A DNA stretch of 64,000 nt from Luteitalea sp. TBR-22 (GTDB lineage: Bacteria; Acidobacteriota; Vicinamibacteria; Vicinamibacterales; Vicinamibacteraceae). Positions 1-64,000 of this stretch are shown here, in pieces (within the stretch, counting starts at the first letter, position 1; each line of letters starts with the position of its first letter). Both the position numbers and the translations under genes were made by a program. Location: positions 1,014,501 through 1,078,500 of the forward strand of contig NZ_AP024452.1 in the NCBI RefSeq assembly GCF_016865485.1, read 5' to 3'. Under the pieces are notes generated by a model that searched no databases, was not told the origin of the DNA, and worked only from the letters and a program-made list of their open reading frames with translations.

Positions 1-2065
1 TGGTGAAGATGCCCGCGTTGGCCCCGAACGACGGGTCGATGTCCTGCGTGTCGCCGCGGCTGTCGACTCGCACGAAGCCGCTGGTCCGACCGGCCGTCAG
101 GATCACGTCGGCAAAGCCGGCCAGCTCGGGCCGACGCAGCAGCGGGTCGCCGACCGTGAAGGGCGAGGGCGCGACCGGGCGACCGTCGTTGGCGAGGATC
201 TCGGTCCGTTGCCCGACCACTCCGCCGCGCACCGTCATGAAGGCGGTGGGGCGGAACGAGACGGTGCCCTCCACACCTTCGGCCAGCGCGTTGGAGATGT
301 TGTCGCTGCGGTAGGACGTGGTGCCCGGCACGCGCGCCACCGTGACGATGAGGTCGTCGTACTCGTTGCGGAAGTAGACGGCATCGACGATCAGGCGCCC
401 GCCGAACCAGCCGGTCTCGACGCCGCCATCGATACTGCGCGTGCGTTCCGGCTTCAGTCCCGGGTTGTCGGTGAACGCGATCTCGAAGGCGCCGGGCGCC
501 CGCATGCCCGTGCCGAAGTTGCCGCGCAGGCGCAGCCAGGTCGTGTCGCCGCCGAGGAGGCGGTAGCTCACCGACAGGCGCGGGTTGACCACCGAGGTCG
601 TGGACGCGGCGAAGGGCGGCCGCGGGCTGAACACCGAGCGGTTGCCCTCGAGGGCGTCGCGCACGACGCGCTCGTAGCGCAGGCCGCCCTGCAGGGCGAG
701 TCGGCCGCGCTCGAATCGCCCCTCGCCGAACGCCCCGACCTGTGTCCGGTCGACGGGGATTTCCTGATTCTCGAGCCCGGTGAAGTACGCCGACTGCGCG
801 CGCTCGCGCATGTACTCGCCGCCGGCCGTCCAGGCCACGCCCAGCCAGGCCAGATCGAAGGATCCCCGGCCGGAGTAGAGGCGGTTGCCGGATGCCGTCG
901 GGGTGTCGGGCGTGTAGATGCTGAGGTAGGTGCTGTCGCGATCGGCCAGCGAGAAGGCGCCGCGGACCTGCGCCGCCGGGCGGAGCCGCCAGGTGGCCGA
1001 CGCGCCAGCGGCCAGCGTCCGGTTGTCGTTGCGCGACACGCGATCGACGCCGGCGTACGTGTCGTTGGGGTCGCTGCCGTACGGCCCGGGCACCCCCCTG
1101 GTGTTGTCGCCGGCCCGCAGCAGGCCGCTGAGGAGCAGGCGGTCGCCCTGGTAGCCGAGGCTCACGGTGGCATCGGTGCGGGTGTAGTCGTCGTTGCTGA
1201 CCACCTCGCCCGTGCCGGGGGCGGTGCCGGTGAACCCGTCGCTGGCCAGCCGCTCGACGCCGCCGCCCCAGCGGAACCGGCCGGTCGTGCCATTGGCCGT
1301 CCCGTTGGCGCGCCACGTGCCGAACGAGCCTGCCTCGAACAGCCCGCCGGCGCTGAAGGGGCCACCGCGCCGGGTCACCAGTTGCACCACGCCGCCGACC
1401 GCATCGGTGCCGTACAGCGCACTCTGGGGACCACGCACCACCTCGATACGGTCGAGGTCGAACAGCGGCAGGTGGGCGGCGTCGAAGCTGCCGCCCATGT
1501 CGTTGAGGCGGATGCCGTCCACCAGCACCAGCGTGAAGTCGCTCTCCCCGCCACGTGGGAACAGCGAGGTCACGGCGCCGCGGCCGCCGCTGCGCAGGAC
1601 CGCGAGGCCAGGCACCGAGCGCAGCGCGTCGACGCTGCTCTCCAGCTGCCGGGCCCGCAATTCCGTCTGATCGAGGACGGTCAGGCTTGCCCCGGTCCCC
1701 GAGCGGGTCACAGGGGCCAGGCCGGCGGTCACCACCACCGACTCGGCCAGGGCGGCCACGTCGACCCGGATGTCGAGGGTCGCGGCCGCTCCAGTCAGCT
1801 GGACGCGCTGGCTGGGCCCGGAGAAGCCCTCGGCCACCACCCGGAGCACGTAGTCGCCGTCTGGCGCGTCGAGCAGGTACGCGCCGGTGCGGTCGGTGCG
1901 CGTCGAGGCCACGGGTCCGGTGGGACTCTCGAGGACGACGCGGGCGTCTGAAACGGGGTGGCCGTCGCCGCTGGTCACCGTGCCGGTCAGCCGGGCCGCA
2001 GACGCGGGGGCCGAAAGCAGGGCCAGCAGCAACCCGGCCAGGGGCAGGGCGTGCGAGCGAATCAT
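1..2065 (-). CDS. btuB: TonB-dependent outer-membrane receptor, BtuB-like (vitamin B12 uptake), 3' end cut by window
   Basis: Starts at ATG 2065 and is still open at the window edge (688 codons visible). The protein begins with a signal peptide (MIRSHALPLAGLLLALLSAP..A), followed by a carboxypeptidase-regulatory-like beta-sandwich (about residues 25-90) and a TonB plug domain. The plug region includes the stretch LVLVDGIRLND and the typical EVVRGPQSALYG about 200 residues in, then a beta-barrel region. Family knowledge: such receptors import scarce ligands across the outer membrane with TonB-ExbBD energy. The ligand assignment comes from the leader, which contains a clear cobalamin riboswitch just upstream, so B12 or a related corrinoid is the likely substrate. 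No btuCDF or cobalamin biosynthesis gene lies in the visible flank. The BtuB name is inferred from riboswitch control rather than from barrel residues. Confidence 0.9.
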   Translation of the reverse strand, partial: MIRSHALPLAGLLLALLSAPASAARLTGTVTSGDGHPVSDARVVLESPTGPVASTRTDRTGAYLLDAPDGDYVLRVVAEGFSGPSQRVQLTGAAATLDIRVDVAALAESVVVTAGLAPVTRSGTGASLTVLDQTELRARQLESSVDALRSVPGLAVLRSGGRGAVTSLFPRGGESDFTLVLVDGIRLNDMGGSFDAAHLPLFDLDRIEVVRGPQSALYGTDAVGGVVQLVTRRGGPFSAGGLFEAGSFGTWRANGTANGTTGRFRWGGGVERLASDGFTGTAPGTGEVVSNDDYTRTDATVSLGYQGDRLLLSGLLRAGDNTRGVPGPYGSDPNDTYAGVDRVSRNDNRTLAAGASATWRLRPAAQVRGAFSLADRDSTYLSIYTPDTPTASGNRLYSGRGSFDLAWLGVAWTAGGEYMRERAQSAYFTGLENQEIPVDRTQVGAFGEGRFERGRLALQGGLRYERVVRDALEGNRSVFSPRPPFAASTTSVVNPRLSVSYRLLGGDTTWLRLRGNFGTGMRAPGAFEIAFTDNPGLKPERTRSIDGGVETGWFGGRLIVDAVYFRNEYDDLIVTVARVPGTTSYRSDNISNALAEGVEGTVSFRPTAFMTVRGGVVGQRTEILANDGRPVAPSPFTVGDPLLRRPELAGFADVILTAGRTSGFVRVDSRGDTQDIDPSFGANAGIFT

Positions 2066-2127
2066 GGTGACCTCCCGGCGTTTCCACGCGCCGACGTCGA
2101 TGCGCCTGATTGCGCGGCGACGGAGGA

Positions 2128-2320
2128 CGTACCCGACGGAAGGTTTCCTGACTTGGCGGGATTGCGAGCGGTTCGAGCGCCTTCCCGCAGCAGAACTGCT
2201 GCTGCAGTGGCGGGCCGGACCTGATGGCCTGGCCTCGAGCGAACCGGCTCACCGCGTCACAGTGGCGGGACCGTGTGGGGCTTGCACCCAGCTTCCCTTC
2301 GACAACGTCGGTTGTCGGGC
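2128..2320 (-). promoter_or_regulatory. Cobalamin (adenosylcobalamin) riboswitch in the btuB leader
   Basis: Read on the minus strand, the leader of the receptor gene contains the conserved blocks of the class in order. These are GGGAAGCTGGGTGCAAGCCC near 2298-2279, the B12-box-like CCCGCCACTGTGA shortly after, a second GCCACTG, GCGGGAAGGC near 2189-2180, and finally GCCAAGTCAGGAAACCTTCC near 2155-2136. It lies about 65 nt before the start codon, which suits translational or transcriptional shut-off when cobalamin is plentiful. Confidence 0.93.
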
Positions 2321-2584
2321 GTGAGAATAGCACGCGGTGGTTGCCATTCTTCCGCCGCATTCGGATGGTGTGCTTGAAGGACCCTGGCCCGAGCGGGCGC
2401 ACCGCGGCCCGCTCAGGTGCGTCATAACGAACAGCGCCGCGGGAGTGGCGACGGGGAGCGGGGCGGACGGCCGCCCGCGAACCCATCAGTTGCGGCCGGT
2501 TGGTCGTTTCGCATAACATTCCCGTTTCGTGCGTCCGGCTGCCACTGTGGCGGGCCGGACCCTACAGCCGTCAACGAGGACCGA

Positions 2585-3088
2585 ATGAGCAAGAGTTCCA
2601 CGGTGACCGTCCGCGAGACGCCAGTCGCGGAGGTGACGACCGTTTCCGCCGGGGGGTTGAAGATTCACGGCGAGACCTTCGTCATCGAAACCGACGAGCG
2701 CATCGACGTGGTCGACCTGACCGAGCGGATCATGGAGCTCGTGCGGGGGCTGAACGTCCGCGAAGGCATCGTCAGCCTGTGGTCCCTCCACACCACCTGC
2801 ACGGTGTTCATCAACGAGTTCCAGACGGCGCTCCTCTCGGACATCCGCCGGTTCCTCGAGAAGATGGTCGCCCGTGACGACGCCTGGACCCACAACGATC
2901 CGGACCACAGCGACTGCGACCGCATGAACGCGGACAGCCACCTGCGCGCCCTGCTCCTCGGGCACAGCCTGACGCTGCAGATCAGCGGCGGCGACGTCGT
3001 GCTCGGCCAGTGGCAGCGCATCCTGATGGGCGAGCTCGACGGCCCGCGTTCGCGCACCCTGCGCGTGCAGGTCTGGGGCATCGCCTAG
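2585..3088 (+). CDS. yjbQ: YjbQ/UPF0047 family protein
   Basis: A 167-residue protein starting at ATG 2585 (an in-frame upstream extension lacks family similarity). It is typical UPF0047/YjbQ: IETDERIDVVDLTERI early, LWSLHTTCTVFINEFQ in the middle, then DDAWTHNDPDHSDCDRMNADSHLRALLLG and a C-terminal GQWQRILMGELDGPRSRTL. Family members are small trimeric proteins with a conserved His/Asp-rich pocket; weak thiamine-phosphate synthase activity has been reported for E. coli YjbQ, but the physiological role is unsettled. The stop codon is 13 nt before mqnE, so the two are probably co-transcribed. Confidence 0.9.
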   Translation: MSKSSTVTVRETPVAEVTTVSAGGLKIHGETFVIETDERIDVVDLTERIMELVRGLNVREGIVSLWSLHTTCTVFINEFQTALLSDIRRFLEKMVARDDAWTHNDPDHSDCDRMNADSHLRALLLGHSLTLQISGGDVVLGQWQRILMGELDGPRSRTLRVQVWGIA

Positions 3089-3101
3089 ACCGGACAGGCC
3101 C

Positions 3102-4196
3102 ATGCGCACCCGCCTGCGTGCAGCCGGGTTGCTCGACATCGCAGACAAGCTCGAGGCCCGGCAGCGACTGACTGCCGAGGACGGGCTGTGCCTGTTCGAG
3201 CACCCCGACCTCCGACTCGTCGGCTGGCTCGCCAACCGCGAGCGCGAGCGTCGTCACGGCGACCGGACGTACTACAACTACAACCTCCGCCTCGAGGTCA
3301 CCAACGTCTGCCAGGCGTCGTGCCTGTTCTGCTCGTTCGCGCGCCTCGAGGAAGGCAAGCCGGGCGCCTACACCATGTCGCTCGAGCAGGCCTGGGACAA
3401 GGTCCGCTCGCGCGAGGGCCAGGCCCTCACCGAGGTCCACATCGTCAACGGCCTGCACCCGCACCTGCCGTTCTCCTACTACACGGACCTGCTCGCCGGC
3501 TTCAAGCGCCTCCGGCCCGACATCACGCTGAAGGCGTTCACTGCCGTGGAGATCGCGTTCTTCGCCGACCTCTACGGGATGACCGACGAGCAGGTGCTGC
3601 GCGAGCTGATGGCGGTGGGCCTCGAGTCCATCCCCGGCGGTGGGGCAGAGATCTTCGCCGAGCGCGTGCGCCGCAAGATCGCCCACGACAAGGCCGACGC
3701 CGATCGCTACCTCTCGATCCACGCCACGGCGCATCGCCTCGGCATGAAGACGAACGTGACGATGCTGTTCGGGCACATCGAGCGGCTCGACGAGCGCGTC
3801 GACCACCTGCTGCGCGTGCGCGCCCAGCAGGACGCGAGCGGCGGCTTCCAGGCCTTCATCCCGCTGACGTTCCACCCGGACAACAACCAGATGCGCAAGC
3901 TGCCGCCGCCGACCGCGGCCGACACGCTGCGCACCATCGCGGTCTCGCGCCTGCTGCTCGACAACGTCGATCACGTGAAGGCGTTCTGGATTGCGACGGG
4001 CGTGTCGGTGGCGCAGGCCGCGCTCTGGTTCGGCGCCGACGACCTCGACGGCACCGTGCAGGAAGAGCGCATCTACCACATGGCGGGGTCGGATACGCCC
4101 GACATCCTCACCACCGCGCAACTGCGCCGCCTCGTGGAGGCCGCCGGCCGGACGCCACTCGAGCGCGACACCCTGTACAACCTGGTTGGCGTTTAA
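3102..4196 (+). CDS. mqnE: Aminofutalosine synthase MqnE (radical SAM, menaquinone by the futalosine route)
   Basis: A 364-residue radical SAM enzyme. The cluster-binding cysteines C70, C74 and C77 lie in TNVCQASCLFCSF. Family-specific stretches include RHGDRTYYNYN before the cysteines, GAYTMS after them, EVHIVNGLHPHLPFSYY, and GLESIPGGGAEIF. The enzyme joins 3-(1-carboxyvinyloxy)benzoate to SAM to make aminodeoxyfutalosine, the second step of the futalosine menaquinone pathway. MqnA, C and D are not in the window. MqnC was considered; the position and wording of the GGGAEI and PLTFHPDNN motifs fit MqnE better. The TAA stop lies inside the first unit of a heptamer repeat array, so the last codons have been shaped by the repeat. 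Confidence 0.92.
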   Translation: MRTRLRAAGLLDIADKLEARQRLTAEDGLCLFEHPDLRLVGWLANRERERRHGDRTYYNYNLRLEVTNVCQASCLFCSFARLEEGKPGAYTMSLEQAWDKVRSREGQALTEVHIVNGLHPHLPFSYYTDLLAGFKRLRPDITLKAFTAVEIAFFADLYGMTDEQVLRELMAVGLESIPGGGAEIFAERVRRKIAHDKADADRYLSIHATAHRLGMKTNVTMLFGHIERLDERVDHLLRVRAQQDASGGFQAFIPLTFHPDNNQMRKLPPPTAADTLRTIAVSRLLLDNVDHVKAFWIATGVSVAQAALWFGADDLDGTVQEERIYHMAGSDTPDILTTAQLRRLVEAAGRTPLERDTLYNLVGV

Positions 4197-4253
4197 CGTT
4201 TAACGTTTGACGTTTGACGTTTGACGTCGAACGCCGAACGCCGAACGCCGAAC
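4191..4253 (+). repeat. Heptamer tandem array at the end of mqnE
   Basis: Nine consecutive 7-nt units: gtttaac twice, gtttgac three times, gtcgaac once, gccgaac three times, then a decaying GCTCCGG/ACGCCGG tail to about 4278. The units drift stepwise along the array. The TAA stop of mqnE is inside unit one. Confidence 0.95.
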
Positions 4254-4278
4254 GCTCCGGACGCCGGACGCTCCGGAC

Positions 4279-4303
4279 GTAGGCGTCGACCTTGGTCGAC
4301 GCT
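4279..4303 (+). repeat. Family A palindrome (REP-like), copy between convergent gene ends
   Basis: gtaggcGTCGACCttGGTCGACgc: a perfect short hairpin of the family seen again at 19.3, 31.8, 51.7 and 54.4-54.5 kb. It sits between the convergent ends of mqnE and the membrane protein. Confidence 0.8.
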
Positions 4304-4341
4304 CAGGGACACGTCAGGGAACGGCGCGACCGGCAGGCGAG

Positions 4342-5067
4342 TCAGGCGGGCGGGGCGCCCCCGGAGGGCGCGTCGCGCCGCAGCGTCAGCGCCCGCCACA
4401 CCAGCAGGTGCCCTCCCAAGGCCGCGGGCACCATGACGGTCGGCAGCCACACGAACGGGGTGCCGGTGACCCACGTGTTGAGGCGTTCCTGGCCGAACCA
4501 CCCGAACGTCGGCGTCGACACCACCGCGGTGCCGACGATGTTGGCCAGCAGGAGGAACCCCAGGAGGTTCCAGGCGGCGACCAGTCGGCGTCCGCCCCTC
4601 CCTGCCAGCAGCAACCCCGCCACCAGCAGCGCAGTGGCTCCGCTCACGATGTCGAAGTTGCGGCCGCTGTACGACATCTGCGGCGGCATGACGCCGCGCT
4701 CGGCCATGGCGTGCATGGCGAGTTCGAGTGGCAGGCGGAAGCCCTGGACGCCGACGAGGAGCCACAAGGGCAACTGCGCCAGGCGGCGGCCGGTTCGCCC
4801 CAGAGCGAGGACCACCGTAGCCGCGAGTCCGGTGAGTGCCACGAGCATGAACGGCGGCGGCATCGTCCAGCGCGCGAGAACGCCACGCGATGCCAGTATC
4901 CACGTGGCCCCCATCCACGCCACGGCGAGCGCCGCAGTCAACAGCGTGGCTCGTTTGGCCTCGTGGGGCGACGCCGCAGCGCGGCGGCTCGCCAGCCACG
5001 TGCTTGTAACGAGGGCAGCGACCAGTCCCACCGGCAGGACGACGAAGGTTGCGACTGCGACGTCCAT
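4342..5067 (-). CDS. Seven-helix integral membrane protein of unknown function
   Basis: A 241-residue protein with about seven hydrophobic segments. It starts with a membrane helix (MDVAVATFVVLPVGLVAALV) and has further helices near 45-65, 75-92, 105-125, 140-160, 172-190 and 210-228. Between helices three and four it carries GFRLPLELAMHAMAERGVMPPQMSY, a polar, histidine-containing loop and the most distinctive stretch. I do not recognise a named family. It stands alone between two heptamer arrays and convergent with mqnE, so context gives no functional clue. Confidence 0.75.
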   Translation of the reverse strand: MDVAVATFVVLPVGLVAALVTSTWLASRRAAASPHEAKRATLLTAALAVAWMGATWILASRGVLARWTMPPPFMLVALTGLAATVVLALGRTGRRLAQLPLWLLVGVQGFRLPLELAMHAMAERGVMPPQMSYSGRNFDIVSGATALLVAGLLLAGRGGRRLVAAWNLLGFLLLANIVGTAVVSTPTFGWFGQERLNTWVTGTPFVWLPTVMVPAALGGHLLVWRALTLRRDAPSGGAPPA

Positions 5068-5140
5068 GCCGGCCTACCCGAGCCCGCTCCGCTGAAGCAT
5101 GGCGGCATGATACGTCGTCGCAATGCGTCCCTCACGACGC

Positions 5141-5189
5141 CGTCAGCCTTCTCTCTTCACTCTTCAGCCGTCAGCCGCCGGTCGTCAGA
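5141..5189 (-). repeat. Heptamer array overlapping the stop codon of the Oar-like receptor
   Basis: On the minus strand the units read TGACGAC CGGCGGC TGACGGC TGAAGAG TGAAGAG AGAAGGC TGACGGC. The first TGA is the stop codon of the gene ending at 5185. TGACGGC is also the unit at the end of hom (39.97 kb). Confidence 0.85.
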
Positions 5190-8100
5190 ACCGGAAACGC
5201 AGTCCCAGCCTGATCACCCGACCCGCCGAGAAGCCTTCGGCATTGCCCACGGTGTCGGCGCCGAGCACCGCCGTCGTTCCGTTGTCCTCGAGGCCGTTCA
5301 GCAGGTAGTCGGTCAGGTCCACGAACCCGCCCGTCCCGAGGCCCGGCACGAAGAACTGCGGGTGGTTGAAGGCGTTGTCCAGCATCGCCGTGAACTCGAC
5401 CTGCATGCCCGACGACCGGAACACGTCCTTGTAGAGCGCGAAGTTCGCGATCCAGGTGCCCGGGCCGCGCAGGCTGCCCTTCTTCGCGTTGCCGAGTGAG
5501 CCCGGTGCGGGGAGGCGATAGGCGGTCACGTCGAAGAACCGCTCGCGGCTGCCCCCGACGTTCGGGTTGCCGACGACGTCCGGGCGCCACGACTCGCCGA
5601 ACTGGCCGACGCCGTCGAGGCCCACGCCGGTGTTTGCCGGATAGATCGGGTCGGTCCCCCAGACGAAGAACGGGGTGAGGTTCGGGCCCGAGCGCGCCTG
5701 CATGATCGACGACACCGTCCAGCCGCCCACCACCGCGTCCAGCCACGCGGGCATCGACGATCCGAACCGCCGCTCGTGCCCCACCGGGATGTCCCACGTG
5801 CTGTTGAGCACGAAGCGGTGGCGGACCACGTTCGGGTCGGGCCCGCGGTCCTTCTCGATGTCGTACGGGTCGTACTGGATGACGCCGATGGTGCTGTTGC
5901 CGCTGTCGGGCGCGTTGCTGTCGGACCCGGCCAGGGTGTAGGCGGCATTGAGCGCGAAGCCACGGCGCCAGCGCCGGTTCACCTCGACCTGCAGCGCGTT
6001 GAACTGGCCCTCGCCGGCATTGGTGGTCATGTTGAGGAACGTGCCGTAGAGCGGATAGGGCAGCCGGGCCTGCGCGACGGGGTCCTCGTAGATGTCGCCG
6101 AGGGGCACCGGACTGGCCTGCACGCTGTTGGCCTCACGCGTCACCAGGAGCTTGCGCATGGTCGATCCGAGATAGCTCACGCGCAGGCCGAGATCGCCGG
6201 GCAGCTCGCGCTCGAGGGTCAGGTTGTACTGGTAGATGTCCGGGCTCTCCAGGTTGATGTCCAGGCCCTGGTTGCCGAACCCCTGCGACGTGCTGACGGT
6301 GCCGGTGGTGAAGCCGTGCTGCAGCGTGGCGCGGTTGCGGGTGATCGAGTAGCGGAACGGGTTGCGCGACATGATGTCGCGCGCGCCCTGCGCTGCGCCG
6401 GTCGGGTAGAAGATGCCGAAGCCGCCGCGGACCACCGTCCTGGCATCACGGCCGATGCGGTAGGCGAAGCCGACCCGTGGGCTGACGTTGTTGCGATCCG
6501 TGTTGACCAGGCCGGAGCCGACGCCCACCGAGTCGGCCAGGAGCGTGCGCCCGAGCGCCTGAGCGCCGGGCGGCAGCAGCGCTGCGACCGCGGCGTTCGG
6601 CACCACGTGGTGCCCGCCGTCGTCGAGCACGAAGTTGGCGAAGATGTCGTTGCGGTCGACGAACACGCCGACCACCTCGTAGCGCAGCCCGAGGAAGAGC
6701 GTGAGCTGCGGGGTCAGCTTCCAGTCGTCCTGCACGAACAGCGCCCAGTCGTTCGAGACGGTGTCCATCGGCTTGTCGCCGCGCGTGTTGCGCTGCTCGC
6801 GGACCGTGTTGGGGAGCCCGAGCAGGAAGTCGGCGAACGCGTTGCCGGTCGCCCATCCCGAGAAGTTGTACTGGCCCTTCGACTCGTTGGCGCCCGTGGA
6901 ATAGCCGTCGGTGGCGAAGTTGCGCGCGTAGTTGCCGCCGAACCGGAGGGAGTGCCGTCCGGTGAGCCACGTGGTCGCGTTGCTGATCGAGAAGGCGGCC
7001 TGCTCGACGTCGCGGAACGTGTTCTGTCGCTGGTCCCGGATGTCGGAGGGCCGGTTGGCGCCAGCGAAGATGAACTGCGGGAAGCCGGGGACGGCCTGCG
7101 CCAGCGTCGGCACCTCGATGCCGAGCGACGCGCCGACCTCGCCCGCGACGTAGCGGCTGCGCCGGTTGCGGATGTCGCCGCTGTAGCCGGTGCGGAACTC
7201 GTTGACGATGCTGCTCGAGAACGTGCGGGTCCAACCGGTGGCCACGGTGATCGCCCGGGACTGCCTGTCCAGGGTGCCGAGGTTGGTCAGGCCGCCGCCG
7301 CCGTTGCCGCCGGTGCTCTCGAACGTGAAGGCGTCGGGGTCGCGCCGCTGCCAGCTGAAACGACCAAAGAGCGAGTCGTTGCTGGTGAGCTCGTGGTCGA
7401 GCCGGAAATCCGCGCGATCGCGCGTCCGTTCGAGGGGCACGATCTGCCTGTAGGTGCCATAGCCGTTGCCCAGGGTCGACTGGTTGGGCGCCGGGTAGAA
7501 CGTGCGCATGATCTGCAGCGCCGCTGGATCGAGGCGGTCGGCCGGGATGCGGTTGCCCAGGAACGGCAGCCCGGTCTGCGGGTCGCGGATGACGAAGCTG
7601 GTGCCGGAGAAGTCGCCGCCGCGCATCGCGTCGGTCGGCACGATGGCCTGCGCGCCGCCGCCCAGCGCCTTCAGGCGCCCACCCTCGTAGTTGCCGAAGA
7701 AGAACGTGCGGTTGCCGATGATCGGCCCGCCCAGGCTCGCGCCGAAGCGGTGATCGTGCGTGTCGGCGTTCGGGTTGTCGCGCGAGACGCCGTTGAGCGC
7801 CTGCGCGTAAGTCCGCGCGTTGAGTTCGTTGCTGTTGAAGTCGTAGAACGAGGTGCCGTGGAACTGGTTCGAGCCCCGCTTGGTGGACACCACCACGCCG
7901 GCCAGGCCGCCGAACTCGGCGCTGTACGAGTTGGACAGGACCTGCACCTCGGCCACCGCGTCGAGCCCGGGCGCAGCGTTGGACAGCTCACCGAAGATGC
8001 CCGCCGACGAGGGTTGCCCGTCCTGCACGTACGAGGCGCCGTAGGTCCGCCCCCCCAGGAACTGGATCGCGTCGAACCCGCCCACGACGTTGGGGTTCAA

Positions 8101-8610
8101 GGTGAGGAAGTCCTGGATGTCACGGCTGTTGCGCGGCAGGTCGCGCAGTTGCTGCGCGTCGAGGCCGCGCGCGATCGACGGGCTCTCGACGGTGATGTTC
8201 TGCCCCTCGGCCACGACCGTGACGACGTCCTGCAGGTCGCCGACCTCCAGTTGCATGTCGGCGCGCGCCACTGACGCGGCACGCAGCACGATGCCGGTGC
8301 GCCTGGCGGCCTTGAAGCCCGACAGGCTCGCCTCGACGGTGTAGGAGCCCGAGCGGAGGTTCGGCACCTCGAACAGGCCCTCGGCCGTGCTGACCACCTC
8401 GCGCCTCACGCCCGTCGCCTCGTCGGTGACGGTCACGGTCGCGCCAGGCACGACGCTGCCCTGCGCGTCGGTGACCGACCCGCGGATGGTGCCCAGCGTG
8501 GATTGCGCGAGCACACCCGACGACCACGCGACACAGGCGAGCACGGCCAGCACGACGAGCCAGATCGGCCGTCGCCGCGGCCGGGCGACAGGCAGGGACA
8601 GTGGGGCCAT
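5185..8610 (-). CDS. Oar-like TonB-dependent receptor with carboxypeptidase-regulatory N-domain
   Basis: A 1141-residue protein from ATG 8610, preceded by GAGGAG; an in-frame start at 8661 exists but lacks such a site. There is a signal peptide with hydrophobic core IWLVVLAVLACVAWSSGVLA, then a carboxypeptidase-regulatory-like domain (TIRGSVTDAQGSVVPGATVTV..., about residues 40-120). A plug-like region follows (NSRDIQDFLTLNPNVVGG, QFLGGRTYGASYVQDGQPS), then a very long barrel ending LRLGLRFRF with a C-terminal aromatic, typical of outer-membrane barrels. Acidobacteria carry many such receptors; ligands are usually unknown (oligosaccharides or peptides are assumed). No partner hydrolase or SusD-like gene is adjacent. 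Confidence 0.9.
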   Translation of the reverse strand: MAPLSLPVARPRRRPIWLVVLAVLACVAWSSGVLAQSTLGTIRGSVTDAQGSVVPGATVTVTDEATGVRREVVSTAEGLFEVPNLRSGSYTVEASLSGFKAARRTGIVLRAASVARADMQLEVGDLQDVVTVVAEGQNITVESPSIARGLDAQQLRDLPRNSRDIQDFLTLNPNVVGGFDAIQFLGGRTYGASYVQDGQPSSAGIFGELSNAAPGLDAVAEVQVLSNSYSAEFGGLAGVVVSTKRGSNQFHGTSFYDFNSNELNARTYAQALNGVSRDNPNADTHDHRFGASLGGPIIGNRTFFFGNYEGGRLKALGGGAQAIVPTDAMRGGDFSGTSFVIRDPQTGLPFLGNRIPADRLDPAALQIMRTFYPAPNQSTLGNGYGTYRQIVPLERTRDRADFRLDHELTSNDSLFGRFSWQRRDPDAFTFESTGGNGGGGLTNLGTLDRQSRAITVATGWTRTFSSSIVNEFRTGYSGDIRNRRSRYVAGEVGASLGIEVPTLAQAVPGFPQFIFAGANRPSDIRDQRQNTFRDVEQAAFSISNATTWLTGRHSLRFGGNYARNFATDGYSTGANESKGQYNFSGWATGNAFADFLLGLPNTVREQRNTRGDKPMDTVSNDWALFVQDDWKLTPQLTLFLGLRYEVVGVFVDRNDIFANFVLDDGGHHVVPNAAVAALLPPGAQALGRTLLADSVGVGSGLVNTDRNNVSPRVGFAYRIGRDARTVVRGGFGIFYPTGAAQGARDIMSRNPFRYSITRNRATLQHGFTTGTVSTSQGFGNQGLDINLESPDIYQYNLTLERELPGDLGLRVSYLGSTMRKLLVTREANSVQASPVPLGDIYEDPVAQARLPYPLYGTFLNMTTNAGEGQFNALQVEVNRRWRRGFALNAAYTLAGSDSNAPDSGNSTIGVIQYDPYDIEKDRGPDPNVVRHRFVLNSTWDIPVGHERRFGSSMPAWLDAVVGGWTVSSIMQARSGPNLTPFFVWGTDPIYPANTGVGLDGVGQFGESWRPDVVGNPNVGGSRERFFDVTAYRLPAPGSLGNAKKGSLRGPGTWIANFALYKDVFRSSGMQVEFTAMLDNAFNHPQFFVPGLGTGGFVDLTDYLLNGLEDNGTTAVLGADTVGNAEGFSAGRVIRLGLRFRF

Positions 8611-8674
8611 CACCGGTCTCCTCGGGAGGAACCGCTGCGCACTCCGCAACCCGCCACTCACGGACTACTGCTGA

Positions 8675-8690
8675 GTAAGCGGATACTTAC
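8675..8690. promoter_or_regulatory. Short inverted repeat upstream of the receptor (possible operator)
   Basis: GTAAG-CGGATA-CTTAC, 65 nt upstream of the receptor start and in an AT-richer patch. It could be an operator or chance; no regulator gene is adjacent. Confidence 0.25.
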
Positions 8691-8703
8691 CGTGAGGCGC
8701 ATC

Positions 8704-9030
8704 CTATGCCCGATGAAGGCCATATGCAACTCCGCACGTCATCGGCCGCTCACGGCTGAGCGGAATGCGGTGACGAACTGCCAGGGAGAACAATCCCGCG
8801 CTCTCGTCGACCACGGCCTTGCCGCGTTCCGTGTTGCGACCGTGGACGATGACGTGGGCGCCCTGCGCGGCCAGGCGACGGGCGACCTCGTGACCGAGGC
8901 GGTCGGTCGACCCCGTGACGAGCACGATCCGGTGGTCGGGGCGTGGTGGTGCGGGCACTTGCGCCCGGGCAACTGTCGAAGCGGCGAGGACACACGCGGC
9001 AGCGGCCAGGACCATCGGTGTGGAGCGCAT
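8704..9030 (-). pseudogene. Truncated exported short-chain dehydrogenase (N-terminal fragment)
   Basis: From ATG 9030 it encodes a signal peptide (MRSTPMVLAAAACVLAASTV..A), then the first Rossmann segment RIVLVTGSTDRLGHEVARR up to KAVVDE. After that the reading frame loses all similarity and stops at 8704 (108 residues against 294 for the intact paralogue at 11547-12431). No NNAG or YxxxK motif remains, so it cannot be an active SDR. Bases 8803-8948 align without gaps to 12210-12355 with about four mismatches by eye, meaning a recent duplication or gene conversion of just this piece. Confidence 0.85.
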
Positions 9031-9093
9031 CCGCGAATCCACGTCACCACCCACTTCGCGCAGGCACGGGTGCGCCCGTCGTACCATCCGCGC

Positions 9094-10020
9094 ATGCACG
9101 TCGCCACGCTGGTCACGGTCGTCGTCGGTGCCCTCCTGCTGATGCAGCCCGGGGCCACCCCCGGTCCGGCACGCCCGTCCGCGGTACGGTCGTTGCGCGG
9201 GCAGTCGCTTCACCCGCCCGATCCGCTGCCCAATCGCGCCGCGCTCGAGCGGGACCTCCAGCAAGCGCAGTCGGTGGCCAACACGAGCACGCCCGAGGCG
9301 ATCATCTGGATCGGCCGTCGGCAGGCGTACCTGTGGCGCTACGAGGACGCCATCGCCACCTTCACCCGTGGCGCGCGCCTCCATCCCGACGACGCGCGGA
9401 TCTACCGCCATCGGGGTCATCGCTACATCACGACACGCCAGTTCGCGCTTGCCCAGGAGGACCTCGAGCGAGCCGCCGCGCTGATCGCGGGGCGCCCCGA
9501 CGAGGTCGAGCCGGATGGCGCCCCCAACGCCGCAGGGGTGCCGCGCAGCACCCTGCACTTCAACGTCTGGTACCACCTCGCGCTCGCCTACTACCTGCAG
9601 GCGCAGTACGAGCGGGCGGCCGACGCGTGGGCCCAGTGCCTGCGCGTGTCGAGGAACGACGACTCGGTGGTCGCCGCGAGCGACTGGCTGTGGATCTCCC
9701 TGATGCGGTTGGGCCGGCGCGGTGAAGCCGCGCAGGTGCTCGAGCGCATCACGCCGACCATGGAGATCCTCGAGAACGGCGCGTACCACCGCCGCCTGCT
9801 GATGTACGCGGGCCGCGAGCGTCCCGAGGCGCTGCTCGACGCCTCGACCGCCGACGCCACCACGCTGGCGACGCAGGGCTACGGTGTCGGCAACTACTAC
9901 CTGGTCACGGGCGACACGCAGCGGGCCGTAGCGGTGTTCGAGCGGGTGGTGGCGGGCACGGGGTGGAACGCCTTCGGCTACATCGCCGCCGAGGCCGACC
10001 TGGTGCGCATGGGGCGGTGA
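9094..10020 (+). CDS. Exported TPR-repeat protein
   Basis: A 308-residue protein from ATG 9094. An N-terminal hydrophobic stretch (MHVATLVTVVVGALLLM) looks like a signal peptide or anchor. TPR-like helix pairs follow: AIIWIGRRQAYLWRYEDAI/FTRGARLHPDDARIYRHRGHR, then QFALAQEDLERAAALIAG, then YHLALAYYLQAQYERAADAW, and a last one at GNYYLVTGDTQRAVAVFE. TPR proteins act as protein-interaction scaffolds; no enzymatic domain is present. It lies between two gene fragments that are neighbours in their intact paralogous locus, so it may have arrived with, or split, that duplicated segment. Confidence 0.8.
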   Translation: MHVATLVTVVVGALLLMQPGATPGPARPSAVRSLRGQSLHPPDPLPNRAALERDLQQAQSVANTSTPEAIIWIGRRQAYLWRYEDAIATFTRGARLHPDDARIYRHRGHRYITTRQFALAQEDLERAAALIAGRPDEVEPDGAPNAAGVPRSTLHFNVWYHLALAYYLQAQYERAADAWAQCLRVSRNDDSVVAASDWLWISLMRLGRRGEAAQVLERITPTMEILENGAYHRRLLMYAGRERPEALLDASTADATTLATQGYGVGNYYLVTGDTQRAVAVFERVVAGTGWNAFGYIAAEADLVRMGR

Positions 10021-10192
10021 ACCACTCGAAGAGGGGCGCCCCGCTCCACGCGGATGACGTGCCCGGCCGAGCCGCTCCATCCAGTCGACGCGGTCGAGAC
10101 CCGCATCGAAGCTGAGGATGCGGGCCGAAGGGCGACAGCCGAACCCGCCGCGGCGCTGACGGGCGCACGTCGGCCCATGCGGCCCGGCAACC

Positions 10193-10438
10193 CTACGGCA
10201 GCCTGGTGGCGAGCGCGTTGGTGCCCGCGGCCCAGCGCTGCCCCGCGGCATCCCAGTACATCGCGCGCTCGACGACCTGGGCCGGCGTGTCCCCCAGGCT
10301 TTCGATGATGGCGCCGAACCGCCGGTCCGCCGCGTCAGGGAACGCCGCGCGGACATCGACATTGAACTGGCTGTGACCGGCGACGGTGAACGTCTGCGCG
10401 GCGCTGCCGCGCACGAGCGCCGAGGCGCCCCTGATGCG
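10193..10438 (-). pseudogene. C-terminal fragment of a WYFAEG-repeat protein
   Basis: The stretch AGHSQFNVDVRAAFPDAAD..FGAIIES...PAQVVERAMYWDAAGQRWAAGTNALATRLP matches the last repeat of the large protein at 12481-16263 (VESALYWNTAETRWRAGANLPATRLP). Only about 80 residues remain. Upstream the frame opens into unrelated sequence to 10570, without signal peptide or further repeats. Treated as a remnant of a paralogue. Confidence 0.7.
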
Positions 10439-10555
10439 CCTGGCCTGCACGCCTGTTCCGCTGCGGTCGAACTGTCCAAAGGGATAGATACGACCAAAGC
10501 ACTGCAGATTGGGCCGTTGCGGCCACGCTAACCTCTGGCTCGCATATGTGACGGC

Positions 10556-10621
10556 CGGCTCACGGCTCATGGCTCGAGGCTAGAGATCGCTCCGGAACCG
10601 TCCTGAGTCCTGAGTCCCGAG
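10556..10621 (+). repeat. Heptamer arrays before mscS
   Basis: cggctca twice, tggctcg and aggctag at 10556-10583; then tcctgag twice and tcccgag at 10601-10621. They are related to the ggctcag arrays flanking the nadA-sod gap. Confidence 0.75.
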
Positions 10622-10727
10622 CCGGTCGCCCACGACGTGCGCAACTCACGTGAGTCGTGGGCTCGAGCTCACGGCGGTCATCGGTCGCGCTCCGCGGCGG
10701 GGGCCATACAGAAAGGGACACCCCAGG

Positions 10728-11534
10728 ATGAACACCCAGGCCATTCAGGAATTCGTTGCCAGGAACGCGGCCGATGCCGGCCTCAAGATCCTCACCGCGC
10801 TCGTCTTCTGGTTCGTCGGCCGCTGGCTGATCGGCCGGGTGGTGGCGGTGATCCGCGCGGTCATGGGCCGCAACGCCGTCGACCCGACGCTGACCACTTA
10901 TCTCGGCTCGATGGTCGCGGTCATCCTCAACGTCACGCTGGTCCTCGGCATCCTCGGGTACTTCGGGATCGAGACCACGTCGTTTGCCGCATTGCTGGCT
11001 GGCGCCGGCCTCGCGATCGGCGCGGCCTGGAGCGGGATGCTCGGCAACTTCGCCGCCGGCGCGTTCATGCTCGTCCTCCACCCCTTCAAGGTGGGCGACT
11101 TCGTCACCGTCGGCGGCGTCACCGGGACGGTCAAGGAACTCGGCCTGTTCGGCACGACGGTCGTCACGCCCGACAACGTGATGACCATCGTCGGCAACGG
11201 CAAGATCTTCGCCGACACGATCTTCAACTTCTCGGCGTTGCCGGCGCGGCGCGTCGAGCGAACCGCGCAGCTGGCTGGCAGTGTCGACCCGCTCGATGCG
11301 GTCGCGCGCCTGCGGGCGGCCGTCGCGGCGATCCCGAACGTGGCCACCATCCCGGCACCAGAGGTCAACGTGCTGGACATCAACCTGGTGGGCCCGGTGA
11401 TCTCCGTGCGTCCCTACACGCACACCAATCACTACTGGCAGGTGTACTTCGACACCAACGAGACCATCATTCGTGTGGCGCGCGACGCCGGATGGCCGGC
11501 GCCGACGCCGAGCCAGAACATCAGGCAGGTGTAG
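10728..11534 (+). CDS. Small-conductance mechanosensitive channel, MscS family
   Basis: A 268-residue protein (E. coli MscS is 286) starting at ATG 10728 after a purine-rich GAAAGGGACACCCCAGG. Three transmembrane helices lie near residues 20-38, 58-80 and 84-112. The third has the Gly/Ala-rich pore helix wording (AALLAGAGLAIGAAWSGMLGNFAAGAFMLVLHPFKVGDFV). The beta domain follows (VGGVTGTVKELGLFGTTVVTPDNV), with a C-terminal alpha/beta part. The channel opens under membrane tension to release solutes during hypo-osmotic shock. It is convergent with the SDR at 11547 with only 12 nt between stops. Confidence 0.93.
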   Translation: MNTQAIQEFVARNAADAGLKILTALVFWFVGRWLIGRVVAVIRAVMGRNAVDPTLTTYLGSMVAVILNVTLVLGILGYFGIETTSFAALLAGAGLAIGAAWSGMLGNFAAGAFMLVLHPFKVGDFVTVGGVTGTVKELGLFGTTVVTPDNVMTIVGNGKIFADTIFNFSALPARRVERTAQLAGSVDPLDAVARLRAAVAAIPNVATIPAPEVNVLDINLVGPVISVRPYTHTNHYWQVYFDTNETIIRVARDAGWPAPTPSQNIRQV

Positions 11535-11546
11535 CTGGCCGCGGAC

Positions 11547-12431
11547 TCACGGCAGTCCCGTGAGCTTGCGGCTCACCTCGCGCAACTGGCGGCGCGCCTC
11601 GGCGTCGGCGGCCTGCGCATGCGGCGTGCCGACCTTCTGTCCGACGAAGTAGCTGCCGCTCGGCGCGTCCGTGACGATGGCGTTCATCACGGCGTCGGCG
11701 CCTTCTGCCACGGTACTGCGCGGCGTCATCCCGCCCGACCGGACCATCGTCGTGTCCATGTAGGTGGCCGGGTGGAGCGACTGCACCACGATGCCCTTCG
11801 GCTTCAGCTCCGACGCGAGGTCGATGGTGAACATCACCTGCGCGAGCTTGCTCTGGCCGTACGCGCGGTTGCCGGAGTAGTTCTTCTCGATCATCACGTC
11901 GGCGAAGTCGATCGGCGCGGCGCTCAGTGAAGAGACGTTGACGATGCGCGGCGAGCGGCCCTTCTCGATGACCGGCAGCAGTCGGTAGGTGAGGAGATAG
12001 CCGGCCAGGTAATTCACCGCGAAGGTCGCTTCGTGACCGTCCTTGCTGAGCTGTCGCTCGCCTTCGCGGTTGAAGATGCCGGCGTTGTTCACCAGCAGGT
12101 CGAGGCGCGGGTAATCGCGCGTGATGTCGTCGGCCAGGCGCCGCACCTCGGCCAGCGAGGCGAAGTCGGCCTGGTAGAAGCGGGCCGAACCGGTGCCGGC
12201 GGCCGCGACCTCGTCGACCACGGCCTTGCCGCGTTCCGCGTTGCGACCGTGGACGATGACGTGGGCGCCCTGCGCGGCCAGGCGACGGGCGACCTCGCGA
12301 CCGAGGCCGTCGGTCGACCCCGTGACGAGCACGATCCGCTGGTCGGGGCGTGGTGAGGCCGCGGGCGCAGCGGCAGGACGGGACGGAGCCTGGCCGAGGG
12401 CCAGCAGGACGACCAACAGCATGGGCAGCAT
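11547..12431 (-). CDS. Short-chain dehydrogenase/reductase with an N-terminal export signal
   Basis: A 294-residue SDR from ATG 12431. Cofactor motif TGSTDGLG at 37-44, NNAG at 115-118, catalytic Tyr191 and Lys195 in YGQSK, and a Ser in VNVSSLSA near 167. It resembles the retinol-dehydrogenase/WW-oxidoreductase branch (RLDLLVNNAGIF). Unusually, the catalytic domain is preceded by MLPMLLVVLLALGQAPSRPAAAPAA, a hydrophobic stretch plus Ala/Pro linker that looks like a signal peptide or membrane anchor. SDRs need NAD(P), which is normally cytoplasmic, so anchoring to the inner face of the membrane is as likely as secretion. It is downstream of the transglutaminase-like gene and its first part is duplicated in the fragment at 8704-9030. 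Confidence 0.88.
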   Translation of the reverse strand: MLPMLLVVLLALGQAPSRPAAAPAASPRPDQRIVLVTGSTDGLGREVARRLAAQGAHVIVHGRNAERGKAVVDEVAAAGTGSARFYQADFASLAEVRRLADDITRDYPRLDLLVNNAGIFNREGERQLSKDGHEATFAVNYLAGYLLTYRLLPVIEKGRSPRIVNVSSLSAAPIDFADVMIEKNYSGNRAYGQSKLAQVMFTIDLASELKPKGIVVQSLHPATYMDTTMVRSGGMTPRSTVAEGADAVMNAIVTDAPSGSYFVGQKVGTPHAQAADAEARRQLREVSRKLTGLP

Positions 12432-12480
12432 GGCGCCATGATATGCCGGCGTCCTGGCCGGCCATGGACCGAGGCGGCGG

Positions 12481-15400
12481 TCAGGGGACGTCGGGCAGCC
12501 TGGTGGCCGGGAGGTTGGCACCGGCCCGCCAACGCGTCTCGGCGGTGTTCCAGTACAGGGCGCTCTCCACGAGCACGGGCACGCCGTTGGTCGAGGTCAG
12601 CTCCGTGCCATATGGCATGCTCCCGAGCTCGGGCACCATGGTCGGCAGCCACAAAGTGAAGCGCGAGCCGGGAGGGACCGTGTACTCCTGCTGCACGACC
12701 TGGCCGCTGCCGAAATAGCGGACGCGCACGACGGCCTCGCGCGCCGGGTCGGGATTGGCCACGAGGACGAAGTGCTCGGCGGCCCCGGTCAGGCTTCCGG
12801 CTCCCGTGGCCACGCCCCAGCGCAGCCCCGGGCTCGCCTGTCCTCCGGACGCGTGGGTTCCCGACCACGTCAGCGCGCTGCCCGGCCAGTACATCGCGCG
12901 TTCAGCCACCACCGGCAGATCGGAGGTGACCTCGAAACCCACGGCCGTGTCGTGCAGCGACTCGGCTTCGCCGTCGACGTGCAGGGTCAGGCGACTGCGC
13001 GCGGGCACCGTGTAGGTGCCGACCTCCGTGCGGCCATCGGGGAGCAACCAGGTTACGCGCACGGTGGCGGGCGAGAACTCCGGGTTGGCCAGGAGCAGGA
13101 ACGTGTCGAAGTACGCGCCGGTGGCGCCCTCGGCGAAGTACCACCGCCGCGACGGCCACGGGGTTCCGGCGGCACCGTGGCCGTCCAGCCACGTGCCGGC
13201 GCGGTTCATGTACATCGACCGCTCCGTCGAGAACGGGCGGTTGCCCTCGAGGATCGTGGCGAATGCCCTGCCCTCGAGCTCGGGGATGATCCGGGTCCAG
13301 ATGTTGAAGCGGGAACTCGGGGCGACGTCGAATCGTCGCGTGACGGTGCCGCCGCCGTCGAGCAGGAAGGTCGCGGTCACCGGCAGCCACTCCGAAGAGG
13401 GGTTGACGATCAGGAAGAAGGTTTCGAAGAAGCCCTGCGCGCCCTCGGCGAAGTACCACCGCTCCTGCGGCGCGTCGGTGGACTGGGTGGCGTGAACGCC
13501 AGCGCCGCCGGCCCAGGTCATCACCCGCTCGGCCACCAGCGGCACCGCTGCCTGCGAGACGATCTCGGCCGAGACTCCACCGGACGCGTCCTCGCCGAGC
13601 AGGTCCCGCTCGTCGAACACCTGTCGGCTCCATGCCTTCAGGGTCCGCGACAGGGTCGCGCCCTCGCCGTTGCCGGTCAGCAGCCGCAGGCTGACCGGTG
13701 CATCGACGGGATTGGGATTGGCCACGATCAACCGGGTCGTGAAGCCCGGATCGACCGTCCCCTCGGCGAGGTAGTACTTGAACTGATCGAGCCTGACGCG
13801 GACCTCCTGCGAGACCTCGCGGCCATCGCTGGTCGTGGCCGTGATCGTGACCACCGTGGCACCGGCCTTCACCGGAATGCCCGGCGCGCGCCAGGACCCG
13901 TCGGGGGCGATGTCGCCCTGCTGGCCATCGCTGGTCCGCCAGCGCATTGCGCTGAGATTGCCGGCATGGACCACCGCGCCGCTCATCGTCACGAACGGCG
14001 AGGTCGCCGTCATCTCGGCAGGTGCCGCGATACGGACGGTGGGCAGTAGTCCGGTGGTGAACCGCCACACCTCGCTGAACGGTCCCCATCGCTCGCTGCC
14101 GCGGGCCTGGGCCCTGACGCGCCAGTAGTACGTGCGGTCGCGCTCGAGCAGGATCCCGATGGCGAGCGAGGCGGCGGCCGGCGCGTCGCCAGAGGCTGCG
14201 GGCGTGGTGTAGGTCTCGAACTCCGCGGTCACCGGCGACAGGCACTGCGGGTCGGGACAGACCTGCAGGTGATAGCGCAGGATGCCTCCGGGCGCCGGGA
14301 TGGCCGCCGGCGACCACGAGAAGGCGACCGACGACGGAATCTCCATCACGGCGTCGCGCGCCGGGGACACCGGACCGGCGGGGGCGGTCGGCGCGGGCTT
14401 GTCGGCCTGCTCGCTCCAGCGGACCTCCACGCGGACGTCGGCGTCCCCGTCCGACGACGCGCGCTGCACGCGCAGCGTCGTCGAGCCCTCGTCGAGTGCC
14501 AGGAGGCGCTCGGGGCGCACCTGCCCCTCGAGCCTGGCTGTGAGGTCGGTGAGACGGCCGGTGCCGTCGGGGCTTTCGAGCACTGCGGCGAGGCGCACGC
14601 CGTACGTCGCGCTCGCGCCGGCAGGCAGCAGCGCGCCGGTGAACGACAGGTGGGCGGTGCCGTCGAAGGGGCCGTCCACGGTGCCGAGTTCGGTCGGCGT
14701 CGGTCCCTCGACGCCGGTGAACTCCACACGCTGCAGGGCCGCGGTCCACCCCATGTCCTTGCGGCCGCCTGCGTCGAGGACGAACCGCACCTGCAGGCGG
14801 TCCTCCGCGAGGTAGGGTGTCAGGTCGAGCGACGTCTGGACGTAGTCGCGCTCGTCCGGCGCTGGCGTCCAGATGCGCGTCCACGAGGCTCCCGCGTCGC
14901 CCGAGACCTCCACGGCGACCTCGGCCTGCTCGACCTCGTACACCACGAGGAGGAGGCGCACTGGCGCGGAGCCGCGGCGGCGCAGCGCATACACCAGCGT
15001 GCCGGGCCGGCTGGGGTCGGTCACCTGCAGGGGCAGCATGCCCGCCGCGACGTTGGCGTCCGACACCCACACGCCAGGCAGGCGGAACGCGTCGGCGCGG
15101 AAGTCGGTTGCGGCGAGCGTGAAGCCGTCGGCGTGCCGCTGGCCCAGGAGGCGCAGTCGCTCGCCGGGCCCGAGCGAGGCGGTCACGTCGGCGGCGAGTC
15201 CGACGAGCGGGAACGCGCGCCCGATCGCCACCGAGAGTTCCCCCGGGTTCAGCGTGTCGACGACCGAAAGGTGACCGTTGCCCGCCAGGTTCGTCGTGAT
15301 CGCGGCGTCGACGGCCCGTCCGGCGGTCACCAGCGGCACGGTGTCGATCGAGGTGCCGTAGGCGGGCGGCACCTGGCTGGCGGCCTCGTCGCTGAAGGGC

Positions 15401-16263
15401 GGAGCCTGCGGCGTCGCGTGGAGTTCCAGGCGTTCACCCGGCCAGAGCGGGAAGCGCAGCGCGTACGGCTGCTCGAGGTACGGATCGACGGGCAACACCC
15501 GCAGGTCGGTCCGCGTGCGCAGCAGGATGTCGTGCAGCCACTCGAAGCCGGGCCCCGCGCGCAGCACCAGCGACGGATCGGCCCGCAGGTCGTCGATGCC
15601 CGCGATCGTCCGGTTGTCGGGCAGCAGGAACAGGGCATCCCTGTCGGCGTCGAGCAGGTGCCACCGCCCGTCGAACCACACCTCGGGCACGTCGTGCTCG
15701 GAGTCGCCGAGTCCCTGCCAGAAGCGCACCTGCAGGCCCGCGGCGCGCCACAGGGCGGACAGGGCGAGGGCACGCTGCGTGCACAGCCCGTAGCCGTACA
15801 CGCCCAGCAGCTTGACCGGATCGGTACCCTCCGATGTCCAGAGGCTCGGCATGTCCCAGGAGAAGGTCTCGCGCCGCACGAACTGCCAGAGCGCGCGCGC
15901 CGTCGCCTCCTCGCTGGCCCCCGGGGGCACCACGCGCGCGACGATGCGTGCGGCCGTCGCCCAATCGCGCGCCGGCGTCGAGATGGTGACGCCCTGCACG
16001 GCAGTGCCGCCTTCGTTGGTGAGCACCACCACCGGGTTGCTGGCCAGCGAGCCTGCCGGCACCGTCAGGGGAATGTCGACGCTCGCGTCGACCAGGCGCC
16101 CGGTGGCCGTGGGCGCCGGCGGCTGGGCGCCGGCGCTTCCCGCGCCGAGCAGGATCGCGGCCGCCAGGCCGGCCAGCCTGAGACGTCGCCGCGATGCCCG
16201 CGCGTCCGCCCGCACCCCGTGCGTCGACCTCGAGTCCGGGGACGATGATGTGTGGTGTGGCAT
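12481..16263 (-). CDS. Exported transglutaminase-core protein with C-terminal WYFAEG repeats
   Basis: A 1260-residue secreted protein from ATG 16263. Signal peptide core LRLAGLAAAILLGAGSAGA. A transglutaminase-like core follows at about 100-215, with Cys161 (GYGLCTQRAL), His190 (DSEHDVPEVWFDGRW) and Asp205 (LLDAD) forming a plausible catalytic triad. Beta-sandwich regions come next, including a fibronectin-III-like stretch near 650-740 (SVAFSWSPAA...LRYHLQVCPD) and an Ig-like segment. The C-terminus holds four copies of a roughly 110-residue module around YYLAEG/WYFAEG...LxxNP...V.ERxMYW. Such modules occur in large secreted, often actinobacterial, proteins and are thought to be adhesive or structural. 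Its start is 5 nt after the nucleoside hydrolase stop, so the two are co-transcribed, with the SDR downstream. The reading frame stays open upstream past 16263, but there it only shadows the hydrolase gene. Confidence 0.85.
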   Translation of the reverse strand: MPHHTSSSPDSRSTHGVRADARASRRRLRLAGLAAAILLGAGSAGAQPPAPTATGRLVDASVDIPLTVPAGSLASNPVVVLTNEGGTAVQGVTISTPARDWATAARIVARVVPPGASEEATARALWQFVRRETFSWDMPSLWTSEGTDPVKLLGVYGYGLCTQRALALSALWRAAGLQVRFWQGLGDSEHDVPEVWFDGRWHLLDADRDALFLLPDNRTIAGIDDLRADPSLVLRAGPGFEWLHDILLRTRTDLRVLPVDPYLEQPYALRFPLWPGERLELHATPQAPPFSDEAASQVPPAYGTSIDTVPLVTAGRAVDAAITTNLAGNGHLSVVDTLNPGELSVAIGRAFPLVGLAADVTASLGPGERLRLLGQRHADGFTLAATDFRADAFRLPGVWVSDANVAAGMLPLQVTDPSRPGTLVYALRRRGSAPVRLLLVVYEVEQAEVAVEVSGDAGASWTRIWTPAPDERDYVQTSLDLTPYLAEDRLQVRFVLDAGGRKDMGWTAALQRVEFTGVEGPTPTELGTVDGPFDGTAHLSFTGALLPAGASATYGVRLAAVLESPDGTGRLTDLTARLEGQVRPERLLALDEGSTTLRVQRASSDGDADVRVEVRWSEQADKPAPTAPAGPVSPARDAVMEIPSSVAFSWSPAAIPAPGGILRYHLQVCPDPQCLSPVTAEFETYTTPAASGDAPAAASLAIGILLERDRTYYWRVRAQARGSERWGPFSEVWRFTTGLLPTVRIAAPAEMTATSPFVTMSGAVVHAGNLSAMRWRTSDGQQGDIAPDGSWRAPGIPVKAGATVVTITATTSDGREVSQEVRVRLDQFKYYLAEGTVDPGFTTRLIVANPNPVDAPVSLRLLTGNGEGATLSRTLKAWSRQVFDERDLLGEDASGGVSAEIVSQAAVPLVAERVMTWAGGAGVHATQSTDAPQERWYFAEGAQGFFETFFLIVNPSSEWLPVTATFLLDGGGTVTRRFDVAPSSRFNIWTRIIPELEGRAFATILEGNRPFSTERSMYMNRAGTWLDGHGAAGTPWPSRRWYFAEGATGAYFDTFLLLANPEFSPATVRVTWLLPDGRTEVGTYTVPARSRLTLHVDGEAESLHDTAVGFEVTSDLPVVAERAMYWPGSALTWSGTHASGGQASPGLRWGVATGAGSLTGAAEHFVLVANPDPAREAVVRVRYFGSGQVVQQEYTVPPGSRFTLWLPTMVPELGSMPYGTELTSTNGVPVLVESALYWNTAETRWRAGANLPATRLPDVP

Positions 16264-16268
16264 GCCGG

Positions 16269-17288
16269 TCAGGGGCGGCCTGCGACCGGATGTTCGAGCG
16301 TGCGAGCGAAGTCCGCGATAATCGCCTCGCGGTCGGGACGCTCCCAGATGGTGATCCGGCGCGGGTTGTCCGGACGCTCCTCCCAGCGCGTGCCGACGAG
16401 GGCGGGAGCCGGATGCGTGCGAGCCCGGGCCCACCGGCCGTCCTTGGCGATGGCCACGGCCCCGAGGTCGTACAGCGCCCGGGACGGCGGCGTGCCATCG
16501 AGCCGGATGTGGGCGAACAGGTCGGCGGAGTAGTCGCCGATCGTGCTGAACGTCCCGCCGTGGCGCCCCGTGACCGGCGTGGCGATGCGAGGGCCCTGGC
16601 CGGCGAAGCGCGCCCGCACGTCTGCCGGCGTCACCCGGAGGGCATCGGTGCCATCGGGCTTGCCATACCGCACCACCACCATCTCGAACGGCACGTTCAC
16701 CGACAGCACGTAGCGCAGGGCCTCCGGGTCGTTGTCCTGGTTGTACTCGCCGGGGTCCGGGTAATTGGACCCGAGCCACACGATGCGCACCTTCCCGGCA
16801 ATCGTCGGATCGGCCGCGAGGGCGAGGGCGACGTTGGTCAGCTTGCCGATCGGCAGCAGGACGAGCGGCTCGCCCTCGGTGGCGGCCCTGGCGGCCGCCA
16901 CGATGAAGTCGACCGCCGCCTTGCCGTCGTAGGCGGCCTCGGCCAGGTGGGCCCGGATGTCGGCAAACGAGCCGTTCGCCCCGGCCCGCAGCGGCACGTG
17001 CGCTTCGACCTGGCACAGCGCCATGACGCGGCGGGCTTCCTCGACGTGGCTGGCGATCCCGCCTCCGCCGCTGGTGGCATTGACCGTCACGCCCACCACG
17101 CGGAACGCGTCGCCGTTGAGCAGGACGTACGCCAGCGCGTGCTGGTCGTCGAGCTCGTTGTTGGCGTCGGTGTCGACGATCACCGGCAGGCGCGCCGACT
17201 GCCCCCGTGCGGGCGCGGTCAGGACCGGGGAGAGCAGTCCGGCCACGATCAGAGCGAGCGAGAGTGCGCGGGCGGACATGGACGACAT
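16269..17288 (-). CDS. Exported inosine-uridine-preferring nucleoside hydrolase family protein
   Basis: A 339-residue protein. Signal peptide MSSMSARALSLALIVAGLLSPVLTA..G, then VIVDTDANNELDDQHALAYVL with the family Asp cluster at 39-48 that binds catalytic calcium. Further family stretches are LLPIGKLTNVALAL and VWLGSNYPDPGEYNQDNDPEA. The enzyme class cleaves the N-glycosidic bond of ribonucleosides; an exported version would salvage extracellular nucleosides. The canonical DTDPGIDD is altered to DTDANNELDD, as in divergent periplasmic relatives, so substrate specificity is uncertain. First gene of a probable three-gene transcript with the transglutaminase-like protein and SDR. Confidence 0.88.
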   Translation of the reverse strand: MSSMSARALSLALIVAGLLSPVLTAPARGQSARLPVIVDTDANNELDDQHALAYVLLNGDAFRVVGVTVNATSGGGGIASHVEEARRVMALCQVEAHVPLRAGANGSFADIRAHLAEAAYDGKAAVDFIVAAARAATEGEPLVLLPIGKLTNVALALAADPTIAGKVRIVWLGSNYPDPGEYNQDNDPEALRYVLSVNVPFEMVVVRYGKPDGTDALRVTPADVRARFAGQGPRIATPVTGRHGGTFSTIGDYSADLFAHIRLDGTPPSRALYDLGAVAIAKDGRWARARTHPAPALVGTRWEERPDNPRRITIWERPDREAIIADFARTLEHPVAGRP

Positions 17289-17372
17289 GATCGTGCCGAC
17301 GATAGGATGTCGCCGTCAACAGCAGGGCACCACCCCGTCCACGGCTGCGCCCCGCCGCCCGGAGGTCTCCCC

Positions 17373-19112
17373 GTGTTCACCACGCTGGTCCTGGTCACCG
17401 CGATGCTGCTCGCGCAAGGCGCTTCCCCGGTCGCTCCCGAACCAATCCTCGTCGACCACCACCGCGGCATCCCGCTGCGTGATGGTGTCACCGTGTATGC
17501 CGACGTCTACCGTCCGTCGCGGTCGGGTCGCTTCCCGACGATCGTCGTGCGCACGCCGTACGGCGTGCAGCGGGAGAACGTCGGCGTGCACGACCGGATG
17601 ATCCAGCTCGCGAAGCTGGGGTACGCCGTCGTCAACACGGACGTCCGCGGCCGCTACGAGAGCGAGGGGCAGTGGGATCCCTTCCGCGCCGAAGCCAGGG
17701 ACGGCTACGACGTCGTCGAGTGGGCGGCGAGGCAGCCCTGGTCCACCGGCAAGGTCGCAATGCAGGGGGGCAGCTACCTCGGCCATGTACAGTGGGCGAC
17801 GCTCGGCGAGCAGCCGCCCAGCCTCGTGGCCGCGTTCCCCGCCGTCGCGTCGACCAACCTGTACGCCAACTGGATCACGCAGGGTGGGGCATTCCACCTC
17901 GCCTTCAATTTCGGCTGGGGCGTCGTCCGGATGCCGTACCGCATCATGCAGCCGCAGTGGTACTTCACGGGACCCGACGCGGCGCCGGAGCTCCGCTACG
18001 AAAAGCTCCTCGAGCACCTGCCGCTGCAGACGATGGACGAGCGCGCGTTCAACCATCCCGTGAAGCACTGGCGTGACTGGCTGGCGCACGACAGCTACGA
18101 CGCGTACTGGAAGGCGATCAGCGACGAGGAGCGGTTCGACCGGGTGCAGGTGCCGGTGATGACGCAGGGCGGCTGGTTCGACATCTTCCTGCCCGGCACG
18201 ATCGACGGGTTCGTCGGCGTGCGGACGAAGGGCGCCACCGAGCGCGCACGGTCGTTGACGCGCATGGTGATCGGCCCGTGGGGCCACGGGCCGTCGCGCA
18301 AGTACGGCGACCTCGACTTCGGCGCAGACGCCGACCGCGCGCTGTTCGACTACGAGCGCCGGTGGCACGACTTCCACATGAAGGGCGTGAAGAACGGCGT
18401 CGACACCGATCCGCCGGTGCAGATCTTCTACATGGGGATCAACCGCTGGCGCGGCGAGCAGGACTGGCCGATCCCGGGCACGCAGCCGTCGAAGTGGTAC
18501 CTGCAGCCCGGCGGGAAGCTGTCGACGACCGCGCCGGCGGGCGAGGGGGCGACCAGCTACCGCTACGATCCCAGCGATCCGGTGCCGACGACGGGCGGCA
18601 ACAACTGCTGCGGGTCGCCGACCATCGCCGGGCCCGTCGACCAGAAGCCGCTCGACGGCCGCGCCGACATCGTCCGCTTCACCAGCGACGTGCTCACCGC
18701 GCCCGTGACGATCGCGGGCAAGGTCACCATGGACCTCCACGCGACGACCGACGGCAAGGACACCGACTGGATGATCAAGCTGATCGACGTGTACCCGGAC
18801 GGCAAGGCGTACCCGATGGCCGAGGGCATCCTCCGCGCGCGCTTCCGCGAGGGCCTCGACAAGCCGCAACTGCTCACGCCCGGCCAGCCGTACCGCTACA
18901 CGATCGACCTGATCGGCACGGCGGTGGTGTTCCAGCCCGGCCACCGCATCCGGGTGGACATCACGTCGAGCAACTTCCCGCAGTTCGACCGCAACCTGAA
19001 CACCGGCGATCCGCTGGCCACGGGCACGAGGCCGCGCGTCGCGCAACAGACGATCCACCACTCGGCGGCGCGGCCGAGCGCGATCGTGTTGCCGGTGGTC
19101 AGGGGGTTCTGA
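17373..19112 (+). CDS. CocE/NonD-family hydrolase (X-Pro dipeptidyl-peptidase S15 type), exported
   Basis: A 579-residue protein. GTG 17373 was chosen because GGAGGT lies six bases upstream and it opens directly on a signal peptide (VFTTLVLVTAMLLAQGAS). The alpha/beta-hydrolase fold begins with GIPLRDGVTVYADVYRPSRSG. The nucleophile serine is in MQGGSYLGHVQW, with an upstream oxyanion-type region RGRYESEGQWDPF. The C-terminal jelly-roll (VTIAGKVTMDLHATTDGKDTDWMIKL...GHRIRVDITSSNFPQFDRN) is the XPDPase C-domain typical of cocaine esterase and glutaryl-7-ACA acylase relatives. Members hydrolyse esters or amides including N-terminal acyl-peptides. Convergent with efp across a repeat-filled gap. 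Confidence 0.92.
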   Translation: MFTTLVLVTAMLLAQGASPVAPEPILVDHHRGIPLRDGVTVYADVYRPSRSGRFPTIVVRTPYGVQRENVGVHDRMIQLAKLGYAVVNTDVRGRYESEGQWDPFRAEARDGYDVVEWAARQPWSTGKVAMQGGSYLGHVQWATLGEQPPSLVAAFPAVASTNLYANWITQGGAFHLAFNFGWGVVRMPYRIMQPQWYFTGPDAAPELRYEKLLEHLPLQTMDERAFNHPVKHWRDWLAHDSYDAYWKAISDEERFDRVQVPVMTQGGWFDIFLPGTIDGFVGVRTKGATERARSLTRMVIGPWGHGPSRKYGDLDFGADADRALFDYERRWHDFHMKGVKNGVDTDPPVQIFYMGINRWRGEQDWPIPGTQPSKWYLQPGGKLSTTAPAGEGATSYRYDPSDPVPTTGGNNCCGSPTIAGPVDQKPLDGRADIVRFTSDVLTAPVTIAGKVTMDLHATTDGKDTDWMIKLIDVYPDGKAYPMAEGILRARFREGLDKPQLLTPGQPYRYTIDLIGTAVVFQPGHRIRVDITSSNFPQFDRNLNTGDPLATGTRPRVAQQTIHHSAARPSAIVLPVVRGF

Positions 19113-19123
19113 CGCGGACGGGC

Positions 19124-19233
19124 TTCGGCATTCGGCCTTCGGCCGTCGGGATCAAGGGACGAGGGAAGAGGGAGAAGTCACGAGGGCGGCACGGGACGAG
19201 GGACGGGGCGGGCAAGGGACGAGGGACAGGGCT
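19124..19233 (+). repeat. Degenerate heptamer arrays after the CocE gene
   Basis: ttcggca, ttcggcc twice, gtcggga at 19124-19151; then aagggac, gagggaa, gagggag and similar units in seven-base register to about 19233. The array starts 12 nt after the stop codon. Confidence 0.75.
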
Positions 19234-19274
19234 GCTCGGGGAGCCGGCGAGGGCCGTGCGGGCCGGGGGCTGCG

Positions 19275-19397
19275 CGCCGACCTGAAGGTCGGCGCCTACG
19301 CCTGACGGATGCCGTAGCGGTCGACCTTCAGGTCGACCGTCACGGCCCGCGCGGCCAGCGCCGGCGACATGCGCGTCGGCCAAGGCCGACGCCTACG
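19275..19397. repeat. Three family A palindromes between convergent genes
   Basis: Copies at 19275-19301 (GCCGACC-tga-AGGTCGGC core), 19314-19340 (GGTCGACC-ttca-GGTCGACC) and 19373-19397 (GTCGGCC-aa-GGCCGAC). The flanks share GCCTACG or CGTAG. The CGTAGGC motif recurs once more at the efp stop codon (19408), which is the TAG inside it. Confidence 0.88.
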
Positions 19398-19407
19398 CCC
19401 CGTCTGC

Positions 19408-19983
19408 CTACGCGCGGCCCGCGAACTCGCGCGTCTCGGTGTGGACGCGCACCTTCTCGCCCTCGTTCACGAACAGCGGCACGCGCAGCTCGAGGCCGGT
19501 GTCCAGCTTGGCGGCCTTGGTCACGCTGCCGCTCGCCGTGTCGCCGCGGCTGCCCATCTCGGTCTCGGCCACCGTCAGCTCGACGATCACCGGCAACTGC
19601 AGGCCGATCGGGTTGCCGTTGAACTTCTGGATCTGCACCTCGAGGTTGTCGGTGAGCAGGTAGCGGTCGTCGCCGACGATGTCCTCGTTGAGCGTCAGGG
19701 TCTCGAAGTTCTCGAGGTCCATGAAGTGCACGCCCGTGCCGTCGGTGAACTGGTAGGAGGCCGGCACCATCACCAGGTCGGGCTCCTTCAGCTTGTCCTG
19801 GGCCTTGAAGGTCTTGTCGAAGACGGCGCGGTTGATCAGGTTGCGCATCTTCACGCGCACGAGGGTCTGGCCACCACGTGCCGTCGGGCGCGAGATCTCG
19901 ACCTCGAGCATGTGGTAGGGGGCGTCCTCGAACTCGACGTACATCTTGCGCTTGAGGTCGATTGCGGCGATCAGTCCGGCCAT
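19408..19983 (-). CDS. Elongation factor P-like protein of the YeiP/EfpL type
   Basis: A 191-residue three-domain EF-P (KOW-like N-domain, two OB domains; C-terminal SGSVTKAAKLDTGLELRVPLFVNEGEKVRVHTETREF). EF-P binds between ribosomal P and E sites and relieves stalling at polyproline stretches. The loop that carries the modified lysine in E. coli EF-P reads SRPTARGGQT here, with Arg36 at the tip. This is almost the same as the TARG loop of E. coli YeiP (EfpL) and unlike PGKG. Arg-tipped EF-Ps are either rhamnosylated (EarP systems, loop wording different) or, in EfpL, unmodified by that route. No epmA, epmB or earP is adjacent. Last gene of a compact minus-strand run starting at 22310. Confidence 0.9.
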   Translation of the reverse strand: MAGLIAAIDLKRKMYVEFEDAPYHMLEVEISRPTARGGQTLVRVKMRNLINRAVFDKTFKAQDKLKEPDLVMVPASYQFTDGTGVHFMDLENFETLTLNEDIVGDDRYLLTDNLEVQIQKFNGNPIGLQLPVIVELTVAETEMGSRGDTASGSVTKAAKLDTGLELRVPLFVNEGEKVRVHTETREFAGRA

Positions 19984-20001
19984 GGCGTGCGAAAGGTCCT
20001 C

Positions 20002-21018
20002 TCAGAGAAAACGTCGAAGGAACGCGAGGACGGCCTGGCGGCCTTCCGGCGTCTCCTGGTGCTCGACGTCGTAACGGTTCATCTGCCAGCGTTCGGGCAC
20101 GCCCATCGACGCGTAGACCTGCTTCAGGTGCGCGTCGATGCGGTCGAGGCCGGCCACCGGCGTGAGCTTGTCGCGCAGGCCCGCGAGGGCCAGGTGCGCG
20201 CGCGGCGCGATCAGCGCGTTGATCTGCGCCGTCGTGAAGTGGTTCATCAGGTCGGGCACGTAGTAGTAGATGCCGTGCCGCGACAGGCCCTTGTCCTCGA
20301 TGAGCGCGTCGAGGTCGGTGAGGCAGTTGATGTCGACGCACACCTTCATGCGCTCGTCGAGCGCCGCCAGGTACCACGCCGCCGTCGAGCCCATCGACAT
20401 GCCGAGCGTCGCCAGGCGCGAGGCGTCGACGTCGGGCCGCTGCACGAAGACGTCCACGGCGCGCAGGCTGTCGTAGACCATCATTCCCCAGAGGACCTGG
20501 CCCTTGAGGAGCATCGCCTTGAACATGTCGAGCTCGCTCGTGTGGCTGCGCTCGCCGAAGATCCAGGTGTCGATGCAGATGGCGACGTAGCCGAGGTCGG
20601 TGAGCGCCTTGGCGTAGGGCGTCGGCTGCAGGTAACTGCGGCCCTCGATGAACTCCTGCTTGCCGATCTTGTAGCCGCCGCCGTGCGAGTGGCAGAACAC
20701 GACTCCCGGCGCCTTGCCCGTCAGCCCCTTCGGGCGGGCCACGTAGCCCGGCACGGGCTCGAGGCCGTTCAGGTCGTAGCGCCACGTCTCGAGCACGTAG
20801 CCGTCGCGTTCCTCTTCCTTCAGTTTCTCGCCCGAGACAGGACGCTTCCGGTCGGGAAGCCTGCCGAGGAGCGCGTAGAGTTCGGCGCGGCGAGACGCGG
20901 CGTCGGCGGCGCGGGGAGACGCTGGCTGCATGGGGGATCCGAGCCCGGTCGAGGCCAGGACGCCGAGGCTGCCCAGCGACCCGAGCACCTCCCGACGTGT
21001 GAGGGGCGACTCGCTCAT
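20002..21018 (-). CDS. Exported alpha/beta hydrolase (dienelactone hydrolase/acetyl-xylan-esterase-like)
   Basis: A 338-residue protein. The N-terminus SPLTRREVLGSLGSLGVLASTG has a twin-arginine (Tat) signal. The fold shows strand and oxyanion region GVVFCHSHGGGYKIGKQEF, nucleophile Ser in LGMSMGSTAAWY, an acid in AGLRDKLTPV, and His in DVEHQETPEGRQAV. The large insertion after the first strands (LQPTPYAKALTDLGYVAICIDTWIFGERSH) is typical of the abhydrolase_7/acetyl-xylan esterase group, which deacetylates polysaccharides or cephalosporin-like substrates. The Tat signal argues for a periplasmic location. Co-oriented with efp (18 nt downstream) and the transglutaminase (66 nt upstream). Confidence 0.85.
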   Translation of the reverse strand: MSESPLTRREVLGSLGSLGVLASTGLGSPMQPASPRAADAASRRAELYALLGRLPDRKRPVSGEKLKEEERDGYVLETWRYDLNGLEPVPGYVARPKGLTGKAPGVVFCHSHGGGYKIGKQEFIEGRSYLQPTPYAKALTDLGYVAICIDTWIFGERSHTSELDMFKAMLLKGQVLWGMMVYDSLRAVDVFVQRPDVDASRLATLGMSMGSTAAWYLAALDERMKVCVDINCLTDLDALIEDKGLSRHGIYYYVPDLMNHFTTAQINALIAPRAHLALAGLRDKLTPVAGLDRIDAHLKQVYASMGVPERWQMNRYDVEHQETPEGRQAVLAFLRRFL

Positions 21019-21084
21019 CGGGGAATTCTACGGCACGCCGGTCGGACCCACACCCGGCGTCGGGGGCGCGCGCTCGCGCGCCGA

Positions 21085-21879
21085 TCACCCGAGCTCGATG
21101 GGCGACCCGTCGTCGCGCGGCAGGTCGCCGTCGCTCGTGGCGGTGACCTCCAGTGCCCCGACGGTCACGGCGCCCCCGTATGAGGAGAGGAAGGCCGTGT
21201 CGGCCGCGTCCCGTCCCGTCGCGATCCGGAGCAGCGTGGATCGCGGGGCCAGTCGGGTCGCGTCGAGCACGAGCCACCGCCCGTCGACGTGCGCTTCGAC
21301 GACGGCGTGGAAGTCCATGGGAGACAGGCCGGGGGCGTAGCAGGCCACCAGGCGAGCCGGGACGGCCAGTGCCCGCAGCAGGCCCACCACCAGGTGGGCG
21401 TAGTCGCGGCAGACGCCGCAGCGCGTCAGCAGGGTGTCCACCGCGCCATCGGTGTGGTCGCTCGAGCCCGACACGTAGAGGATGCGGGAGTGCACCCACG
21501 CCTCCACGGCCTGCAGGCACTCGGCACCCCGGAGGCCACCGAACAGGTCGGTCGCAAAGGCGAGCAGCTTGTCCGACTCCGCATAGCGGCTCGGACGGAG
21601 GTACTCCACGAGGTCGGCCGGGGAGGCCGGTCGGGGCGCGGCTCGTCCCGTCACCGTGGCGTCGTAGCGGATGTCGACCCGCCCGGCGCGGGCGCGACAG
21701 CGATGCACGCGCGTGCCGTGCCTCATCGGCGCCGGGTCGGTGTCGATGAGGCGGCCCCCCTGGGTGATCACCAGTTGCTCGGTCACCGCGTACGAGCCGG
21801 ATGCCACGGCGATGGCGAGAAGCAGGTCGGCATCCGCGCCCACGTCCAGTTCGAGCCGGGCCGACACCGTGCGGCGCAT
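21085..21879 (-). CDS. Transglutaminase-like cysteine peptidase family protein
   Basis: A 264-residue cytoplasmic protein from ATG 21879 (the open frame extends upstream only as a shadow of the next gene). It has the bacterial transglutaminase N-terminal beta domain (about 1-90, VSARLELDVGADADLLLAIAV) and the core domain. The nucleophile Cys is in TLLTRCGVCRDYAHLVVGLLRALAVPARLV, the His in MDFHAVVEAHVDGRWLVLD and the Asp in that last LD. Relatives are often encoded beside alpha-E proteins or circularly permuted ATP-grasp proteins, but neither is here. It may act as a peptidase or amidase. No signal peptide. 11 nt downstream of the zinc-ribbon gene. Confidence 0.88.
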   Translation of the reverse strand: MRRTVSARLELDVGADADLLLAIAVASGSYAVTEQLVITQGGRLIDTDPAPMRHGTRVHRCRARAGRVDIRYDATVTGRAAPRPASPADLVEYLRPSRYAESDKLLAFATDLFGGLRGAECLQAVEAWVHSRILYVSGSSDHTDGAVDTLLTRCGVCRDYAHLVVGLLRALAVPARLVACYAPGLSPMDFHAVVEAHVDGRWLVLDATRLAPRSTLLRIATGRDAADTAFLSSYGGAVTVGALEVTATSDGDLPRDDGSPIELG

Positions 21880-21890
21880 GGCGCCGCCGT

Positions 21891-22310
21891 CTACTTCCAC
21901 CCGGTACTCTTCCTCAGGAAGCGGGCGGGGATGGCCGGCTTGGCCTCGGCAGCCGGGGCCGGTGGCGTGTAGGGTTCCCCCGCAGCCGCGGCGATCTCCC
22001 GCTCGAGGTCCTCCTCGTTCGGCAGGCCGGCCATCTGGTCGACGAACACCAGCGACTGCTGCGACGGGATCTCGAACCGCTTGCCGCAGTCCTTGCACGT
22101 CACCTCGTCCTCGACGCGGAGCAGGTAATCGCGCAGCTTGGCGAACTTCGCACGGTCGCGCTCGTCGGCGCCGCCGGGCAGGCGGTCCTTCTTCGTGCGC
22201 CGCACCCAGCGGACCTGGTACTCGTTGGTCCGCTTGCAGCGCGGGCACTGGTGCCGCGCCGGCCGGGTCTCGGGCTTCTCGTTGAAGAACGCGCGCTCGT
22301 CGAGAGACAT
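21891..22310 (-). CDS. Small protein with zinc-ribbon cysteines, unknown function
   Basis: A 139-residue protein with two CxxC knuckles, CPRCKRTNEYQVRWVRRTKK (from residue 22) and VTCKDCGKRFEI (near 72-80). Together they make a four-Cys zinc ribbon split by a basic, helical stretch ADERDRAKFAKLRDYLLRVED. The tail is Pro/Ala-rich (EPYTPPAPAAEAKPAIPARFLRKSTGWK). This arrangement suggests a nucleic-acid- or protein-binding adaptor; I do not recognise a named family. It begins the run zinc-ribbon, transglutaminase, esterase, efp, and a heptamer array sits 10 nt upstream of its start. Confidence 0.7.
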   Translation of the reverse strand: MSLDERAFFNEKPETRPARHQCPRCKRTNEYQVRWVRRTKKDRLPGGADERDRAKFAKLRDYLLRVEDEVTCKDCGKRFEIPSQQSLVFVDQMAGLPNEEDLEREIAAAAGEPYTPPAPAAEAKPAIPARFLRKSTGWK

Positions 22311-22319
22311 GGGGGGATC

Positions 22320-22361
22320 GTAACGCGTAACGTCTAACGTCTAACGTTTAACGTCTAGCGC
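22320..22361 (+). repeat. Heptamer array between DUF418 and zinc-ribbon genes
   Basis: Six units: gtaacgc, gtaacgt, ctaacgt twice, ttaacgt, ctagcgc. They share the TAACG core with the array at the end of mqnE, 18 kb away. Confidence 0.9.
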
Positions 22362-22377
22362 CAAGGGTGTGCCGCCC

Positions 22378-23712
22378 CTACGCCGCCGGGGCGGGTAGCG
22401 GGTCCTGGTCCCCTGCCGGGGCGCCGCGGCGCATCGGCTGGCGTTCGCCATACGTCAGGGTCCGCCACAGCCATTCGGCCGGGCCGAATCGGAAGTGCCG
22501 CAGCCAGATCGGGCTGATCACCAGCTGCACCACCCAGATGGCGAACACGACGTAGTACAGCTGGTGGCGCGGCAGGCGCCCGTACAGGCCGAAGCCGAAC
22601 CCGTTGAACAGGAGGCCGCACACGATCGAGTGCGTGAGGTAGTTGCTGAGGGCCAGCTGGCCCACGGCCGCGAGGCGCAGCTGCAGCCAGGCGAGCAGGC
22701 CGCTGTTGCACCACAGCATCAACGCGCCCAGGTGGCCCATCGTCATCGCCAGGCGACCGAGGTCGTAGGTCACCGCGGCCTGCAGCATCGCCAGCACGTG
22801 GAAGTCGTAGGCGAGCACGTGGCGCAGTTCCAGGAGGTTCGTGGTGAAGCCGACGCCGTAGCCGACCAGCACCATCCACAGGTACGGCCGCCGATCGCGC
22901 CCCACTTCGAGCCATCGCAGTTTCAGCAGCGCCATGCCGATCAGCATCATCGACCACACGTCGAAGAAGTACCGGTACTGGTACCAGCTCTCCGCGTGGG
23001 TCATCAGCGGCGCCTGATACGCGACGATGCGGGCGTACGACCCCTGCTGCTTCACCTCGAGGCGCTCCTCGATCTTCTCGCGGGGCGGCTTGGCGCTCTC
23101 GACCAGGCCGGGCCAGTCCTTCAGGGCCTTGTTCTGCACCCTGGTCAACGTGGCGCCTGCGGCCCTGGCGCGCGTCGCTTCCTGGAAGGTCCGGTGCGTC
23201 CGCAGCGCGCCCATGGCGTCGCCGAGATTCCACGCGGCCCCCACCAGGAGCCCGCCGAGCGCGAAGGCCAGGAGCGTCTTCGGCAGGGCCTTCCGGAACG
23301 GGAAGATGAACGGCGCCGTGGCGCCATAGAAGAACAGGATCTCGCCGGTCCACAGCAGCAGGAAGCCGTGGACGATCCCGAAGAGGATGAGCCAGAGATT
23401 GCGGCGGAAGAAGACGTCGGAGGCGTCGCCCCCGCGTCGCTCGATGCGCGAGATCAGCAGCAGGCTGCCGGCCCCGAACAGGATGGAGAACAACCCTCGC
23501 TGCGTCCCCTCGAAGCCCACCGTCGTGACGATCCACGCCCAGAGGTCAGGGCCGGTGGCCCCGCCGTAGTTGGTGGGGTCGTCGTAGGCGAACGGCAGGC
23601 CGAAGCTGGCGATGTTCATGAGCAGGATGCCGAAGAGGGCCACCCCCCGCATGACGTCGAGCGAGACGAACCGTTCCTGCTGCGAGACGGGGACCTGCAG
23701 GGCAGCGCTCAC
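22378..23712 (-). CDS. DUF418 family integral membrane protein
   Basis: A 444-residue protein; GTG 23712 was chosen because GGGAGGAGG lies just upstream and homology begins near RFVSLDVMRGVALFGILLMNI. This is the opening of the DUF418/heparan-alpha-glucosaminide acetyltransferase-like group (xxLDxxRGxAxxGIxxxN). It has about ten transmembrane helices. The C-terminal DUF418 domain contains QLALSNYLTHSIVCGLLF, FGFGLYGRL and the ending LRHFRFGPAEWLWRTLTYGERQPM. A long soluble loop lies near 165-255. Function is unknown for the family; acyl transfer to envelope molecules has been suggested from fold similarity. The frame is open to 23844 upstream, but that part lacks similarity. Confidence 0.9.
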   Translation of the reverse strand: MSAALQVPVSQQERFVSLDVMRGVALFGILLMNIASFGLPFAYDDPTNYGGATGPDLWAWIVTTVGFEGTQRGLFSILFGAGSLLLISRIERRGGDASDVFFRRNLWLILFGIVHGFLLLWTGEILFFYGATAPFIFPFRKALPKTLLAFALGGLLVGAAWNLGDAMGALRTHRTFQEATRARAAGATLTRVQNKALKDWPGLVESAKPPREKIEERLEVKQQGSYARIVAYQAPLMTHAESWYQYRYFFDVWSMMLIGMALLKLRWLEVGRDRRPYLWMVLVGYGVGFTTNLLELRHVLAYDFHVLAMLQAAVTYDLGRLAMTMGHLGALMLWCNSGLLAWLQLRLAAVGQLALSNYLTHSIVCGLLFNGFGFGLYGRLPRHQLYYVVFAIWVVQLVISPIWLRHFRFGPAEWLWRTLTYGERQPMRRGAPAGDQDPLPAPAA

Positions 23713-23861
23713 GGCGCCTCCTCCCGAGACACGTCGCCCCTGCCCGGCGGGAGGAGCCGGACCGTGCGGCCCAGGAGGACTCCGGGGCGACACAGGCAAC
23801 CTTGGATGGATGAGCAGTATGGTCGTGCTGGCGCAGGACCGCAAGAGGCGGGGGATACAGC

Positions 23862-23887
23862 AAGGGCGCGCCGGTGGGCGCGCCCTT
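23862..23887 (-). terminator. Strong GC hairpin downstream of the inositol oxygenase gene
   Basis: AAGGGCGCGCC-ggt-GGGCGCGCCCTT, an almost perfect 11-bp stem, 117 nt beyond the oxygenase stop and 150 nt before the DUF418 start. No U-run follows, so it is either a Rho-assisted terminator or another palindromic repeat. Confidence 0.5.
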
Positions 23888-23891
23888 CGTG

Positions 23892-24000
23892 TTCGCTGGC
23901 AATGGGAAATTCGAGAATCTGAAATTCTCTGGCGGCTCGGCCGTCGGCCTTCGCCGCGCTCGGCGCAGCCGGCGCACGAGCATTTCAGATTTCCAATGTC
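23892..24000. repeat. AT-rich inverted repeat flanking a GC-rich spacer
   Basis: AATCTGAAAT near 23916 and its complement ATTTCAGATT near 23981 form an inverted pair, with partly matching flanks (CAATGGGAAATTC against TTTCCAATGTC). The AT content is far above the surroundings. The 3' arm runs to within a few bases of the oxygenase stop codon. Confidence 0.6.
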
Positions 24001-24003
24001 AAA

Positions 24004-24807
24004 TTACCACTTCAGCTTGCCGGGCACGAACTCGTCGATGAGGTCCTTGTAGTACGGCGTGAGTTCCTTGACGTTCGGCCGCGCGTCGCCCTTCGAATAC
24101 AGGTCGAAGCGGTTGAAGGCCTTCACCCACTTCATGCACTCGCGGTCGTTCTCGTTGGTGAGGTGCTGGTAGGCGCCCTCACGGTGCCACGGGTAGAACG
24201 AGTGATAGCGCAGCGCGTACAGGCCGCCCTGCGGGATGTGGTTCTTGAACACGTGGTAGATGTACTCGTCGTGCCCCCACGAGAGGTGCACGTTGTCGAG
24301 CCCGCAGTGCGGTTCGTAGATGCCGTTCTCGGTCATCAGTGCGGGATTCTTCGAGTCCGGGTTGGCCTCGAAGAACTCGGGGTACACGCACTTGTCGGAG
24401 AACTTGCAGCCGACGACGAAGGTGTCGCCGACGACGGCCCACTGCGGCTCGCCCCAGAGGCAGAGGATCTTGCCCAGGTCGTGCACCAGGCCGGTCAGCT
24501 GGAACCAGCGCGGCTGTCCGGCGGCGCGCACCGCCTCGGCCGTCTGCATGGCGTGCTCGATCTGGGTGAAGTCGGCGTCGGGGTCGCTGTCGTCAACGAG
24601 CTGCTCGAGGTACTCGAGCGCCTCCCACACGGTCATCTCCATGCGGTCGAGCGACAGGTACTCCTTCTTCTTGGCCAGCACGAAGTCCAGCGTCTGGTGC
24701 TGATGGTTCAGACGGTAGAACTCCTTGACGGTGCTGCGCGCCTCGGCGGCGTAATTGCGGAACTCTTCCGGCTTCTTTCCTTCGCCCGGATGCGTAGCGT
24801 GTGCCAT
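24004..24807 (-). CDS. Inositol oxygenase (MIOX), eukaryote-like
   Basis: A 267-residue protein, close to the length of animal MIOX (about 285). It carries the full HD-type diiron wording: [79 protein letters not shown], and the ending [16 protein letters not shown]...[21 protein letters not shown] opens the myo-inositol ring with O2 to give D-glucuronate. The His/Asp ligands (HDLGK and the later histidines) are all present, so it should be active. It is uncommon in bacteria. No iol or uronate genes flank it; it is divergent from nadA across 60 nt. Confidence 0.95.
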
Positions 24808-24867
24808 GACCCCTCCTGATCGAACAGACGGCCAGTATAGCCCGCGGTGCTAGGATCGAGACCAGCC

Positions 24868-26001
24868 ATGGATGTCAAGGTCCTGACCGAGTACGAGCAA
24901 TCCAGCCTGTCGCAGCGGCAACCGCTGCCGGAGCGCTACCTCGGGTTGGGCCTCGAGGAGATGGAGCGCCGCATCAGGGCGGCCAAGGCCACCCTCGGGG
25001 ACCGCCTCCTGATTCTCGGCCACCACTACCAGCGCGACGAGGTGCTCGTCCACGCCGACGTGGTCGGCGACTCCTGGAAGCTGTCGCGGGAGTGCAAGGC
25101 CCGCAGCCAGGCCGAGTTCGTGGTGTTCTGCGGCGTCCACTTCATGGCCGAGAGCGCCGACATCCTCGGCGCCGACCACCAGAAGGTCTCGCTGCCCGAC
25201 CTGGCCGCGGGGTGCTCGATGGCCGACATGGCCGACCTCGACCAGCTGACGACCTGCTGGCGGGAACTGGAGGCGATGGGTCTCACCGAGGGCCTCGTCC
25301 CGGTCACCTACATCAACTCCTCGGCGGCCATCAAGGCGTTCGTCGGCGAGCACGGCGGCACCATCTGCACGTCGGGCAACGCCAGGGCCACCCTGGAATG
25401 GGCCTGGGCGCGCGGCCAGCGCATCCTCTTCATGCCCGACCAGCACCTCGGCCGGAACACCGCCTGGAAGATGGGCGTGCCGCTGGACCAGATGCTGGTG
25501 TGGGATCCGGAGGAGGTCGCCGGCGGTCATACCGCCGAAGCGCTCCGCGCCTCGCGACTGCTCCTGTGGAAGGGCCACTGCTCCGTCCACACGCGGTTCA
25601 CGGTCTCGCAGATTGCCAACATCCGGAAGCAGCACCCGGGCATCCGCGTGATCGTGCACCCCGAGGTGCCGCTGGAGGTGGTCCAGGCCGCCGACGAGTC
25701 GGGGTCGACCGAGCACATCCTCAAGCGCGTGCGCGAGTCGGCGCCCGGGTCGGTGTGGGCGGTCGGCACCGAGATCCACCTGGTGAACCGCCTGGCCAAC
25801 GAGGTGGCGCCCGGCAAGACCGTCGTCACGCTCGACCAGTTCGGGTGCCTGTGCTCGACGATGTTCCGGGTGTCGCCCAACCATCTGCTGTGGGTGCTCG
25901 AGGGAATGATCGACGGCGTGGTCCACAACCACATCGTCGTGCCCGAGCCCACCAAGCACTGGGCCCGGGTGGCGCTCGACAGGATGCTCAGTATTCAGTG
26001 A
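24868..26001 (+). CDS. nadA: Quinolinate synthase NadA
   Basis: A 377-residue protein from ATG 24868. It has the NadA signature LLILGHHYQRDEVLVHADVVGDSWKLSRECK, then FCGVHFMAESADIL, GCSMADMA, PVTYINSSAAIKAF, ICTSGNA, PDQHLGRNTAWKMG, and the C-terminal GCLCSTMFRVSPNHLLWVLE. These supply the cysteines for the catalytic 4Fe-4S cluster. It condenses iminoaspartate and dihydroxyacetone phosphate to quinolinate in de novo NAD synthesis. NadB and NadC are not in the window, so the pathway is dispersed here. The length and cysteine layout fit the long group of NadA proteins. Confidence 0.96.
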   Translation: MDVKVLTEYEQSSLSQRQPLPERYLGLGLEEMERRIRAAKATLGDRLLILGHHYQRDEVLVHADVVGDSWKLSRECKARSQAEFVVFCGVHFMAESADILGADHQKVSLPDLAAGCSMADMADLDQLTTCWRELEAMGLTEGLVPVTYINSSAAIKAFVGEHGGTICTSGNARATLEWAWARGQRILFMPDQHLGRNTAWKMGVPLDQMLVWDPEEVAGGHTAEALRASRLLLWKGHCSVHTRFTVSQIANIRKQHPGIRVIVHPEVPLEVVQAADESGSTEHILKRVRESAPGSVWAVGTEIHLVNRLANEVAPGKTVVTLDQFGCLCSTMFRVSPNHLLWVLEGMIDGVVHNHIVVPEPTKHWARVALDRMLSIQ

Positions 26002-26007
26002 TGGACA

Positions 26008-26166
26008 GGCTCAGGGCTCAGGGCTCAGGGCTCAGACAGCCACAGGCCCAGTGCCGGAGACGCACGGCTCAGACACCATCAGACTCGAGGCCCTTGGTTC
26101 ACCGCTCCGCGACGTCCATGAGCGACGCTCTCTGAGCCCTGAGCCTTGAGCCCTGAGCCTTCAAGG
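26008..26166. repeat. Opposed heptamer arrays forming a large inverted repeat
   Basis: Four perfect ggctcag units (26008-26035) face ctgagcc, ctgagcc, ttgagcc, ctgagcc (26132-26159) about 96 nt away. The second array is the complement of the first, so RNA across the nadA-sod gap could fold into a stem of some 28 bp. The 3' array ends 13 nt before the sod start codon. Confidence 0.9.
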
Positions 26167-26179
26167 AGACAATACGAAT

Positions 26180-26776
26180 ATGCCCTACGAACTCGCCCCG
26201 CTTCCCTACGCCCACAACGCGCTCGAGCCGTTCATCGACGAGCAGACGATGCAGATCCACCACGGTCGGCATCACCAGACGTACGTCAACAACGTCAACG
26301 CCGCGCTCGAGAAGTACCCGGAGCTGCAGGGCAAGCCGATCGAGCAGTTGATCGCCGACCTGAACGCGATCCCCGAGGACATCCGCACCGCGGTCCGCAA
26401 CAACGGCGGCGGCCACGCCAACCACACGCTGTTCTGGCAGGTGATGGGCCCCAACGCCGGCGGCGCGCCCACCGGCAAGGTGGCCGAGGCGATCAACGCG
26501 AAGTTCGGCTCGTTCGACGCCTTCAAGGAGGCCTTCGCGAAGGCGGCCGTCGGCCGCTTCGGCTCGGGCTGGGCGTGGCTGATCAAGAACGGCGACGGCG
26601 TGGAGATCACGAGCACGCCGAACCAGGACAGCCCGCTGATGGAAGGCAAGACGCCGCTGCTCGGCCTCGACGTGTGGGAGCACGCGTACTACCTGAAGTA
26701 CCAGAACAAGCGCCCCGACTACATCGCGGCGTGGTGGAACGTCGTCAACTGGGACGCCGTCAACGCGCGCTTCTAG
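26180..26776 (+). CDS. sodA: Fe/Mn superoxide dismutase
   Basis: A 198-residue enzyme of standard length. Metal ligands: His in [15 protein letters not shown] (N-domain), His in [16 protein letters not shown], and Asp/His in [20 protein letters not shown]. The GPNAGG following the second ligand and [13 protein letters not shown] are typical of the Mn-using or cambialistic branch. It has no signal peptide, so it is cytoplasmic and detoxifies superoxide from respiration. A purine-rich AAGGAGA precedes the ATG, right after the heptamer array. Confidence 0.95.
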
Positions 26777-26784
26777 CTTCACGG

Positions 26785-26876
26785 AGGTAGGGCGCGGTGT
26801 CCCCACCGCGCCGCTGTGCGTCACGGCGCGGTCGCTTTCCCTGAGCAACGCCGAAGGCGAGACCGCGCCCTACTTC
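26785..26876. repeat. Family B palindromes between sod and amidohydrolase
   Basis: GTAGGGCGCGGTGtccCCACCGCGCC at about 26787-26810, and an opposed GACCGCGCCCTAC at 26861-26873. The amidohydrolase stop codon (TAG on the minus strand) is the TAG of the second GTAGGGC. Confidence 0.85.
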
Positions 26877-28558
26877 TGTCCCCCGCCCCAGCGCACCTGC
26901 CCGCCCACCACGGTCACCATGGCCTTCACCGCCCACAACCGCTCGGGCGGGATGCTGAACACGTCCTCCGACAGCACCACGAAGTCGGCCAGGCGTCCCG
27001 GCGACAGCGTGCCCTTCTCCCGCTCCTCGCGGCTCGCGTAGGCCGCGTCCACCGTGTAGTGCCGCAGCGCCGCCGCGACGCCGATCCGGTTGCGCGGATA
27101 CCAGCCGCCCGCCGGCGTGCCGTCCGGGAGCTGCCGCGTGACGGCGGCGTGGATGCCGCGCATCACCTCCATCGTGAACACCGGGTAGTCGCTCCCGAAC
27201 GCCTGCACGGCGCCCGCCTCGTCGAACAGCGCGAAGGCGTCGGCGCGTGACGCGCGCTCGGGGCCGAGCGCCGGCGCGAAGCTGCCGAGCGTGACGGCAT
27301 CGGGACTCGCGAACATCGCCTGCGTCGAGGCGATCACGCCGAGTGCGCGGAAGCGCGGCAGGTCCTCCGGCGAGGGCAGTTCCACGTGCTCGACGCGATG
27401 GCGGCGTTCGGTGGTGCCGTTCACCCGCGCCGCGTGCGCGAACGCATCGAGGGCCATGCGGATCGCGCGATCGCCCACGGCGTGCAGTTCCACCTGCAGG
27501 CCGGCCTTGTCGTAGGCCGCGACGCTGGCGTTCAGCGTCTCCTGATCCCACATCGGCAGGCCGGTGTCGGTCGGGCGGTCGGCGTACGGCGCGAGCAGCG
27601 CCGCCGTGTGGCCGTCCACGGTGCCGTCGAGCATGCCCTTGGCGATCCCGAACGTGAGCCAGCCGTCGGGGTGTGAGTCGCGCAGGCGCACGAGTTCGGC
27701 CAGTCGCTCCGGCGTGACGTTCTTCTCGAGCGGGACGGCGACCCGGACACGGATGGGCAGCGTGCGCGCCGCGAGGGCGCGCTTGTAGGCCTTGACGCGG
27801 ACGCTGTCGGGGGCGCTGGCACTCGCATCCTGCACCGACGTCAGGCCGTACGAGGCTGCCTTGGACAACTCGCCGAGCACCATGCGGTAGGCCTCGTCCT
27901 CCGAGACCGGTGGCACGAGCCGCTGCACGAGCGCCATGGCCGCCTCCTGCAACAGGCCCGTGGGTTCACCGTTCGGGTCGCGGCCAATCCGACCGTTGGG
28001 TGGATCGGGCGTGTCGCGCGTGATCCCGGCCCTTGCCAGCGCGACGCCGTTGACCAACACCTGGTGGCCGTCGCGATCGGTGAGCATCACCGGGCGACCG
28101 GCGAAGACGGCGTCCAGGTACTGTCGATGCGGCTTCAGGCCGGGGAAGTCCGAGGGACCCCACCCGCGCCCGAGGAGCCACGCCTCCGTGCCCAACGACG
28201 CCTGCCCTTCCCCCAGTCGGCGGACGATCTCGGCAACCCGGCCCGCGCCCGCAAGGTCCACCTGCGGCCGCAGCGGCAGGTGCCAGTGCGCGTCGTTGAA
28301 CCCGGGGACCACGCGTCGCCCCTGCGCGTCGATGACGCGCGTGGCGGGGGACGCCATGGATCGGACCACGTCGCTGTTGCCGACGGTGAGGATGCGACCG
28401 TCGCGGACGGCAATCGCCTCCGCTTCCTGGCGGGCCGGATCGCCGGTCCAGACCCGGGCGTCGACGACGATCAGGTCAGGGGCCTGCGAGGCGTCGCGGC
28501 GGCACCCCGGGCCGCTCACCAGGGCCAGCAGCAGGAGGAAGCCGACGCGCGAGGTCAT
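26870..28558 (-). CDS. Exported amidohydrolase, YtcJ-like (amidohydrolase family 3)
   Basis: A 562-residue protein from ATG 28558. A signal peptide ends in a Cys (FLLLLALVSGPGC), making it a possible lipoprotein with an imperfect lipobox. Amidohydrolase family 3 features: VVDARVWTGDP, VIDAQGRRVVPGFNDAHWHLPL with the metal-binding HxH replaced by HWH, LHAVGDRAIRMALDA, HRVEHVELPSPEDLPRFRALGVIASTQAMF, FGSDYPVFTMEVMRGIHAAVTRQ, and a C-terminal TLSPGRLADFVVLSEDVF. This is the YtcJ/exoenzyme-regulatory-protein-like branch, whose members act on N-substituted amides or formamides; the substrate here is unknown. Divergent from the PVC-type heme gene across 59 nt. Confidence 0.9.
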   Translation of the reverse strand: MTSRVGFLLLLALVSGPGCRRDASQAPDLIVVDARVWTGDPARQEAEAIAVRDGRILTVGNSDVVRSMASPATRVIDAQGRRVVPGFNDAHWHLPLRPQVDLAGAGRVAEIVRRLGEGQASLGTEAWLLGRGWGPSDFPGLKPHRQYLDAVFAGRPVMLTDRDGHQVLVNGVALARAGITRDTPDPPNGRIGRDPNGEPTGLLQEAAMALVQRLVPPVSEDEAYRMVLGELSKAASYGLTSVQDASASAPDSVRVKAYKRALAARTLPIRVRVAVPLEKNVTPERLAELVRLRDSHPDGWLTFGIAKGMLDGTVDGHTAALLAPYADRPTDTGLPMWDQETLNASVAAYDKAGLQVELHAVGDRAIRMALDAFAHAARVNGTTERRHRVEHVELPSPEDLPRFRALGVIASTQAMFASPDAVTLGSFAPALGPERASRADAFALFDEAGAVQAFGSDYPVFTMEVMRGIHAAVTRQLPDGTPAGGWYPRNRIGVAAALRHYTVDAAYASREEREKGTLSPGRLADFVVLSEDVFSIPPERLWAVKAMVTVVGGQVRWGGGQK

Positions 28559-28617
28559 GACCGAGTCTACATGCCTCACAACGGCGGCGAGTCGCGATAG
28601 GCTGTACGTCTTCGCCC

Positions 28618-31600
28618 ATGCCATCGCGCCCAACAGTCCCCCACGTCGCCCTCGTGGCGGCGCTCGTCGTGTCCGTCCTGTCGGTGTCCAGCCACGCCAT
28701 CCGGCAGGTTCCCGCCCCGTTGTCGATGCACCTGCAGGTGCCCGACGGCTACACCATCGAGCGCATCGCCGGGCCGGAACTCCTGTCGTACCCGATGTTC
28801 GGCGTGCCCGACGACGCGGGTCGGCTCTTCGTGTTCGAGTCCACCGAGCCGAACACGATGACCACCGAGGAGATGCTGGCAAAGCCGTCGTACCACATCC
28901 GGGTGCTCGAGGACGCCAACGGCGACGGCACGTACGACCGCAGCACCATCTACGCCGACAAGCTGCCCTTCCCGAAGGGCGGCGCGTGGGTGGACGGCAG
29001 CCTGTACGTGTCTGCGGCCCCGCACCTGCTGCGCCTGAAGGACACCAACGGTGACCTGGTCGCCGACGAGCGGGAGGTCGTCGTCACGGGCTGGACGCTC
29101 AACGTCAACGGCGCCGCGCTCGGTGGGCCGTTCCTCGGCCCCGATGGATACCTGTACCTCACGGACGCGCGTCGGGGCTTCCGCATCACGCGCAAGGAAG
29201 GCGACACGCTGGAGGGGAAGGGCGCGCGCATCTGGCGCGTCCGGCCGGACGGCACCGGTCTCGAGTGGGTGTCTGGCGGCGGGTTCGACAACTCGATCGA
29301 ACTCGTCTTCATGCCGTCGGGCGACGTGGTCGGCACGATGACGTACTTCATCGAGCCGCGCGACGGCCTGCGCGACGCGCTGATGCACTGGGTGGAGGGC
29401 GGCGTCTACCCGAAGCCGCTCGACGTGATTGCCGCCGACAAGCTGAAGCTGACCGGCGACCTGATGCCGCCGATGACGATGCTGGCGCGCGTCGCGCCGT
29501 CGGGGCTGGCGCGCTACCGCGGCACGGCGCTCGGGCCCGACATGCACGGCAACCTGTTCAGCGCGCAGTTCAACACCGGGCGCGTGATGCGGCATGTCGT
29601 GTCGGCCAGCGGATCGACCTACCGCACCGAGGACTTCCCGTTCATGACGTCCACCAGCGGCGACTCGCACCCGACCGACGTGCTGCAGGACGCCGACGGC
29701 AGCCTCATCGTGATCGAGACCGGCGGCTGGTTCATCAAGGGCTGCCCGCTGTCGCGGGTGGCCAAGCCGGAAGTCGCCGGCGGCATCTACCGCATCCGCA
29801 GGGCCGGTGCCCCGGCCGTCACCGACCCGCGCGGCGGGTCGATTCCGTGGGCGTCGCTCACCCCGGCGCGGCTCGGCGGGCTGCTGGCCGACCCGCGGCC
29901 GGTCGTCCGCGATCGCGCCCTCGAGGCTCTCGTGCGCGCCGGCGAGGGCGGGGTGCCGACGCTGGCGAACGCGCGTCGGCTCGGCTCGGATCCCGAGACG
30001 CGGGCGGCCGTCGTCTTCGCGTTGCATCGCATCGGCACGCCGGCGGCGCGTGAGGCGGTCCGCGCGGCGCTTGCCGATCGCGACGTCGCGGTGCGCGTCG
30101 CGGCAGCGCGCAGCGCGGGCCTGGCGCGCGACGAGGCCGCGCTGCCCACCCTGCTGCGACTCGTGGTGACCGACGCGCCGGCGGTACGGCGGCAATCGGC
30201 GACGGCGCTCGAGCAGCTCGGCCGGTCCGAGGCGGTGCCCGCTCTGCTCAAGGCCGCGCAGGCGCCAGGCGACCGCTTCCTCGAGCACGCGATCATCCAC
30301 GCGCTCATCGCGCTGAAGCAGCCCGAGCCGCTCGTCACGGCCCTGGGCTCGCCGGCCACCGCGGTGCGCCGCGCCGCGCTCATCGCCCTCGACCAGATGG
30401 ACGGCGATCGGCTGACCCAGGACCACGTGCGTCCCTTCCTCACTTCGAAAGACGATGCGCTGTGGCGCACGGGGATCTGGGCCGCCTCGCATCATCCCGG
30501 CTGGTCGGACCTGGTGATCACGGGTGTGCGCGCGCGCCTCGACGCGCCGGCGCTGGCCGAGGCGGACGCCGCCGCCTTGCGCGATGTGATGGTCGGCGTG
30601 TGCAAGGACGGCGACGTGCAGCGCTTCATCGCCGCCGGCCTGGCCGGACAGCGGGCGCCGCTGCTGCTCGACGTGATGCAGGCGTGTCCCGTGAGCAAGG
30701 TGCCCGAGGCGTGGGTGGAGGCGCTGCGGACGCGGCTCGCGTCGGGCGACGCGGCGACGCGGGCTCGCGTGATGCGGCTGGTGGCGGCGCGCCGCATCGA
30801 GCCGCTCGCGCCCGACCTCGCGCGCCTCGCCGGTGATGCGGCGGCGCCCGTGCCGCAGCGCTTCGAGGCGCTCGACGCGCTCGTGCTCGTGAAGCCAGCG
30901 CTCGACGAGCCCACCTTCGCGTGGCTGTCCTCCCAGCTCGACAAGGCACAGCCGGCGCCGGTCCGCCAGCAGGCCGCCGGCATCCTCTCGCAGGCGGCGC
31001 TGACCGATGCCCAGCTCGTCGCCCTGGCCGAGACTCACGTCGCCACCACCGACGCCTTCCTCCTGCCGCGCATCGTCACGGCCTTCGATCGCAGCACGAG
31101 CGCCAGCGTCGGCACCGCATTGGTGAGGGCCCTCGAGCGATCGACCGACAGGCTCGACGTGCTGTCGGAGCGCGATCTCTCGACCCGCCTGGCGCGGTTC
31201 CCAGAGCCCGTGCCGACGCAGGCGGCGCCGTTGATGCTCGCCTTGCAGCAGCGGCAGAATGCCCGCCTGAAGCGGCTCGAGCAGATCGACGCCGGCCTCG
31301 GGCGCGGCGACATCGACGCCGGGCGGCGCCTGTTCTTCGGCAAGGCGACCTGCTCGACGTGCCATGCCGTGGGCTCGCAGGGGGCGGCGTTCGGGCCCGA
31401 CCTGAGCAACATCGGCGAGATCCGCTCGCGCCACGACATCCTCGAGGCGATCCTCTATCCGAGCGCCAGCTTCGCGCGCGAGTACGAGACCTGGCGCGTG
31501 CGGACGAAGACCGGCGAGAACACCGGCATCGTGAAGGAGCAATTGCCGGATGCGCTGTTGCTCGAAACGGGCCCCGGCGCCTCGCTGCGCCTGCCGCGCG

Positions 31601-31743
31601 CGACCGTCGCATCGGTCGAGCCCGTCGAGTTCTCGATGATGCCGCCGGGCCTCGAGCAACTGCTCACGCCTGCGGAGCTGTCGAACCTGATCGCGTACCT
31701 CGAGGCGCTGCCCGACCCGCTGGATCGCAAGGCGAAGCGCTGA
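28618..31743 (+). CDS. PVC-type heme-binding protein with sorbosone-dehydrogenase-like propeller and HEAT repeats
   Basis: A 1041-residue periplasmic protein. After the signal peptide comes a beta-propeller of the L-sorbosone/glucose dehydrogenase-like type, about residues 35-400 (VPDGYTIERIAGPELLSYPMFGVPDDAGRLFVFE, YADKLPFPKGGAWVDGSLYVSAAPHLLRLKDTNGDG-like). HEAT-like alpha repeats follow at about 415-870. The C-terminus is a PVC-type cytochrome domain with one heme site, C912-x-x-C915-H916 (CSTCHAVGSQGAAFGPDLSNIG), a distal Met region, and LEAILYPSASFAREYETW. Such proteins occur in large families in Planctomycetes and Acidobacteria and are thought to oxidise sugars or other substrates with heme as acceptor; substrates are unproven. 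Confidence 0.92.
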   Translation: MPSRPTVPHVALVAALVVSVLSVSSHAIRQVPAPLSMHLQVPDGYTIERIAGPELLSYPMFGVPDDAGRLFVFESTEPNTMTTEEMLAKPSYHIRVLEDANGDGTYDRSTIYADKLPFPKGGAWVDGSLYVSAAPHLLRLKDTNGDLVADEREVVVTGWTLNVNGAALGGPFLGPDGYLYLTDARRGFRITRKEGDTLEGKGARIWRVRPDGTGLEWVSGGGFDNSIELVFMPSGDVVGTMTYFIEPRDGLRDALMHWVEGGVYPKPLDVIAADKLKLTGDLMPPMTMLARVAPSGLARYRGTALGPDMHGNLFSAQFNTGRVMRHVVSASGSTYRTEDFPFMTSTSGDSHPTDVLQDADGSLIVIETGGWFIKGCPLSRVAKPEVAGGIYRIRRAGAPAVTDPRGGSIPWASLTPARLGGLLADPRPVVRDRALEALVRAGEGGVPTLANARRLGSDPETRAAVVFALHRIGTPAAREAVRAALADRDVAVRVAAARSAGLARDEAALPTLLRLVVTDAPAVRRQSATALEQLGRSEAVPALLKAAQAPGDRFLEHAIIHALIALKQPEPLVTALGSPATAVRRAALIALDQMDGDRLTQDHVRPFLTSKDDALWRTGIWAASHHPGWSDLVITGVRARLDAPALAEADAAALRDVMVGVCKDGDVQRFIAAGLAGQRAPLLLDVMQACPVSKVPEAWVEALRTRLASGDAATRARVMRLVAARRIEPLAPDLARLAGDAAAPVPQRFEALDALVLVKPALDEPTFAWLSSQLDKAQPAPVRQQAAGILSQAALTDAQLVALAETHVATTDAFLLPRIVTAFDRSTSASVGTALVRALERSTDRLDVLSERDLSTRLARFPEPVPTQAAPLMLALQQRQNARLKRLEQIDAGLGRGDIDAGRRLFFGKATCSTCHAVGSQGAAFGPDLSNIGEIRSRHDILEAILYPSASFAREYETWRVRTKTGENTGIVKEQLPDALLLETGPGASLRLPRATVASVEPVEFSMMPPGLEQLLTPAELSNLIAYLEALPDPLDRKAKR

Positions 31744-31860
31744 GCGTCGACATGAATGTCGACGCCTACGCCGGGGGGTACTGAAGGTCGACGCCCACGG
31801 ATTGAGGGGAGGATGTCCGAGCCCCACGCGTAGCGGCCGACCTTCAGGTCGGCCGTCATC
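31744..31860. repeat. Three family A palindromes between convergent genes
   Basis: GCGTCGACatgaatGTCGACGCCTACG begins directly after the stop codon of the heme gene (31744-31770). A half-copy AAGGTCGACGCCCACG follows (31784-31799), then CGTAGCGGCCGACCttcaGGTCGGCCGTC (31829-31857). Arm changes GTCGAC and GCCGAC/GTCGGC are compensated. Confidence 0.88.
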
Positions 31861-31871
31861 GCGATCCGCGA

Positions 31872-33143
31872 TCAGTACAACGTGACCAGGACGCGCGTGC
31901 CGGCCTCGACGCGCGCGACGCCAATCGGCACCTCGACGTACCCGTCGGCGTCCGACAGGCTCGTCACGTCCCCGGAGCCCTTGAACACCGGCACGGCCCG
32001 ATCGCCGTCGAGCCGCACCGGGTAGAACTGCAGCCGATCCACCGGCGACGACAACGCACGCGTGAGCGTCGCCTCACGCGTCACCGGCACGAGCGCGGGC
32101 AGGCCGGCCAGTCGCCGCACCAGCGGCCGCAGCAGTACGTACGCGTTGGACAGGCACGAGGTCGGGTTGCCCGGCATCGCCAGTACGAACTGCGCGCCGC
32201 CGTCCCGGTCGATCCGGGCGAATGCCGTCGGCTTGCCCGGCTTCACGGCGATGCCGTGGAACCGCACCTCGCCCCGCTCGGCGAGGATGTCGGCGCCGTA
32301 GTCCTGCTCGCCCACGGAGCTGCCGCCCGAGCACACGATGAGGTCGGCGCCGGCAGCCGCGTCGAAGGCGTCACGCCAGGCCTGCAGCGTGTCTCGCACC
32401 AGCGGCAGCGGGAGCACGTCGGCGCCCGACGCCCTGCACAGGGCGGCGAGCATCGCGCGGTTCGCGTCGTAGATGTGTCCGGCGGGCGGCGGACCTTCCG
32501 CGTCCCCGGCATCGAGGAGTTCGTCGCCGCTCGAGATCAGCGCCACCACGGGGCGCCGCCGCACGAGCAGCGTTCGCAGGCCGAAGGATGCCGCCACGCC
32601 GACCCGCGCTGGGGTGAGCACGTCGCCGCCGCGCAGCACCACCGCGCCGGTCCGGACGTCGTTGGCGCGGGGCGACACGTGGTCACCCGGGACCGCCGGG
32701 CGCGTGAACTTCACGCGGTCGGCGTCGCGCGACGTGCGCTCGACCATCACCATCGCGTCCGCGCCGTCGGGGATGGGCGCGCCGGTGGCCGTGTCCACGC
32801 AGGTGCCCGGTGCGACGGTCCCGGCAAACGCGGCACCGGGACGCGCGCGGCCGGCAAGGCGCAGCCAGACAGGCGCCGCGTCGGTGGCCTCGGCCACATC
32901 CGACGCCCGGACGGCGTAGCCGTCCATCGCCGACCGGTCGAAGCCGGGGACGTCGAACGGCGCCGGCACGTCGGCCGCGAGCACCCGGCCCGCGGCCTCG
33001 CCGACGGCCACCCACTCGGCGCCATCGACCACGCGTGCTGCCTCGTCGATGAGGCGACGCGCCTCCTCGAGCGGCAGCACGTCGCCGAAGGGCCGCATGC
33101 CACCGAACGCGCCGTCGCGTCCGGCGCGGGAGGCATCGCTCAT
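31872..33143 (-). CDS. moeA: Molybdopterin molybdotransferase MoeA
   Basis: A 423-residue protein of the usual MoeA length and order. DVLPLEEARRLIDEAARVV opens domain I. FDVPGFDRSAMDGYAVRASDV is the classic MoeA motif, and PIPDGADAMVMVERT marks the substrate region. The MPT-binding fold carries VALISSGDEL, YDANRAMLAAL, CSGGSSVGEQDYG, FHGIAVKPGKPTAFAR and LAMPGNPTSCLSNAYVL. It inserts molybdate into adenylated molybdopterin. It lies 37 nt downstream of the GH16 gene on the same strand; a MoaB/MogA-type partner is at 41005, separately. Confidence 0.95.
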   Translation of the reverse strand: MSDASRAGRDGAFGGMRPFGDVLPLEEARRLIDEAARVVDGAEWVAVGEAAGRVLAADVPAPFDVPGFDRSAMDGYAVRASDVAEATDAAPVWLRLAGRARPGAAFAGTVAPGTCVDTATGAPIPDGADAMVMVERTSRDADRVKFTRPAVPGDHVSPRANDVRTGAVVLRGGDVLTPARVGVAASFGLRTLLVRRRPVVALISSGDELLDAGDAEGPPPAGHIYDANRAMLAALCRASGADVLPLPLVRDTLQAWRDAFDAAAGADLIVCSGGSSVGEQDYGADILAERGEVRFHGIAVKPGKPTAFARIDRDGGAQFVLAMPGNPTSCLSNAYVLLRPLVRRLAGLPALVPVTREATLTRALSSPVDRLQFYPVRLDGDRAVPVFKGSGDVTSLSDADGYVEVPIGVARVEAGTRVLVTLY

Positions 33144-33180
33144 GAAACCCGCCCTCCGTGGTCGTGCGGTCGGCTCGTGT

Positions 33181-35928
33181 TCACGGTTCCTCGCGCTCGA
33201 CCGACCCGGCGTCGCAGGCCCCCTGCGGGCGCGCCACGCCGCGCTGGTCCGTCGCGGGGCACGTCGCCGCGATGCCGAGCGCCGGGCTCCCGACCTGCGG
33301 CATGTGCGTCAGTGTCGGCCCCCCGTTGGCGGCAAGCGGCCCCAGGAGTGGATCGGCGGCGATGACGTCGCTGGCCACGGCGCTGCACGATGCGTCCTGC
33401 GTGACGTTGTGCCCCCACGAGGTGATCGTCACGACCCCGGATCCGAAGGGGCCCAGTTCGCAGGCGTACCACTGGTTGCCCGAGACGATGCTGTTGAGGA
33501 GCGTCATCGACGCGTTGGCGGCGGTGAACGTCCCGACGAAGATGGCCGACGGTGCCCAGTCCGGCCCGGCGTTGCCCGTGAGGGTGGTGTTGGTCAGGGT
33601 CATGGCGCCGTCGGTCTGGAAGATGGCGCCGCCGTGCCAGCCCGTCGACCGGTTGCCGCTCAACGTGCTGTTGAGGAGCGTCGCGTTGCTCAGGCTGCGA
33701 ATCCCCCCGCCGACGTCGGTGGAAGTGTTGCCGCTCAGGGTGCTGTTCTCGATCTGCACGCTGGCGCCGAAGAACGCGTACACGCCTCCGCCCGCCCCGT
33801 TGGTGGCGCTGTTGCCGCTCACCGTGCTGTTCCGCAGCCGCAAGGTGCTGCCACCCCCGTTGTAGATGCCGCCGCCGCCCTTCCAGAAGTCCAGGGCACC
33901 GCTCTTCATCACGTTGTTGGTGACGATGCACCGGTCCATGTCGAGGGTGCCGTTGTTGAGCACGCCGCCGGCCAGATCCCACCCGAAGCCGTTCGCGATG
34001 GTCAGATCGCGCAGCAACAACCCGGCGCCGGCGTCGACGATGAAGATCCGGTCGGCTCCGCCCCCGCTCAGGACGATCCCCGGCGCGGCCGCCGCGTCCA
34101 CCGTCACCGTCTTGCCGCCCACCACGATCGGCCCGGCCAGCGGGATGGTGGCGCCAGCCAGCGACGGCGCGAAGGTGATGGTGCCGTTGTTGGCCACCGT
34201 GGCGACTGCCGCGCGCAGCGAGCCCGGGCCGGCGTTGGCCGACGTGGTGACGACGACCGACGACGGTTGCGTGAGGCCGACGCCGTCGATGAGGACGGGG
34301 CCGGTGCCCATGCCGGTGTCGGGCAGGCGGAAGCGATAGCCCCACACGCTCGTGCGCGTGAAGCCGTCGTTCGGGGCGCCGGCCGGCTGCGCGGCGCCGC
34401 GCGCGAAGTCGCTGAAGGGCAGGACCACCTCGCGCCACCCGCTGAAGTCGTCCACGAACGACGCGCCGAAGCGTTCCGACGAGTCAGGTCCGCGGTACAC
34501 GCGCACGTAGTCGACGAGCATCGTGGCGGGGAAGACCGTGTCGGCGCCGACCGGGCCGCCAAAGTTGCCACCGACCGCGACGTTGAGGAGCAGGAAGAAC
34601 GGGTGATCGAAGACCCACTGGCGCGGCGCCACGTCGGCCGGCGTGGCCGTGTGGTACTTCACGCCGTCCACGAACCAGTCGATCCGGCCGGGTTGCCACT
34701 CGACCGCCACCGTGTGGTACGCCTGGTGCGCGGGCGTGCCGAAGTCGTACGTGCCGAAGAAGGAGCTCCCGCCCGAGTAGCCCGGCCCGTGGATGGTCCC
34801 GAAGATCTCGTTGGGCACCCGTCCGACGAACTCCATGATGTCGATCTCGCCGGCCTGCGGCCAGCCGACCTGGCCGATGTTGGAGCCGAGGCTCCAGAAG
34901 GCCGGCCAGAGCCCCGCGCCCGCCGGCACCTTGACGCGCGCCTCGACGCGTCCGTACCCGAACTCGACCTTGTGCTGCGAGATCAGGCGCGCCGAGGTAT
35001 AGCGGCACGGGCCGTAGTAGCAGGTGAGGGCGCCGTCGGCTTCGCGCACCGTGATGGCCAGGTGACCGGCGCCGTCGGTCGCCGCATTGGCAGGGTCGCC
35101 CGTGTAGTACTCGAGTTCCTCGTTGCCCCAGCCGGGGATGCCCTGCGCGGTGCCGTCCCCGACCTCGGGCGTCCAGTGTCTGGCGTCAGGCGAAGCGCCA
35201 GCCGCGCCGTCGAACTCGTCGGACCACACCAGCGTCCAGCCGGCCGGTCCGGGATCCGCGGCGCGGTTGTCGAGCACGTCCACGGCGATGGTGTCGCCGC
35301 TGTTGCGGCCGTAGTACCAGAAGCGCAGGCCATCGGCGGCGCTCCAGTCCTGGGGCGTGACGAACTCCCGGCCGAACCAGGCGTCGGCCCCACCCGCGGT
35401 CACCGCCTGGCCGTCGAACGTCCAGCCGTTCAGCGGCGTGGTGGCCGCACCACAGGCCTGGCCGATCTGCGAGGCGCGGAAGTGGAACACGAGGTCGAGG
35501 TCGCCGTCGCCGTCGGCATCCTGCAGGTGCCGACGAGGCACGCCAGCCGCGTCCACGTGGGCCTCGCGCGCGCCGGCAAAGGTGACGGTCCGTTCATCGA
35601 GCGTCGCGGCGTCGAACGACGGCGTCGTCGGCACCACCACCGCCACGACGCCGTTGCCGCCCTTGCAGCGGTTCCCCTGCACCTGCACCGCGATGCGGAG
35701 GGGCGGCGTCACCGACAGCACCGCTTCGTCGGTCGTCTGTCCCGGCAGCGCCAGCGGACCGTCGGCGGGAATCACCAGTCGGTCCAGGGTCACGTTCGGC
35801 GATGACCGCCAGAGATAGGGGAACTGCGTGAAGTCGTCGAGCAACACGCCGTCGAACGGGATGGCGAGTGCGGCGGCGGTGGTGGCCAGCACCAACGGCA
35901 CGACACACGCGCGGGACATGTTCTTCAT
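33181..35928 (-). CDS. Secreted GH16 endo-beta-glucanase fused to a parallel beta-helix domain
   Basis: A 915-residue secreted protein. Signal peptide at 1-22; an N-terminal beta-sandwich of unknown type at about 25-225. The GH16 catalytic domain (about 231-475, WTLVWSDEFDG...) carries the nucleophile/acid motif EIDIMEFVG at 361-369, WGNEELEYYT, and aromatic subsites typical of laminarinases (WPAFWSLGSNIGQVGWPQAG). A short linker domain (about 485-555) follows, then a right-handed beta-helix (about 560-880) of the kind RDLTIANGF..., STVSGNSATNGAGGGVYAFFG..., ending in the choice-of-anchor-Q motif (ANGGPTLTHMPQ..., DQRGVARPQG). It is expected to cleave beta-1,3(4)-glucan, with the helix perhaps binding surface or polysaccharide. 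The fusion is unusual. Confidence 0.9.
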   Translation of the reverse strand: MKNMSRACVVPLVLATTAAALAIPFDGVLLDDFTQFPYLWRSSPNVTLDRLVIPADGPLALPGQTTDEAVLSVTPPLRIAVQVQGNRCKGGNGVVAVVVPTTPSFDAATLDERTVTFAGAREAHVDAAGVPRRHLQDADGDGDLDLVFHFRASQIGQACGAATTPLNGWTFDGQAVTAGGADAWFGREFVTPQDWSAADGLRFWYYGRNSGDTIAVDVLDNRAADPGPAGWTLVWSDEFDGAAGASPDARHWTPEVGDGTAQGIPGWGNEELEYYTGDPANAATDGAGHLAITVREADGALTCYYGPCRYTSARLISQHKVEFGYGRVEARVKVPAGAGLWPAFWSLGSNIGQVGWPQAGEIDIMEFVGRVPNEIFGTIHGPGYSGGSSFFGTYDFGTPAHQAYHTVAVEWQPGRIDWFVDGVKYHTATPADVAPRQWVFDHPFFLLLNVAVGGNFGGPVGADTVFPATMLVDYVRVYRGPDSSERFGASFVDDFSGWREVVLPFSDFARGAAQPAGAPNDGFTRTSVWGYRFRLPDTGMGTGPVLIDGVGLTQPSSVVVTTSANAGPGSLRAAVATVANNGTITFAPSLAGATIPLAGPIVVGGKTVTVDAAAAPGIVLSGGGADRIFIVDAGAGLLLRDLTIANGFGWDLAGGVLNNGTLDMDRCIVTNNVMKSGALDFWKGGGGIYNGGGSTLRLRNSTVSGNSATNGAGGGVYAFFGASVQIENSTLSGNTSTDVGGGIRSLSNATLLNSTLSGNRSTGWHGGAIFQTDGAMTLTNTTLTGNAGPDWAPSAIFVGTFTAANASMTLLNSIVSGNQWYACELGPFGSGVVTITSWGHNVTQDASCSAVASDVIAADPLLGPLAANGGPTLTHMPQVGSPALGIAATCPATDQRGVARPQGACDAGSVEREEP

Positions 35929-36064
35929 GGGGAGACCTCTGACCGATGGACGTGCGTTCAGGGACGACCGAACGAGCCGGCGGAAGGGAGGACCTGCGAC
36001 CGTGATGCGATGCCCGAGTGTATCCAGTGGCTTGCGCCAGGCGCAAGACGCCGTAGCCCGCGTC

Positions 36065-37345
36065 TCAGACGGCGGTCGCGCACACGCGCGCCAGGTCCTC
36101 GAAGTACCGCGGGTAGGTCTTCCCGGTGCACGCCGGGTTGGTGATCACGACACCCGGCACGCGCAGTCCGGCCAGCGACAGGCTCATCGCCATGCGATGG
36201 TCGTCATAGGTCTCGATGGTCGCGCCGTGCAGCGGCGCCGGCGTGATGGTGAGGCCGTCCCCGTGTTCTTCCACGAGGCCGCCCAGCTTGCGCAGCTCGC
36301 GCGCGAGGTCGCCGATCCGGTCCGTCTCCTTGTGCCGGATGTGCGCCACGCCGGTGATCCGCGTCGGTCCTTCGGCAAACAGCGCCACCACGGCGAGCGT
36401 CTGCACCGTGTCGCTGATGGCGTTCATGTCGACGTCGATGCCGCGCAGCGGCGCACCGGTCACCGCCAGTCCCGTCGTCGTCTCGGCAACACCGCAGCCC
36501 ATCGCGCGCAGGCACTCGACGAATCCGACGTCGCCCTGCAGCGCCTGCGACCCGAGCCCCTCGACGGTCACCGTCCCGCCGGCGATCGCAGCGGCGCCCC
36601 AGAAGTAGCTGGCCGCGCTCGCATCGGGCTCGATGTCGTAGGCCGTGCCGCGGTAGCGGCCCGGGGCTGGCACCGTCAGGCGTCGGAGGTCGCTGCCATC
36701 CACGTCGATCCCGAAGGCGCGCATCACCCCGAGGGTCATGTGCACGTACGGCTGCGAGACCAGCGGGCCGTCCACGCGCAGGTCCACGGGGGCCGCGGCG
36801 TACGGCGCGGCCATCAGCAGGCCGCTGAGGAACTGGCTCGAGATGTCGCCGCCGACCACCGCCGTGCCGCCGTGCAGGCCGCGGGTGTCGATCACCACGG
36901 GAGGGCAGTCGCCCGGCGATTCCGCGCGGCAACTGGCGCCGAGCGCGTCGAGCGCCGCGAGCAGGTCGCCCATCGGCCGCTGCCGCATGCGCGGCACGCC
37001 GTCGAGCCGGTAGTGCCCGCCAATGGCCGCGAGCATGGCCGTCAGGAAGCGGATCGTGGTCCCGCTGTTGGCGACCCACACCTCGCCGCGGTCAACGGCG
37101 AGCTGACCCCCACAGCCCGTGATGTCGATGGTGGCGGCATCGCGGTCGACGACGAGCGCCAGCCCGAGCTGCTCGAGCGCGGCGATCATCACCCGCGTGT
37201 CCTCGCTGTCGAGCACGCCGGTCAGTCGGGAGGGGCCGTCAGCGAGGGCGGCGCAGACCAGCGCCCGGTTGGTGAGGCTCTTGGAACCTGGCGGCCGCAC
37301 GCGGGCATCGAGCGGGCCGCATGGGGCGATCGCTACCGAATCCAT
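36065..37345 (-). CDS. aroA: 3-phosphoshikimate 1-carboxyvinyltransferase (EPSP synthase)
   Basis: A 426-residue enzyme of the shikimate pathway. Motifs: VRPPGSKSLTNRALVCAALADG near the N-terminus, VANSGTTIRFLTAMLA, RMRQRPMGDLLAALDALG, the domain-II stretch SSQFLSGLLMAAPYA, the late-domain IRHKETDRIGDLARELRKLGG, and YDDHRMAMSLSLAGLRVPG near the end. It transfers enolpyruvate from PEP to shikimate-3-phosphate. No other aro gene is adjacent; the upstream neighbour is a Tat-exported amidase 58 nt away. The GSKSLTNRA wording is the usual active-site loop, and nothing suggests inactivity. Confidence 0.95.
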   Translation of the reverse strand: MDSVAIAPCGPLDARVRPPGSKSLTNRALVCAALADGPSRLTGVLDSEDTRVMIAALEQLGLALVVDRDAATIDITGCGGQLAVDRGEVWVANSGTTIRFLTAMLAAIGGHYRLDGVPRMRQRPMGDLLAALDALGASCRAESPGDCPPVVIDTRGLHGGTAVVGGDISSQFLSGLLMAAPYAAAPVDLRVDGPLVSQPYVHMTLGVMRAFGIDVDGSDLRRLTVPAPGRYRGTAYDIEPDASAASYFWGAAAIAGGTVTVEGLGSQALQGDVGFVECLRAMGCGVAETTTGLAVTGAPLRGIDVDMNAISDTVQTLAVVALFAEGPTRITGVAHIRHKETDRIGDLARELRKLGGLVEEHGDGLTITPAPLHGATIETYDDHRMAMSLSLAGLRVPGVVITNPACTGKTYPRYFEDLARVCATAV

Positions 37346-37403
37346 GCCCGGTCAGTATCGCTCACCGCGGCGGCCGGGTGCTGCTCCGGCCGAGCGGCGT
37401 GGG

Positions 37404-38942
37404 TCAGTCGCGGTCGTCGCTCTCGGTGCGCTTGAGCGGCGGCACGGGCGTGTCGGGCGAGAGCGCCGGGCGGCGCGTGTGCCAGTCGGTGGCCGCCTCG
37501 TAGGCCCGCGCCAGGGCGAGAACGCGGCCTTCCGAGAAGCGCGGCCCCGCGATCATCAGGCCCACCGGCAGTCCCGCGGTCGTGAACCCGCACGGCACGG
37601 AGATGGCCGGGATGCCGTACACGTTGAAGTGTCCGGTGTTCTCGAGCTCGGGGTTGCGAGGCACGTCCTTCTCCTCGCGCTGGAGCGCCGCGTCCACCGT
37701 TCGGGGTGTGCGTCGTCGGGTCGGCAGCACTACCAGGTCCACGTCGGCGAAGCTGTCGTCGATCGTGCGGCGTATGAGCTCGACGGTCCAGTGGCCACGA
37801 ATGTAGTCGGCAGCCCTGGCGTCCCTGTCGCCGTTGAGGTTCCGGCGCGTCGGAATCTGGTAGCGCTGGGCCATCCTCGTGAAGAGCGGCTCGTGATACG
37901 CGTACATCTCGGCGCCGAGGCTTCCAGGCGCCGCAGACGGCAGGACCACCTCGCGGGGGCTGGTCCCGGTGAGCGTCGCGATGGTCGTCAGCGCCGCGTC
38001 GACGGCCCTGGCGACGTCGGTGTCGAGGTGATCGAAGAACGGCACGCGCGCAACGCCGACGCGAAGTCCCTTCACCGACTGGCGCGCGGCAGACACGTAG
38101 TCCTCGGCGGCGTGCTCCACCGACGCGATGTCGAGGCGGTCGTACCCGGCCAGCGCCTGGAGCATCAGCGCCGCATCACCCACGGTGCGCGTCATCGGGC
38201 CGCAGTGGTCCAGCGAGAGCACCAGCGGGACGATGCCGCGGATCGACACGAGCCCGTAGGTCGGCTTGAGCCCCACGATGCCGCAGTAGGAACTCGGCGT
38301 GCGGATCGAACCGCCGGTGTCGGTGCCGAGTGCCCCGTAGCACAGTGCCGCAGCCACTGCCGCCGCCGACCCTCCCGACGACCCGCCCGGATTGCGATCG
38401 AGCGCCCAGGGGTTCCGCACGGGTCCGTAGTAGCTGGTCGCCGACGTCCCGCCGTTGGCGAACTCGTGCAGATTGAGCTTGCCCAACATGACGGCGCCGG
38501 CGGCAGTGAGGCGCCTCACGACCTCGGCATCCTCCTTCGGCACGCGATCGTCGAACACGGCGCTGGCCGCCGTCGTGCGCACGCCAGCCGTATCGATGTT
38601 GTCCTTGAGCGCCACGGGGACGCCATGCAGCGGACCGCGGAACCTGCCCGCGACCGCCTCGGTCTCGAGCACCTTCGCCTGCGCCAGCGCCGCCTCGCGC
38701 GTGACCGTGATGAAGGCGTTCAGCTTCGGGTCGTACGTGGCGATGCGATCGAGGCACGCCGCGGTGAGTTCCACGGGCGAGACCTTCCGGCTTCGTACGA
38801 GGGCCGCCGCGTCCGCGAGTGAGAGCCACGCGAGCTCGGTGGCGGCTGCTGGACGCACGATGGCCTGCCGGGCCACGAGGCGTGGCGCTGCGGCAACGGT
38901 CACCAGGGAGGCGGCAAAGGCACGCCGCGTGAGCGTAGGCAT
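37404..38942 (-). CDS. Exported amidase (amidase signature family)
   Basis: A 512-residue protein from ATG 38942. The N-terminus MPTLTRRAFAASLVTVAAAP is a twin-arginine (Tat) signal. The Ser-cisSer-Lys triad is visible as Lys113 (VALKDNID), Ser188 (PGGSSGGSAAAVA) and Ser212 (GTDTGGSIRTP). It keeps GatA-like features (GLKPTYGLVSIRG, LDHCGPMTRTVGDAALML). The Tat signal and lack of gatB/C neighbours show that it is a periplasmic amide hydrolase, not part of the tRNA amidotransferase. Substrate unknown; peptide amides or cell-wall amides are plausible. Confidence 0.92.
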   Translation of the reverse strand: MPTLTRRAFAASLVTVAAAPRLVARQAIVRPAAATELAWLSLADAAALVRSRKVSPVELTAACLDRIATYDPKLNAFITVTREAALAQAKVLETEAVAGRFRGPLHGVPVALKDNIDTAGVRTTAASAVFDDRVPKEDAEVVRRLTAAGAVMLGKLNLHEFANGGTSATSYYGPVRNPWALDRNPGGSSGGSAAAVAAALCYGALGTDTGGSIRTPSSYCGIVGLKPTYGLVSIRGIVPLVLSLDHCGPMTRTVGDAALMLQALAGYDRLDIASVEHAAEDYVSAARQSVKGLRVGVARVPFFDHLDTDVARAVDAALTTIATLTGTSPREVVLPSAAPGSLGAEMYAYHEPLFTRMAQRYQIPTRRNLNGDRDARAADYIRGHWTVELIRRTIDDSFADVDLVVLPTRRRTPRTVDAALQREEKDVPRNPELENTGHFNVYGIPAISVPCGFTTAGLPVGLMIAGPRFSEGRVLALARAYEAATDWHTRRPALSPDTPVPPLKRTESDDRD

Positions 38943-39126
38943 GCCAGACGTTACACCAGATGCCAGGGCGACCGGCCGATGTGGCCTGGGGGCGACCCCT
39001 GGTTGGCCGGGCCGCGCGCCCACGATCCGCCAGACCGTGCCGGCCGCGGTGTTCGCGAGCCGAAGCCTCGGTACGACCTGGCTGCGGCGTCGCTCGACTC
39101 ACTCACGCTCACCTGCGCGTCACGCG

Positions 39127-39855
39127 TCAGGAATGCGCCCAGCTCACCTCGCCGTCCCAGTCGCCCCGACTGCGGACGACGCGCAGCCGCGTGAACGACG
39201 AGCGATCCGAGAGCAGCCCGGCGTTGTCCTCATCGAGCCGTCCGCGGTGGGTGCCGGGCTTGTACGCTGCCTGCTTCATGCCATCGTCGGAGTGCCACAG
39301 CGACCACGTGAAGCCGTCGCGTCCGTCGAAGCCGCCGCGAAACGCCGCCCGGCGCAGGTTCGAGGGCTGGGCGCCGTAGTCCTCGAGCACCGCCACCACG
39401 CCGGCGACGAACCGCAGGATGCGCGGCATCGTCTCGGCGTCGCGCGAGGCGAAGCCCGCCGAGGTGAGCACGATCAGCGGTCCGCCCGGGTCGGCCGGGG
39501 CCGCGCGGATGGCCTCGTCCTTCTGCACCTGCCCACGCCAGTTGACGGCGCCGCGATGCGCGAACGGCACGGCCAGGCAGTGCCACGAGGCGACGGCCTC
39601 GCCGAGCCAGGGCAGCGCCTCACCCGGCGCCTCGACCATCGCTTCGGCCGCCGCGCGGCTGTGCCAGATGCCGACGCCGCCCCACACGTCGCTCACCCCG
39701 GTCAGCATGCCGTCGGGACCGACGTCGTAGTGCGGCCCGAACATCCAGCAGTCGGGACCAGCCACGGTGGGGAAGACGCGCTCGCGCGACGACACCCGGT
39801 CCGGGAACCGGAGCCGATGCAGGGTGACCCAGTCGTGCCCGTCCATATTGCTCAT
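39127..39855 (-). CDS. Spheroidene-monooxygenase (CrtA)-like protein
   Basis: A 242-residue protein without signal peptide. The C-terminal stretch GFTWSLWHSDDGMKQAAYKPGTHRGRLDEDNA...SSFTRLRVV and the central EAVASWHCLAVPFAHRGAVNWRG resemble the CrtA/spheroidene monooxygenase-like family, alpha/beta-barrel heme proteins first known from carotenoid ketolation. I can see the layout but not full motif identity, and no carotenoid genes are nearby, so the actual role is open. Upstream is a family B palindrome, then hom. Flanking 38943-39126 holds nothing I recognise. Confidence 0.6.
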   Translation of the reverse strand: MSNMDGHDWVTLHRLRFPDRVSSRERVFPTVAGPDCWMFGPHYDVGPDGMLTGVSDVWGGVGIWHSRAAAEAMVEAPGEALPWLGEAVASWHCLAVPFAHRGAVNWRGQVQKDEAIRAAPADPGGPLIVLTSAGFASRDAETMPRILRFVAGVVAVLEDYGAQPSNLRRAAFRGGFDGRDGFTWSLWHSDDGMKQAAYKPGTHRGRLDEDNAGLLSDRSSFTRLRVVRSRGDWDGEVSWAHS

Positions 39856-39897
39856 CTGTGGACCTCGCCCGGATTCTACTCGTACTGTCGATCCACG

Positions 39898-39985
39898 AAC
39901 CGCTAACGGCGCGGTGGTGACACCGCGCCCTACCTGTGTGAATGCGGTCCTTGAGCCCTGAGCCGTCAGCCGTCAGCCGTCAGTC
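39898..39985. repeat. Family B palindrome plus heptamer array ending in the hom stop codon
   Basis: GGCGCGGTGgtgaCACCGCGCCCTACC at about 39908-39934. Then, read on the minus strand, TGACGGC three times, TCAGGGC and TCAAGGA back to 39951. The first TGA is the stop codon of hom. Confidence 0.88.
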
Positions 39986-41008
39986 GTACCGACAGACGCT
40001 GACGAGGTCCGCGAGCAGCGCGTACGCGGTGATCTCGAGCCCGCCGTCGCGCTGCGTCATCACCACGCGCCCGAGCGGCCACGTGTCGAACTCGATGGCA
40101 TTGGCGGGACCGTCGAGGATCGCCAGCGGATCGTCTGCCGCCAGTTCCTCGAGCTGCACGCGCACGGACACCTCGGCCCCGTGTCCGCGGCCCGTCGCCA
40201 CGAGCTTCAGCCTGCGGCCCTGCGCACGGGCGGCGCGCGCCCGCTCGCCTGCATCGGATCCCACGCCCTCGCGGACGACATCGTGCGGGGTCACGTCGGC
40301 GTCGAGCAGCACGTTGGCCAGCGCGGCGGCCTTGGCGGCCGCATCCCAGCCCTCGACGTCATGGCTCGGGTCGGCCTCGGCGATGCCGGCCTCCTGCATC
40401 CGCGCCAGCGCCGCGGCGAACGGTTCGCCGCGCTCGAGTGCCGTGAGGATCTCGTTGGTCGTGCTGTTGACCACGCCACGAAAGCCCCGGATCACGACGG
40501 CCGGCATCGTCTCGCGTACGAGGTTGAACACCGGGATGCCGTCCATCACGGCGCCCTCGAACAGGAACGAGCGGCCGGCCGCCTGCGCGGCGGCGAGCAG
40601 CGCGCGATAGGCGAATGCGACGGGCCCCTTGTTGGCGCTGATCACGTCGGCGCCATTGGCCAGCGCCGTCCGCACGTGCGCAATCGCCGGTTCGCCCGAC
40701 TCGATGTCGAGCGTCGTGACCTCGACGACCACCGGCGTCACGTCACGGTGCGCCCGCAGTCGCCCGAGCACCTCGTCGAGGAACGCCACCGACGATGGCG
40801 ACGCGGGCGCAACGTCGGCGAGCGCCGCGTCGATGCGGGCGGCGTCGAGTCCCGCGAGGTCGACCACGGCCCCGTGCCTGCGCGTGCTGACCGCAACGAT
40901 GCGAGGGTGGATGCCGAGACGATCCAGCGCTTCACGTGACTCGTCGAGCAGCCGCACGAACCTCCGGCCGACGTGGCCGTAGCCGACCAGCACGAGGGCC
41001 GGGGTCAT
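39980..41008 (-). CDS. hom: Homoserine dehydrogenase (without ACT domain)
   Basis: A 342-residue protein from ATG 41008. NAD(P)-binding ALVLVGYGHVGRRFVRLL at the start; then VVEVTTLDIESGEPAIAHVRTALANGADVISANKGPVAFAY, which carries the conserved ANKGP; EGAVMDGIPVFNLVRE; the catalytic-domain signature FRGVVNSTTNEILTALERG; and DPSHDVEGWDAAAKAAALANVL with the conserved Asp/Lys. It reduces aspartate semialdehyde to homoserine for Met and Thr synthesis. It is shorter than enzymes carrying a regulatory ACT domain, so feedback control by threonine through that domain is absent. Its ATG overlaps the moaB stop codon. Confidence 0.93.
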   Translation of the reverse strand: MTPALVLVGYGHVGRRFVRLLDESREALDRLGIHPRIVAVSTRRHGAVVDLAGLDAARIDAALADVAPASPSSVAFLDEVLGRLRAHRDVTPVVVEVTTLDIESGEPAIAHVRTALANGADVISANKGPVAFAYRALLAAAQAAGRSFLFEGAVMDGIPVFNLVRETMPAVVIRGFRGVVNSTTNEILTALERGEPFAAALARMQEAGIAEADPSHDVEGWDAAAKAAALANVLLDADVTPHDVVREGVGSDAGERARAARAQGRRLKLVATGRGHGAEVSVRVQLEELAADDPLAILDGPANAIEFDTWPLGRVVMTQRDGGLEITAYALLADLVSVCRYD

Positions 41009-41508
41009 CGCCTCGCTTCGCGCACGAGGTGGCCCAGTTCCGGAAGCACCAGCCTCTCCATGGCCAGGCTGATCGCATTCTCCGACCCGGGGAGTGCCAC
41101 GAGGATGCGGCACTGGGTGACGCCCGCGCAGGCCCGGCTCAGCATCGCCGCCGCGCCGATCTCCTGGTAGCTGAGCATGCGGAACAGTTCGCCGAAGCCG
41201 GGGAGGGGCTTGTCGAACATCGCCGCGATGGCCTCCATCGTCGTGTCGCGCCGGGCGATCCCGGTGCCGCCCGTCGTGAAGATCGCGTCCACCTCGTCGC
41301 GCGCCCGCTGCGCCTGAATCCAGCGCTGCACGGCGCTCTCGTCGTCGCGGACCAGGCCGCGCCCGACCACCTGGTGCCCGGCGCCCTCGAGCAGGGCGAC
41401 CAGGCGGGCGCCGCCCGTGTCGGTCTCCACCGTGCGCGTGTCGCTGATGGTGAGGACCGCGCACCTGACGGAGGCGGGGGCAGCGGCGCGGTGTTCGGTG
41501 TGAGACAT
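41005..41508 (-). CDS. moaB: MoaB/MogA-type molybdenum cofactor protein
   Basis: A 167-residue protein from ATG 41508. It has the MoCF-biosynthesis fold: CAVLTISDTRTVETDTGGARLVALLEGAGHQVVGRGLVRDD, the binding loop DAIFTTGGTGIARRDTTMEAI, PLPGFGELFRMLSYQEIGAAAMLSRACAGV, and LVALPGSENAISLAME. MogA/MoaB adenylate molybdopterin before MoeA inserts molybdate. Start motif and length fit MoaB more than MogA. Translationally coupled to hom (stop and start overlap), a pairing with no obvious pathway link. Divergent from the GH3 gene across 52 nt. Confidence 0.92.
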   Translation of the reverse strand: MSHTEHRAAAPASVRCAVLTISDTRTVETDTGGARLVALLEGAGHQVVGRGLVRDDESAVQRWIQAQRARDEVDAIFTTGGTGIARRDTTMEAIAAMFDKPLPGFGELFRMLSYQEIGAAAMLSRACAGVTQCRILVALPGSENAISLAMERLVLPELGHLVREARR

Positions 41509-41560
41509 CGCCCCATTATCGCAGCGACCGCTCGCGCGACCGCCGGCGTAGGATCGCCGC

Positions 41561-43393
41561 ATGGCTGCCCGCGCCTGCCGACCCCTGCTGCTCGCCTCGC
41601 TGCTTGCTGCCGCCCTCGCGATGGCGGGGAGCGCGCGGGAGGCGATCCCGCCGCTCGACAAGGAGGCCCGCCGTTGGGTGGACCGCACGCTGGCGGGGCT
41701 CTCCCTCGACGAGCGCGTCGGCCAGGTGCTGGCCTCGTCGTTCTTCGGCACGTACACCAGCAGCGACTCGACGACGTTCGACGCGCTGAAGGGCCTGGTT
41801 GAGGAGCAGCGGCTCGGCGGCTTCCTCGTGTTCGGCGGGCGGCTGCCGTCGCCGGGCGTGCTGCTGAACCCCACGTACCCGGTGGTCACGCTCGGCGACC
41901 CGTACGCGTCGGCGTCGATGTTCAACCGGTTGCAGGCCCTGTCGAAGGTGCCCCTGCTCAACTCCGGCGATTTCGAGACGAGCGTCGCGTTCAGGCTGGC
42001 CGGGGCCACGGCCTTTCCCCGAGCGATGGCCTTCGGCGCGGCGGGCGACGAGCGCCTGGCCTTCGAGGCCGGCCGCATCAACGCGGTGGAGTCACGCGCG
42101 CTCGGCGTGCACCTGGTGTTCGGGCCGGTTGCCGACGTCAACAACAACGCCAACAATCCGGTCATCAACACGCGGTCGTTCGGCGAGGATCCGGAGCAGG
42201 TGGCGCGGCTCGCCGCGGCGTTCGCCCGCGGCCTGCAGGCGGGAGGCGCGATCGCCACGCTCAAGCACTTCCCGGGCCACGGCGACACCGATGTCGACTC
42301 GCACCTCGGGCTGCCGCGGGTGCCGCACGACCGCCCCCGCCTCGACGCCATCGAGCTGCTGCCGTTCAGGCGCGGCATCGCCGCGGGCGTCGGCGCGGTG
42401 ATGGTCGGTCACCTGGTGCTGCCGGCGATCGATCCGGCGCCCGACACGCCGAGCACGCTCAGCGCGCCGATCGTCACCGGCCTGCTGCGCAAGGAACTCG
42501 GCTTCGAGGGACTGGCCGTCACCGATTCGATGCAGATGGACGCGGTGGCTCGTGCGTTGCCGCCCGGGGAGGCCGCAGTCCGGGCCTTCGCTGCCGGCAA
42601 CGACATCGTGCTGCACTCGCCCGACGACCGCGCCGCGCATGCAGCCCTCCGCGACGCCGTGGCGTCGGGCCGGATCCCGGCCACGCAGCTCGAGGCCTCC
42701 GTGCGACGCGTGCTCGAAGCCAAGGCGCGCCTGGGGCTGCACCTGAACCGCCGCGTCGATCTCGATGCCATCGCGACCATCGTCGGCACGCGGGCCCATG
42801 CCGCCGTCGCCGACGAGGTGAGCCAGCGCGCCATCACGCTGCTGCGCGACGAGCCGGCGTCGGTGCCGCTGACCCTCCCGGCGCAGGCGCAGGTGCTCTA
42901 CGTGTCGGCCGTCGACACGGCGGGCAACTGGGGTGTCGCCGCGCCGGGGCGTGCGCTGCTCGCCGACCTGCGGGCGCGGGACCTGCGCGTCACGGCGGTG
43001 GAACTCTCGGACCGCACCACGCCCGGCGAGCTCGAGCTGCTCAGGGCCGCCGCGCCCCGCTACGACGCGATCGTCGTCGGCGCATTCGTGCGTGTCGCGT
43101 CAGGCACGGGCCGTGTCGATCTCGCGCCGGGCGTGGTGTCGACGATCACCGCGCTGGCGCGCACCGGTGCGGCGGCGAAGGTGCCCGTGGTCGGGGTGAT
43201 CTTCGGCAGCCCCTACGCGGTGATCGGGCTGCCGACGCTGCCGTCGGTGCTGCTGACGTACGACCTCTACGATCGCGCGGAACGATCGGCGGCAGGCGCG
43301 TTGTTCGGCGAGCGCGCCATCGGCGGCAAGGTGCCGGTGATGATTCCCGGCGTGGCGAAGATCGGCGACGGCCTGACCAGACGGGCACGGTAG
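41561..43393 (+). CDS. Exported glycoside hydrolase family 3 (NagZ-like beta-N-acetylhexosaminidase type)
   Basis: A 610-residue protein with signal peptide (LLASLLAAALAMAGSA). The GH3 N-domain carries the NagZ-type loop IATLKHFPGHGDTDVDSHLGLP at about 232-252, whose Asp-His dyad is the acid/base of NagZ-like enzymes. The nucleophile Asp lies in GLAVTDSMQMDAVARA. A C-terminal GH3_C-like domain follows (about 410-600, ITLLRDEP...VLYVSAVDT). NagZ-type enzymes remove N-acetylglucosamine from peptidoglycan fragments, though other beta-glycosides are possible for secreted homologues. The stop TAG is inside a GTAGAGCGCGG palindrome of family B. Confidence 0.9.
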   Translation: MAARACRPLLLASLLAAALAMAGSAREAIPPLDKEARRWVDRTLAGLSLDERVGQVLASSFFGTYTSSDSTTFDALKGLVEEQRLGGFLVFGGRLPSPGVLLNPTYPVVTLGDPYASASMFNRLQALSKVPLLNSGDFETSVAFRLAGATAFPRAMAFGAAGDERLAFEAGRINAVESRALGVHLVFGPVADVNNNANNPVINTRSFGEDPEQVARLAAAFARGLQAGGAIATLKHFPGHGDTDVDSHLGLPRVPHDRPRLDAIELLPFRRGIAAGVGAVMVGHLVLPAIDPAPDTPSTLSAPIVTGLLRKELGFEGLAVTDSMQMDAVARALPPGEAAVRAFAAGNDIVLHSPDDRAAHAALRDAVASGRIPATQLEASVRRVLEAKARLGLHLNRRVDLDAIATIVGTRAHAAVADEVSQRAITLLRDEPASVPLTLPAQAQVLYVSAVDTAGNWGVAAPGRALLADLRARDLRVTAVELSDRTTPGELELLRAAAPRYDAIVVGAFVRVASGTGRVDLAPGVVSTITALARTGAAAKVPVVGVIFGSPYAVIGLPTLPSVLLTYDLYDRAERSAAGALFGERAIGGKVPVMIPGVAKIGDGLTRRAR

Positions 43394-43480
43394 AGCGCGG
43401 TGCCGCGCCAGCTCAGAGGTAGGGCGGGGTGTCCCACCCCGCCGTTGGTGCGAACGGCGCGGTCGGAGCCCGGGCCCTAC
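43390..43480. repeat. Family B palindromes supplying the stop codons of two convergent genes
   Basis: GGTAGAGCGCGGTGccGCGCC (43389-43409), GTAGGGCGGGGTGtccCACCCCGCC (43421-43444), then GGCGCGGT...GGGCCCTACC (43456-43481). Both the GH3 stop (TAG 43391) and the GH116 stop (TAG, minus, 43479) are the TAG of a repeat end. Confidence 0.88.
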
Positions 43481-46230
43481 CTGTACGCGATCTCCACGCG
43501 GTCGCCGCCGACCAGCGGCTGCGTGCGCCCGGACGGCACCACCGCACCCTCGCCGACGCGCACGAACTCCAGGGCCAGGCGCCCCTCGTGTACCTCGAGC
43601 GTGAAGCGCCGGCGTGCGGTCCCCGGTGCCCGGTCCGCGGTGCCCGGTGCCCGCTCGCCGATGTGCATCACCCCCGACGCGTAGCCGGTGGACCACGGAT
43701 AGCGGCCCGGCCGCTCCGCCACGCGCAGCAGCCTGGTCACCGCCGAGTAGTGGAAGCCGGTCAGCGCGAGGATCGCCGCCCAGCTCGCCATCGCGCGAGC
43801 GTAGTGATGGCCGCACTCGGCCTCGTCGAACGGGTTGCGTCGGCGTCCGTCGTAACGCGCCCGGATCATGCGGATGCACTGGAGGCCCTCGGCTTCGAGG
43901 CCCTCGTACAGCATCCCGACGGCGGCCGCGTACTCGAACCCGGTCATCACCTCGGTGAAGTACGGGAACGGGTTCTCGGGACGGCCCTTCGGATAGCTGG
44001 CCATCAGCAGCGCGGCGTCCTCGCCCATCGCGAACACGCGCATGTTGTTGAAGTGCGCATGCATGTCCGACCGCGCGTTGTACTTGAGGATGCTGCGCAG
44101 GGTCGTGCGCGCGTGATCGACGTCGACCAGCGAACCGAGGTCGCAGACGCGCGCCATGAACTGCCCCACGAGCTGGTCGACGAGGCAGCCCTTCGCGAGC
44201 TGGAACTCCGGCTTCGTGACGTCCTTGGCGCCCATGCCGACCTGCAGGCTCGGCGCCACCGCCGACGCGCTCGACGGCGGACGCACCTCGTGTTCGTAGT
44301 ACTCGCCGTTGAACAGCTGCGTGTCGATCCACGCGCGGCCGCGCGCGTAGAGGGTGCGGCAGGTCTCCGCGAACGGCGCGTCGCCGACGTAGGTGGCCAT
44401 CTCGGTCGCGGCGCGCAGGGCGCCGAGGTACCACAGGCCCATCTGCGGGTTCGGCCCGTAGTACTCGACGTCCATCGTGTTGTGCTGGCAGCCTTCCATC
44501 ACGCCGTCGCGGTCGGCGTCCCAGCCACCCGGGATCCAGCAGAACTCCACGCTGCGCTTGATGGCCGGCCACAGGCGCCGCAGGTCGTCGTCGCGGCCCG
44601 AGAGCTGCCAGTCGCGATAGGCCTTCATCACGCAGCCCATCTGCCCGTCGGCGGCAGCCTTGCCGAATGCCGCGCCGCGCGACAGCGGCAGGTGCACCCG
44701 GAAGCTCATCATGCCCTGCGCGTCGATCGCCGGCCCGAACTCGACCTCGCGCATCGACCACGCAAGGTCGCCGAACAGGTACGCCGTCGCCTGCTCGTAG
44801 TTCCAGACGTGCGTGCACGAGCCGTGGCAGCAGCCCTGCGTGTCGGCGATGCCCTCCCAGCCGAACAAGGTGCCGTCAGGCGTGCGGAAGCACGTCTGCG
44901 TGCGCAGCGTGCTGACGTTGAACAGCGCGGCTTCCTTCACCTCGGGCGGCAGGTCGCTGCGGCACACGCCGTCGACGAACCGCGCGGTGCGCATCCGGAG
45001 CGCGTCGAGGCGCGGCGCCTCGCGCGCCAGTACCTCCCACGCGTCGCTCCAGCGCGTCGTGTAGTGGTTGCCGATGCGGTCGTCGCCCGACGGCGGCGTG
45101 TGCGCCGGCGTCCACGTGTAGCGGTTGGGGAAGTGCCACGCGAGGAGGAAGGTCACCGCGCGCGTCGCGCCGGCAGGCACCTCGATCGACACCGCGAGCG
45201 AACCCACCGGCGTGTTGACGTCGGGATCACCCGCGCGCTCGTCGAGGCGGCCGTCGGCCGAGAAGTCGTCCCAGAAGTCGAGCAGCGGCACGCCCCAGCG
45301 GGGGGCCACCCAGGATGTCCGTCGCGTCACGCCCGCGGTCGCCGTCGTCGCGAGCGCCAGCGTTCCCCAGGTCTCGGCGAGCGGGTCGACGCCGGCCGAC
45401 GTGTAGACGAGTCCGTGCAGCCCGTCGGCGTCGCGGCTCGCGATGCGGTTGCCCTTCGCCCCGACGTACTGACGATCGCCCTTCCAGTCCTTCGTCGTCT
45501 GCGAGCCGTCGACGCCGATGAAGTTGGGCAGCGTCGCGCACACCGCCGCCGATACCTGCTCGCCGCTCGTGTTGTGCAGTTCGACGGTGATCGAGGCGAG
45601 CGGGAGTCCGCTGGCGTCGGCATCGCCGGGCACGAGTGGATTGAAGGCCTTGACGTGCACCTCGAGCGGCACGTCGTCGTCGCGCAGCACGACGCGGCCG
45701 AACGGGTAGGCGGTGGCGAACGCCGCATCGCGGAAGCGGGGCAGGTTCAGGTTCGCGCCCGGCGCGCCGTGGCTGCCCTCCCACGCATGATCGTCCACCG
45801 GGCCCTCGAGCAGCCGGCAGACGGCCGGCGACGTGCCACGCCGGGTGTAGAGCGCGAGGAAGGGCGCGGCGCCCGCGAAGGCGGGCACGAAGCCCTTGCC
45901 CGGGCGGTTCATCACCTCCCAGTCGCGCAGGTCGCCACGGCCGCCGAGTGACACGGTGCCCGTGCCGATGCCGCCGAGCGGCAGCGCGATGCGCGCCAGG
46001 TGGTGGCGGTCGTACACGCGCAGCGACGGCCACGCGTCGTCTGCGAGCAGCGCCGCGGCGCCCGGCACATCCCCAGGAGGCGGCCCGGCCTGCTCGGTCG
46101 TCGGCGCCGATGCCGCCTGCACACCCGCTGGCGCGGCCGCCGACGTCAGCCCGAGGCCGACCAGGCGCACGAAGTCGCGTCGATCCACCTGCGGCGTGCA
46201 GGTCCCGCCAGGGCAACACTCGTCAGCCAT
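43477..46230 (-). CDS. Tat-exported GH116-family glycosidase (GBA2-like beta-glucosidase type)
   Basis: A 917-residue protein with a Tat signal (DRRDFVRLVGLGLTSAAAPAG). The N-domain is a beta-sandwich starting IALPLGGIGTGTVSLGGRGDLRDWEVMNRP, the GBA2 N-terminal family wording. The (alpha/alpha)6 catalytic domain begins near residue 440 with VSTLRTQTCFRTPDGTLFGWEGI. It includes GCCHGSCTHVWNYEQATAYLFGDL and DRDGVMEGCQHNTMDVEYYGPNPQMGLWY, where the Asp of TMDVEYYG corresponds by position to the acid/base Asp of characterised GH116 enzymes. Expected substrates are beta-glucosides or xylosides. Odd features: seven heptamers directly before its start, five heptamers within the coding part near residues 860-872, and a stop codon from a palindrome. 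Confidence 0.9.
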   Translation of the reverse strand: MADECCPGGTCTPQVDRRDFVRLVGLGLTSAAAPAGVQAASAPTTEQAGPPPGDVPGAAALLADDAWPSLRVYDRHHLARIALPLGGIGTGTVSLGGRGDLRDWEVMNRPGKGFVPAFAGAAPFLALYTRRGTSPAVCRLLEGPVDDHAWEGSHGAPGANLNLPRFRDAAFATAYPFGRVVLRDDDVPLEVHVKAFNPLVPGDADASGLPLASITVELHNTSGEQVSAAVCATLPNFIGVDGSQTTKDWKGDRQYVGAKGNRIASRDADGLHGLVYTSAGVDPLAETWGTLALATTATAGVTRRTSWVAPRWGVPLLDFWDDFSADGRLDERAGDPDVNTPVGSLAVSIEVPAGATRAVTFLLAWHFPNRYTWTPAHTPPSGDDRIGNHYTTRWSDAWEVLAREAPRLDALRMRTARFVDGVCRSDLPPEVKEAALFNVSTLRTQTCFRTPDGTLFGWEGIADTQGCCHGSCTHVWNYEQATAYLFGDLAWSMREVEFGPAIDAQGMMSFRVHLPLSRGAAFGKAAADGQMGCVMKAYRDWQLSGRDDDLRRLWPAIKRSVEFCWIPGGWDADRDGVMEGCQHNTMDVEYYGPNPQMGLWYLGALRAATEMATYVGDAPFAETCRTLYARGRAWIDTQLFNGEYYEHEVRPPSSASAVAPSLQVGMGAKDVTKPEFQLAKGCLVDQLVGQFMARVCDLGSLVDVDHARTTLRSILKYNARSDMHAHFNNMRVFAMGEDAALLMASYPKGRPENPFPYFTEVMTGFEYAAAVGMLYEGLEAEGLQCIRMIRARYDGRRRNPFDEAECGHHYARAMASWAAILALTGFHYSAVTRLLRVAERPGRYPWSTGYASGVMHIGERAPGTADRAPGTARRRFTLEVHEGRLALEFVRVGEGAVVPSGRTQPLVGGDRVEIAYR
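43617..43651 (-). repeat. Heptamer array inside the GH116 coding sequence
   Basis: Five units on the plus strand: cggtccc, cggtgcc, cggtccg, cggtgcc, cggtgcc. They encode the low-complexity APGTADRAPGTA stretch. Loss or gain of one unit would shift the frame for the last 50 or so residues. Confidence 0.85.
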
Positions 46231-46241
46231 CGTGGTTTCCT

Positions 46242-46290
46242 CGACTCCCGACTCCCGACTCCCGACTCCCGACTCCCGACTCCCGACTCC
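46242..46290 (-). repeat. Seven perfect heptamers in the GH116 leader
   Basis: cgactcc repeated seven times without change, ending 11 nt before the start codon. On the coding strand this reads GGAGTCG repeats, each with a GGAG that resembles a ribosome-binding core; the nearest proper site is AGGAAA just after the array. Confidence 0.93.
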
Positions 46291-46317
46291 GTGACTGCCG
46301 ACGGCCGAATGCCGTCC

Positions 46318-47532
46318 CTAGAACGTCCAGCTCCACTGCAACGACAGCAGGTCGTCCCGCGGATCGTCGCGGCCCACCGTGCGGTTGATCATGTACTCGC
46401 CGCGGATCTCGCTGCTGCGGCCCAGGCGGTAGCCGGTGCCGAACTGGTAGCGGCTCATGTCGTAGTCCCACCGGTCGCGCACGCCCGATGACCGCGCCAG
46501 ATCGCGGAACACGATCGCATTGGCGCGTGCTGCGACGAACCAGCCGGCGGCCAGCGTCGCCTGGGCTTCCACATAGCCCGAGACGTCGCGAGGCGCCTCG
46601 GCCACGCGGAAGACTTCCCAGCGGTTCACCAGCAACTCACCGCGGATCGCATGGCGTCCTCGTTCGAAGGTGGCGTCGAGGCCCCACGTCTCCTGGTCCT
46701 GCCGCGGCGCATCGACGGTCGGACGCATGTAGGCGCCTCGCGCATACGAAACGGCCACCTGCAGTTCAGGCCGCACCCGCCAGCGCACGTTGCCGACGCC
46801 CGAGAAGCCGCCCGGCGCGTCGACCCGCCAGCGATCCCAGTCACGCGGATCGGCAGATACCGCGCTGGTCGTCACCCCGCCGACGGCAGACACCGGACCA
46901 CGGCCGACCGAGAGCGTGGCTCCAATCGGGTAAGGCACCGCCCACACGATGGGGAGGCCGGCGGCGCGGAACGGCGGCCGGTCCTTCCACGTGAAGACAC
47001 CGTCGTTGGCCGCGGGGAACTCGGTCGCCGACATCACCGTGCGGTAGTCGTAGGCCAGCGGCGGCCGCACGAACGGGTCGGCCTTCGTGTGCGCGCGCCC
47101 GGGATAGCCGCCGAACGGCGACACGAACTTGCCGGCCTGCAGGTGGACGTTCTTGCCGGGCACCGGCGTGTAGCGGACGAACGCTTGCTGCAGGTGCAGG
47201 CGCAGCGGCCCTGCCGTGGCGGGCTGTCCGCGGTCGACGCGCACCTCGGTGGAGAAGAAGAGCCTGCGCCCGATGAACAGGTCGGTGAACAGGCTCACGC
47301 GCCCCGCGACGAAGGGACTCGTGGCGTCGAGGTGCCAGGCGGGTTCGTCCTGCGGCACCAACAGGTCGACGTCGATGCGGGCGCTCGGCACGATCTGCAC
47401 GAGTCCGCCTGGCGAGTCGTAGCGCACGCCTGCCTGCTCGAGGGTCGGCAGGTCGAACACCTGTGCCGCCGTCGGCGCGGGTGCGAGCAGGGCCACCGCG
47501 ATCGCCACGGCGCTGGCGGCTCGCGCGATCAC
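46318..47532 (-). CDS. Outer-membrane beta-barrel (porin-like) protein
   Basis: A 404-residue protein; GTG 47532 was chosen for the GGAGGT upstream and the signal peptide it opens (VIARAASAVAIAVALLAPAPTAA). Alternating hydrophobic strands follow throughout: SARIDVDLLV..., GRRLFFSTEVRVDRG, QLQVAVSYARG-like repeats. It ends QFGTGYRLGRSSEIRGEYMI...LSLQWSWTF, a terminal Phe typical of BAM substrates. A Gly-rich opening QAGKFVSPFGGYPGR resembles phosphate-selective or OprO-like porin loops. The start overlaps the cyclase stop by GTGA, so it is translated together with the cyclase and cupredoxin. Confidence 0.82.
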   Translation of the reverse strand: MIARAASAVAIAVALLAPAPTAAQVFDLPTLEQAGVRYDSPGGLVQIVPSARIDVDLLVPQDEPAWHLDATSPFVAGRVSLFTDLFIGRRLFFSTEVRVDRGQPATAGPLRLHLQQAFVRYTPVPGKNVHLQAGKFVSPFGGYPGRAHTKADPFVRPPLAYDYRTVMSATEFPAANDGVFTWKDRPPFRAAGLPIVWAVPYPIGATLSVGRGPVSAVGGVTTSAVSADPRDWDRWRVDAPGGFSGVGNVRWRVRPELQVAVSYARGAYMRPTVDAPRQDQETWGLDATFERGRHAIRGELLVNRWEVFRVAEAPRDVSGYVEAQATLAAGWFVAARANAIVFRDLARSSGVRDRWDYDMSRYQFGTGYRLGRSSEIRGEYMINRTVGRDDPRDDLLSLQWSWTF

Positions 47533-49214
47533 GCCCGTACCTCCGCGTCGCCCGCGAGTCCGTGCACCAGGTAGGGCGTGACCGGCGTCGAGAAGCCCTT
47601 GATGGGGCGCGGCTCGAGGGCCCGCGCCACGACGTGCGGTGCGACGAGGGCGTGCGTCCGGTCGCCGATCAGCACTTCGCCGGCGCCGGCCTCCGAGCAC
47701 AGGCGATTGGCAGCATTCACCGAGGCGCCAAGCACCGTGTAGTTCAGTCGCGTCGACGACCCCATGTTGCCGGCCACCGCCGGGCCGCTATTGACGCCGA
47801 CGCCGATCGCGAAGGGGGTATCGCCACGGGCACGCCTGGCCTGGTCGAACGTACGGGTCACGTCGCGCAGCCGTAGCGCCGCGCGGACCGCGTGCAGTGC
47901 GTGCTGCGCGTCGGCCACCGGCGCACCGAACACGCCCATCACCATGTCGCCGACGTACTTGTCGACCACACCGCCCTCGTCGGTGATCGTCCGCGCCGCG
48001 AGCTCGAGCCACTCGTTGAGCATCGCGATCACGTCCTGCGGCGGCAGGTGCTCGGTGAGCGAGCTGAAGCCGCGCACGTCTGCAAAGAGCGTCGACACCT
48101 CCCGCGTCTCGCCGCCGAGCTGCAGGTCGCCCTTGAGCAGCTCCGCCGCGACGTCGGGCGACACCACCTTGTCGAGCACGCTGCGGTAGCGCTCCTTCAG
48201 CAGCAGCCCTTCGGTCATCTGGTTGAACGCGCCGGCCAGCGTCCCGAACTCGTCAGCGTGTGGCACGGTCACCTGGAAATCGTACTCGCCACGGCGCACC
48301 CGCGTCGTCGCCGCCACGAGCGTGCGAATCGGCTGGGTCAGTTGTGCCGACAACACCGCGCCGAGCAGCACCGCGAGCAGCAGCGCGCCTGCGGCGGCCA
48401 CGAGCCCGACGCGCCTGATGCGATCGAATGGCCCGATCACTTCGTCGAGCGGCACGGCGCTCACGGCGACGGCCGGGCCGCTGCCAGCCAGCGGCGTCGC
48501 CACGATCGCGAGCCGTCGGCCGCCGTGGGTCAGAAACGTCGGCACCTCCACCTTCGCCGCGCTCACCAGCGCCATGGCGAGCGCGGCGTCCTTGGCGCCC
48601 GGGCTCGCGGCCAGGCACCGCCCGGCCGCAAAGCAGACGTCGGCCTCCACGATCGCCGCGAGCCGCGTCGCGACCTCGTCGTCCACGGCGAAGCCGAGCG
48701 TGAGGCTCCCGACCTGGCTGTCAAACAGCGTCAGCGCTTCGGTGATGACCATGAAGAGGCGGCCGGCGACGATACGGTAGGCGCCGGCGGCATCCCCGGA
48801 GACGGGGGCCGGGCGTGACCGATCCGCGTCGACAGGCGCCGAGTCGAGCAGCGTGAGCACGGGCGTGCCCTGCGCGTCGCTGAACTGCACCAGCCCTTCG
48901 CGCAGCTCGGCGAGCGCCAGCTCGTACTGGACCTGCTCGACGAATTCGCGTCGATCGCCGCCGGACACGACCGCGTCGAGCGCCGCGGCGATGCGGATCG
49001 AACTCGTCAGGCGGCGCGCCACGCGCGTGAGCTCCGCACGGCGCAGCCGTTCGACTTCGGCCAGGGCCCGTCGCGTCCGGTCGGCCGTGTGGGCGGCCAC
49101 GCGGTCCACCTGCCGCTGGGTCTGGTGGCCGACGACGAGGAAGCTGGCGAGGCCGAGGAGGCCGACGCTGCCGACGAGCGCGGCGAGCAGCCGGCCGCGG
49201 AAACTGATGGTCAC
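47529..49214 (-). CDS. Membrane-bound class III adenylate/guanylate cyclase with periplasmic sensor and HAMP
   Basis: A 561-residue protein from GTG 49214. TM1 at about 8-28 (LLAALVGSVGLLGLASFLVV). A periplasmic sensor of about 230 residues follows, probably double Cache, containing CFAAGRC, two cysteines seven apart. TM2 is near 270-295 (GLVAAAGALLLAVLLGAVLSA), HAMP at about 296-350 (QLTQPIRTLVAATTRVRRGEYDFQVTV), and the cyclase domain to the end. Catalytic metal Asp residues lie in STLFADVRGFSSLTEH and DKYVGDMVMGVFGAP; the transition-state region is LNYTVLGASVNAANRLC. It makes cAMP (or cGMP). Its start overlaps the cupredoxin stop (GTGA) and its stop overlaps the barrel start. Confidence 0.92.
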   Translation of the reverse strand: MTISFRGRLLAALVGSVGLLGLASFLVVGHQTQRQVDRVAAHTADRTRRALAEVERLRRAELTRVARRLTSSIRIAAALDAVVSGGDRREFVEQVQYELALAELREGLVQFSDAQGTPVLTLLDSAPVDADRSRPAPVSGDAAGAYRIVAGRLFMVITEALTLFDSQVGSLTLGFAVDDEVATRLAAIVEADVCFAAGRCLAASPGAKDAALAMALVSAAKVEVPTFLTHGGRRLAIVATPLAGSGPAVAVSAVPLDEVIGPFDRIRRVGLVAAAGALLLAVLLGAVLSAQLTQPIRTLVAATTRVRRGEYDFQVTVPHADEFGTLAGAFNQMTEGLLLKERYRSVLDKVVSPDVAAELLKGDLQLGGETREVSTLFADVRGFSSLTEHLPPQDVIAMLNEWLELAARTITDEGGVVDKYVGDMVMGVFGAPVADAQHALHAVRAALRLRDVTRTFDQARRARGDTPFAIGVGVNSGPAVAGNMGSSTRLNYTVLGASVNAANRLCSEAGAGEVLIGDRTHALVAPHVVARALEPRPIKGFSTPVTPYLVHGLAGDAEVRA

Positions 49215-49882
49215 GGCGCGAGGGCGACGCGCGCCGCCCCGCCCTGGGGTACATCCACGACGGCCTGCGCGCGCCGATCGAAGGTCTCGAGCACCAGGGT
49301 GTAGCGTCCCGCCGGCACGCCGTCGAGCCTGACACGGCCGCTGGCCTCGACCACCGCGTAGTACGGGTTGTCGACGACGAGGACGCCGGCGCGCATCCAC
49401 TTGTGGACCTCGCACAGCACCTTCACGTACCCGGGCTTGTCGAAGGTGACCGTCTTGGATTCGCCTCGCGGATAGCGCCCGAGGTCGAAGCGTTTGGGGC
49501 GCGAGTACGAGAAGACGTTGTGGAACAGGTTGTCGCCGTTCGGGAAGCCGACGCGCGCCCCGACGGGGACCACCAGAAGTGGCGGACGGAAGGCCTCGCC
49601 ACGCTGCGCGAGCTCGAGGCCCGACGGGCGCGCCTCGGGCGCGCCCGCGACCGGTCCGGCGATGTAGACCACGGCGGGCACGTCCTGTGTGCTGCGGGCC
49701 TCGCCGGTCGAGGAGACGTAGCGGTCGGCCTGCCGCGCCGGGGGGTGTGAGGGCAGGGTGACGTCGACGTCGATGGCGCCTGCGCCGCGATCCTGTTGCG
49801 CGAGCGAGGGGGCAGGAGCCGCCAGCGTGCACGCCAGGGCCAGCAACAGGTGGAGCCGGAACAGGACCATGACGGGAGGCAT
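49211..49882 (-). CDS. Exported cupredoxin-domain protein (MauL-like)
   Basis: A 223-residue protein. ATG 49882 is used, but ATG 49870 is equally possible; neither has a clear ribosome site. Signal peptide FRLHLLLALACTLAAPAPSLA. The plastocyanin-like domain, about 60-170, holds a full type-1 copper set: His121 (GDNLFHNVFSY), Cys157, His160 and Met163 (VLCEVHKWM). A small beta-sandwich at about 172-223 follows (RVRLDGVPAGRYTLVLETFD), like carboxypeptidase-regulatory domains. Such proteins are often named methylamine-utilization-like without a role in methylamine use. It is first in a three-gene, stop-start overlapped unit with the cyclase and the barrel, suggesting that it feeds copper or redox state to the sensor. 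Confidence 0.85.
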   Translation of the reverse strand: MPPVMVLFRLHLLLALACTLAAPAPSLAQQDRGAGAIDVDVTLPSHPPARQADRYVSSTGEARSTQDVPAVVYIAGPVAGAPEARPSGLELAQRGEAFRPPLLVVPVGARVGFPNGDNLFHNVFSYSRPKRFDLGRYPRGESKTVTFDKPGYVKVLCEVHKWMRAGVLVVDNPYYAVVEASGRVRLDGVPAGRYTLVLETFDRRAQAVVDVPQGGAARVALAP

Positions 49883-49960
49883 CACGCGACGTGCGGTGAT
49901 GCTATCAGGTCGTCCGCGAGGCGTGCCCACCCCGGTGGCGGTGCTGGAGATGAGGCGAGA

Positions 49961-49990
49961 CGAGGCGCCGTGCGCCGATGGCGACACGGC
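49961..49990 (+). repeat. Family C palindrome
   Basis: GAGGCGCcgtGCGCCGATGGCGACACGGC. The core GGCGC-nnn-GCGCC plus GATGGCGAC recurs at 54.45 kb and, inverted, twice at 59.5-59.6 kb. Confidence 0.75.
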
Positions 49991-50113
49991 GCGGTGGCGG
50001 CCGGACCTCCACAGGACTGTCGGGCGATGGCAACGCGCCGAGGCTGACTCGGCCGCGGCGACAACGGCCCAGCCGAGTTGCAGATCACGCGCTCGCTTTT
50101 CGCCTCTCTCACC

Positions 50114-50824
50114 ATGGTGATGTGGCAGGCGTTCTCCGTCGTTCGAGTCGTCGTTGTCCTGGCCGGGGTGGCTGCAACGGCGTGTGGTGGCTCCGATGGG
50201 CGCGCGCCCCTGGCGCCGACGCCGGCGGCGCCGGTGGCGACACGGCAGGTCGTCGGAACGGTCGTCGACACGGACAACCGGCCGGTTGGCGGGGCTCGCG
50301 TGTCTCACGGGCTGAACAGTGCCGAGTCGGACCCTGATGGACGATTCTCGCTGGTGCTGCCGGTCGGCGCGTCGGTGTTCGTGACCGTCGACGCCTCCGG
50401 CTTCGAATCACGCCGATGGGGTCTGGGTGCGTCACCCGACGCGGACCTGCGGCTCCCGATTGCGCGGCGGGTGGTCATCACGCCCGGTGAGACGCTCGCC
50501 GTCTCGCTGACGACCGATGACCTGCCCTATTACGTCGGCGAGGTCTACGAAAGCGACTACTGCCGTCCGTGCAAGCTGATTCGCGTCGGCGGCGAGGCCG
50601 GCAGTGCGCAGTCGCCCAGACGGGTGCACGTGCGCTGGGACGGGGAGGTCGCCCTCGGGATGTGGGCCTCGGACGGCTTCGCTGGAATTGCCGCAGAGGT
50701 CGTCGGTCCACGCCACCTCTCCGTGTGGACGGTCGGTGCCGGAGACAGTCGTCTCCTCTACGTCGGCGTGCCATTCCGGAACACACTCGCCCAGCCGACC
50801 ACGTTCTCGCTGACCGTCGAGTAG
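50114..50824 (+). CDS. Lipoprotein with carboxypeptidase-regulatory-like domain
   Basis: 236 residues from ATG 50114 (an in-frame TTG at 50078 is possible). The N-terminus VVRVVVVLAGVAATAC has a lipobox ending ATAC, so a lipoprotein is likely. After a Pro/Ala linker comes a carboxypeptidase-regulatory-like beta-sandwich (VVGTVVDTDNRPVGGARVSHGLNSAESDPDGRFSLVLPVGASVFV, about 55-120). The C-terminal part, with a CRPC knuckle, I do not recognise (about 135-236, VTPGETLAVSLTTDDLPYYVGEVYESDYCRPCKLIRV). The last 100 residues look like a jelly-roll-type beta domain. Function unknown. Confidence 0.7.
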   Translation: MVMWQAFSVVRVVVVLAGVAATACGGSDGRAPLAPTPAAPVATRQVVGTVVDTDNRPVGGARVSHGLNSAESDPDGRFSLVLPVGASVFVTVDASGFESRRWGLGASPDADLRLPIARRVVITPGETLAVSLTTDDLPYYVGEVYESDYCRPCKLIRVGGEAGSAQSPRRVHVRWDGEVALGMWASDGFAGIAAEVVGPRHLSVWTVGAGDSRLLYVGVPFRNTLAQPTTFSLTVE

Positions 50825-51030
50825 AGAAGACATGGCGATCGCACTTCAGGTCGATGGCCGCGGTCGCGAAGCCGTCCCGCCTTGCGGAAACTCGACACGC
50901 TGGCACTGGCCGCGAATCGGGTCGGACCTGGTGCCGTCGCGGAAGCAGGCTCATTCCGAGCAGTGCGCCGATGCCATCAGGTCGGAGCCGGCGGCACGCT
51001 CCCGCGGCCGCATCCGCATAGAATGCGCCG

Positions 51031-51444
51031 ATGCCCAGACTCTCTGCCGTCATCCTCACCGTGTGCGCGCTTGGTGCCGTGACCCTCGGTCCCCTCACCT
51101 GCCCCACCGCGGCCCAGGCGCCCGCCCAGGCCGTCCGCCACGTCGTCGTCTTCAAGTACAAGCCCGAGGCCACGCCGGCGCAGATCCAGCAGATCACCGA
51201 CGCATTCCGCGCGCTGTCGAAGAGCATCCCCGGCATCACCGGGTTCGAGGATGGCGTGAACAACAGCCCGGAGGGACTGAACCAGGGCTTCACGCACGTC
51301 TATCAGCTGACCTTCAAGGATGCCGCGGCACGCGACGCCTACCTGCCGCATCCCGAGCACAAGAAGTTCGGACAACTGCTCGGCGCGAGCGGCATCTTCG
51401 TGAGCGCGTTCGTCGTGGACTACTCGCCGCACGTCACGCGGTGA
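51031..51444 (+). CDS. Exported Dabb-domain (stress-responsive alpha/beta-barrel) protein
   Basis: 137 residues. Signal peptide LSAVILTVCALGAVTLG, then a single Dabb domain at about 35-135: VRHVVVFKYKPEATPAQIQQITDAFRALSKSIPGITGFEDGVNNSPEGLNQGFTHVYQLTF, ending with LPHPEHKKFGQLL and VDYSP. Dabb proteins form dimeric ferredoxin-like barrels and are mostly uncharacterised; most are cytosolic, so the export signal is worth noting. The flanking 50825-51030 holds no gene I can support. Confidence 0.88.
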   Translation: MPRLSAVILTVCALGAVTLGPLTCPTAAQAPAQAVRHVVVFKYKPEATPAQIQQITDAFRALSKSIPGITGFEDGVNNSPEGLNQGFTHVYQLTFKDAAARDAYLPHPEHKKFGQLLGASGIFVSAFVVDYSPHVTR

Positions 51445-51780
51445 GAGCGTGGCGGCCATGACACAGGGCCGCGCATGTCGTCTGCGTTGCCGTTGCGTAG
51501 CGTGATGTCAGCATCCGGGTGGAGTCGCGTCACCCGCGGCTCCCGGCAACCTGGGACGGACACCCAAGGTGCCAGAATCGTCCTCGAACTCCTCGTGCCT
51601 GATGCCCTCGCGCCGGAGCGCGTGCTGCGGTTTGTGCGCGACGTCCCGGCCTCGGTGACCGTCGACGTGAACGTCGACGGCCACGACCAGCGGTAGTGAC
51701 TGCCTGCCCATGACACGCGTCGCGCCTGTCGGGGCCTGCGGCAGCCTGGGGCCGACACCAGGCCTCGAGCCGGGGCAGCG
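51445..51780. other. 336-nt gap with one family A palindrome
   Basis: Contains GTGACCGTCGACgtgaacGTCGACGGCCACGAC at about 51655-51687, a family A copy nearly identical to the one at 54377. A short open frame across it ends in the palindrome and shows no protein signal. Nothing else recognised. Confidence 0.7.
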
Positions 51781-52278
51781 GTGGCGGAGAAGAACGGCTA
51801 TCTCTATCTGCTCGGCGGCGAGGACGGCTTCCTGTGCACCTTCGGGCCGCAGGGACCGGTGTGCCCCTGCTTCAACGTCTGGCGATCGGCGGATGGCGCC
51901 ACCTGGGAATTGGTGACGCCCGCGGCGGGCTGGAGCCCACGCCCGGGCCACCAGTGCCAGGTGCTCTTCGACACGTTCCTCTGCTTCGGCGGCTTCGGCT
52001 TCCCGACCAATCCGTTCGTGCCCGCGCACCCACGCGATTTGTGGGAGAGCCGCGACGGCGCCACGTGGACGCTGGTCAGCGAGTCACCGTGGAACGCCGA
52101 TGGGCCCGAGGACGTGAAGTACGACTTCGATTCGCTGGTGGTCCGCGGCGGGCAGGGTGGGATGCGCCCGTCGATCTTCACGTTCGGGGGCGATCGCGAG
52201 GCGTCGTTCGCCGCGCCCGATCCGGCCCTGGTGGACGACGATGTCTGGAGCTTCTCACCGGCCCCCAAGCGGCGATAG
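51781..52278 (+). pseudogene. Kelch-repeat protein, C-terminal fragment
   Basis: About 165 residues from GTG 51781. Two or more kelch/galactose-oxidase-like blades are visible: YLYLLGGED...CFNVWRSADGATWELV, then LFDTFLCFGGFG...DLWESRDGATWTLV, ending SIFTFGGDRE...DDVWSFSPAP. A complete propeller needs five to seven blades and an exported one needs a signal peptide; neither is present, and the sequence before it is repeat-rich intergenic DNA. Best read as the 3' remnant of a deleted gene. It could still be expressed, since the frame is clean. Confidence 0.65.
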
Positions 52279-52291
52279 TGAGCAATTGCCG

Positions 52292-53212
52292 ATGTTGCAC
52301 CCGGGAACGCGTCTGACGGTCCTCGACGGCGGCCTCGCGACCGAGCTCGAAGCCCGCGGCTTCGACCTCGCCGATGCGCTCTGGTCGGCCCGGCTTCTCG
52401 CCGACGCCCCAGACGCCATCGAGGCCGTCCACCTCGACTACTTCGAGGCCGGCGCCGACATCGCCATCACCGCCAGTTACCAGGCGAGTGACGACGGGTT
52501 CGCCGCATGCGGGTACTCGCGCGAGGACACCAGAGCCCTCCTGCAACGCTCGGTCGCGTTGGCACGCTCGGCGCGCGACCGATTCCACGCCCGCCACCGC
52601 GAGTCCGGACGGACGCTGCGTGTCGCCGCCTCCATCGGGCCGTATGGAGCCACCCTCCACGACGGATCGGAGTATCGCGGTGACTACGGGCTGGACGAAG
52701 ACGCGCTCGCGGCGTTTCACCGTCCGCGGCTGGCCACGCTCCTCGGGGCCGCACCGGACCTGCTCGCCTGCGAGACCATTCCATCCCTGCTCGAGGCGCG
52801 GGCCATCGTCGGCGTGTTGCACGAGCACGCGTCTGCCCGGGCATGGGTCACCTTCACCTGTCGCGACGGCGCGCACACGTCCGCCGGTGACGCGATCGCG
52901 GACTGCGCGCGGTTTCTCGACGCAGAACCACAGGTGGTCGCGATCGGGGTCAACTGCGTGGACCCGGCTCTGGTGACCGCCCTCGTGCGCACCATCGCCA
53001 TGGCCACCGCCAAGCCGATCGTCGTCTACCCGAACTCCGGGGAGGTGTGGAACGCTCGTGCCCACCGGTGGGAGGGCACTGCCACCCGCTTCACCACGGA
53101 TCTGGACGAGTGGATCGACGCCGGGGCATCGTGGCTCGGCGGGTGCTGCCGCACCACACCCGCGGATATCCGGAGGGTCCGCGAGGTCGTCGACGCGCGC
53201 ACCAACGCCTGA
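52292..53212 (+). CDS. mmuM: Homocysteine S-methyltransferase
   Basis: 306 residues from ATG 52292. MmuM-type motifs: LTVLDGGLATELEARGFDL, ITASYQASDDGF, VAASIGPYGATLHDGSEYRGDYGL, LLACETIPSLLEA, WVTFTCRDG. The three zinc-ligand cysteines lie in AIGVNCVDP and LGGCCRTTP. It methylates homocysteine with S-methylmethionine or SAM, giving methionine without B12. No mmuP transporter is beside it. Interestingly, the window also has a B12-controlled receptor. It starts 13 nt after the kelch fragment ends. Confidence 0.93.
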   Translation: MLHPGTRLTVLDGGLATELEARGFDLADALWSARLLADAPDAIEAVHLDYFEAGADIAITASYQASDDGFAACGYSREDTRALLQRSVALARSARDRFHARHRESGRTLRVAASIGPYGATLHDGSEYRGDYGLDEDALAAFHRPRLATLLGAAPDLLACETIPSLLEARAIVGVLHEHASARAWVTFTCRDGAHTSAGDAIADCARFLDAEPQVVAIGVNCVDPALVTALVRTIAMATAKPIVVYPNSGEVWNARAHRWEGTATRFTTDLDEWIDAGASWLGGCCRTTPADIRRVREVVDARTNA

Positions 53213-53229
53213 CGCCCGCGCGCCGGACG

Positions 53230-54189
53230 CTAGCGTGCCGGTGTCGCGAGCGCCTGGAGCCATAGCTTCAGGCTGGTGGTCCACGACGCCACGTGCGCGT
53301 TGTCGAGAGCCAGGCCAAAGCCGTGCCCCCCTTCCGAGAGCACATGCAGTTCGGCAGGGACGCGCGCCCGCCGGAGTGCCTTGTACATCAGCAGGGAGTT
53401 GTCCACTGGCACGGCCGTGTCGTCGCTGGCGTGTACCAGGAACGTCGGTGGCGTCTCGCTCGTCACCTGCAGCTCGTTCGAGTAGTAGGCGACCCGGTCG
53501 GGTGGGGGAGCGTCGCCGAGCAGGTTCTTCCGCGAGCCCGTGTGCGCCGCGGCATCCACGAACGAGATGACGGGATACATCAGGATCATGAAGTCCGGCC
53601 GGGAGCTGAGCCGGTCGACCGGGTCCGCCGCTGTGGCGTCTCCGTTGTCGAAGTGGGTGCCCAGCGTCGACGCCAGATGGCCGCCCGCCGAGAACCCCAT
53701 GATGCCGATGCGGGCGGGGTCGATGTTCCACTGGGCCGCGCGGGATCGAACCAGGCGCATGGCGCGCGTCGCATCGAGCAGCGGCGTCTTGTGCGGCTCC
53801 ACGCTGCCGTCCGTGGACGGTAGCCTGTACTTCAGGACGACACCCGCCACCCCGATGGCGTTGAGAGACCGGGCGATGTCGGTCCCCTCGAGGTCATAGG
53901 CCAGCCCGCCATAGCCGCCGCCCGGGCAGATGATCACGGCCTGGCCGGTGGCGAACTTCCTGGTCGGCAGGAACACGGCGATCTGCGGATCGCGCACGTT
54001 GGTGATCCACGTGATGTCGCGAGCCTCGACCCGCTCTGTCGCCGTGGTGGGCCTGGCGTTCGGCATCGTGCGGTCGTAGAGCGGGAGCACATGTTCCTGT
54101 GCCTGCGCCTGCTGGCTCGTTCCGGCCAAGCACCCGATGGCGACCAACAGGAACGCACGCGTCACGGCCTCGCGGGTGCTTCGGGACAT
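53230..54189 (-). CDS. Exported alpha/beta hydrolase, esterase/lipase (Aes-like)
   Basis: 319 residues. Signal peptide FLLVAIGCLAGTSQQAQA. The fold has the oxyanion-type HGGG equivalent ICPGGGYGGLAYDLEG, nucleophile Ser in IGIMGFSAGGHLASTLG, acid in LVHASDDTAVPVDNSLLMY, and His in SEGGHGFGLAL. It belongs to the BD-FAE/acetyl-esterase group (YDRTMPNARPTTATERVEARDITWITNVRDPQIAVFLP...). Members deacetylate xylan or xylo-oligosaccharides. Convergent with homocysteine methyltransferase; a 366-nt gap, rich in palindromes, follows upstream. Confidence 0.9.
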   Translation of the reverse strand: MSRSTREAVTRAFLLVAIGCLAGTSQQAQAQEHVLPLYDRTMPNARPTTATERVEARDITWITNVRDPQIAVFLPTRKFATGQAVIICPGGGYGGLAYDLEGTDIARSLNAIGVAGVVLKYRLPSTDGSVEPHKTPLLDATRAMRLVRSRAAQWNIDPARIGIMGFSAGGHLASTLGTHFDNGDATAADPVDRLSSRPDFMILMYPVISFVDAAAHTGSRKNLLGDAPPPDRVAYYSNELQVTSETPPTFLVHASDDTAVPVDNSLLMYKALRRARVPAELHVLSEGGHGFGLALDNAHVASWTTSLKLWLQALATPAR

Positions 54190-54374
54190 GGGGCCGGAGC
54201 CTAGCCGCTCCCCCAGGGGACGTCAAGACGACGGGCCGCCGTCCGACCCGGATACCTCCCGCCGAGATGGGGCGACTTCCGAGAGGAATCACCCCGCCGT
54301 CCTTGCTTGTCGAGGCCCAGGCGGTCTTGCCAGACGTGGAAGCTGTGGCGCGCGGCGACTAGCGACTCCTCCGT

Positions 54375-54530
54375 GTCCGTCGACGTGAACGTCGACGGCC
54401 ACGAACCGGCGGTGGCTGCGTGGTGGTGGCGGAGCTGAGGGGAGCCGAGGCGCGCAGCGCCGATGGCGACAACGGCCCTGCGGCGAGCGAAGCATCACTG
54501 ACCGTCGCCCAAGGGCGACGGCTACAGGGG
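54375..54530. repeat. Palindromes of families A and C in a 366-nt gap
   Basis: Family A copies at 54373-54405 (CCGTCGACgtgaacGTCGACGGCCACGAA) and 54500-54530 (CCGTCGCCcaaGGGCGACGG, arms changed in pairs). Family C copy at 54440-54475 (GGAGCCGAGGCGCgcaGCGCCGATGGCGAC). The gap 54190-54555 contains no gene I can support. Confidence 0.8.
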
Positions 54531-54555
54531 GCACTACGACGAACGGAGTGAGGAG

Positions 54556-54632
54556 TGGTGCGCCCTGCACGATTCGAACGTGCGACCTCCTGGTTCGTAG
54601 CCAGACGCTCTATCCAGCTGAGCTAAGGGCGC
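54556..54632 (-). tRNA. tRNA-Arg (anticodon ACG)
   Basis: Full cloverleaf on the minus strand: acceptor GCGCCCT pairs with AGGGCGC; D-loop AGCTCAGCTGGATAGAGC; anticodon stem-loop CTGG-CTACGAA-CCAG with ACG at 54596-54598; T-arm GTTCGAATC; discriminator A and encoded CCA. ACG is normally edited to ICG by TadA, whose gene is at 57981. Confidence 0.97.
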
Positions 54633-54967
54633 TTCCGGGCTGATGCTCGGGCCTGTCGGTGAGGCCGACGCGCCGAGCACAGAATTCGGAGTCTACCACA
54701 ACCTTCCTCGGCGACGGAACCCACCGGGGCCGCGCTGATGCATGCCCGCCACGCCCGTTCGATCCGGCCGCGGCCGTCGTTGACCAAGCATCGACCACCG
54801 ACGCAGGCGGCCCCGCGCCCGCCGGGACTCCATCCGCCCCGGCCGGTGCCGGTGCGCATGCGCCAGGAGCTCGGCGGCAGGTGCGCGACGCCGAGCCCCG
54901 GCGTTCCGACCGTTTCCTCTCCCGGCCGCCACGCCCGATGCTCCCCTCGCGCGTTCGGGAGTGCCTC
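54633..54967. other. 335-nt gap before the M6 peptidase gene
   Basis: Upstream leader of the protease. The peptidase frame stays open through it, but without a signal peptide or similarity until ATG 54968 (ATG 54938 is also possible). No repeat array, RNA gene or second gene recognised. Confidence 0.6.
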
Positions 54968-57262
54968 ATGAAGCCCACCACGACGATCGCCACGCTGGCG
55001 TTCGCCCTCCTCCTCGCCTCGCCGCCGCTGGCGCTGGCGCAGGCCCCCGCGCAGGATGGCGCCGACCTGGCCGCCATCCCGGCAGGCAAGTCCGATAGCC
55101 CCGCCCATCCGCTCGGCACCGTGCAGCGTCAGCTCCGCACCCGCGGCTTGCAGGCCCGCCTCGCCGGCAAGGCCCGCGGCAAGATATACAAGGTGGCCAA
55201 GGGCCAGTTCGTGGAACTCGCCCGCCAGGGGGAGGACACGATTTGGACCGTCCTCGGCCAGTTCGGCACGTCGATCAACCCCTCCTATGGCGGCACGCCG
55301 GGGCCCGTGCGCAACCAGATCCCCCAGCCCGACCGCACGGTGGACAACACCAGCATCTGGGCGGCCGACTTCTCGCAGGCCTACTACACGAACCTGCTGT
55401 TCTCCGGGGCGCCCGGCGCAATCTCGATGCGCAACTTCTACATCGAGCAGTCGTCGAACCGGTACACGGTCAACGGCGGGGTCGAGGACTGGGTCACCGT
55501 GCCGTTCAACGAGGCCAACTACGGGTCGAACTACTGCGGCGGGATCGTCTGCGCCCGCACCTGGCTCTTCGTGCGCGACACGGTGAACGCCTGGTACAAC
55601 GCGCAGATCGCCGCCGGCAAGTCGCCGGCGGACATCGAGGCGTCGCTGGCCAGGTACGACGTCTGGGACCGCTACGACTACGACGGCGACGGCAACTTCA
55701 ACGAGCCCGACGGGTACATCGACCACTTCCAGGCGGTGCACGCGGGTGAAGGCGAGGAAACCGGTGGCGGTGCCCAGGGCACCGACGCCATCTGGAGCCA
55801 TCGCTGGTACGCCTTTTACAACAACATCGGCTTCACCGGCCCGGCGTTCAACAAGCTGGGGGGAGTCAAGGTGGGCGGCACCAACCTCTGGATCGGCGAC
55901 TACACGGTCGAGCCCGAGAACGGCGGCGTCGGCGTGTTCGCGCACGAGTTCGGCCACGACCTCGGCCTGCCCGACCTCTACGACACCAGCGGCAACACGG
56001 GCGGCGCCGAGAACTCGACGGGATTCTGGACGCTGTACTCGAGCGGCTCATACGGCAGCACGGGCCAGGCCGCGGAGGGGATCGGCTCGAAGCCGATTCC
56101 GATGAGCGCGTACGAGAAGATCTTCCTGAACTGGTCCAACTACGAACTGCTCGGCCCGGGGCAGAGCAAGAGCGTGAAGCTCGGCCCGGCCATGGCGAAC
56201 ACCAAGCAGGCGCAGCAACTCATCGTGCTCCTGCCGGAGAAGAAGATCGAGACCGCGCTCTATCCGCCGTACGCCGGCAGCGCGTTCTACACCTCGGGCA
56301 ACGGCAACGGCCTCGACAACAGCATGACGCGGCAGGTCACCCTGCCGACCGGCGCCCCGTTGCTCACCGCGAAGGTGCGCTACGAGATCGAACAGGACTG
56401 GGACTACGCCTACGTGACCGTGAACGGCAACGCGGTGGCCACCAGCCGCTCGGTGAACACCAACCCCAACGGCCAGAACTTCGGCAATGGCATCACCGGC
56501 TCGTCTGGTGGCGCCTGGGTCGACCTGGTTGCCGACCTCTCGGCCTTCAGCGGCCAGTCCGTGACGATCGGGTTCCGCTACTGGACCGACGGCGCAGTCG
56601 TCGAGACTGGCTTCAGCGTCGACGATCTCAACATCACCGGCCAGGCCCCCGATGGCGCCGAGACCGATGCCGGCTGGACGTTCAATGGCTTCAGCACGAC
56701 CGGCGGCGTGACGTCGCAGAGCTTCTTCAACGCCTACTTCGCCGAGTACCGCACCTACCGCGGCTACGACGATGGGCTGCGGACCGGCCCGTACAACTTC
56801 GGCTTCCCGACGACGCCCAACTGGGTGGAGCACTACCCGTACCAGGACGGCCTGCTCGTCTGGTACTACGACACGTCGTTTGCCGACAACAACGTCGGCG
56901 ATTACTGCCTGGCGGGGCGCTGTGGCGGACTCGTGCTGCCGGTCGATGCTCATCCGGAGCTCATGGTCCGTCCCGATAACGGGCGCGTCTGGCGGCCACG
57001 GTTCCAGGCCTTCGACTCGACGTTCGGCGTCGAGCCTACCGACAAGGTCTGCCTGCACGCCAGCGGCGTCGAGCAGTGCTACGGCGGGCTGCCGGCCAAC
57101 CCCGTGTTCGACGACAGCCAGAGCTACTGGGTGGCGCCCAATCCGGCCATCGGCAACTTCGGGTGGGCGAGCGTGGCGGTGCCCAACACGGGCACGACAA
57201 TCCGCGTGACGAGCGTCTCGGCGCTCGGCAACCTGATGCAGGTGATCGTCAACCAGCGGTGA
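54968..57262 (+). CDS. Secreted M6-family metalloprotease (immune inhibitor A-like)
   Basis: 764 residues. Signal peptide TIATLAFALLLASPPLALA; propeptide-like region to about 120; catalytic domain with zinc motif HEFGHDLGLPD at 326-336, preceded by DYDGDGNFNEPDGYIDHFQAVHAG (calcium-type Asp/Asn loop) and followed by the Met-turn-like region YSSGSYGS. The C-terminal half includes an immune-inhibitor-A-like VEG/MAM-like beta domain around 470-560 (WDYAYVTVNGN...GFSVDDLNITG) and the ending DSQSYWVAPNPAIGNFGWASV. InhA enzymes degrade host or environmental proteins. Expected to act outside the cell. Confidence 0.93.
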   Translation: MKPTTTIATLAFALLLASPPLALAQAPAQDGADLAAIPAGKSDSPAHPLGTVQRQLRTRGLQARLAGKARGKIYKVAKGQFVELARQGEDTIWTVLGQFGTSINPSYGGTPGPVRNQIPQPDRTVDNTSIWAADFSQAYYTNLLFSGAPGAISMRNFYIEQSSNRYTVNGGVEDWVTVPFNEANYGSNYCGGIVCARTWLFVRDTVNAWYNAQIAAGKSPADIEASLARYDVWDRYDYDGDGNFNEPDGYIDHFQAVHAGEGEETGGGAQGTDAIWSHRWYAFYNNIGFTGPAFNKLGGVKVGGTNLWIGDYTVEPENGGVGVFAHEFGHDLGLPDLYDTSGNTGGAENSTGFWTLYSSGSYGSTGQAAEGIGSKPIPMSAYEKIFLNWSNYELLGPGQSKSVKLGPAMANTKQAQQLIVLLPEKKIETALYPPYAGSAFYTSGNGNGLDNSMTRQVTLPTGAPLLTAKVRYEIEQDWDYAYVTVNGNAVATSRSVNTNPNGQNFGNGITGSSGGAWVDLVADLSAFSGQSVTIGFRYWTDGAVVETGFSVDDLNITGQAPDGAETDAGWTFNGFSTTGGVTSQSFFNAYFAEYRTYRGYDDGLRTGPYNFGFPTTPNWVEHYPYQDGLLVWYYDTSFADNNVGDYCLAGRCGGLVLPVDAHPELMVRPDNGRVWRPRFQAFDSTFGVEPTDKVCLHASGVEQCYGGLPANPVFDDSQSYWVAPNPAIGNFGWASVAVPNTGTTIRVTSVSALGNLMQVIVNQR

Positions 57263-57308
57263 GATGACGTACGGCCGGCTGCCCCGATGCGGGCAGTCGG
57301 CCCTGATC

Positions 57309-57935
57309 TCAGTCGCGCCCGGGCGACTCGCCGTCGAGCACCCTGTGGACGGCCTCGAGCAGCGTCGTCGGCGTGAAAGGCTTCCGCAGCAGCGGCGCCC
57401 CCGGCGGCACCACCAAGCCCGGCCCCATCGTGTCGCCCAGGTATCCCGACATGAACAGCACGCGCAGGCCTGGCCGCCGCGCGGCGAGTTCGCTGGCCAG
57501 TTGCGGCCCCGTGAGCCCCGGCATCACCACGTCGGTGAGCAACAGATCCAGGGTATCCAGTCGCTCCGCGACAGCGAGGCCGTCGGCGCCGTCGGTTGCC
57601 GGGTACACGCGGTAGCCGTGTTGCTCGAGGATCATCCGCGCCAGGACGCGGACCGGTTCCTGGTCCTCCGCCAGCAGGATGGTGTGACGCCCGGGAGCGC
57701 CGACGACAGGCGCCTGTCCACGCCCGGCTTCGGACGCTGCGGGATGATCACCATGGGATGCGCCGCTGACGGCGGAGGTCGAGCGACCTGCAACGAGCAA
57801 TGGATCCTCCGGATCGCGGACGGGCCTTCCCGGCGCGCGCCAGCAAGGGCAATCATGGGGGAGGTCACGCCGTTCTAGCACACCTGCGCGTCGGCGCAAA
57901 TAGGTACATGCGCTTGGAAAGAGGTTCCCGGCCAC
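57309..57935 (-). CDS. Response regulator receiver (REC) domain protein, N-terminus uncertain
   Basis: The reliable part is one REC domain of about 120 residues: [25 protein letters not shown] with the acidic pair ED, phospho-acceptor Asp in [17 protein letters not shown], Thr/Ser-type [10 protein letters not shown], and Lys in [15 protein letters not shown]. These words are typical of the C-terminal receiver of hybrid histidine kinases. The 80 residues before it (from ATG 57935 or GTG 57881) have no visible domain, so this may be a remnant of a hybrid kinase or a stand-alone receiver with an odd leader. No kinase is adjacent. Confidence 0.75.
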
Positions 57936-57980
57936 TTACGGGTGAGCTACGGCGTGGCCCTGCGGCACAATGAACAGCCG

Positions 57981-58451
57981 ATGGCCGAGCCACACGGAGT
58001 CGCACTTGCCGACGAGTCGCACATGCGCGAGGCCCTGCGCCTGGCCGGCCATGCCGCGTCCCTTGGCGAGGTCCCGGTGGGCGCGGTCGTGGTGCTCGAC
58101 GGCCTGGTGATCGGGCGCGGGTACAACCGGCCGATCAGCGGCGTCGATCCCACCGCGCACGCCGAGATCGTCGCCCTGCGCCAGGCGGCGGCCTACCTGG
58201 GCAACTATCGCCTGACGGGCGCGCAACTCTACGTGACCGTCGAGCCGTGCACCATGTGCGCGGGAGCGCTGGTCCATGCGCGGATTGCACGGCTCGTCTT
58301 CGGCACGCGCGAGCCGCGTGCCGGGGCCGTCGTGTCCACTGCGCAGGTGCTCGCTTCGCCGCACGTGAACCATCGCGTCGAGGTGGCCGAGGGCGTGCTG
58401 GCCGAGCAGGCACAGCAGGTCATGCAGGCGTTCTTCCGCGCCCGGCGATAG
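57981..58451 (+). CDS. tadA: tRNA adenosine(34) deaminase TadA
   Basis: 156 residues from ATG 57981. Zinc/catalytic motifs H60-A-E ([15 protein letters not shown]) and C90-x-x-C93 ([17 protein letters not shown]); the C-terminal helix region [16 protein letters not shown] is normal. It deaminates A34 of tRNA-Arg(ACG) to inosine; that tRNA is 3.3 kb away in this window. ATG 58023 is an alternative start that would lose the first helix. Confidence 0.95.
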
Positions 58452-58515
58452 ATGCCATGGCGCCGACTCACCCGAGGACCGGCGTGCGGGGCACGCGCCT
58501 TGCTCTGTCCAGGGC

Positions 58516-59112
58516 ATGACGCGCATCCTCCGCCCCCACGTTTCGCCACTCACCCTCGCCATGGCCGGGCTGCTGCTCGCAGCCGGCTGTCGTGACCACG
58601 TCGACCAGAGCAAGGACAGTCCATCCACCGCTGCCGGTGCCAGCCAGGCCCGCGACGGGTCGGGTCCGTCGATTGGGCAAGCCGCCGGCGCCGACGAGGC
58701 GCATGGAGCGGCCAACGGCCCGGAAGTCAGTATCACGGGGTGCCTGACGTCGAGCCTCGAGGGCCGCAGTTATGCGCTGACGCCCACTGACACGCGCACG
58801 ACGCCGGCCGAGCGCGCCATGCAGGTGCCCGGGCGCGACACGCTGACGTACGAGCTGGTCGGCGACGCCGAGCTGTTCCGGCCGCACGCCAACACGGTGG
58901 TCACGGCGCGGGGTCGTGAGGACGCGTCGGTGCGGCGCGACGCCGAGGTGGAGCGGGAGGACGAGACCGAACAGCGTCCGGCGGCGGGCATGAAGGACAC
59001 GCCCACGGTCGAGACCAAGGAGGAGGTGGACGTCAACGTGCGGCGGTTGCACGTGACGACAGTCGTCGCAACCGGCAACACGTGCCCGTCGATGGGCGGA
59101 ACGGGGCGGTAG
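58516..59112 (+). CDS. Predicted lipoprotein of unknown function
   Basis: 198 residues. Signal with lipobox LLLAAGC (Cys25), then a low-complexity Ser/Ala/Gly/Asp linker, a compact region VSITGCLTSSLEGRSYALTPTDTRTTP..YELVGDAELFRPHANTVVTARGR at about 70-130 that resembles small OB-like or DUF5666-type beta barrels, and an acidic-basic coiled stretch EREDETEQRP. No family recognised with confidence. Confidence 0.65.
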   Translation: MTRILRPHVSPLTLAMAGLLLAAGCRDHVDQSKDSPSTAAGASQARDGSGPSIGQAAGADEAHGAANGPEVSITGCLTSSLEGRSYALTPTDTRTTPAERAMQVPGRDTLTYELVGDAELFRPHANTVVTARGREDASVRRDAEVEREDETEQRPAAGMKDTPTVETKEEVDVNVRRLHVTTVVATGNTCPSMGGTGR

Positions 59113-59186
59113 GCCGGCGAGATGTCGGCGGAGACGCGGTGGTCCTGGCCGTGCTGGTCGTGGTAGACTTCAGGGTCTTGCCGCGC

Positions 59187-59277
59187 GGAGAGGTACCGAA
59201 GCGGTCATAACGGGGGCGCCTCGAAAGCGTCTAGACGGGAAACCGTCACGTGGGTTCGAATCCCACCCTCTCCGCCA
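59187..59277 (+). tRNA. tRNA-Ser (anticodon CGA)
   Basis: Acceptor GGAGAGG pairs with CCTCTCC; D-arm region TACCGAAGCGG; anticodon stem-loop GGCGC-CTCGAAA-GCGTC with CGA at 59222-59224; long variable arm ACGGGAAACCGT; T-arm GGGTTCGAATCCC; discriminator G and encoded CCA. The length (91 nt) and variable arm are typical of tRNA-Ser. Confidence 0.97.
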
Positions 59278-59474
59278 ACTCCTTCCCTTCGGTCAGTCGT
59301 TGTCGTCGAGGCTGTGTTCAGGCCAGCCGCGGCATCGCTGCGCGACGCCGCGAGCGGGCTCGAATCCCACCCTCTCCGCCAACTCCTTCCCTTCGGTCAG
59401 TCGTTGTCGTCGAGGCTGTGTTCAGGCCAGCCGCGGCATCGCTGCGCGACGCCGCGAGCGGGCTCGAATCCCAC
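59256..59474 (+). repeat. 104-bp tandem repeat containing the 3' end of tRNA-Ser
   Basis: From the T-arm of the tRNA (59256) the sequence repeats in 104-bp units (59256-59359 and 59360-59463 look identical by eye), then a third start TCGAATCCCAC breaks off at 59474. Each unit thus carries the tRNA 3' end CGAATCCCACCCTCTCCGCCA. In the copy, GGGTTCG is GGGCTCG. Confidence 0.93.
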
Positions 59475-59861
59475 CCCTCTGGTTCGTGAGTGGCTCGGGC
59501 TTGTCGCCATTGGCGCTTCGCGCCTCGGCTCCCACCCTTTCCCTCACCGATCCGCGGCAAGACGCCGTTCCTCTGCCGCTGGGTTCGTGAGGGTCGGTGC
59601 TGCGTCGCCATTGCCGCTTCGCGCCTCGGCTCCCACCCTTTCCCTCACCATCACGCGGGGAACGCCGAGCCGCGGCTTGCGTCGAGGGTCTTCTGCTGCT
59701 GACGGCAGGGGCGATGCTGTATCGTCTCTCGACGTGGCTGGCTCCCCAAGCCGACCAGGACTGCGAACGCCGCCATCGACGCGGTTCGGCAACATGTGCG
59801 CCGAACACGAGCGGCGCCTGATCGCCTCAACGACGGCGGTGCTCGCCGCCCTGGTGCGCCG
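59475..59861. repeat. Family C elements in a second tandem-like block
   Basis: Two roughly 101-bp units, each with GTCGCCATTG(G/C)CGCTTCGCGCCTCGGCTCCCACCC and a TTTCCCTCACC end, at 59503-59548 and 59604-59649. They are the inverted form of the family C element at 54.45 kb. From 59660 to 59861 no gene or repeat is recognised. Confidence 0.7.
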
Positions 59862-60542
59862 ATGATCCCCACACCCGACGATGCGCAGGCCGTCATCGTG
59901 TTCGGCCCGACTGGTACCGCGGGTGCCGGTGCGGTCGATGCCTGCCTTTCGGACCCGACGATCACGGAAGTGCGGGCGGTCACGCGTCGACCACTGGGCG
60001 TGTCCCACCCCAGGCTGCGCGAAGTGCGGTGTGCCGACTTCGCCCGCCTCGACGACATCGCATCGCACTTTGCCGGCGTCCTGGGCTGCCTCTTCTGTCT
60101 CGGCACGTCGGTGAGAAACGTCAGGGACGAGGACGAGTACCGCCATATCCATGTGATCTATGCGCTGGCCGCGGCGCGTGCCCTCCGTGCCACGAGCAAC
60201 GACGCGGCCTTCATCTATCTCTCCGGCGCGGGCGCACACCGGACGTCGCGCATGATGTGGGCCCGTGTGAAGGCCGAGGCGGAAGACCGCCTCGCCGACG
60301 TTGGACCGGGGCGACACGCCAACGTTCGACCAGCCGCCATCCTCCCGATGCATCCGACAGGTCTCGAGCGGCTGCTGCTGGCGCCACTGGTGCGGGCGAT
60401 CCCGGCGCTGGGCATCCCGTCGCGCGATCTGGGTCGCGCCATGCTGCGCCTGGCTGTGACGCGCGACTGGACGGGCACGCGCACGCTGGAGAATCGGGAG
60501 CTGCGCGCGCTCGCGCGCGCAGCGGCAGTGCCGCCGCCATGA
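59862..60542 (+). CDS. NAD(P)-binding Rossmann protein (atypical SDR, HTATIP2/YwnB-like)
   Basis: 226 residues from ATG 59862. Dinucleotide-binding AVIVFGPTGTAGAGAVDACL at about 10-30, then VRAVTRRPLGVSHPRL, LGCLFCLGTSV, and DAAFIYLSGAGAHRTSRMMWARVKAEAEDRLADVG, with a Tyr-less active site of the atypical SDR kind. RPAAILPM follows. Such proteins are thought to reduce or sense NAD(P)H; most are uncharacterised. Its context is repeat DNA upstream and a LysR fragment downstream. Confidence 0.88.
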   Translation: MIPTPDDAQAVIVFGPTGTAGAGAVDACLSDPTITEVRAVTRRPLGVSHPRLREVRCADFARLDDIASHFAGVLGCLFCLGTSVRNVRDEDEYRHIHVIYALAAARALRATSNDAAFIYLSGAGAHRTSRMMWARVKAEAEDRLADVGPGRHANVRPAAILPMHPTGLERLLLAPLVRAIPALGIPSRDLGRAMLRLAVTRDWTGTRTLENRELRALARAAAVPPP

Positions 60543-60587
60543 CGAGATTCTCAGCGCCGGTAGCACCGCCAGACGCGCGGACGAGCC

Positions 60588-61408
<821 letters not shown>

Positions 61409-61418
61409 CGCGAGCATC

Positions 61419-62639
61419 CTAGCCTGTCGGCCACGGACCGGGGAGCAACAACGGCGTCGCGAGTCCGGGAGCGTCAAGGCTCACCCACCTGCGAGCGCGT
61501 CCTCTTCCGCTGGGGTGGACGCGTCCTTCCTGCTGCAACGACTCGAGCGCCCGTTGCACCGTGCGCTGGCTGGCGCCCAGCGCCAGCGCCAGCGCCGAGC
61601 TCGACCACGACTCACCGTCGGCGAGCAGCGCCAGCACCGATGCATGCGGAGCGTCGCTCGGCGGTGCCAACACGACGATGTCGTCGCCAGAGGGGCGAGT
61701 CAGGACGAAGCCCTCCCGCGTCGCCGTCACGCCGACGATCCCGTGGAGGAGCCGACGGAGGCGCCCGACCTCCACCCGCAGCCGCGCGCGATGCGACTCG
61801 TCCGCTGACGTCGCGCCGAAGACCCGCGCGACCAGGCGCTCGCGTGAGGCGTCGCCTGGCCAGGCTTCCGCCAGCACACGCACCAGCGCCAGCAGTACCG
61901 GTCGTCGCCGGAACGAGACCGCGACCTGCCGGTGCCGGACCACGCATCGACACGCGTCGACGACGACCGCATCCGAGCGGAACAGGGCCTCGACGTCATC
62001 AAGCGTGACGATGCGCGAGTCGCTGCCCCTGATGAGGCGTGCGGCAGGCTCCCGCAGCACCGTCGACGCGTGCGCGACCTCGGCACTGAGCGCCGGAATC
62101 GCCGCGGTGCGTGCCGCCAGGGCAGCGCGACCGAACGCCGCGCGGGCGCGAGTGACGTCCAGTCGGCGCAAGGCCAGGCCAGCGACCACCAGCTCGTGGG
62201 CGGCGCGCGAAGTCGGCGCCAGCTCGGATGAATCGAGTTGCGTGGCGACGCGCTCCGCTTCGTCGAGTTGCCCGATCAGCGCCAGACGACGGACTTCGAG
62301 GTGGCGCGCGTGGGCAGCATTCGCGTCGTCGTGATGAGTGTGCAGGGTGTCCCGCGCGGCACTGAGCGTGCGCGGCGACCACGACATGTCGCGCAACACC
62401 AGCGCGATCTCGACGTCGGCGACGACACAGCGCGCCTGCGACACCACGTCCACCGGGCCGAAGGCACGGATCGCGCGACGGAGGAGCCCTCGCGCCTTTG
62501 CCAGTTCGCCGAGCTGCGCCATCGCGAGGCCGCGCAGGGCCAGGGCCGGCGCATCCTCGCGGAGCGCCACGCGCTTGAGCGCGCCGAGGGGATCCCCCGT
62601 GGCGAGCGCGTGCGCTGCCGCACGGATCAGCGAGTCCAT
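61419..62639 (-). CDS. Transcriptional regulator-like protein with helix-turn-helix ends
   Basis: 406 residues from ATG 62639. The N-terminal half is a helical repeat region (ALATGDPLGALKRVALREDAPALALRGLAMAQLGELAKARGLLRRAI, TPR-like). A wing-type region follows (SFRRRPVLLALVRVLAEAWPGDASRERLVARVFG...SHRARLRVEVGRLRRLLHG, like OmpR-type C-domains), then a C-terminal helix-turn-helix WSSSALALALGASQRTVQRALESLQQEGRVHPSGRGRARRWVS. The gene is divergent from the DUF899 gene with 122 nt between starts and probably regulates it. The two-DNA-binding-module layout is uncommon. Confidence 0.78.
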   Translation of the reverse strand: MDSLIRAAAHALATGDPLGALKRVALREDAPALALRGLAMAQLGELAKARGLLRRAIRAFGPVDVVSQARCVVADVEIALVLRDMSWSPRTLSAARDTLHTHHDDANAAHARHLEVRRLALIGQLDEAERVATQLDSSELAPTSRAAHELVVAGLALRRLDVTRARAAFGRAALAARTAAIPALSAEVAHASTVLREPAARLIRGSDSRIVTLDDVEALFRSDAVVVDACRCVVRHRQVAVSFRRRPVLLALVRVLAEAWPGDASRERLVARVFGATSADESHRARLRVEVGRLRRLLHGIVGVTATREGFVLTRPSGDDIVVLAPPSDAPHASVLALLADGESWSSSALALALGASQRTVQRALESLQQEGRVHPSGRGRARRWVSLDAPGLATPLLLPGPWPTG

Positions 62640-62761
62640 CGCAATCCCGTCACACTTGTCACTCTCCGCACTCCTGCCACGAAGGCTACATCTGTCTCCA
62701 CGCCAGTCGTGAGGGCCGACCGGGAGTGGTCGGGTCACGGGGCGCTCATGGAGGAGACATC

Positions 62762-63544
62762 ATGACGACGGAGACGACAACGGCGAGCATGGCTCGAGTC
62801 GGCACGCGGGAGGAGTGGCTGGCCGCGCGACTGGAACTGCTCCGCGCCGAGAAGGCGTTCACGCAGCAGAGCGACGAACTGTCCCGGCAGCGCCAGGCGC
62901 TGCCGTGGGTGCGGGTGGAGAAGGTCTATGACTTCGACACGGACGAGGGGGCGGCAACGCTGGCCGACCTCTTCCGCGGGCGTTCGCAGCTGCTGCTCTA
63001 TCACTTCATGTTCGGTCCCGACTACGAGGCCGGATGCCCGTCGTGCTCGACGATCGCCGACGGCTTCAATGGCATCGCCGTGCACCTGGCCAACCACGAC
63101 GTGACGCTGGCGGCCGTGTCGCGCGCGCCGCTGCCACGGCTGCGTGCGTACAAGCAGCGGATGGGGTGGACGTTCCCCTGGGCTTCCGCGGCCAGGACCG
63201 ACTTCAACGCGGACTTCAACGTGTGGTTCACCGAGGCCCAGCAGCGCGACGGACTTGTCGAGTACAACTACCGGCGCGAAGCGGCATGGCGGCTGAAGGG
63301 CGCGGTCGGACCGGTCGCCGAGATCGCCGCGATGACCGGCACAGACCCGGCCACCTACACGCGCGAGCGGCCGGGCATGAGCGCTTTCGTGCGTGACGGC
63401 GCGGTCGTCTACCACACGTACTCCACGTATGCGCGCGGGCTCGACGCCCTCTGGGGCATGTATCAGTGGCTCGACCGTGCGCCGAAGGGGCGCAACGAGT
63501 CGGGTGTGTGGTGGCGCCGGCACGACGAGTACGGCAGGCGATGA
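62762..63544 (+). CDS. DUF899 family (thioredoxin-like fold) protein
   Basis: 260 residues from ATG 62762, preceded by GGAGGAGAC. DUF899 wording: REEWLAARLELLRAEKAFTQQSDELSRQRQALPWVRVEKVYDFDT, LADLFRGRSQLLLYHFMFGPDYEAGCPSCSTIADGFNG with the CxxC pair, SRAPLPRLRAYKQRMGWTFPWASA, and VFVRDGAVVYHTYSTYARGLD-type ending. The domain is related to peroxiredoxin/thioredoxin folds; function unknown. Overlaps the next gene by ATGA, so the two are translated together. Confidence 0.93.
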   Translation: MTTETTTASMARVGTREEWLAARLELLRAEKAFTQQSDELSRQRQALPWVRVEKVYDFDTDEGAATLADLFRGRSQLLLYHFMFGPDYEAGCPSCSTIADGFNGIAVHLANHDVTLAAVSRAPLPRLRAYKQRMGWTFPWASAARTDFNADFNVWFTEAQQRDGLVEYNYRREAAWRLKGAVGPVAEIAAMTGTDPATYTRERPGMSAFVRDGAVVYHTYSTYARGLDALWGMYQWLDRAPKGRNESGVWWRRHDEYGRR

Positions 63545-64000
63545 CCACCGCCGCGGGAAGGCATCACCAGACGTGGGCCATGCACGGTGTCGCGATCGGC
63601 CTGTTCGCGGCCAGCGCATGGCTCACGGCCACGATGGCATCGGCTCCGATGCAGGGCCATGAGCTGTCGGTGCACGACGCGGCCGGCGTCGCGACGCCGT
63701 GGATGCCCGCGCCCGGGGGCAGACGGCTCGACGCTGCGGTGGCCTTCCTGGCGATGTGGAGTCCGATGATGGTGGCGATGATGCTGCCCGCCGCGTACCC
63801 GGAGCTGTGGAAGTACCACCGGGCGCTGCGGATCGGGCATGCACCGAACCCGAACCGACTGGCGGCGGTGGCTGGCCTGGGATACCTGGCCTACTGGACG
63901 GCGGTGGGCATCGCGGTGTTCGTGCTCGGCGCCGCGGCGATGGCGTCGGGAACGCATCACCATGCGCCCGACCTCCTGCCGTCGCCGTTGGTGGCGGGCG
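63541..64000 (+). CDS. DUF2182 predicted metal-binding membrane protein, 3' end cut by window
   Basis: 153 codons visible, open to the window edge. The first transmembrane helix is at about 14-35. MWSPMMVAMMLPAAYPELWKYHR is the characteristic Met-rich DUF2182 motif, with a further helix at LAAVAGLGYLAYWTAVGIAVFVLG. Family knowledge: DUF2182 proteins are membrane proteins with Met/His motifs suggestive of metal binding and often neighbour DUF899 or DUF1326 genes. The start overlaps the DUF899 stop. Confidence 0.9.
   Translation, partial: MTTAAGRHHQTWAMHGVAIGLFAASAWLTATMASAPMQGHELSVHDAAGVATPWMPAPGGRRLDAAVAFLAMWSPMMVAMMLPAAYPELWKYHRALRIGHAPNPNRLAAVAGLGYLAYWTAVGIAVFVLGAAAMASGTHHHAPDLLPSPLVAG

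Follow-up and report, generated by a model that had tools for sequence, protein, structure and literature searches.

What brings a blue-copper protein, a membrane-bound cyclase and an outer-membrane barrel together in one stretch of overlapping genes? We address this question for the window, a 64,000-nucleotide stretch of the genome of Luteitalea sp. TBR-22. A preliminary description had the three genes running stop-to-start through two GTGA overlaps. That layout is borne out, and all three genes lie on the minus strand:

49882-49211, minus strand: cupredoxin gene, ATG start, 223 aa, with a signal peptide, a type-1 copper site and, at the C-terminus, a carboxypeptidase-regulatory-like stretch
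49520..49522, minus strand: codon of the copper ligand His121 (from the sequence; invariant in two alignments)
49394..49414, minus strand: codons of Cys157, His160 and Met163, C-x2-H-x2-M (from the sequence and alignments)
49211..49214, minus strand: GTGA four-base overlap of cupredoxin stop and cyclase start (from the sequence)
49214-47529, minus strand: predicted membrane sensor adenylate cyclase gene, GTG start, 561 aa
48411..49133, minus strand: periplasmic sensor region (residues 28-268), dCache_3-like and common to sensors with other outputs
48615..48635, minus strand: cysteine pair Cys194-FAAGR-Cys200, observed in the window genus and the Gemmatimonadota branch
48204..48353, minus strand: HAMP domain, residues 288-337 (Pfam)
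47565..48107, minus strand: class III cyclase domain, residues 370-550, with D379, K419, D423, T493, N500 and R504 (Pfam and alignment)
47529..47532, minus strand: GTGA four-base overlap of cyclase stop and barrel start (from the sequence)
47532-46318, minus strand: gene for a predicted 16-stranded, OprP-like outer-membrane barrel, GTG start, 404 aa
47461..47532, minus strand: probable barrel signal peptide, ending TAAQ (by reading); the equivalent stretch links cyclase and barrel in fused relatives

Scans of the region for sigma-70 promoters and terminators found nothing.

The trio behaves as a unit, as had been proposed: it is conserved far past close relatives and is complete in at least 11 phyla. 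A cupredoxin scan of genome contigs, with the best 80 of 114 taken in the search for relatives, gave 80 loci, a total that includes L036, L044 and L058, whose contigs are also those of L015, L012 and L011. All three genes are present in 55. The cupredoxin is accompanied by the sensor in 15 (nine near a contig end) and by the barrel in three (all near a contig end), and it stands alone in seven (five near a contig end). Gene order differs between loci (cupredoxin-sensor-barrel, cupredoxin-barrel-sensor or barrel-cupredoxin-sensor) while the set is kept; in L119 and L120 the barrel frames between cupredoxin and sensor were recognised by reading the sequence, with no profile. Since the sensor profile was iterated from the window protein, its E-values on the loci that built it are not independent. 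The sensor search of relatives is a fairer test, though its alignment was also drawn from such loci.

In the window genome and 60 relatives, 42 of 45 barrel-profile matches have a strong cupredoxin match no more than 3 kb away. The same is true of 49 of the 58 sensor matches with E<1e-15 (64 sensor matches overall), and the other nine strong matches lie apart from any cupredoxin. Counted from the cupredoxin side, 16/65 strong matches among relatives lack a sensor within that distance and 15/65 lack both partners. These counts used the top 65 cupredoxin rows (E<=1e-42), all 64 sensor rows and all 45 barrel rows, with at least two genes (in G022 and G017) split into two rows each; because weaker cupredoxin rows were left out, partners accompany a smaller fraction of all cupredoxins than 50/65. 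Chance adjacency, by a rough density estimate, is about 0.2% per gene, and the genes are associated more often than chance. Because of the 16 strong matches with no sensor nearby and the seven loci where the cupredoxin is alone, the protein may also be used outside the module. No paper listed in literature searches that reached few subscription journals seemed to describe the trio.

Near the module, response regulators are the sole other family that clearly recurs, and they go with kinase outputs. A separate receiver-domain frame occurs in 23/80 loci (between L028 and L107) and is NtrC-type in 11; in eight (L035, L041, L048, L051, L052, L057, L063 and L077) the NtrC-type regulator directly follows a histidine-kinase sensor. 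One neighbour cluster, found at 10 loci, consists of shadow frames on the strand opposite these regulators. Another, in six loci, has a GC-rich, off-frame look. No other widely recurrent neighbour family was found in the 80 loci, the remaining clusters being confined to five loci or fewer. Among the recurrent clusters, as read from representatives, no copper ATPase or Cop/Cus gene is apparent.

Sensors that accompany the cupredoxin carry histidine kinase, adenylate cyclase, Ser/Thr kinase, GGDEF/HD-GYP or GGDEF-EAL outputs, and the periplasmic dCache_3-like part is common to all. The Luteitalea sp. TBR-22 genome itself holds a second module, in the order barrel, cupredoxin, histidine kinase, NtrC-type regulator. 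Output classes were assigned by motif, with ten sensors checked with Pfam, by which L047 passed from GGDEF to a kinase with receiver. On the sensor-domain tree (four states, 64/72 rows labelled), output type changes at least eight times and the cupredoxin is retained. The earlier proposal of cAMP as the output stands as likely for the window cyclase, with its Lys419 and Thr493, but not as the sole output of the module, since it is one of at least five kinds. Cupredoxin and sensor trees, both from quick searches, agree with r 0.69, compared with a mean of 0.34 and a largest value of 0.52 in 300 within-phylum shuffles. Agreement is weaker between loci of different output (r 0.42), and such agreement is also expected from plain co-inheritance of neighbours.

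The second gene had been described as a class III cyclase with a HAMP domain, and Pfam agrees (Guanylate_cyc, PF00211, 1.6e-21; HAMP, 3.6e-12). Its catalytic domain has the residues of a class III adenylate cyclase, which we take to be two metal-binding Asp, an Asn/Arg pair, and Lys plus Thr/Asp for adenine. In the alignment, Lys419 and Thr493 match the Lys and Thr of CyaB, not the Glu and Gly of the guanylyl cyclase Cya2. Because these residues are of the adenylate type, cAMP is the likely product. CyaB of Pseudomonas aeruginosa (3r5g) is alike in its catalytic domain, with 35% identity and, across 191 residues, a VIA Z of 28.0, and shares the Lys and Thr at the positions for base recognition, whereas the window cyclase has a dCache-like sensor, a cupredoxin partner and an overlapping or fused porin.

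dCache_3 (PF14827) matches 20/63 sensor homologues at E<=0.001, and the window protein itself gives no match. When the whole-chain sensor-cyclase model was used for a fold search, the matches were filled by the cyclase domain, and a sequence search for solved relatives of the sensor domain returned only helical matches that look like chance. The sensor-domain alignment contains no invariant His, Met or Cys and no invariant metal ligand. The CFAAGRC pair noted earlier in the periplasmic sensor is Cys194 and Cys200, which lie on adjacent strands of the predicted model. We considered and rejected a disulphide switch as the general mechanism, because the pair was seen only in the cyclase-porin branch (the window genus and Gemmatimonadota). 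Within that branch it may be relevant.

The product of the first gene is a probable type-1 cupredoxin, having His, Cys, His and Met ligands in a cupredoxin sequence. The numbering first given for the copper site (His121, Cys157, His160, Met163) is right, and the ligands are invariant in 24/24 rows of a diverse alignment. They are complete in 80/80 loci (79 by motif, L098 by reading), even though, of the four ligands, the patterns used in the search included the first His alone. In Pfam, its one match, to Copper-bind, falls below threshold (E 0.0066); in the PDB, the family profile matches copper nitrite reductase, plastocyanin and amicyanin. Amicyanin (best E 4.5e-7) shares the C-x2-H-x2-M spacing, but the window cupredoxin has an additional C-terminal domain and is followed by a sensor gene. 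Identity with amicyanin of the methylamine pathway was rejected, as TIGR02657 gives 14.9 bits against a cut-off of 110.2. The family is annotated 'methylamine utilization protein' on Caballeronia and Comamonas plasmids, and the annotations of the three proteobacterial regions examined include no gene for methylamine dehydrogenase. Because of this misnaming in databases, many such systems may be overlooked. A possible example of use outside the module is a more distant cupredoxin that, on rhizobial plasmids, adjoins genes for SCO and metallophosphoesterase.

For the third gene, first read as a porin-like barrel, AlphaFold2 predicts 16 long strands (DSSP list; pLDDT 87.4, pTM 0.85). The model is closest to OprP/OprO (VIA Z 28.4/28.3), consistent with a 16-stranded porin of the general/OprP type. 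These phosphate- and diphosphate-selective porins share the predicted architecture, but identity is 16-17% and the window barrel is encoded within a receptor unit. Its Pfam porin matches are all sub-threshold; phosphate-selective porin O/P (PF07396) scores 14.3 bits against a gathering score of 20.9. Strongly conserved positions are G134, P158, G204 and R336, and nearly conserved ones are G141, R146, G260, G266, E299, A334, W355, G367 and Q399. A copper-channel reading of the barrel is unsupported: because the strongly conserved positions include no His, Met or Cys, the barrel bears no mark of such a channel.

In relatives, cyclase and barrel are joined. Eight of the nine Gemmatimonadota genomes with both genes, among the matches listed, have cyclase and porin in a single open reading frame, although unfused pairs could be missed because these matches were held to E<=1e-40 against the L028 frame. 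One frame also spans cyclase and barrel in L010, a congener of the window. A signal-peptide-like stretch links the two parts in the fused frames, which apparently encode a cyclase-porin polyprotein. Such a protein would be processed by signal peptidase. Among 112 loci, no cupredoxin is fused to sensor or barrel.

The sequences establish the three parts, their joint conservation, the exchangeable output, the intact copper site and the one-frame cyclase-porin of relatives. On balance, we lean towards the trio being one trans-envelope sensing module, with the cupredoxin as periplasmic co-receptor and the barrel as a dedicated outer-membrane part. The 16-stranded barrel and the type-1 copper protein would work with the dCache-like domain of the inner-membrane receptor. 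The cupredoxin would be loaded with copper, and its metal or redox state, or a ligand bound beside the copper, would set its docking on the dCache domain. HAMP would relay the docking state to the class III adenylate cyclase, giving cAMP. The barrel could serve as an entry gate for the signal or as a docking site. Because barrel and receptor are produced in step, the barrel is probably a dedicated sensor part and not a bulk porin.

Other readings of the trio are less probable. Three unrelated envelope genes could share a transcript by chance, and four-base overlaps are common in bacterial operons. Such an origin is very hard to credit, as joint conservation in 11 phyla despite rearranged order speaks strongly against it, and so do the barrel-cupredoxin association (42/45) and the one-frame cyclase and barrel of several genomes. 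We also think it improbable that the locus is a copper homeostasis operon, in which copper would be taken up or leak through the barrel, the cupredoxin would store it in the periplasm, and the sensor would read copper and set the amounts of both proteins. The complete type-1 site of every locus fits this idea, whereas the conserved barrel positions without His, Met or Cys, the sensor domain with none of these invariant, and the recurrent neighbour clusters without a copper ATPase or Cop/Cus look (from representatives) do not.

A more serious, though still unlikely, candidate is a solute sensor: an organic acid or small anion would enter through the barrel and bind directly to the dCache domain, and the cupredoxin would be a co-expressed electron carrier or metal buffer outside sensing. 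Small molecules are the usual direct ligands of dCache domains; OprP/OprO, the closest structures to the barrel model, are anion porins; and no metal ligand is invariant in the sensor alignment. However, the constant partner across at least eight output changes is the cupredoxin and no transporter or enzyme, and, response regulators aside, no widely recurrent family could be the response.

The co-receptor reading extends to a wider claim, to which we give an even chance. The module would represent an undescribed, phylum-spanning class of trans-envelope receptors in which a blue-copper co-receptor and a dedicated porin accompany a dCache domain whose outputs are interchangeable (cAMP, two-component, Ser/Thr kinase, c-di-GMP, perhaps SpoIIE). 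In Gemmatimonadota, a cyclase-porin polyprotein split at an internal signal peptide would supply one porin per receptor. Known type-1 copper proteins serve as electron carriers or as domains of enzymes; we know of none that is a constant partner of signalling receptors. Here, one such protein accompanies receptors of many outputs. If the claim is true, the module would offer clean genetic access to the way Gram-negative bacteria sense conditions beyond the outer membrane, and the polyprotein would be an unusual tie of an inner-membrane enzyme to an outer-membrane channel.

To our knowledge, the full make-up of the module matches no known system, and three groups resemble it in part. FecA-FecR and RcsF-type systems pass outer-membrane signals to an inner-membrane regulator. 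The likeness lies in signalling from an outer-membrane barrel inward, but the trio lacks a TonB-dependent receptor, sigma factor and lipoprotein, and its barrel has a porin fold. The copper-sensing histidine kinases CusS/CopS also sense in the periplasm, and copper may be a signal they have in common with the module; they bind metal in the sensor itself. In contrast, the alignment of the window sensor domain contains no invariant His, Met or Cys as metal-binding residues, and a separate copper protein and a porin accompany it. In TorT-TorS, LuxP-LuxQ and ChvE-VirA, a periplasmic protein assists the receptor. As here, this soluble protein is encoded next to a transmembrane receptor with a periplasmic domain. 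Cupredoxin and sensor are genetically associated, and the module would belong with these receptors if the cupredoxin binds the sensor's periplasmic domain. It differs from them in its type-1 copper protein, at least five exchangeable outputs and dedicated outer-membrane barrel. If receptors with a periplasmic partner are one kind, the module would be a further form among them.

The cupredoxin, membrane sensor cyclase and outer-membrane barrel genes lie exactly where the preliminary description had placed them, on the minus strand and linked in sequence by two GTGA overlaps:

49882-49211, minus strand, cupredoxin gene
49214-47529, minus strand, sensor cyclase gene
47532-46318, minus strand, barrel gene

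The type-1 copper site proposed for the cupredoxin is complete in the sequence (His121, Cys157, His160, Met163). Sequence and domain scan likewise bear out the HAMP, class III cyclase domain and CFAAGRC pair (Cys194, Cys200) reported for the sensor, whose AlphaFold2 model, made with an alignment of relatives, has a mean pLDDT of 91.2. Modelled in the same way, the third gene, described earlier as porin-like, gives a 16-stranded barrel (pTM 0.85) that is closest to OprP and OprO (VIA Z 28.4 and 28.3 over 316 and 314 residues). At 46242-46302, in the gap that separates the barrel gene from its downstream neighbour, the 7-base unit CGACTCC is tandemly repeated (8.6 copies).

Among 60 relatives searched, close cyclase orthologues (69-71%) occur only in G001 and G004, genomes of the same genus. 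Joint conservation was assessed with profiles of the cupredoxin, the barrel and the sensor's periplasmic region (HAMP and output excluded), searched in these relatives and the window's genome (one contig, 6.47 Mb). Counting the 65 strong cupredoxin matches, with weaker rows dropped, a distance of 3 kb takes in both sensor and barrel for 39, just a sensor for 10, just a barrel for 1 and neither for 15. Conversely, a strong cupredoxin lies within 3 kb of 49 of the 58 sensor matches at E<1e-15 and of 42 of all 45 barrel matches in these genomes, the other three barrels all having a contig start no more than 1.3 kb away; a density estimate puts chance expectation for such proximity at about 0.2%. 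The number of trios is a minimum, because both "sensor only" loci inspected by eye (L119, L120) hold a barrel-like gene between cupredoxin and sensor that the profile had missed. We consider it very probable that the three genes belong together as a unit. At a separate locus, L117 (G008:C121:3000-19000), three cupredoxin genes of the family lie in about 12 kb with one weak barrel match, and the profile search gave no sensor-domain match.

The preliminary description had asked whether the trio extends beyond close relatives, and it does. The cupredoxin alignment, scanned once against genome contigs, gave 114 relatives, the best 80 of which were taken as loci. Complete sets are present at 55 of these 80 and span 11 phyla, assigned by NCBI name of record: Verrucomicrobiota (18), Gemmatimonadota (11), Acidobacteriota (7), Ignavibacteriota (6), Zixiibacteriota (3), Planctomycetota (3), Eiseniibacteriota (2), Bacteroidota (2), and one each in Krumholzibacteriota, Calditrichota and Pseudomonadota. 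The order is cupredoxin-sensor-barrel in 39, cupredoxin-barrel-sensor in 10, barrel-cupredoxin-sensor in 4 and otherwise in 2. Of the 25 incomplete loci, 15 lack only the barrel, 3 lack only the sensor and 7 have just the cupredoxin; 17 of the 25 have a contig end close by.

All 80 loci retain the His and Cys-x2-His-x2-Met set (79 by motif, L098 by reading). Of the four ligands, the scan patterns specified the first His alone, with the residues around it, so conservation of the remaining three is independent of the search. Alignments show strong conservation around that first ligand (FPNxDxxxHNVFS...FDLGRYPKG), partly reflecting selection of this stretch by the scan itself; it would fit a putative docking face.

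The sensor's output varies. Ten sensors from different loci carry, by Pfam, a histidine kinase (7, three with a receiver), GGDEF and HD (2) or a protein kinase (1); HAMP is matched in 7 and dCache_3, CHASE4 or sCache ahead of the output in 6. Across 63 aligned sensors, Pfam matches dCache_3 in 20 and HAMP in 46. The 70 sensor-bearing loci among the best 80 of 114 relatives were classed by output motif as histidine kinase (29), kinase with a GGDEF-like motif (2), cyclase (21), Ser/Thr kinase (3), GGDEF and/or HD-GYP (3) or no class (12). Eight of these last 12 are open frames of at most 449 codons; by reading, L079 and L091 have kinase-like ends and L097 a SpoIIE phosphatase-like end. Three module sensors (L099 by Pfam, L082 and L104 by motif) carry a Ser/Thr protein kinase domain, and L082 and L104 also match class III cyclases weakly.

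A quick tree of 72 sensor domains (64 labelled rows) requires at least 8 output changes, as does the cupredoxin tree. Distances in the two trees correlate (r 0.69 overall, 0.92 within phyla, 0.42 between loci of different output; within-phylum shuffles gave a mean r of 0.34, the largest of 300 being 0.52), an agreement that is also compatible with plain co-inheritance. The window's own genome has a second module outside the window (L113, G000:C1:326341-331219), ordered barrel, cupredoxin, histidine kinase with a like periplasmic domain, and NtrC-type response regulator; by reading, an ORF with a CxxCH heme motif comes next. Because outputs vary, even within this genome, the constant parts of the module are those outside the inner membrane and the inner part is a plug-in.

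Response regulators are the only further family clearly recurring around the best 80 of 114 loci. A separate receiver-domain ORF is present at 23 and is NtrC-type at 11, in 8 of these immediately downstream of a kinase-type sensor. These regulators are part of the two-component form of output. At L037, L047, L055, L056 and L091 the receiver-domain ORF runs up to, or slightly into, the start of the cupredoxin, placing the response regulator upstream, not downstream, of the module. On Caballeronia, Comamonas and Novosphingobium plasmids, the next gene after a cupredoxin annotated 'methylamine utilization protein' or 'carboxypeptidase regulatory-like' encodes an 'EAL domain-containing protein'. 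Two of the three, the Caballeronia and Novosphingobium plasmids (L108, L110), also have a DUF3034 gene and a group 1 truncated haemoglobin adjoining the cupredoxin and GGDEF-EAL sensor, and DUF3034 may serve as the barrel in the proteobacterial version. A more distant C-x2-H-x2-M cupredoxin on Sinorhizobium pSymA and a Phyllobacterium plasmid (L111, L112) neighbours SCO and metallophosphoesterase genes and lacks a sensor, a different use of the family.

In a fold search the window's cyclase domain is closest to CyaB (Z 28.0). Its product is most likely cAMP, judging from the alignment, because it keeps the Lys and Thr of CyaB where the guanylyl cyclase Cya2 differs at both places. Two CRP-family (HTH_Crp_2) regulators above cut-off in the window's genome could receive cAMP, a weak pointer since the family is matched in 14 of 14 control genomes.

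Cyclase and barrel share one uninterrupted frame in L010 (congener G004) and in L028 and L030 (Gemmatimonadota). When 298 Gemmatimonadota genomes were searched with the L028 frame, 7 genomes among the matches listed, including those of L028 and L030, matched both parts, all in one open frame of 980-1390 codons with a cupredoxin adjoining. G063, the genome of L029, is likewise fused, its contig being cut inside the cyclase. The sole exception is L031, with a separate, convergent barrel gene, so 8 of 9 Gemmatimonadota genomes seen with both parts are fused. With no stop between, a ribosome that starts the fused cyclase must run on into the porin. The linker is hydrophobic, signal-peptide-like and ends in AQ; that of L125 has no ATG, GTG or TTG, that of L028 has just two of these codons, located inside or beyond the hydrophobic part, and the others have at least one. 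In L126 (G291:C92) a Ser-, Asp- and Ala-rich linker of about 100 residues precedes the signal-peptide-like stretch. The fusion is most simply read as a polyprotein that signal peptidase I cleaves, for which the cytochrome b/c1 precursor FbcH is a precedent.

In the cyclase-domain tree, the window's sequence groups with L010 and L009 (100/99) within a branch that is mostly Gemmatimonadota, most of those fused; forks in this branch are weak (80-90), and a long Alteromonadales pair also falls there. Given these fused neighbours, the window's GTGA overlap is the unfused form of the same pair. The Cys pair is found by motif across the branch (L009, L010, L028, L030, L031, L122), and L123, L125, L126 and L127 have two Cys seven apart; by reading, it was not seen as a pair in other sensors of the alignment.

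We favour a co-receptor model, in which the cupredoxin would dock on the dCache domain according to its copper state, redox state or bound solute, and the barrel would be the receptor's own outer-membrane gate or dock. Rival explanations are that the dCache domain senses a solute directly, the cupredoxin being a bystander, and that the trio is a copper homeostasis operon. We found no description of the trio in the open-access library searched; most subscription journals lie outside that search, so an earlier description is possible. To our knowledge, the assembly of cupredoxin, sensor and barrel matches no known system, and every one of its parts comes from a known fold family.
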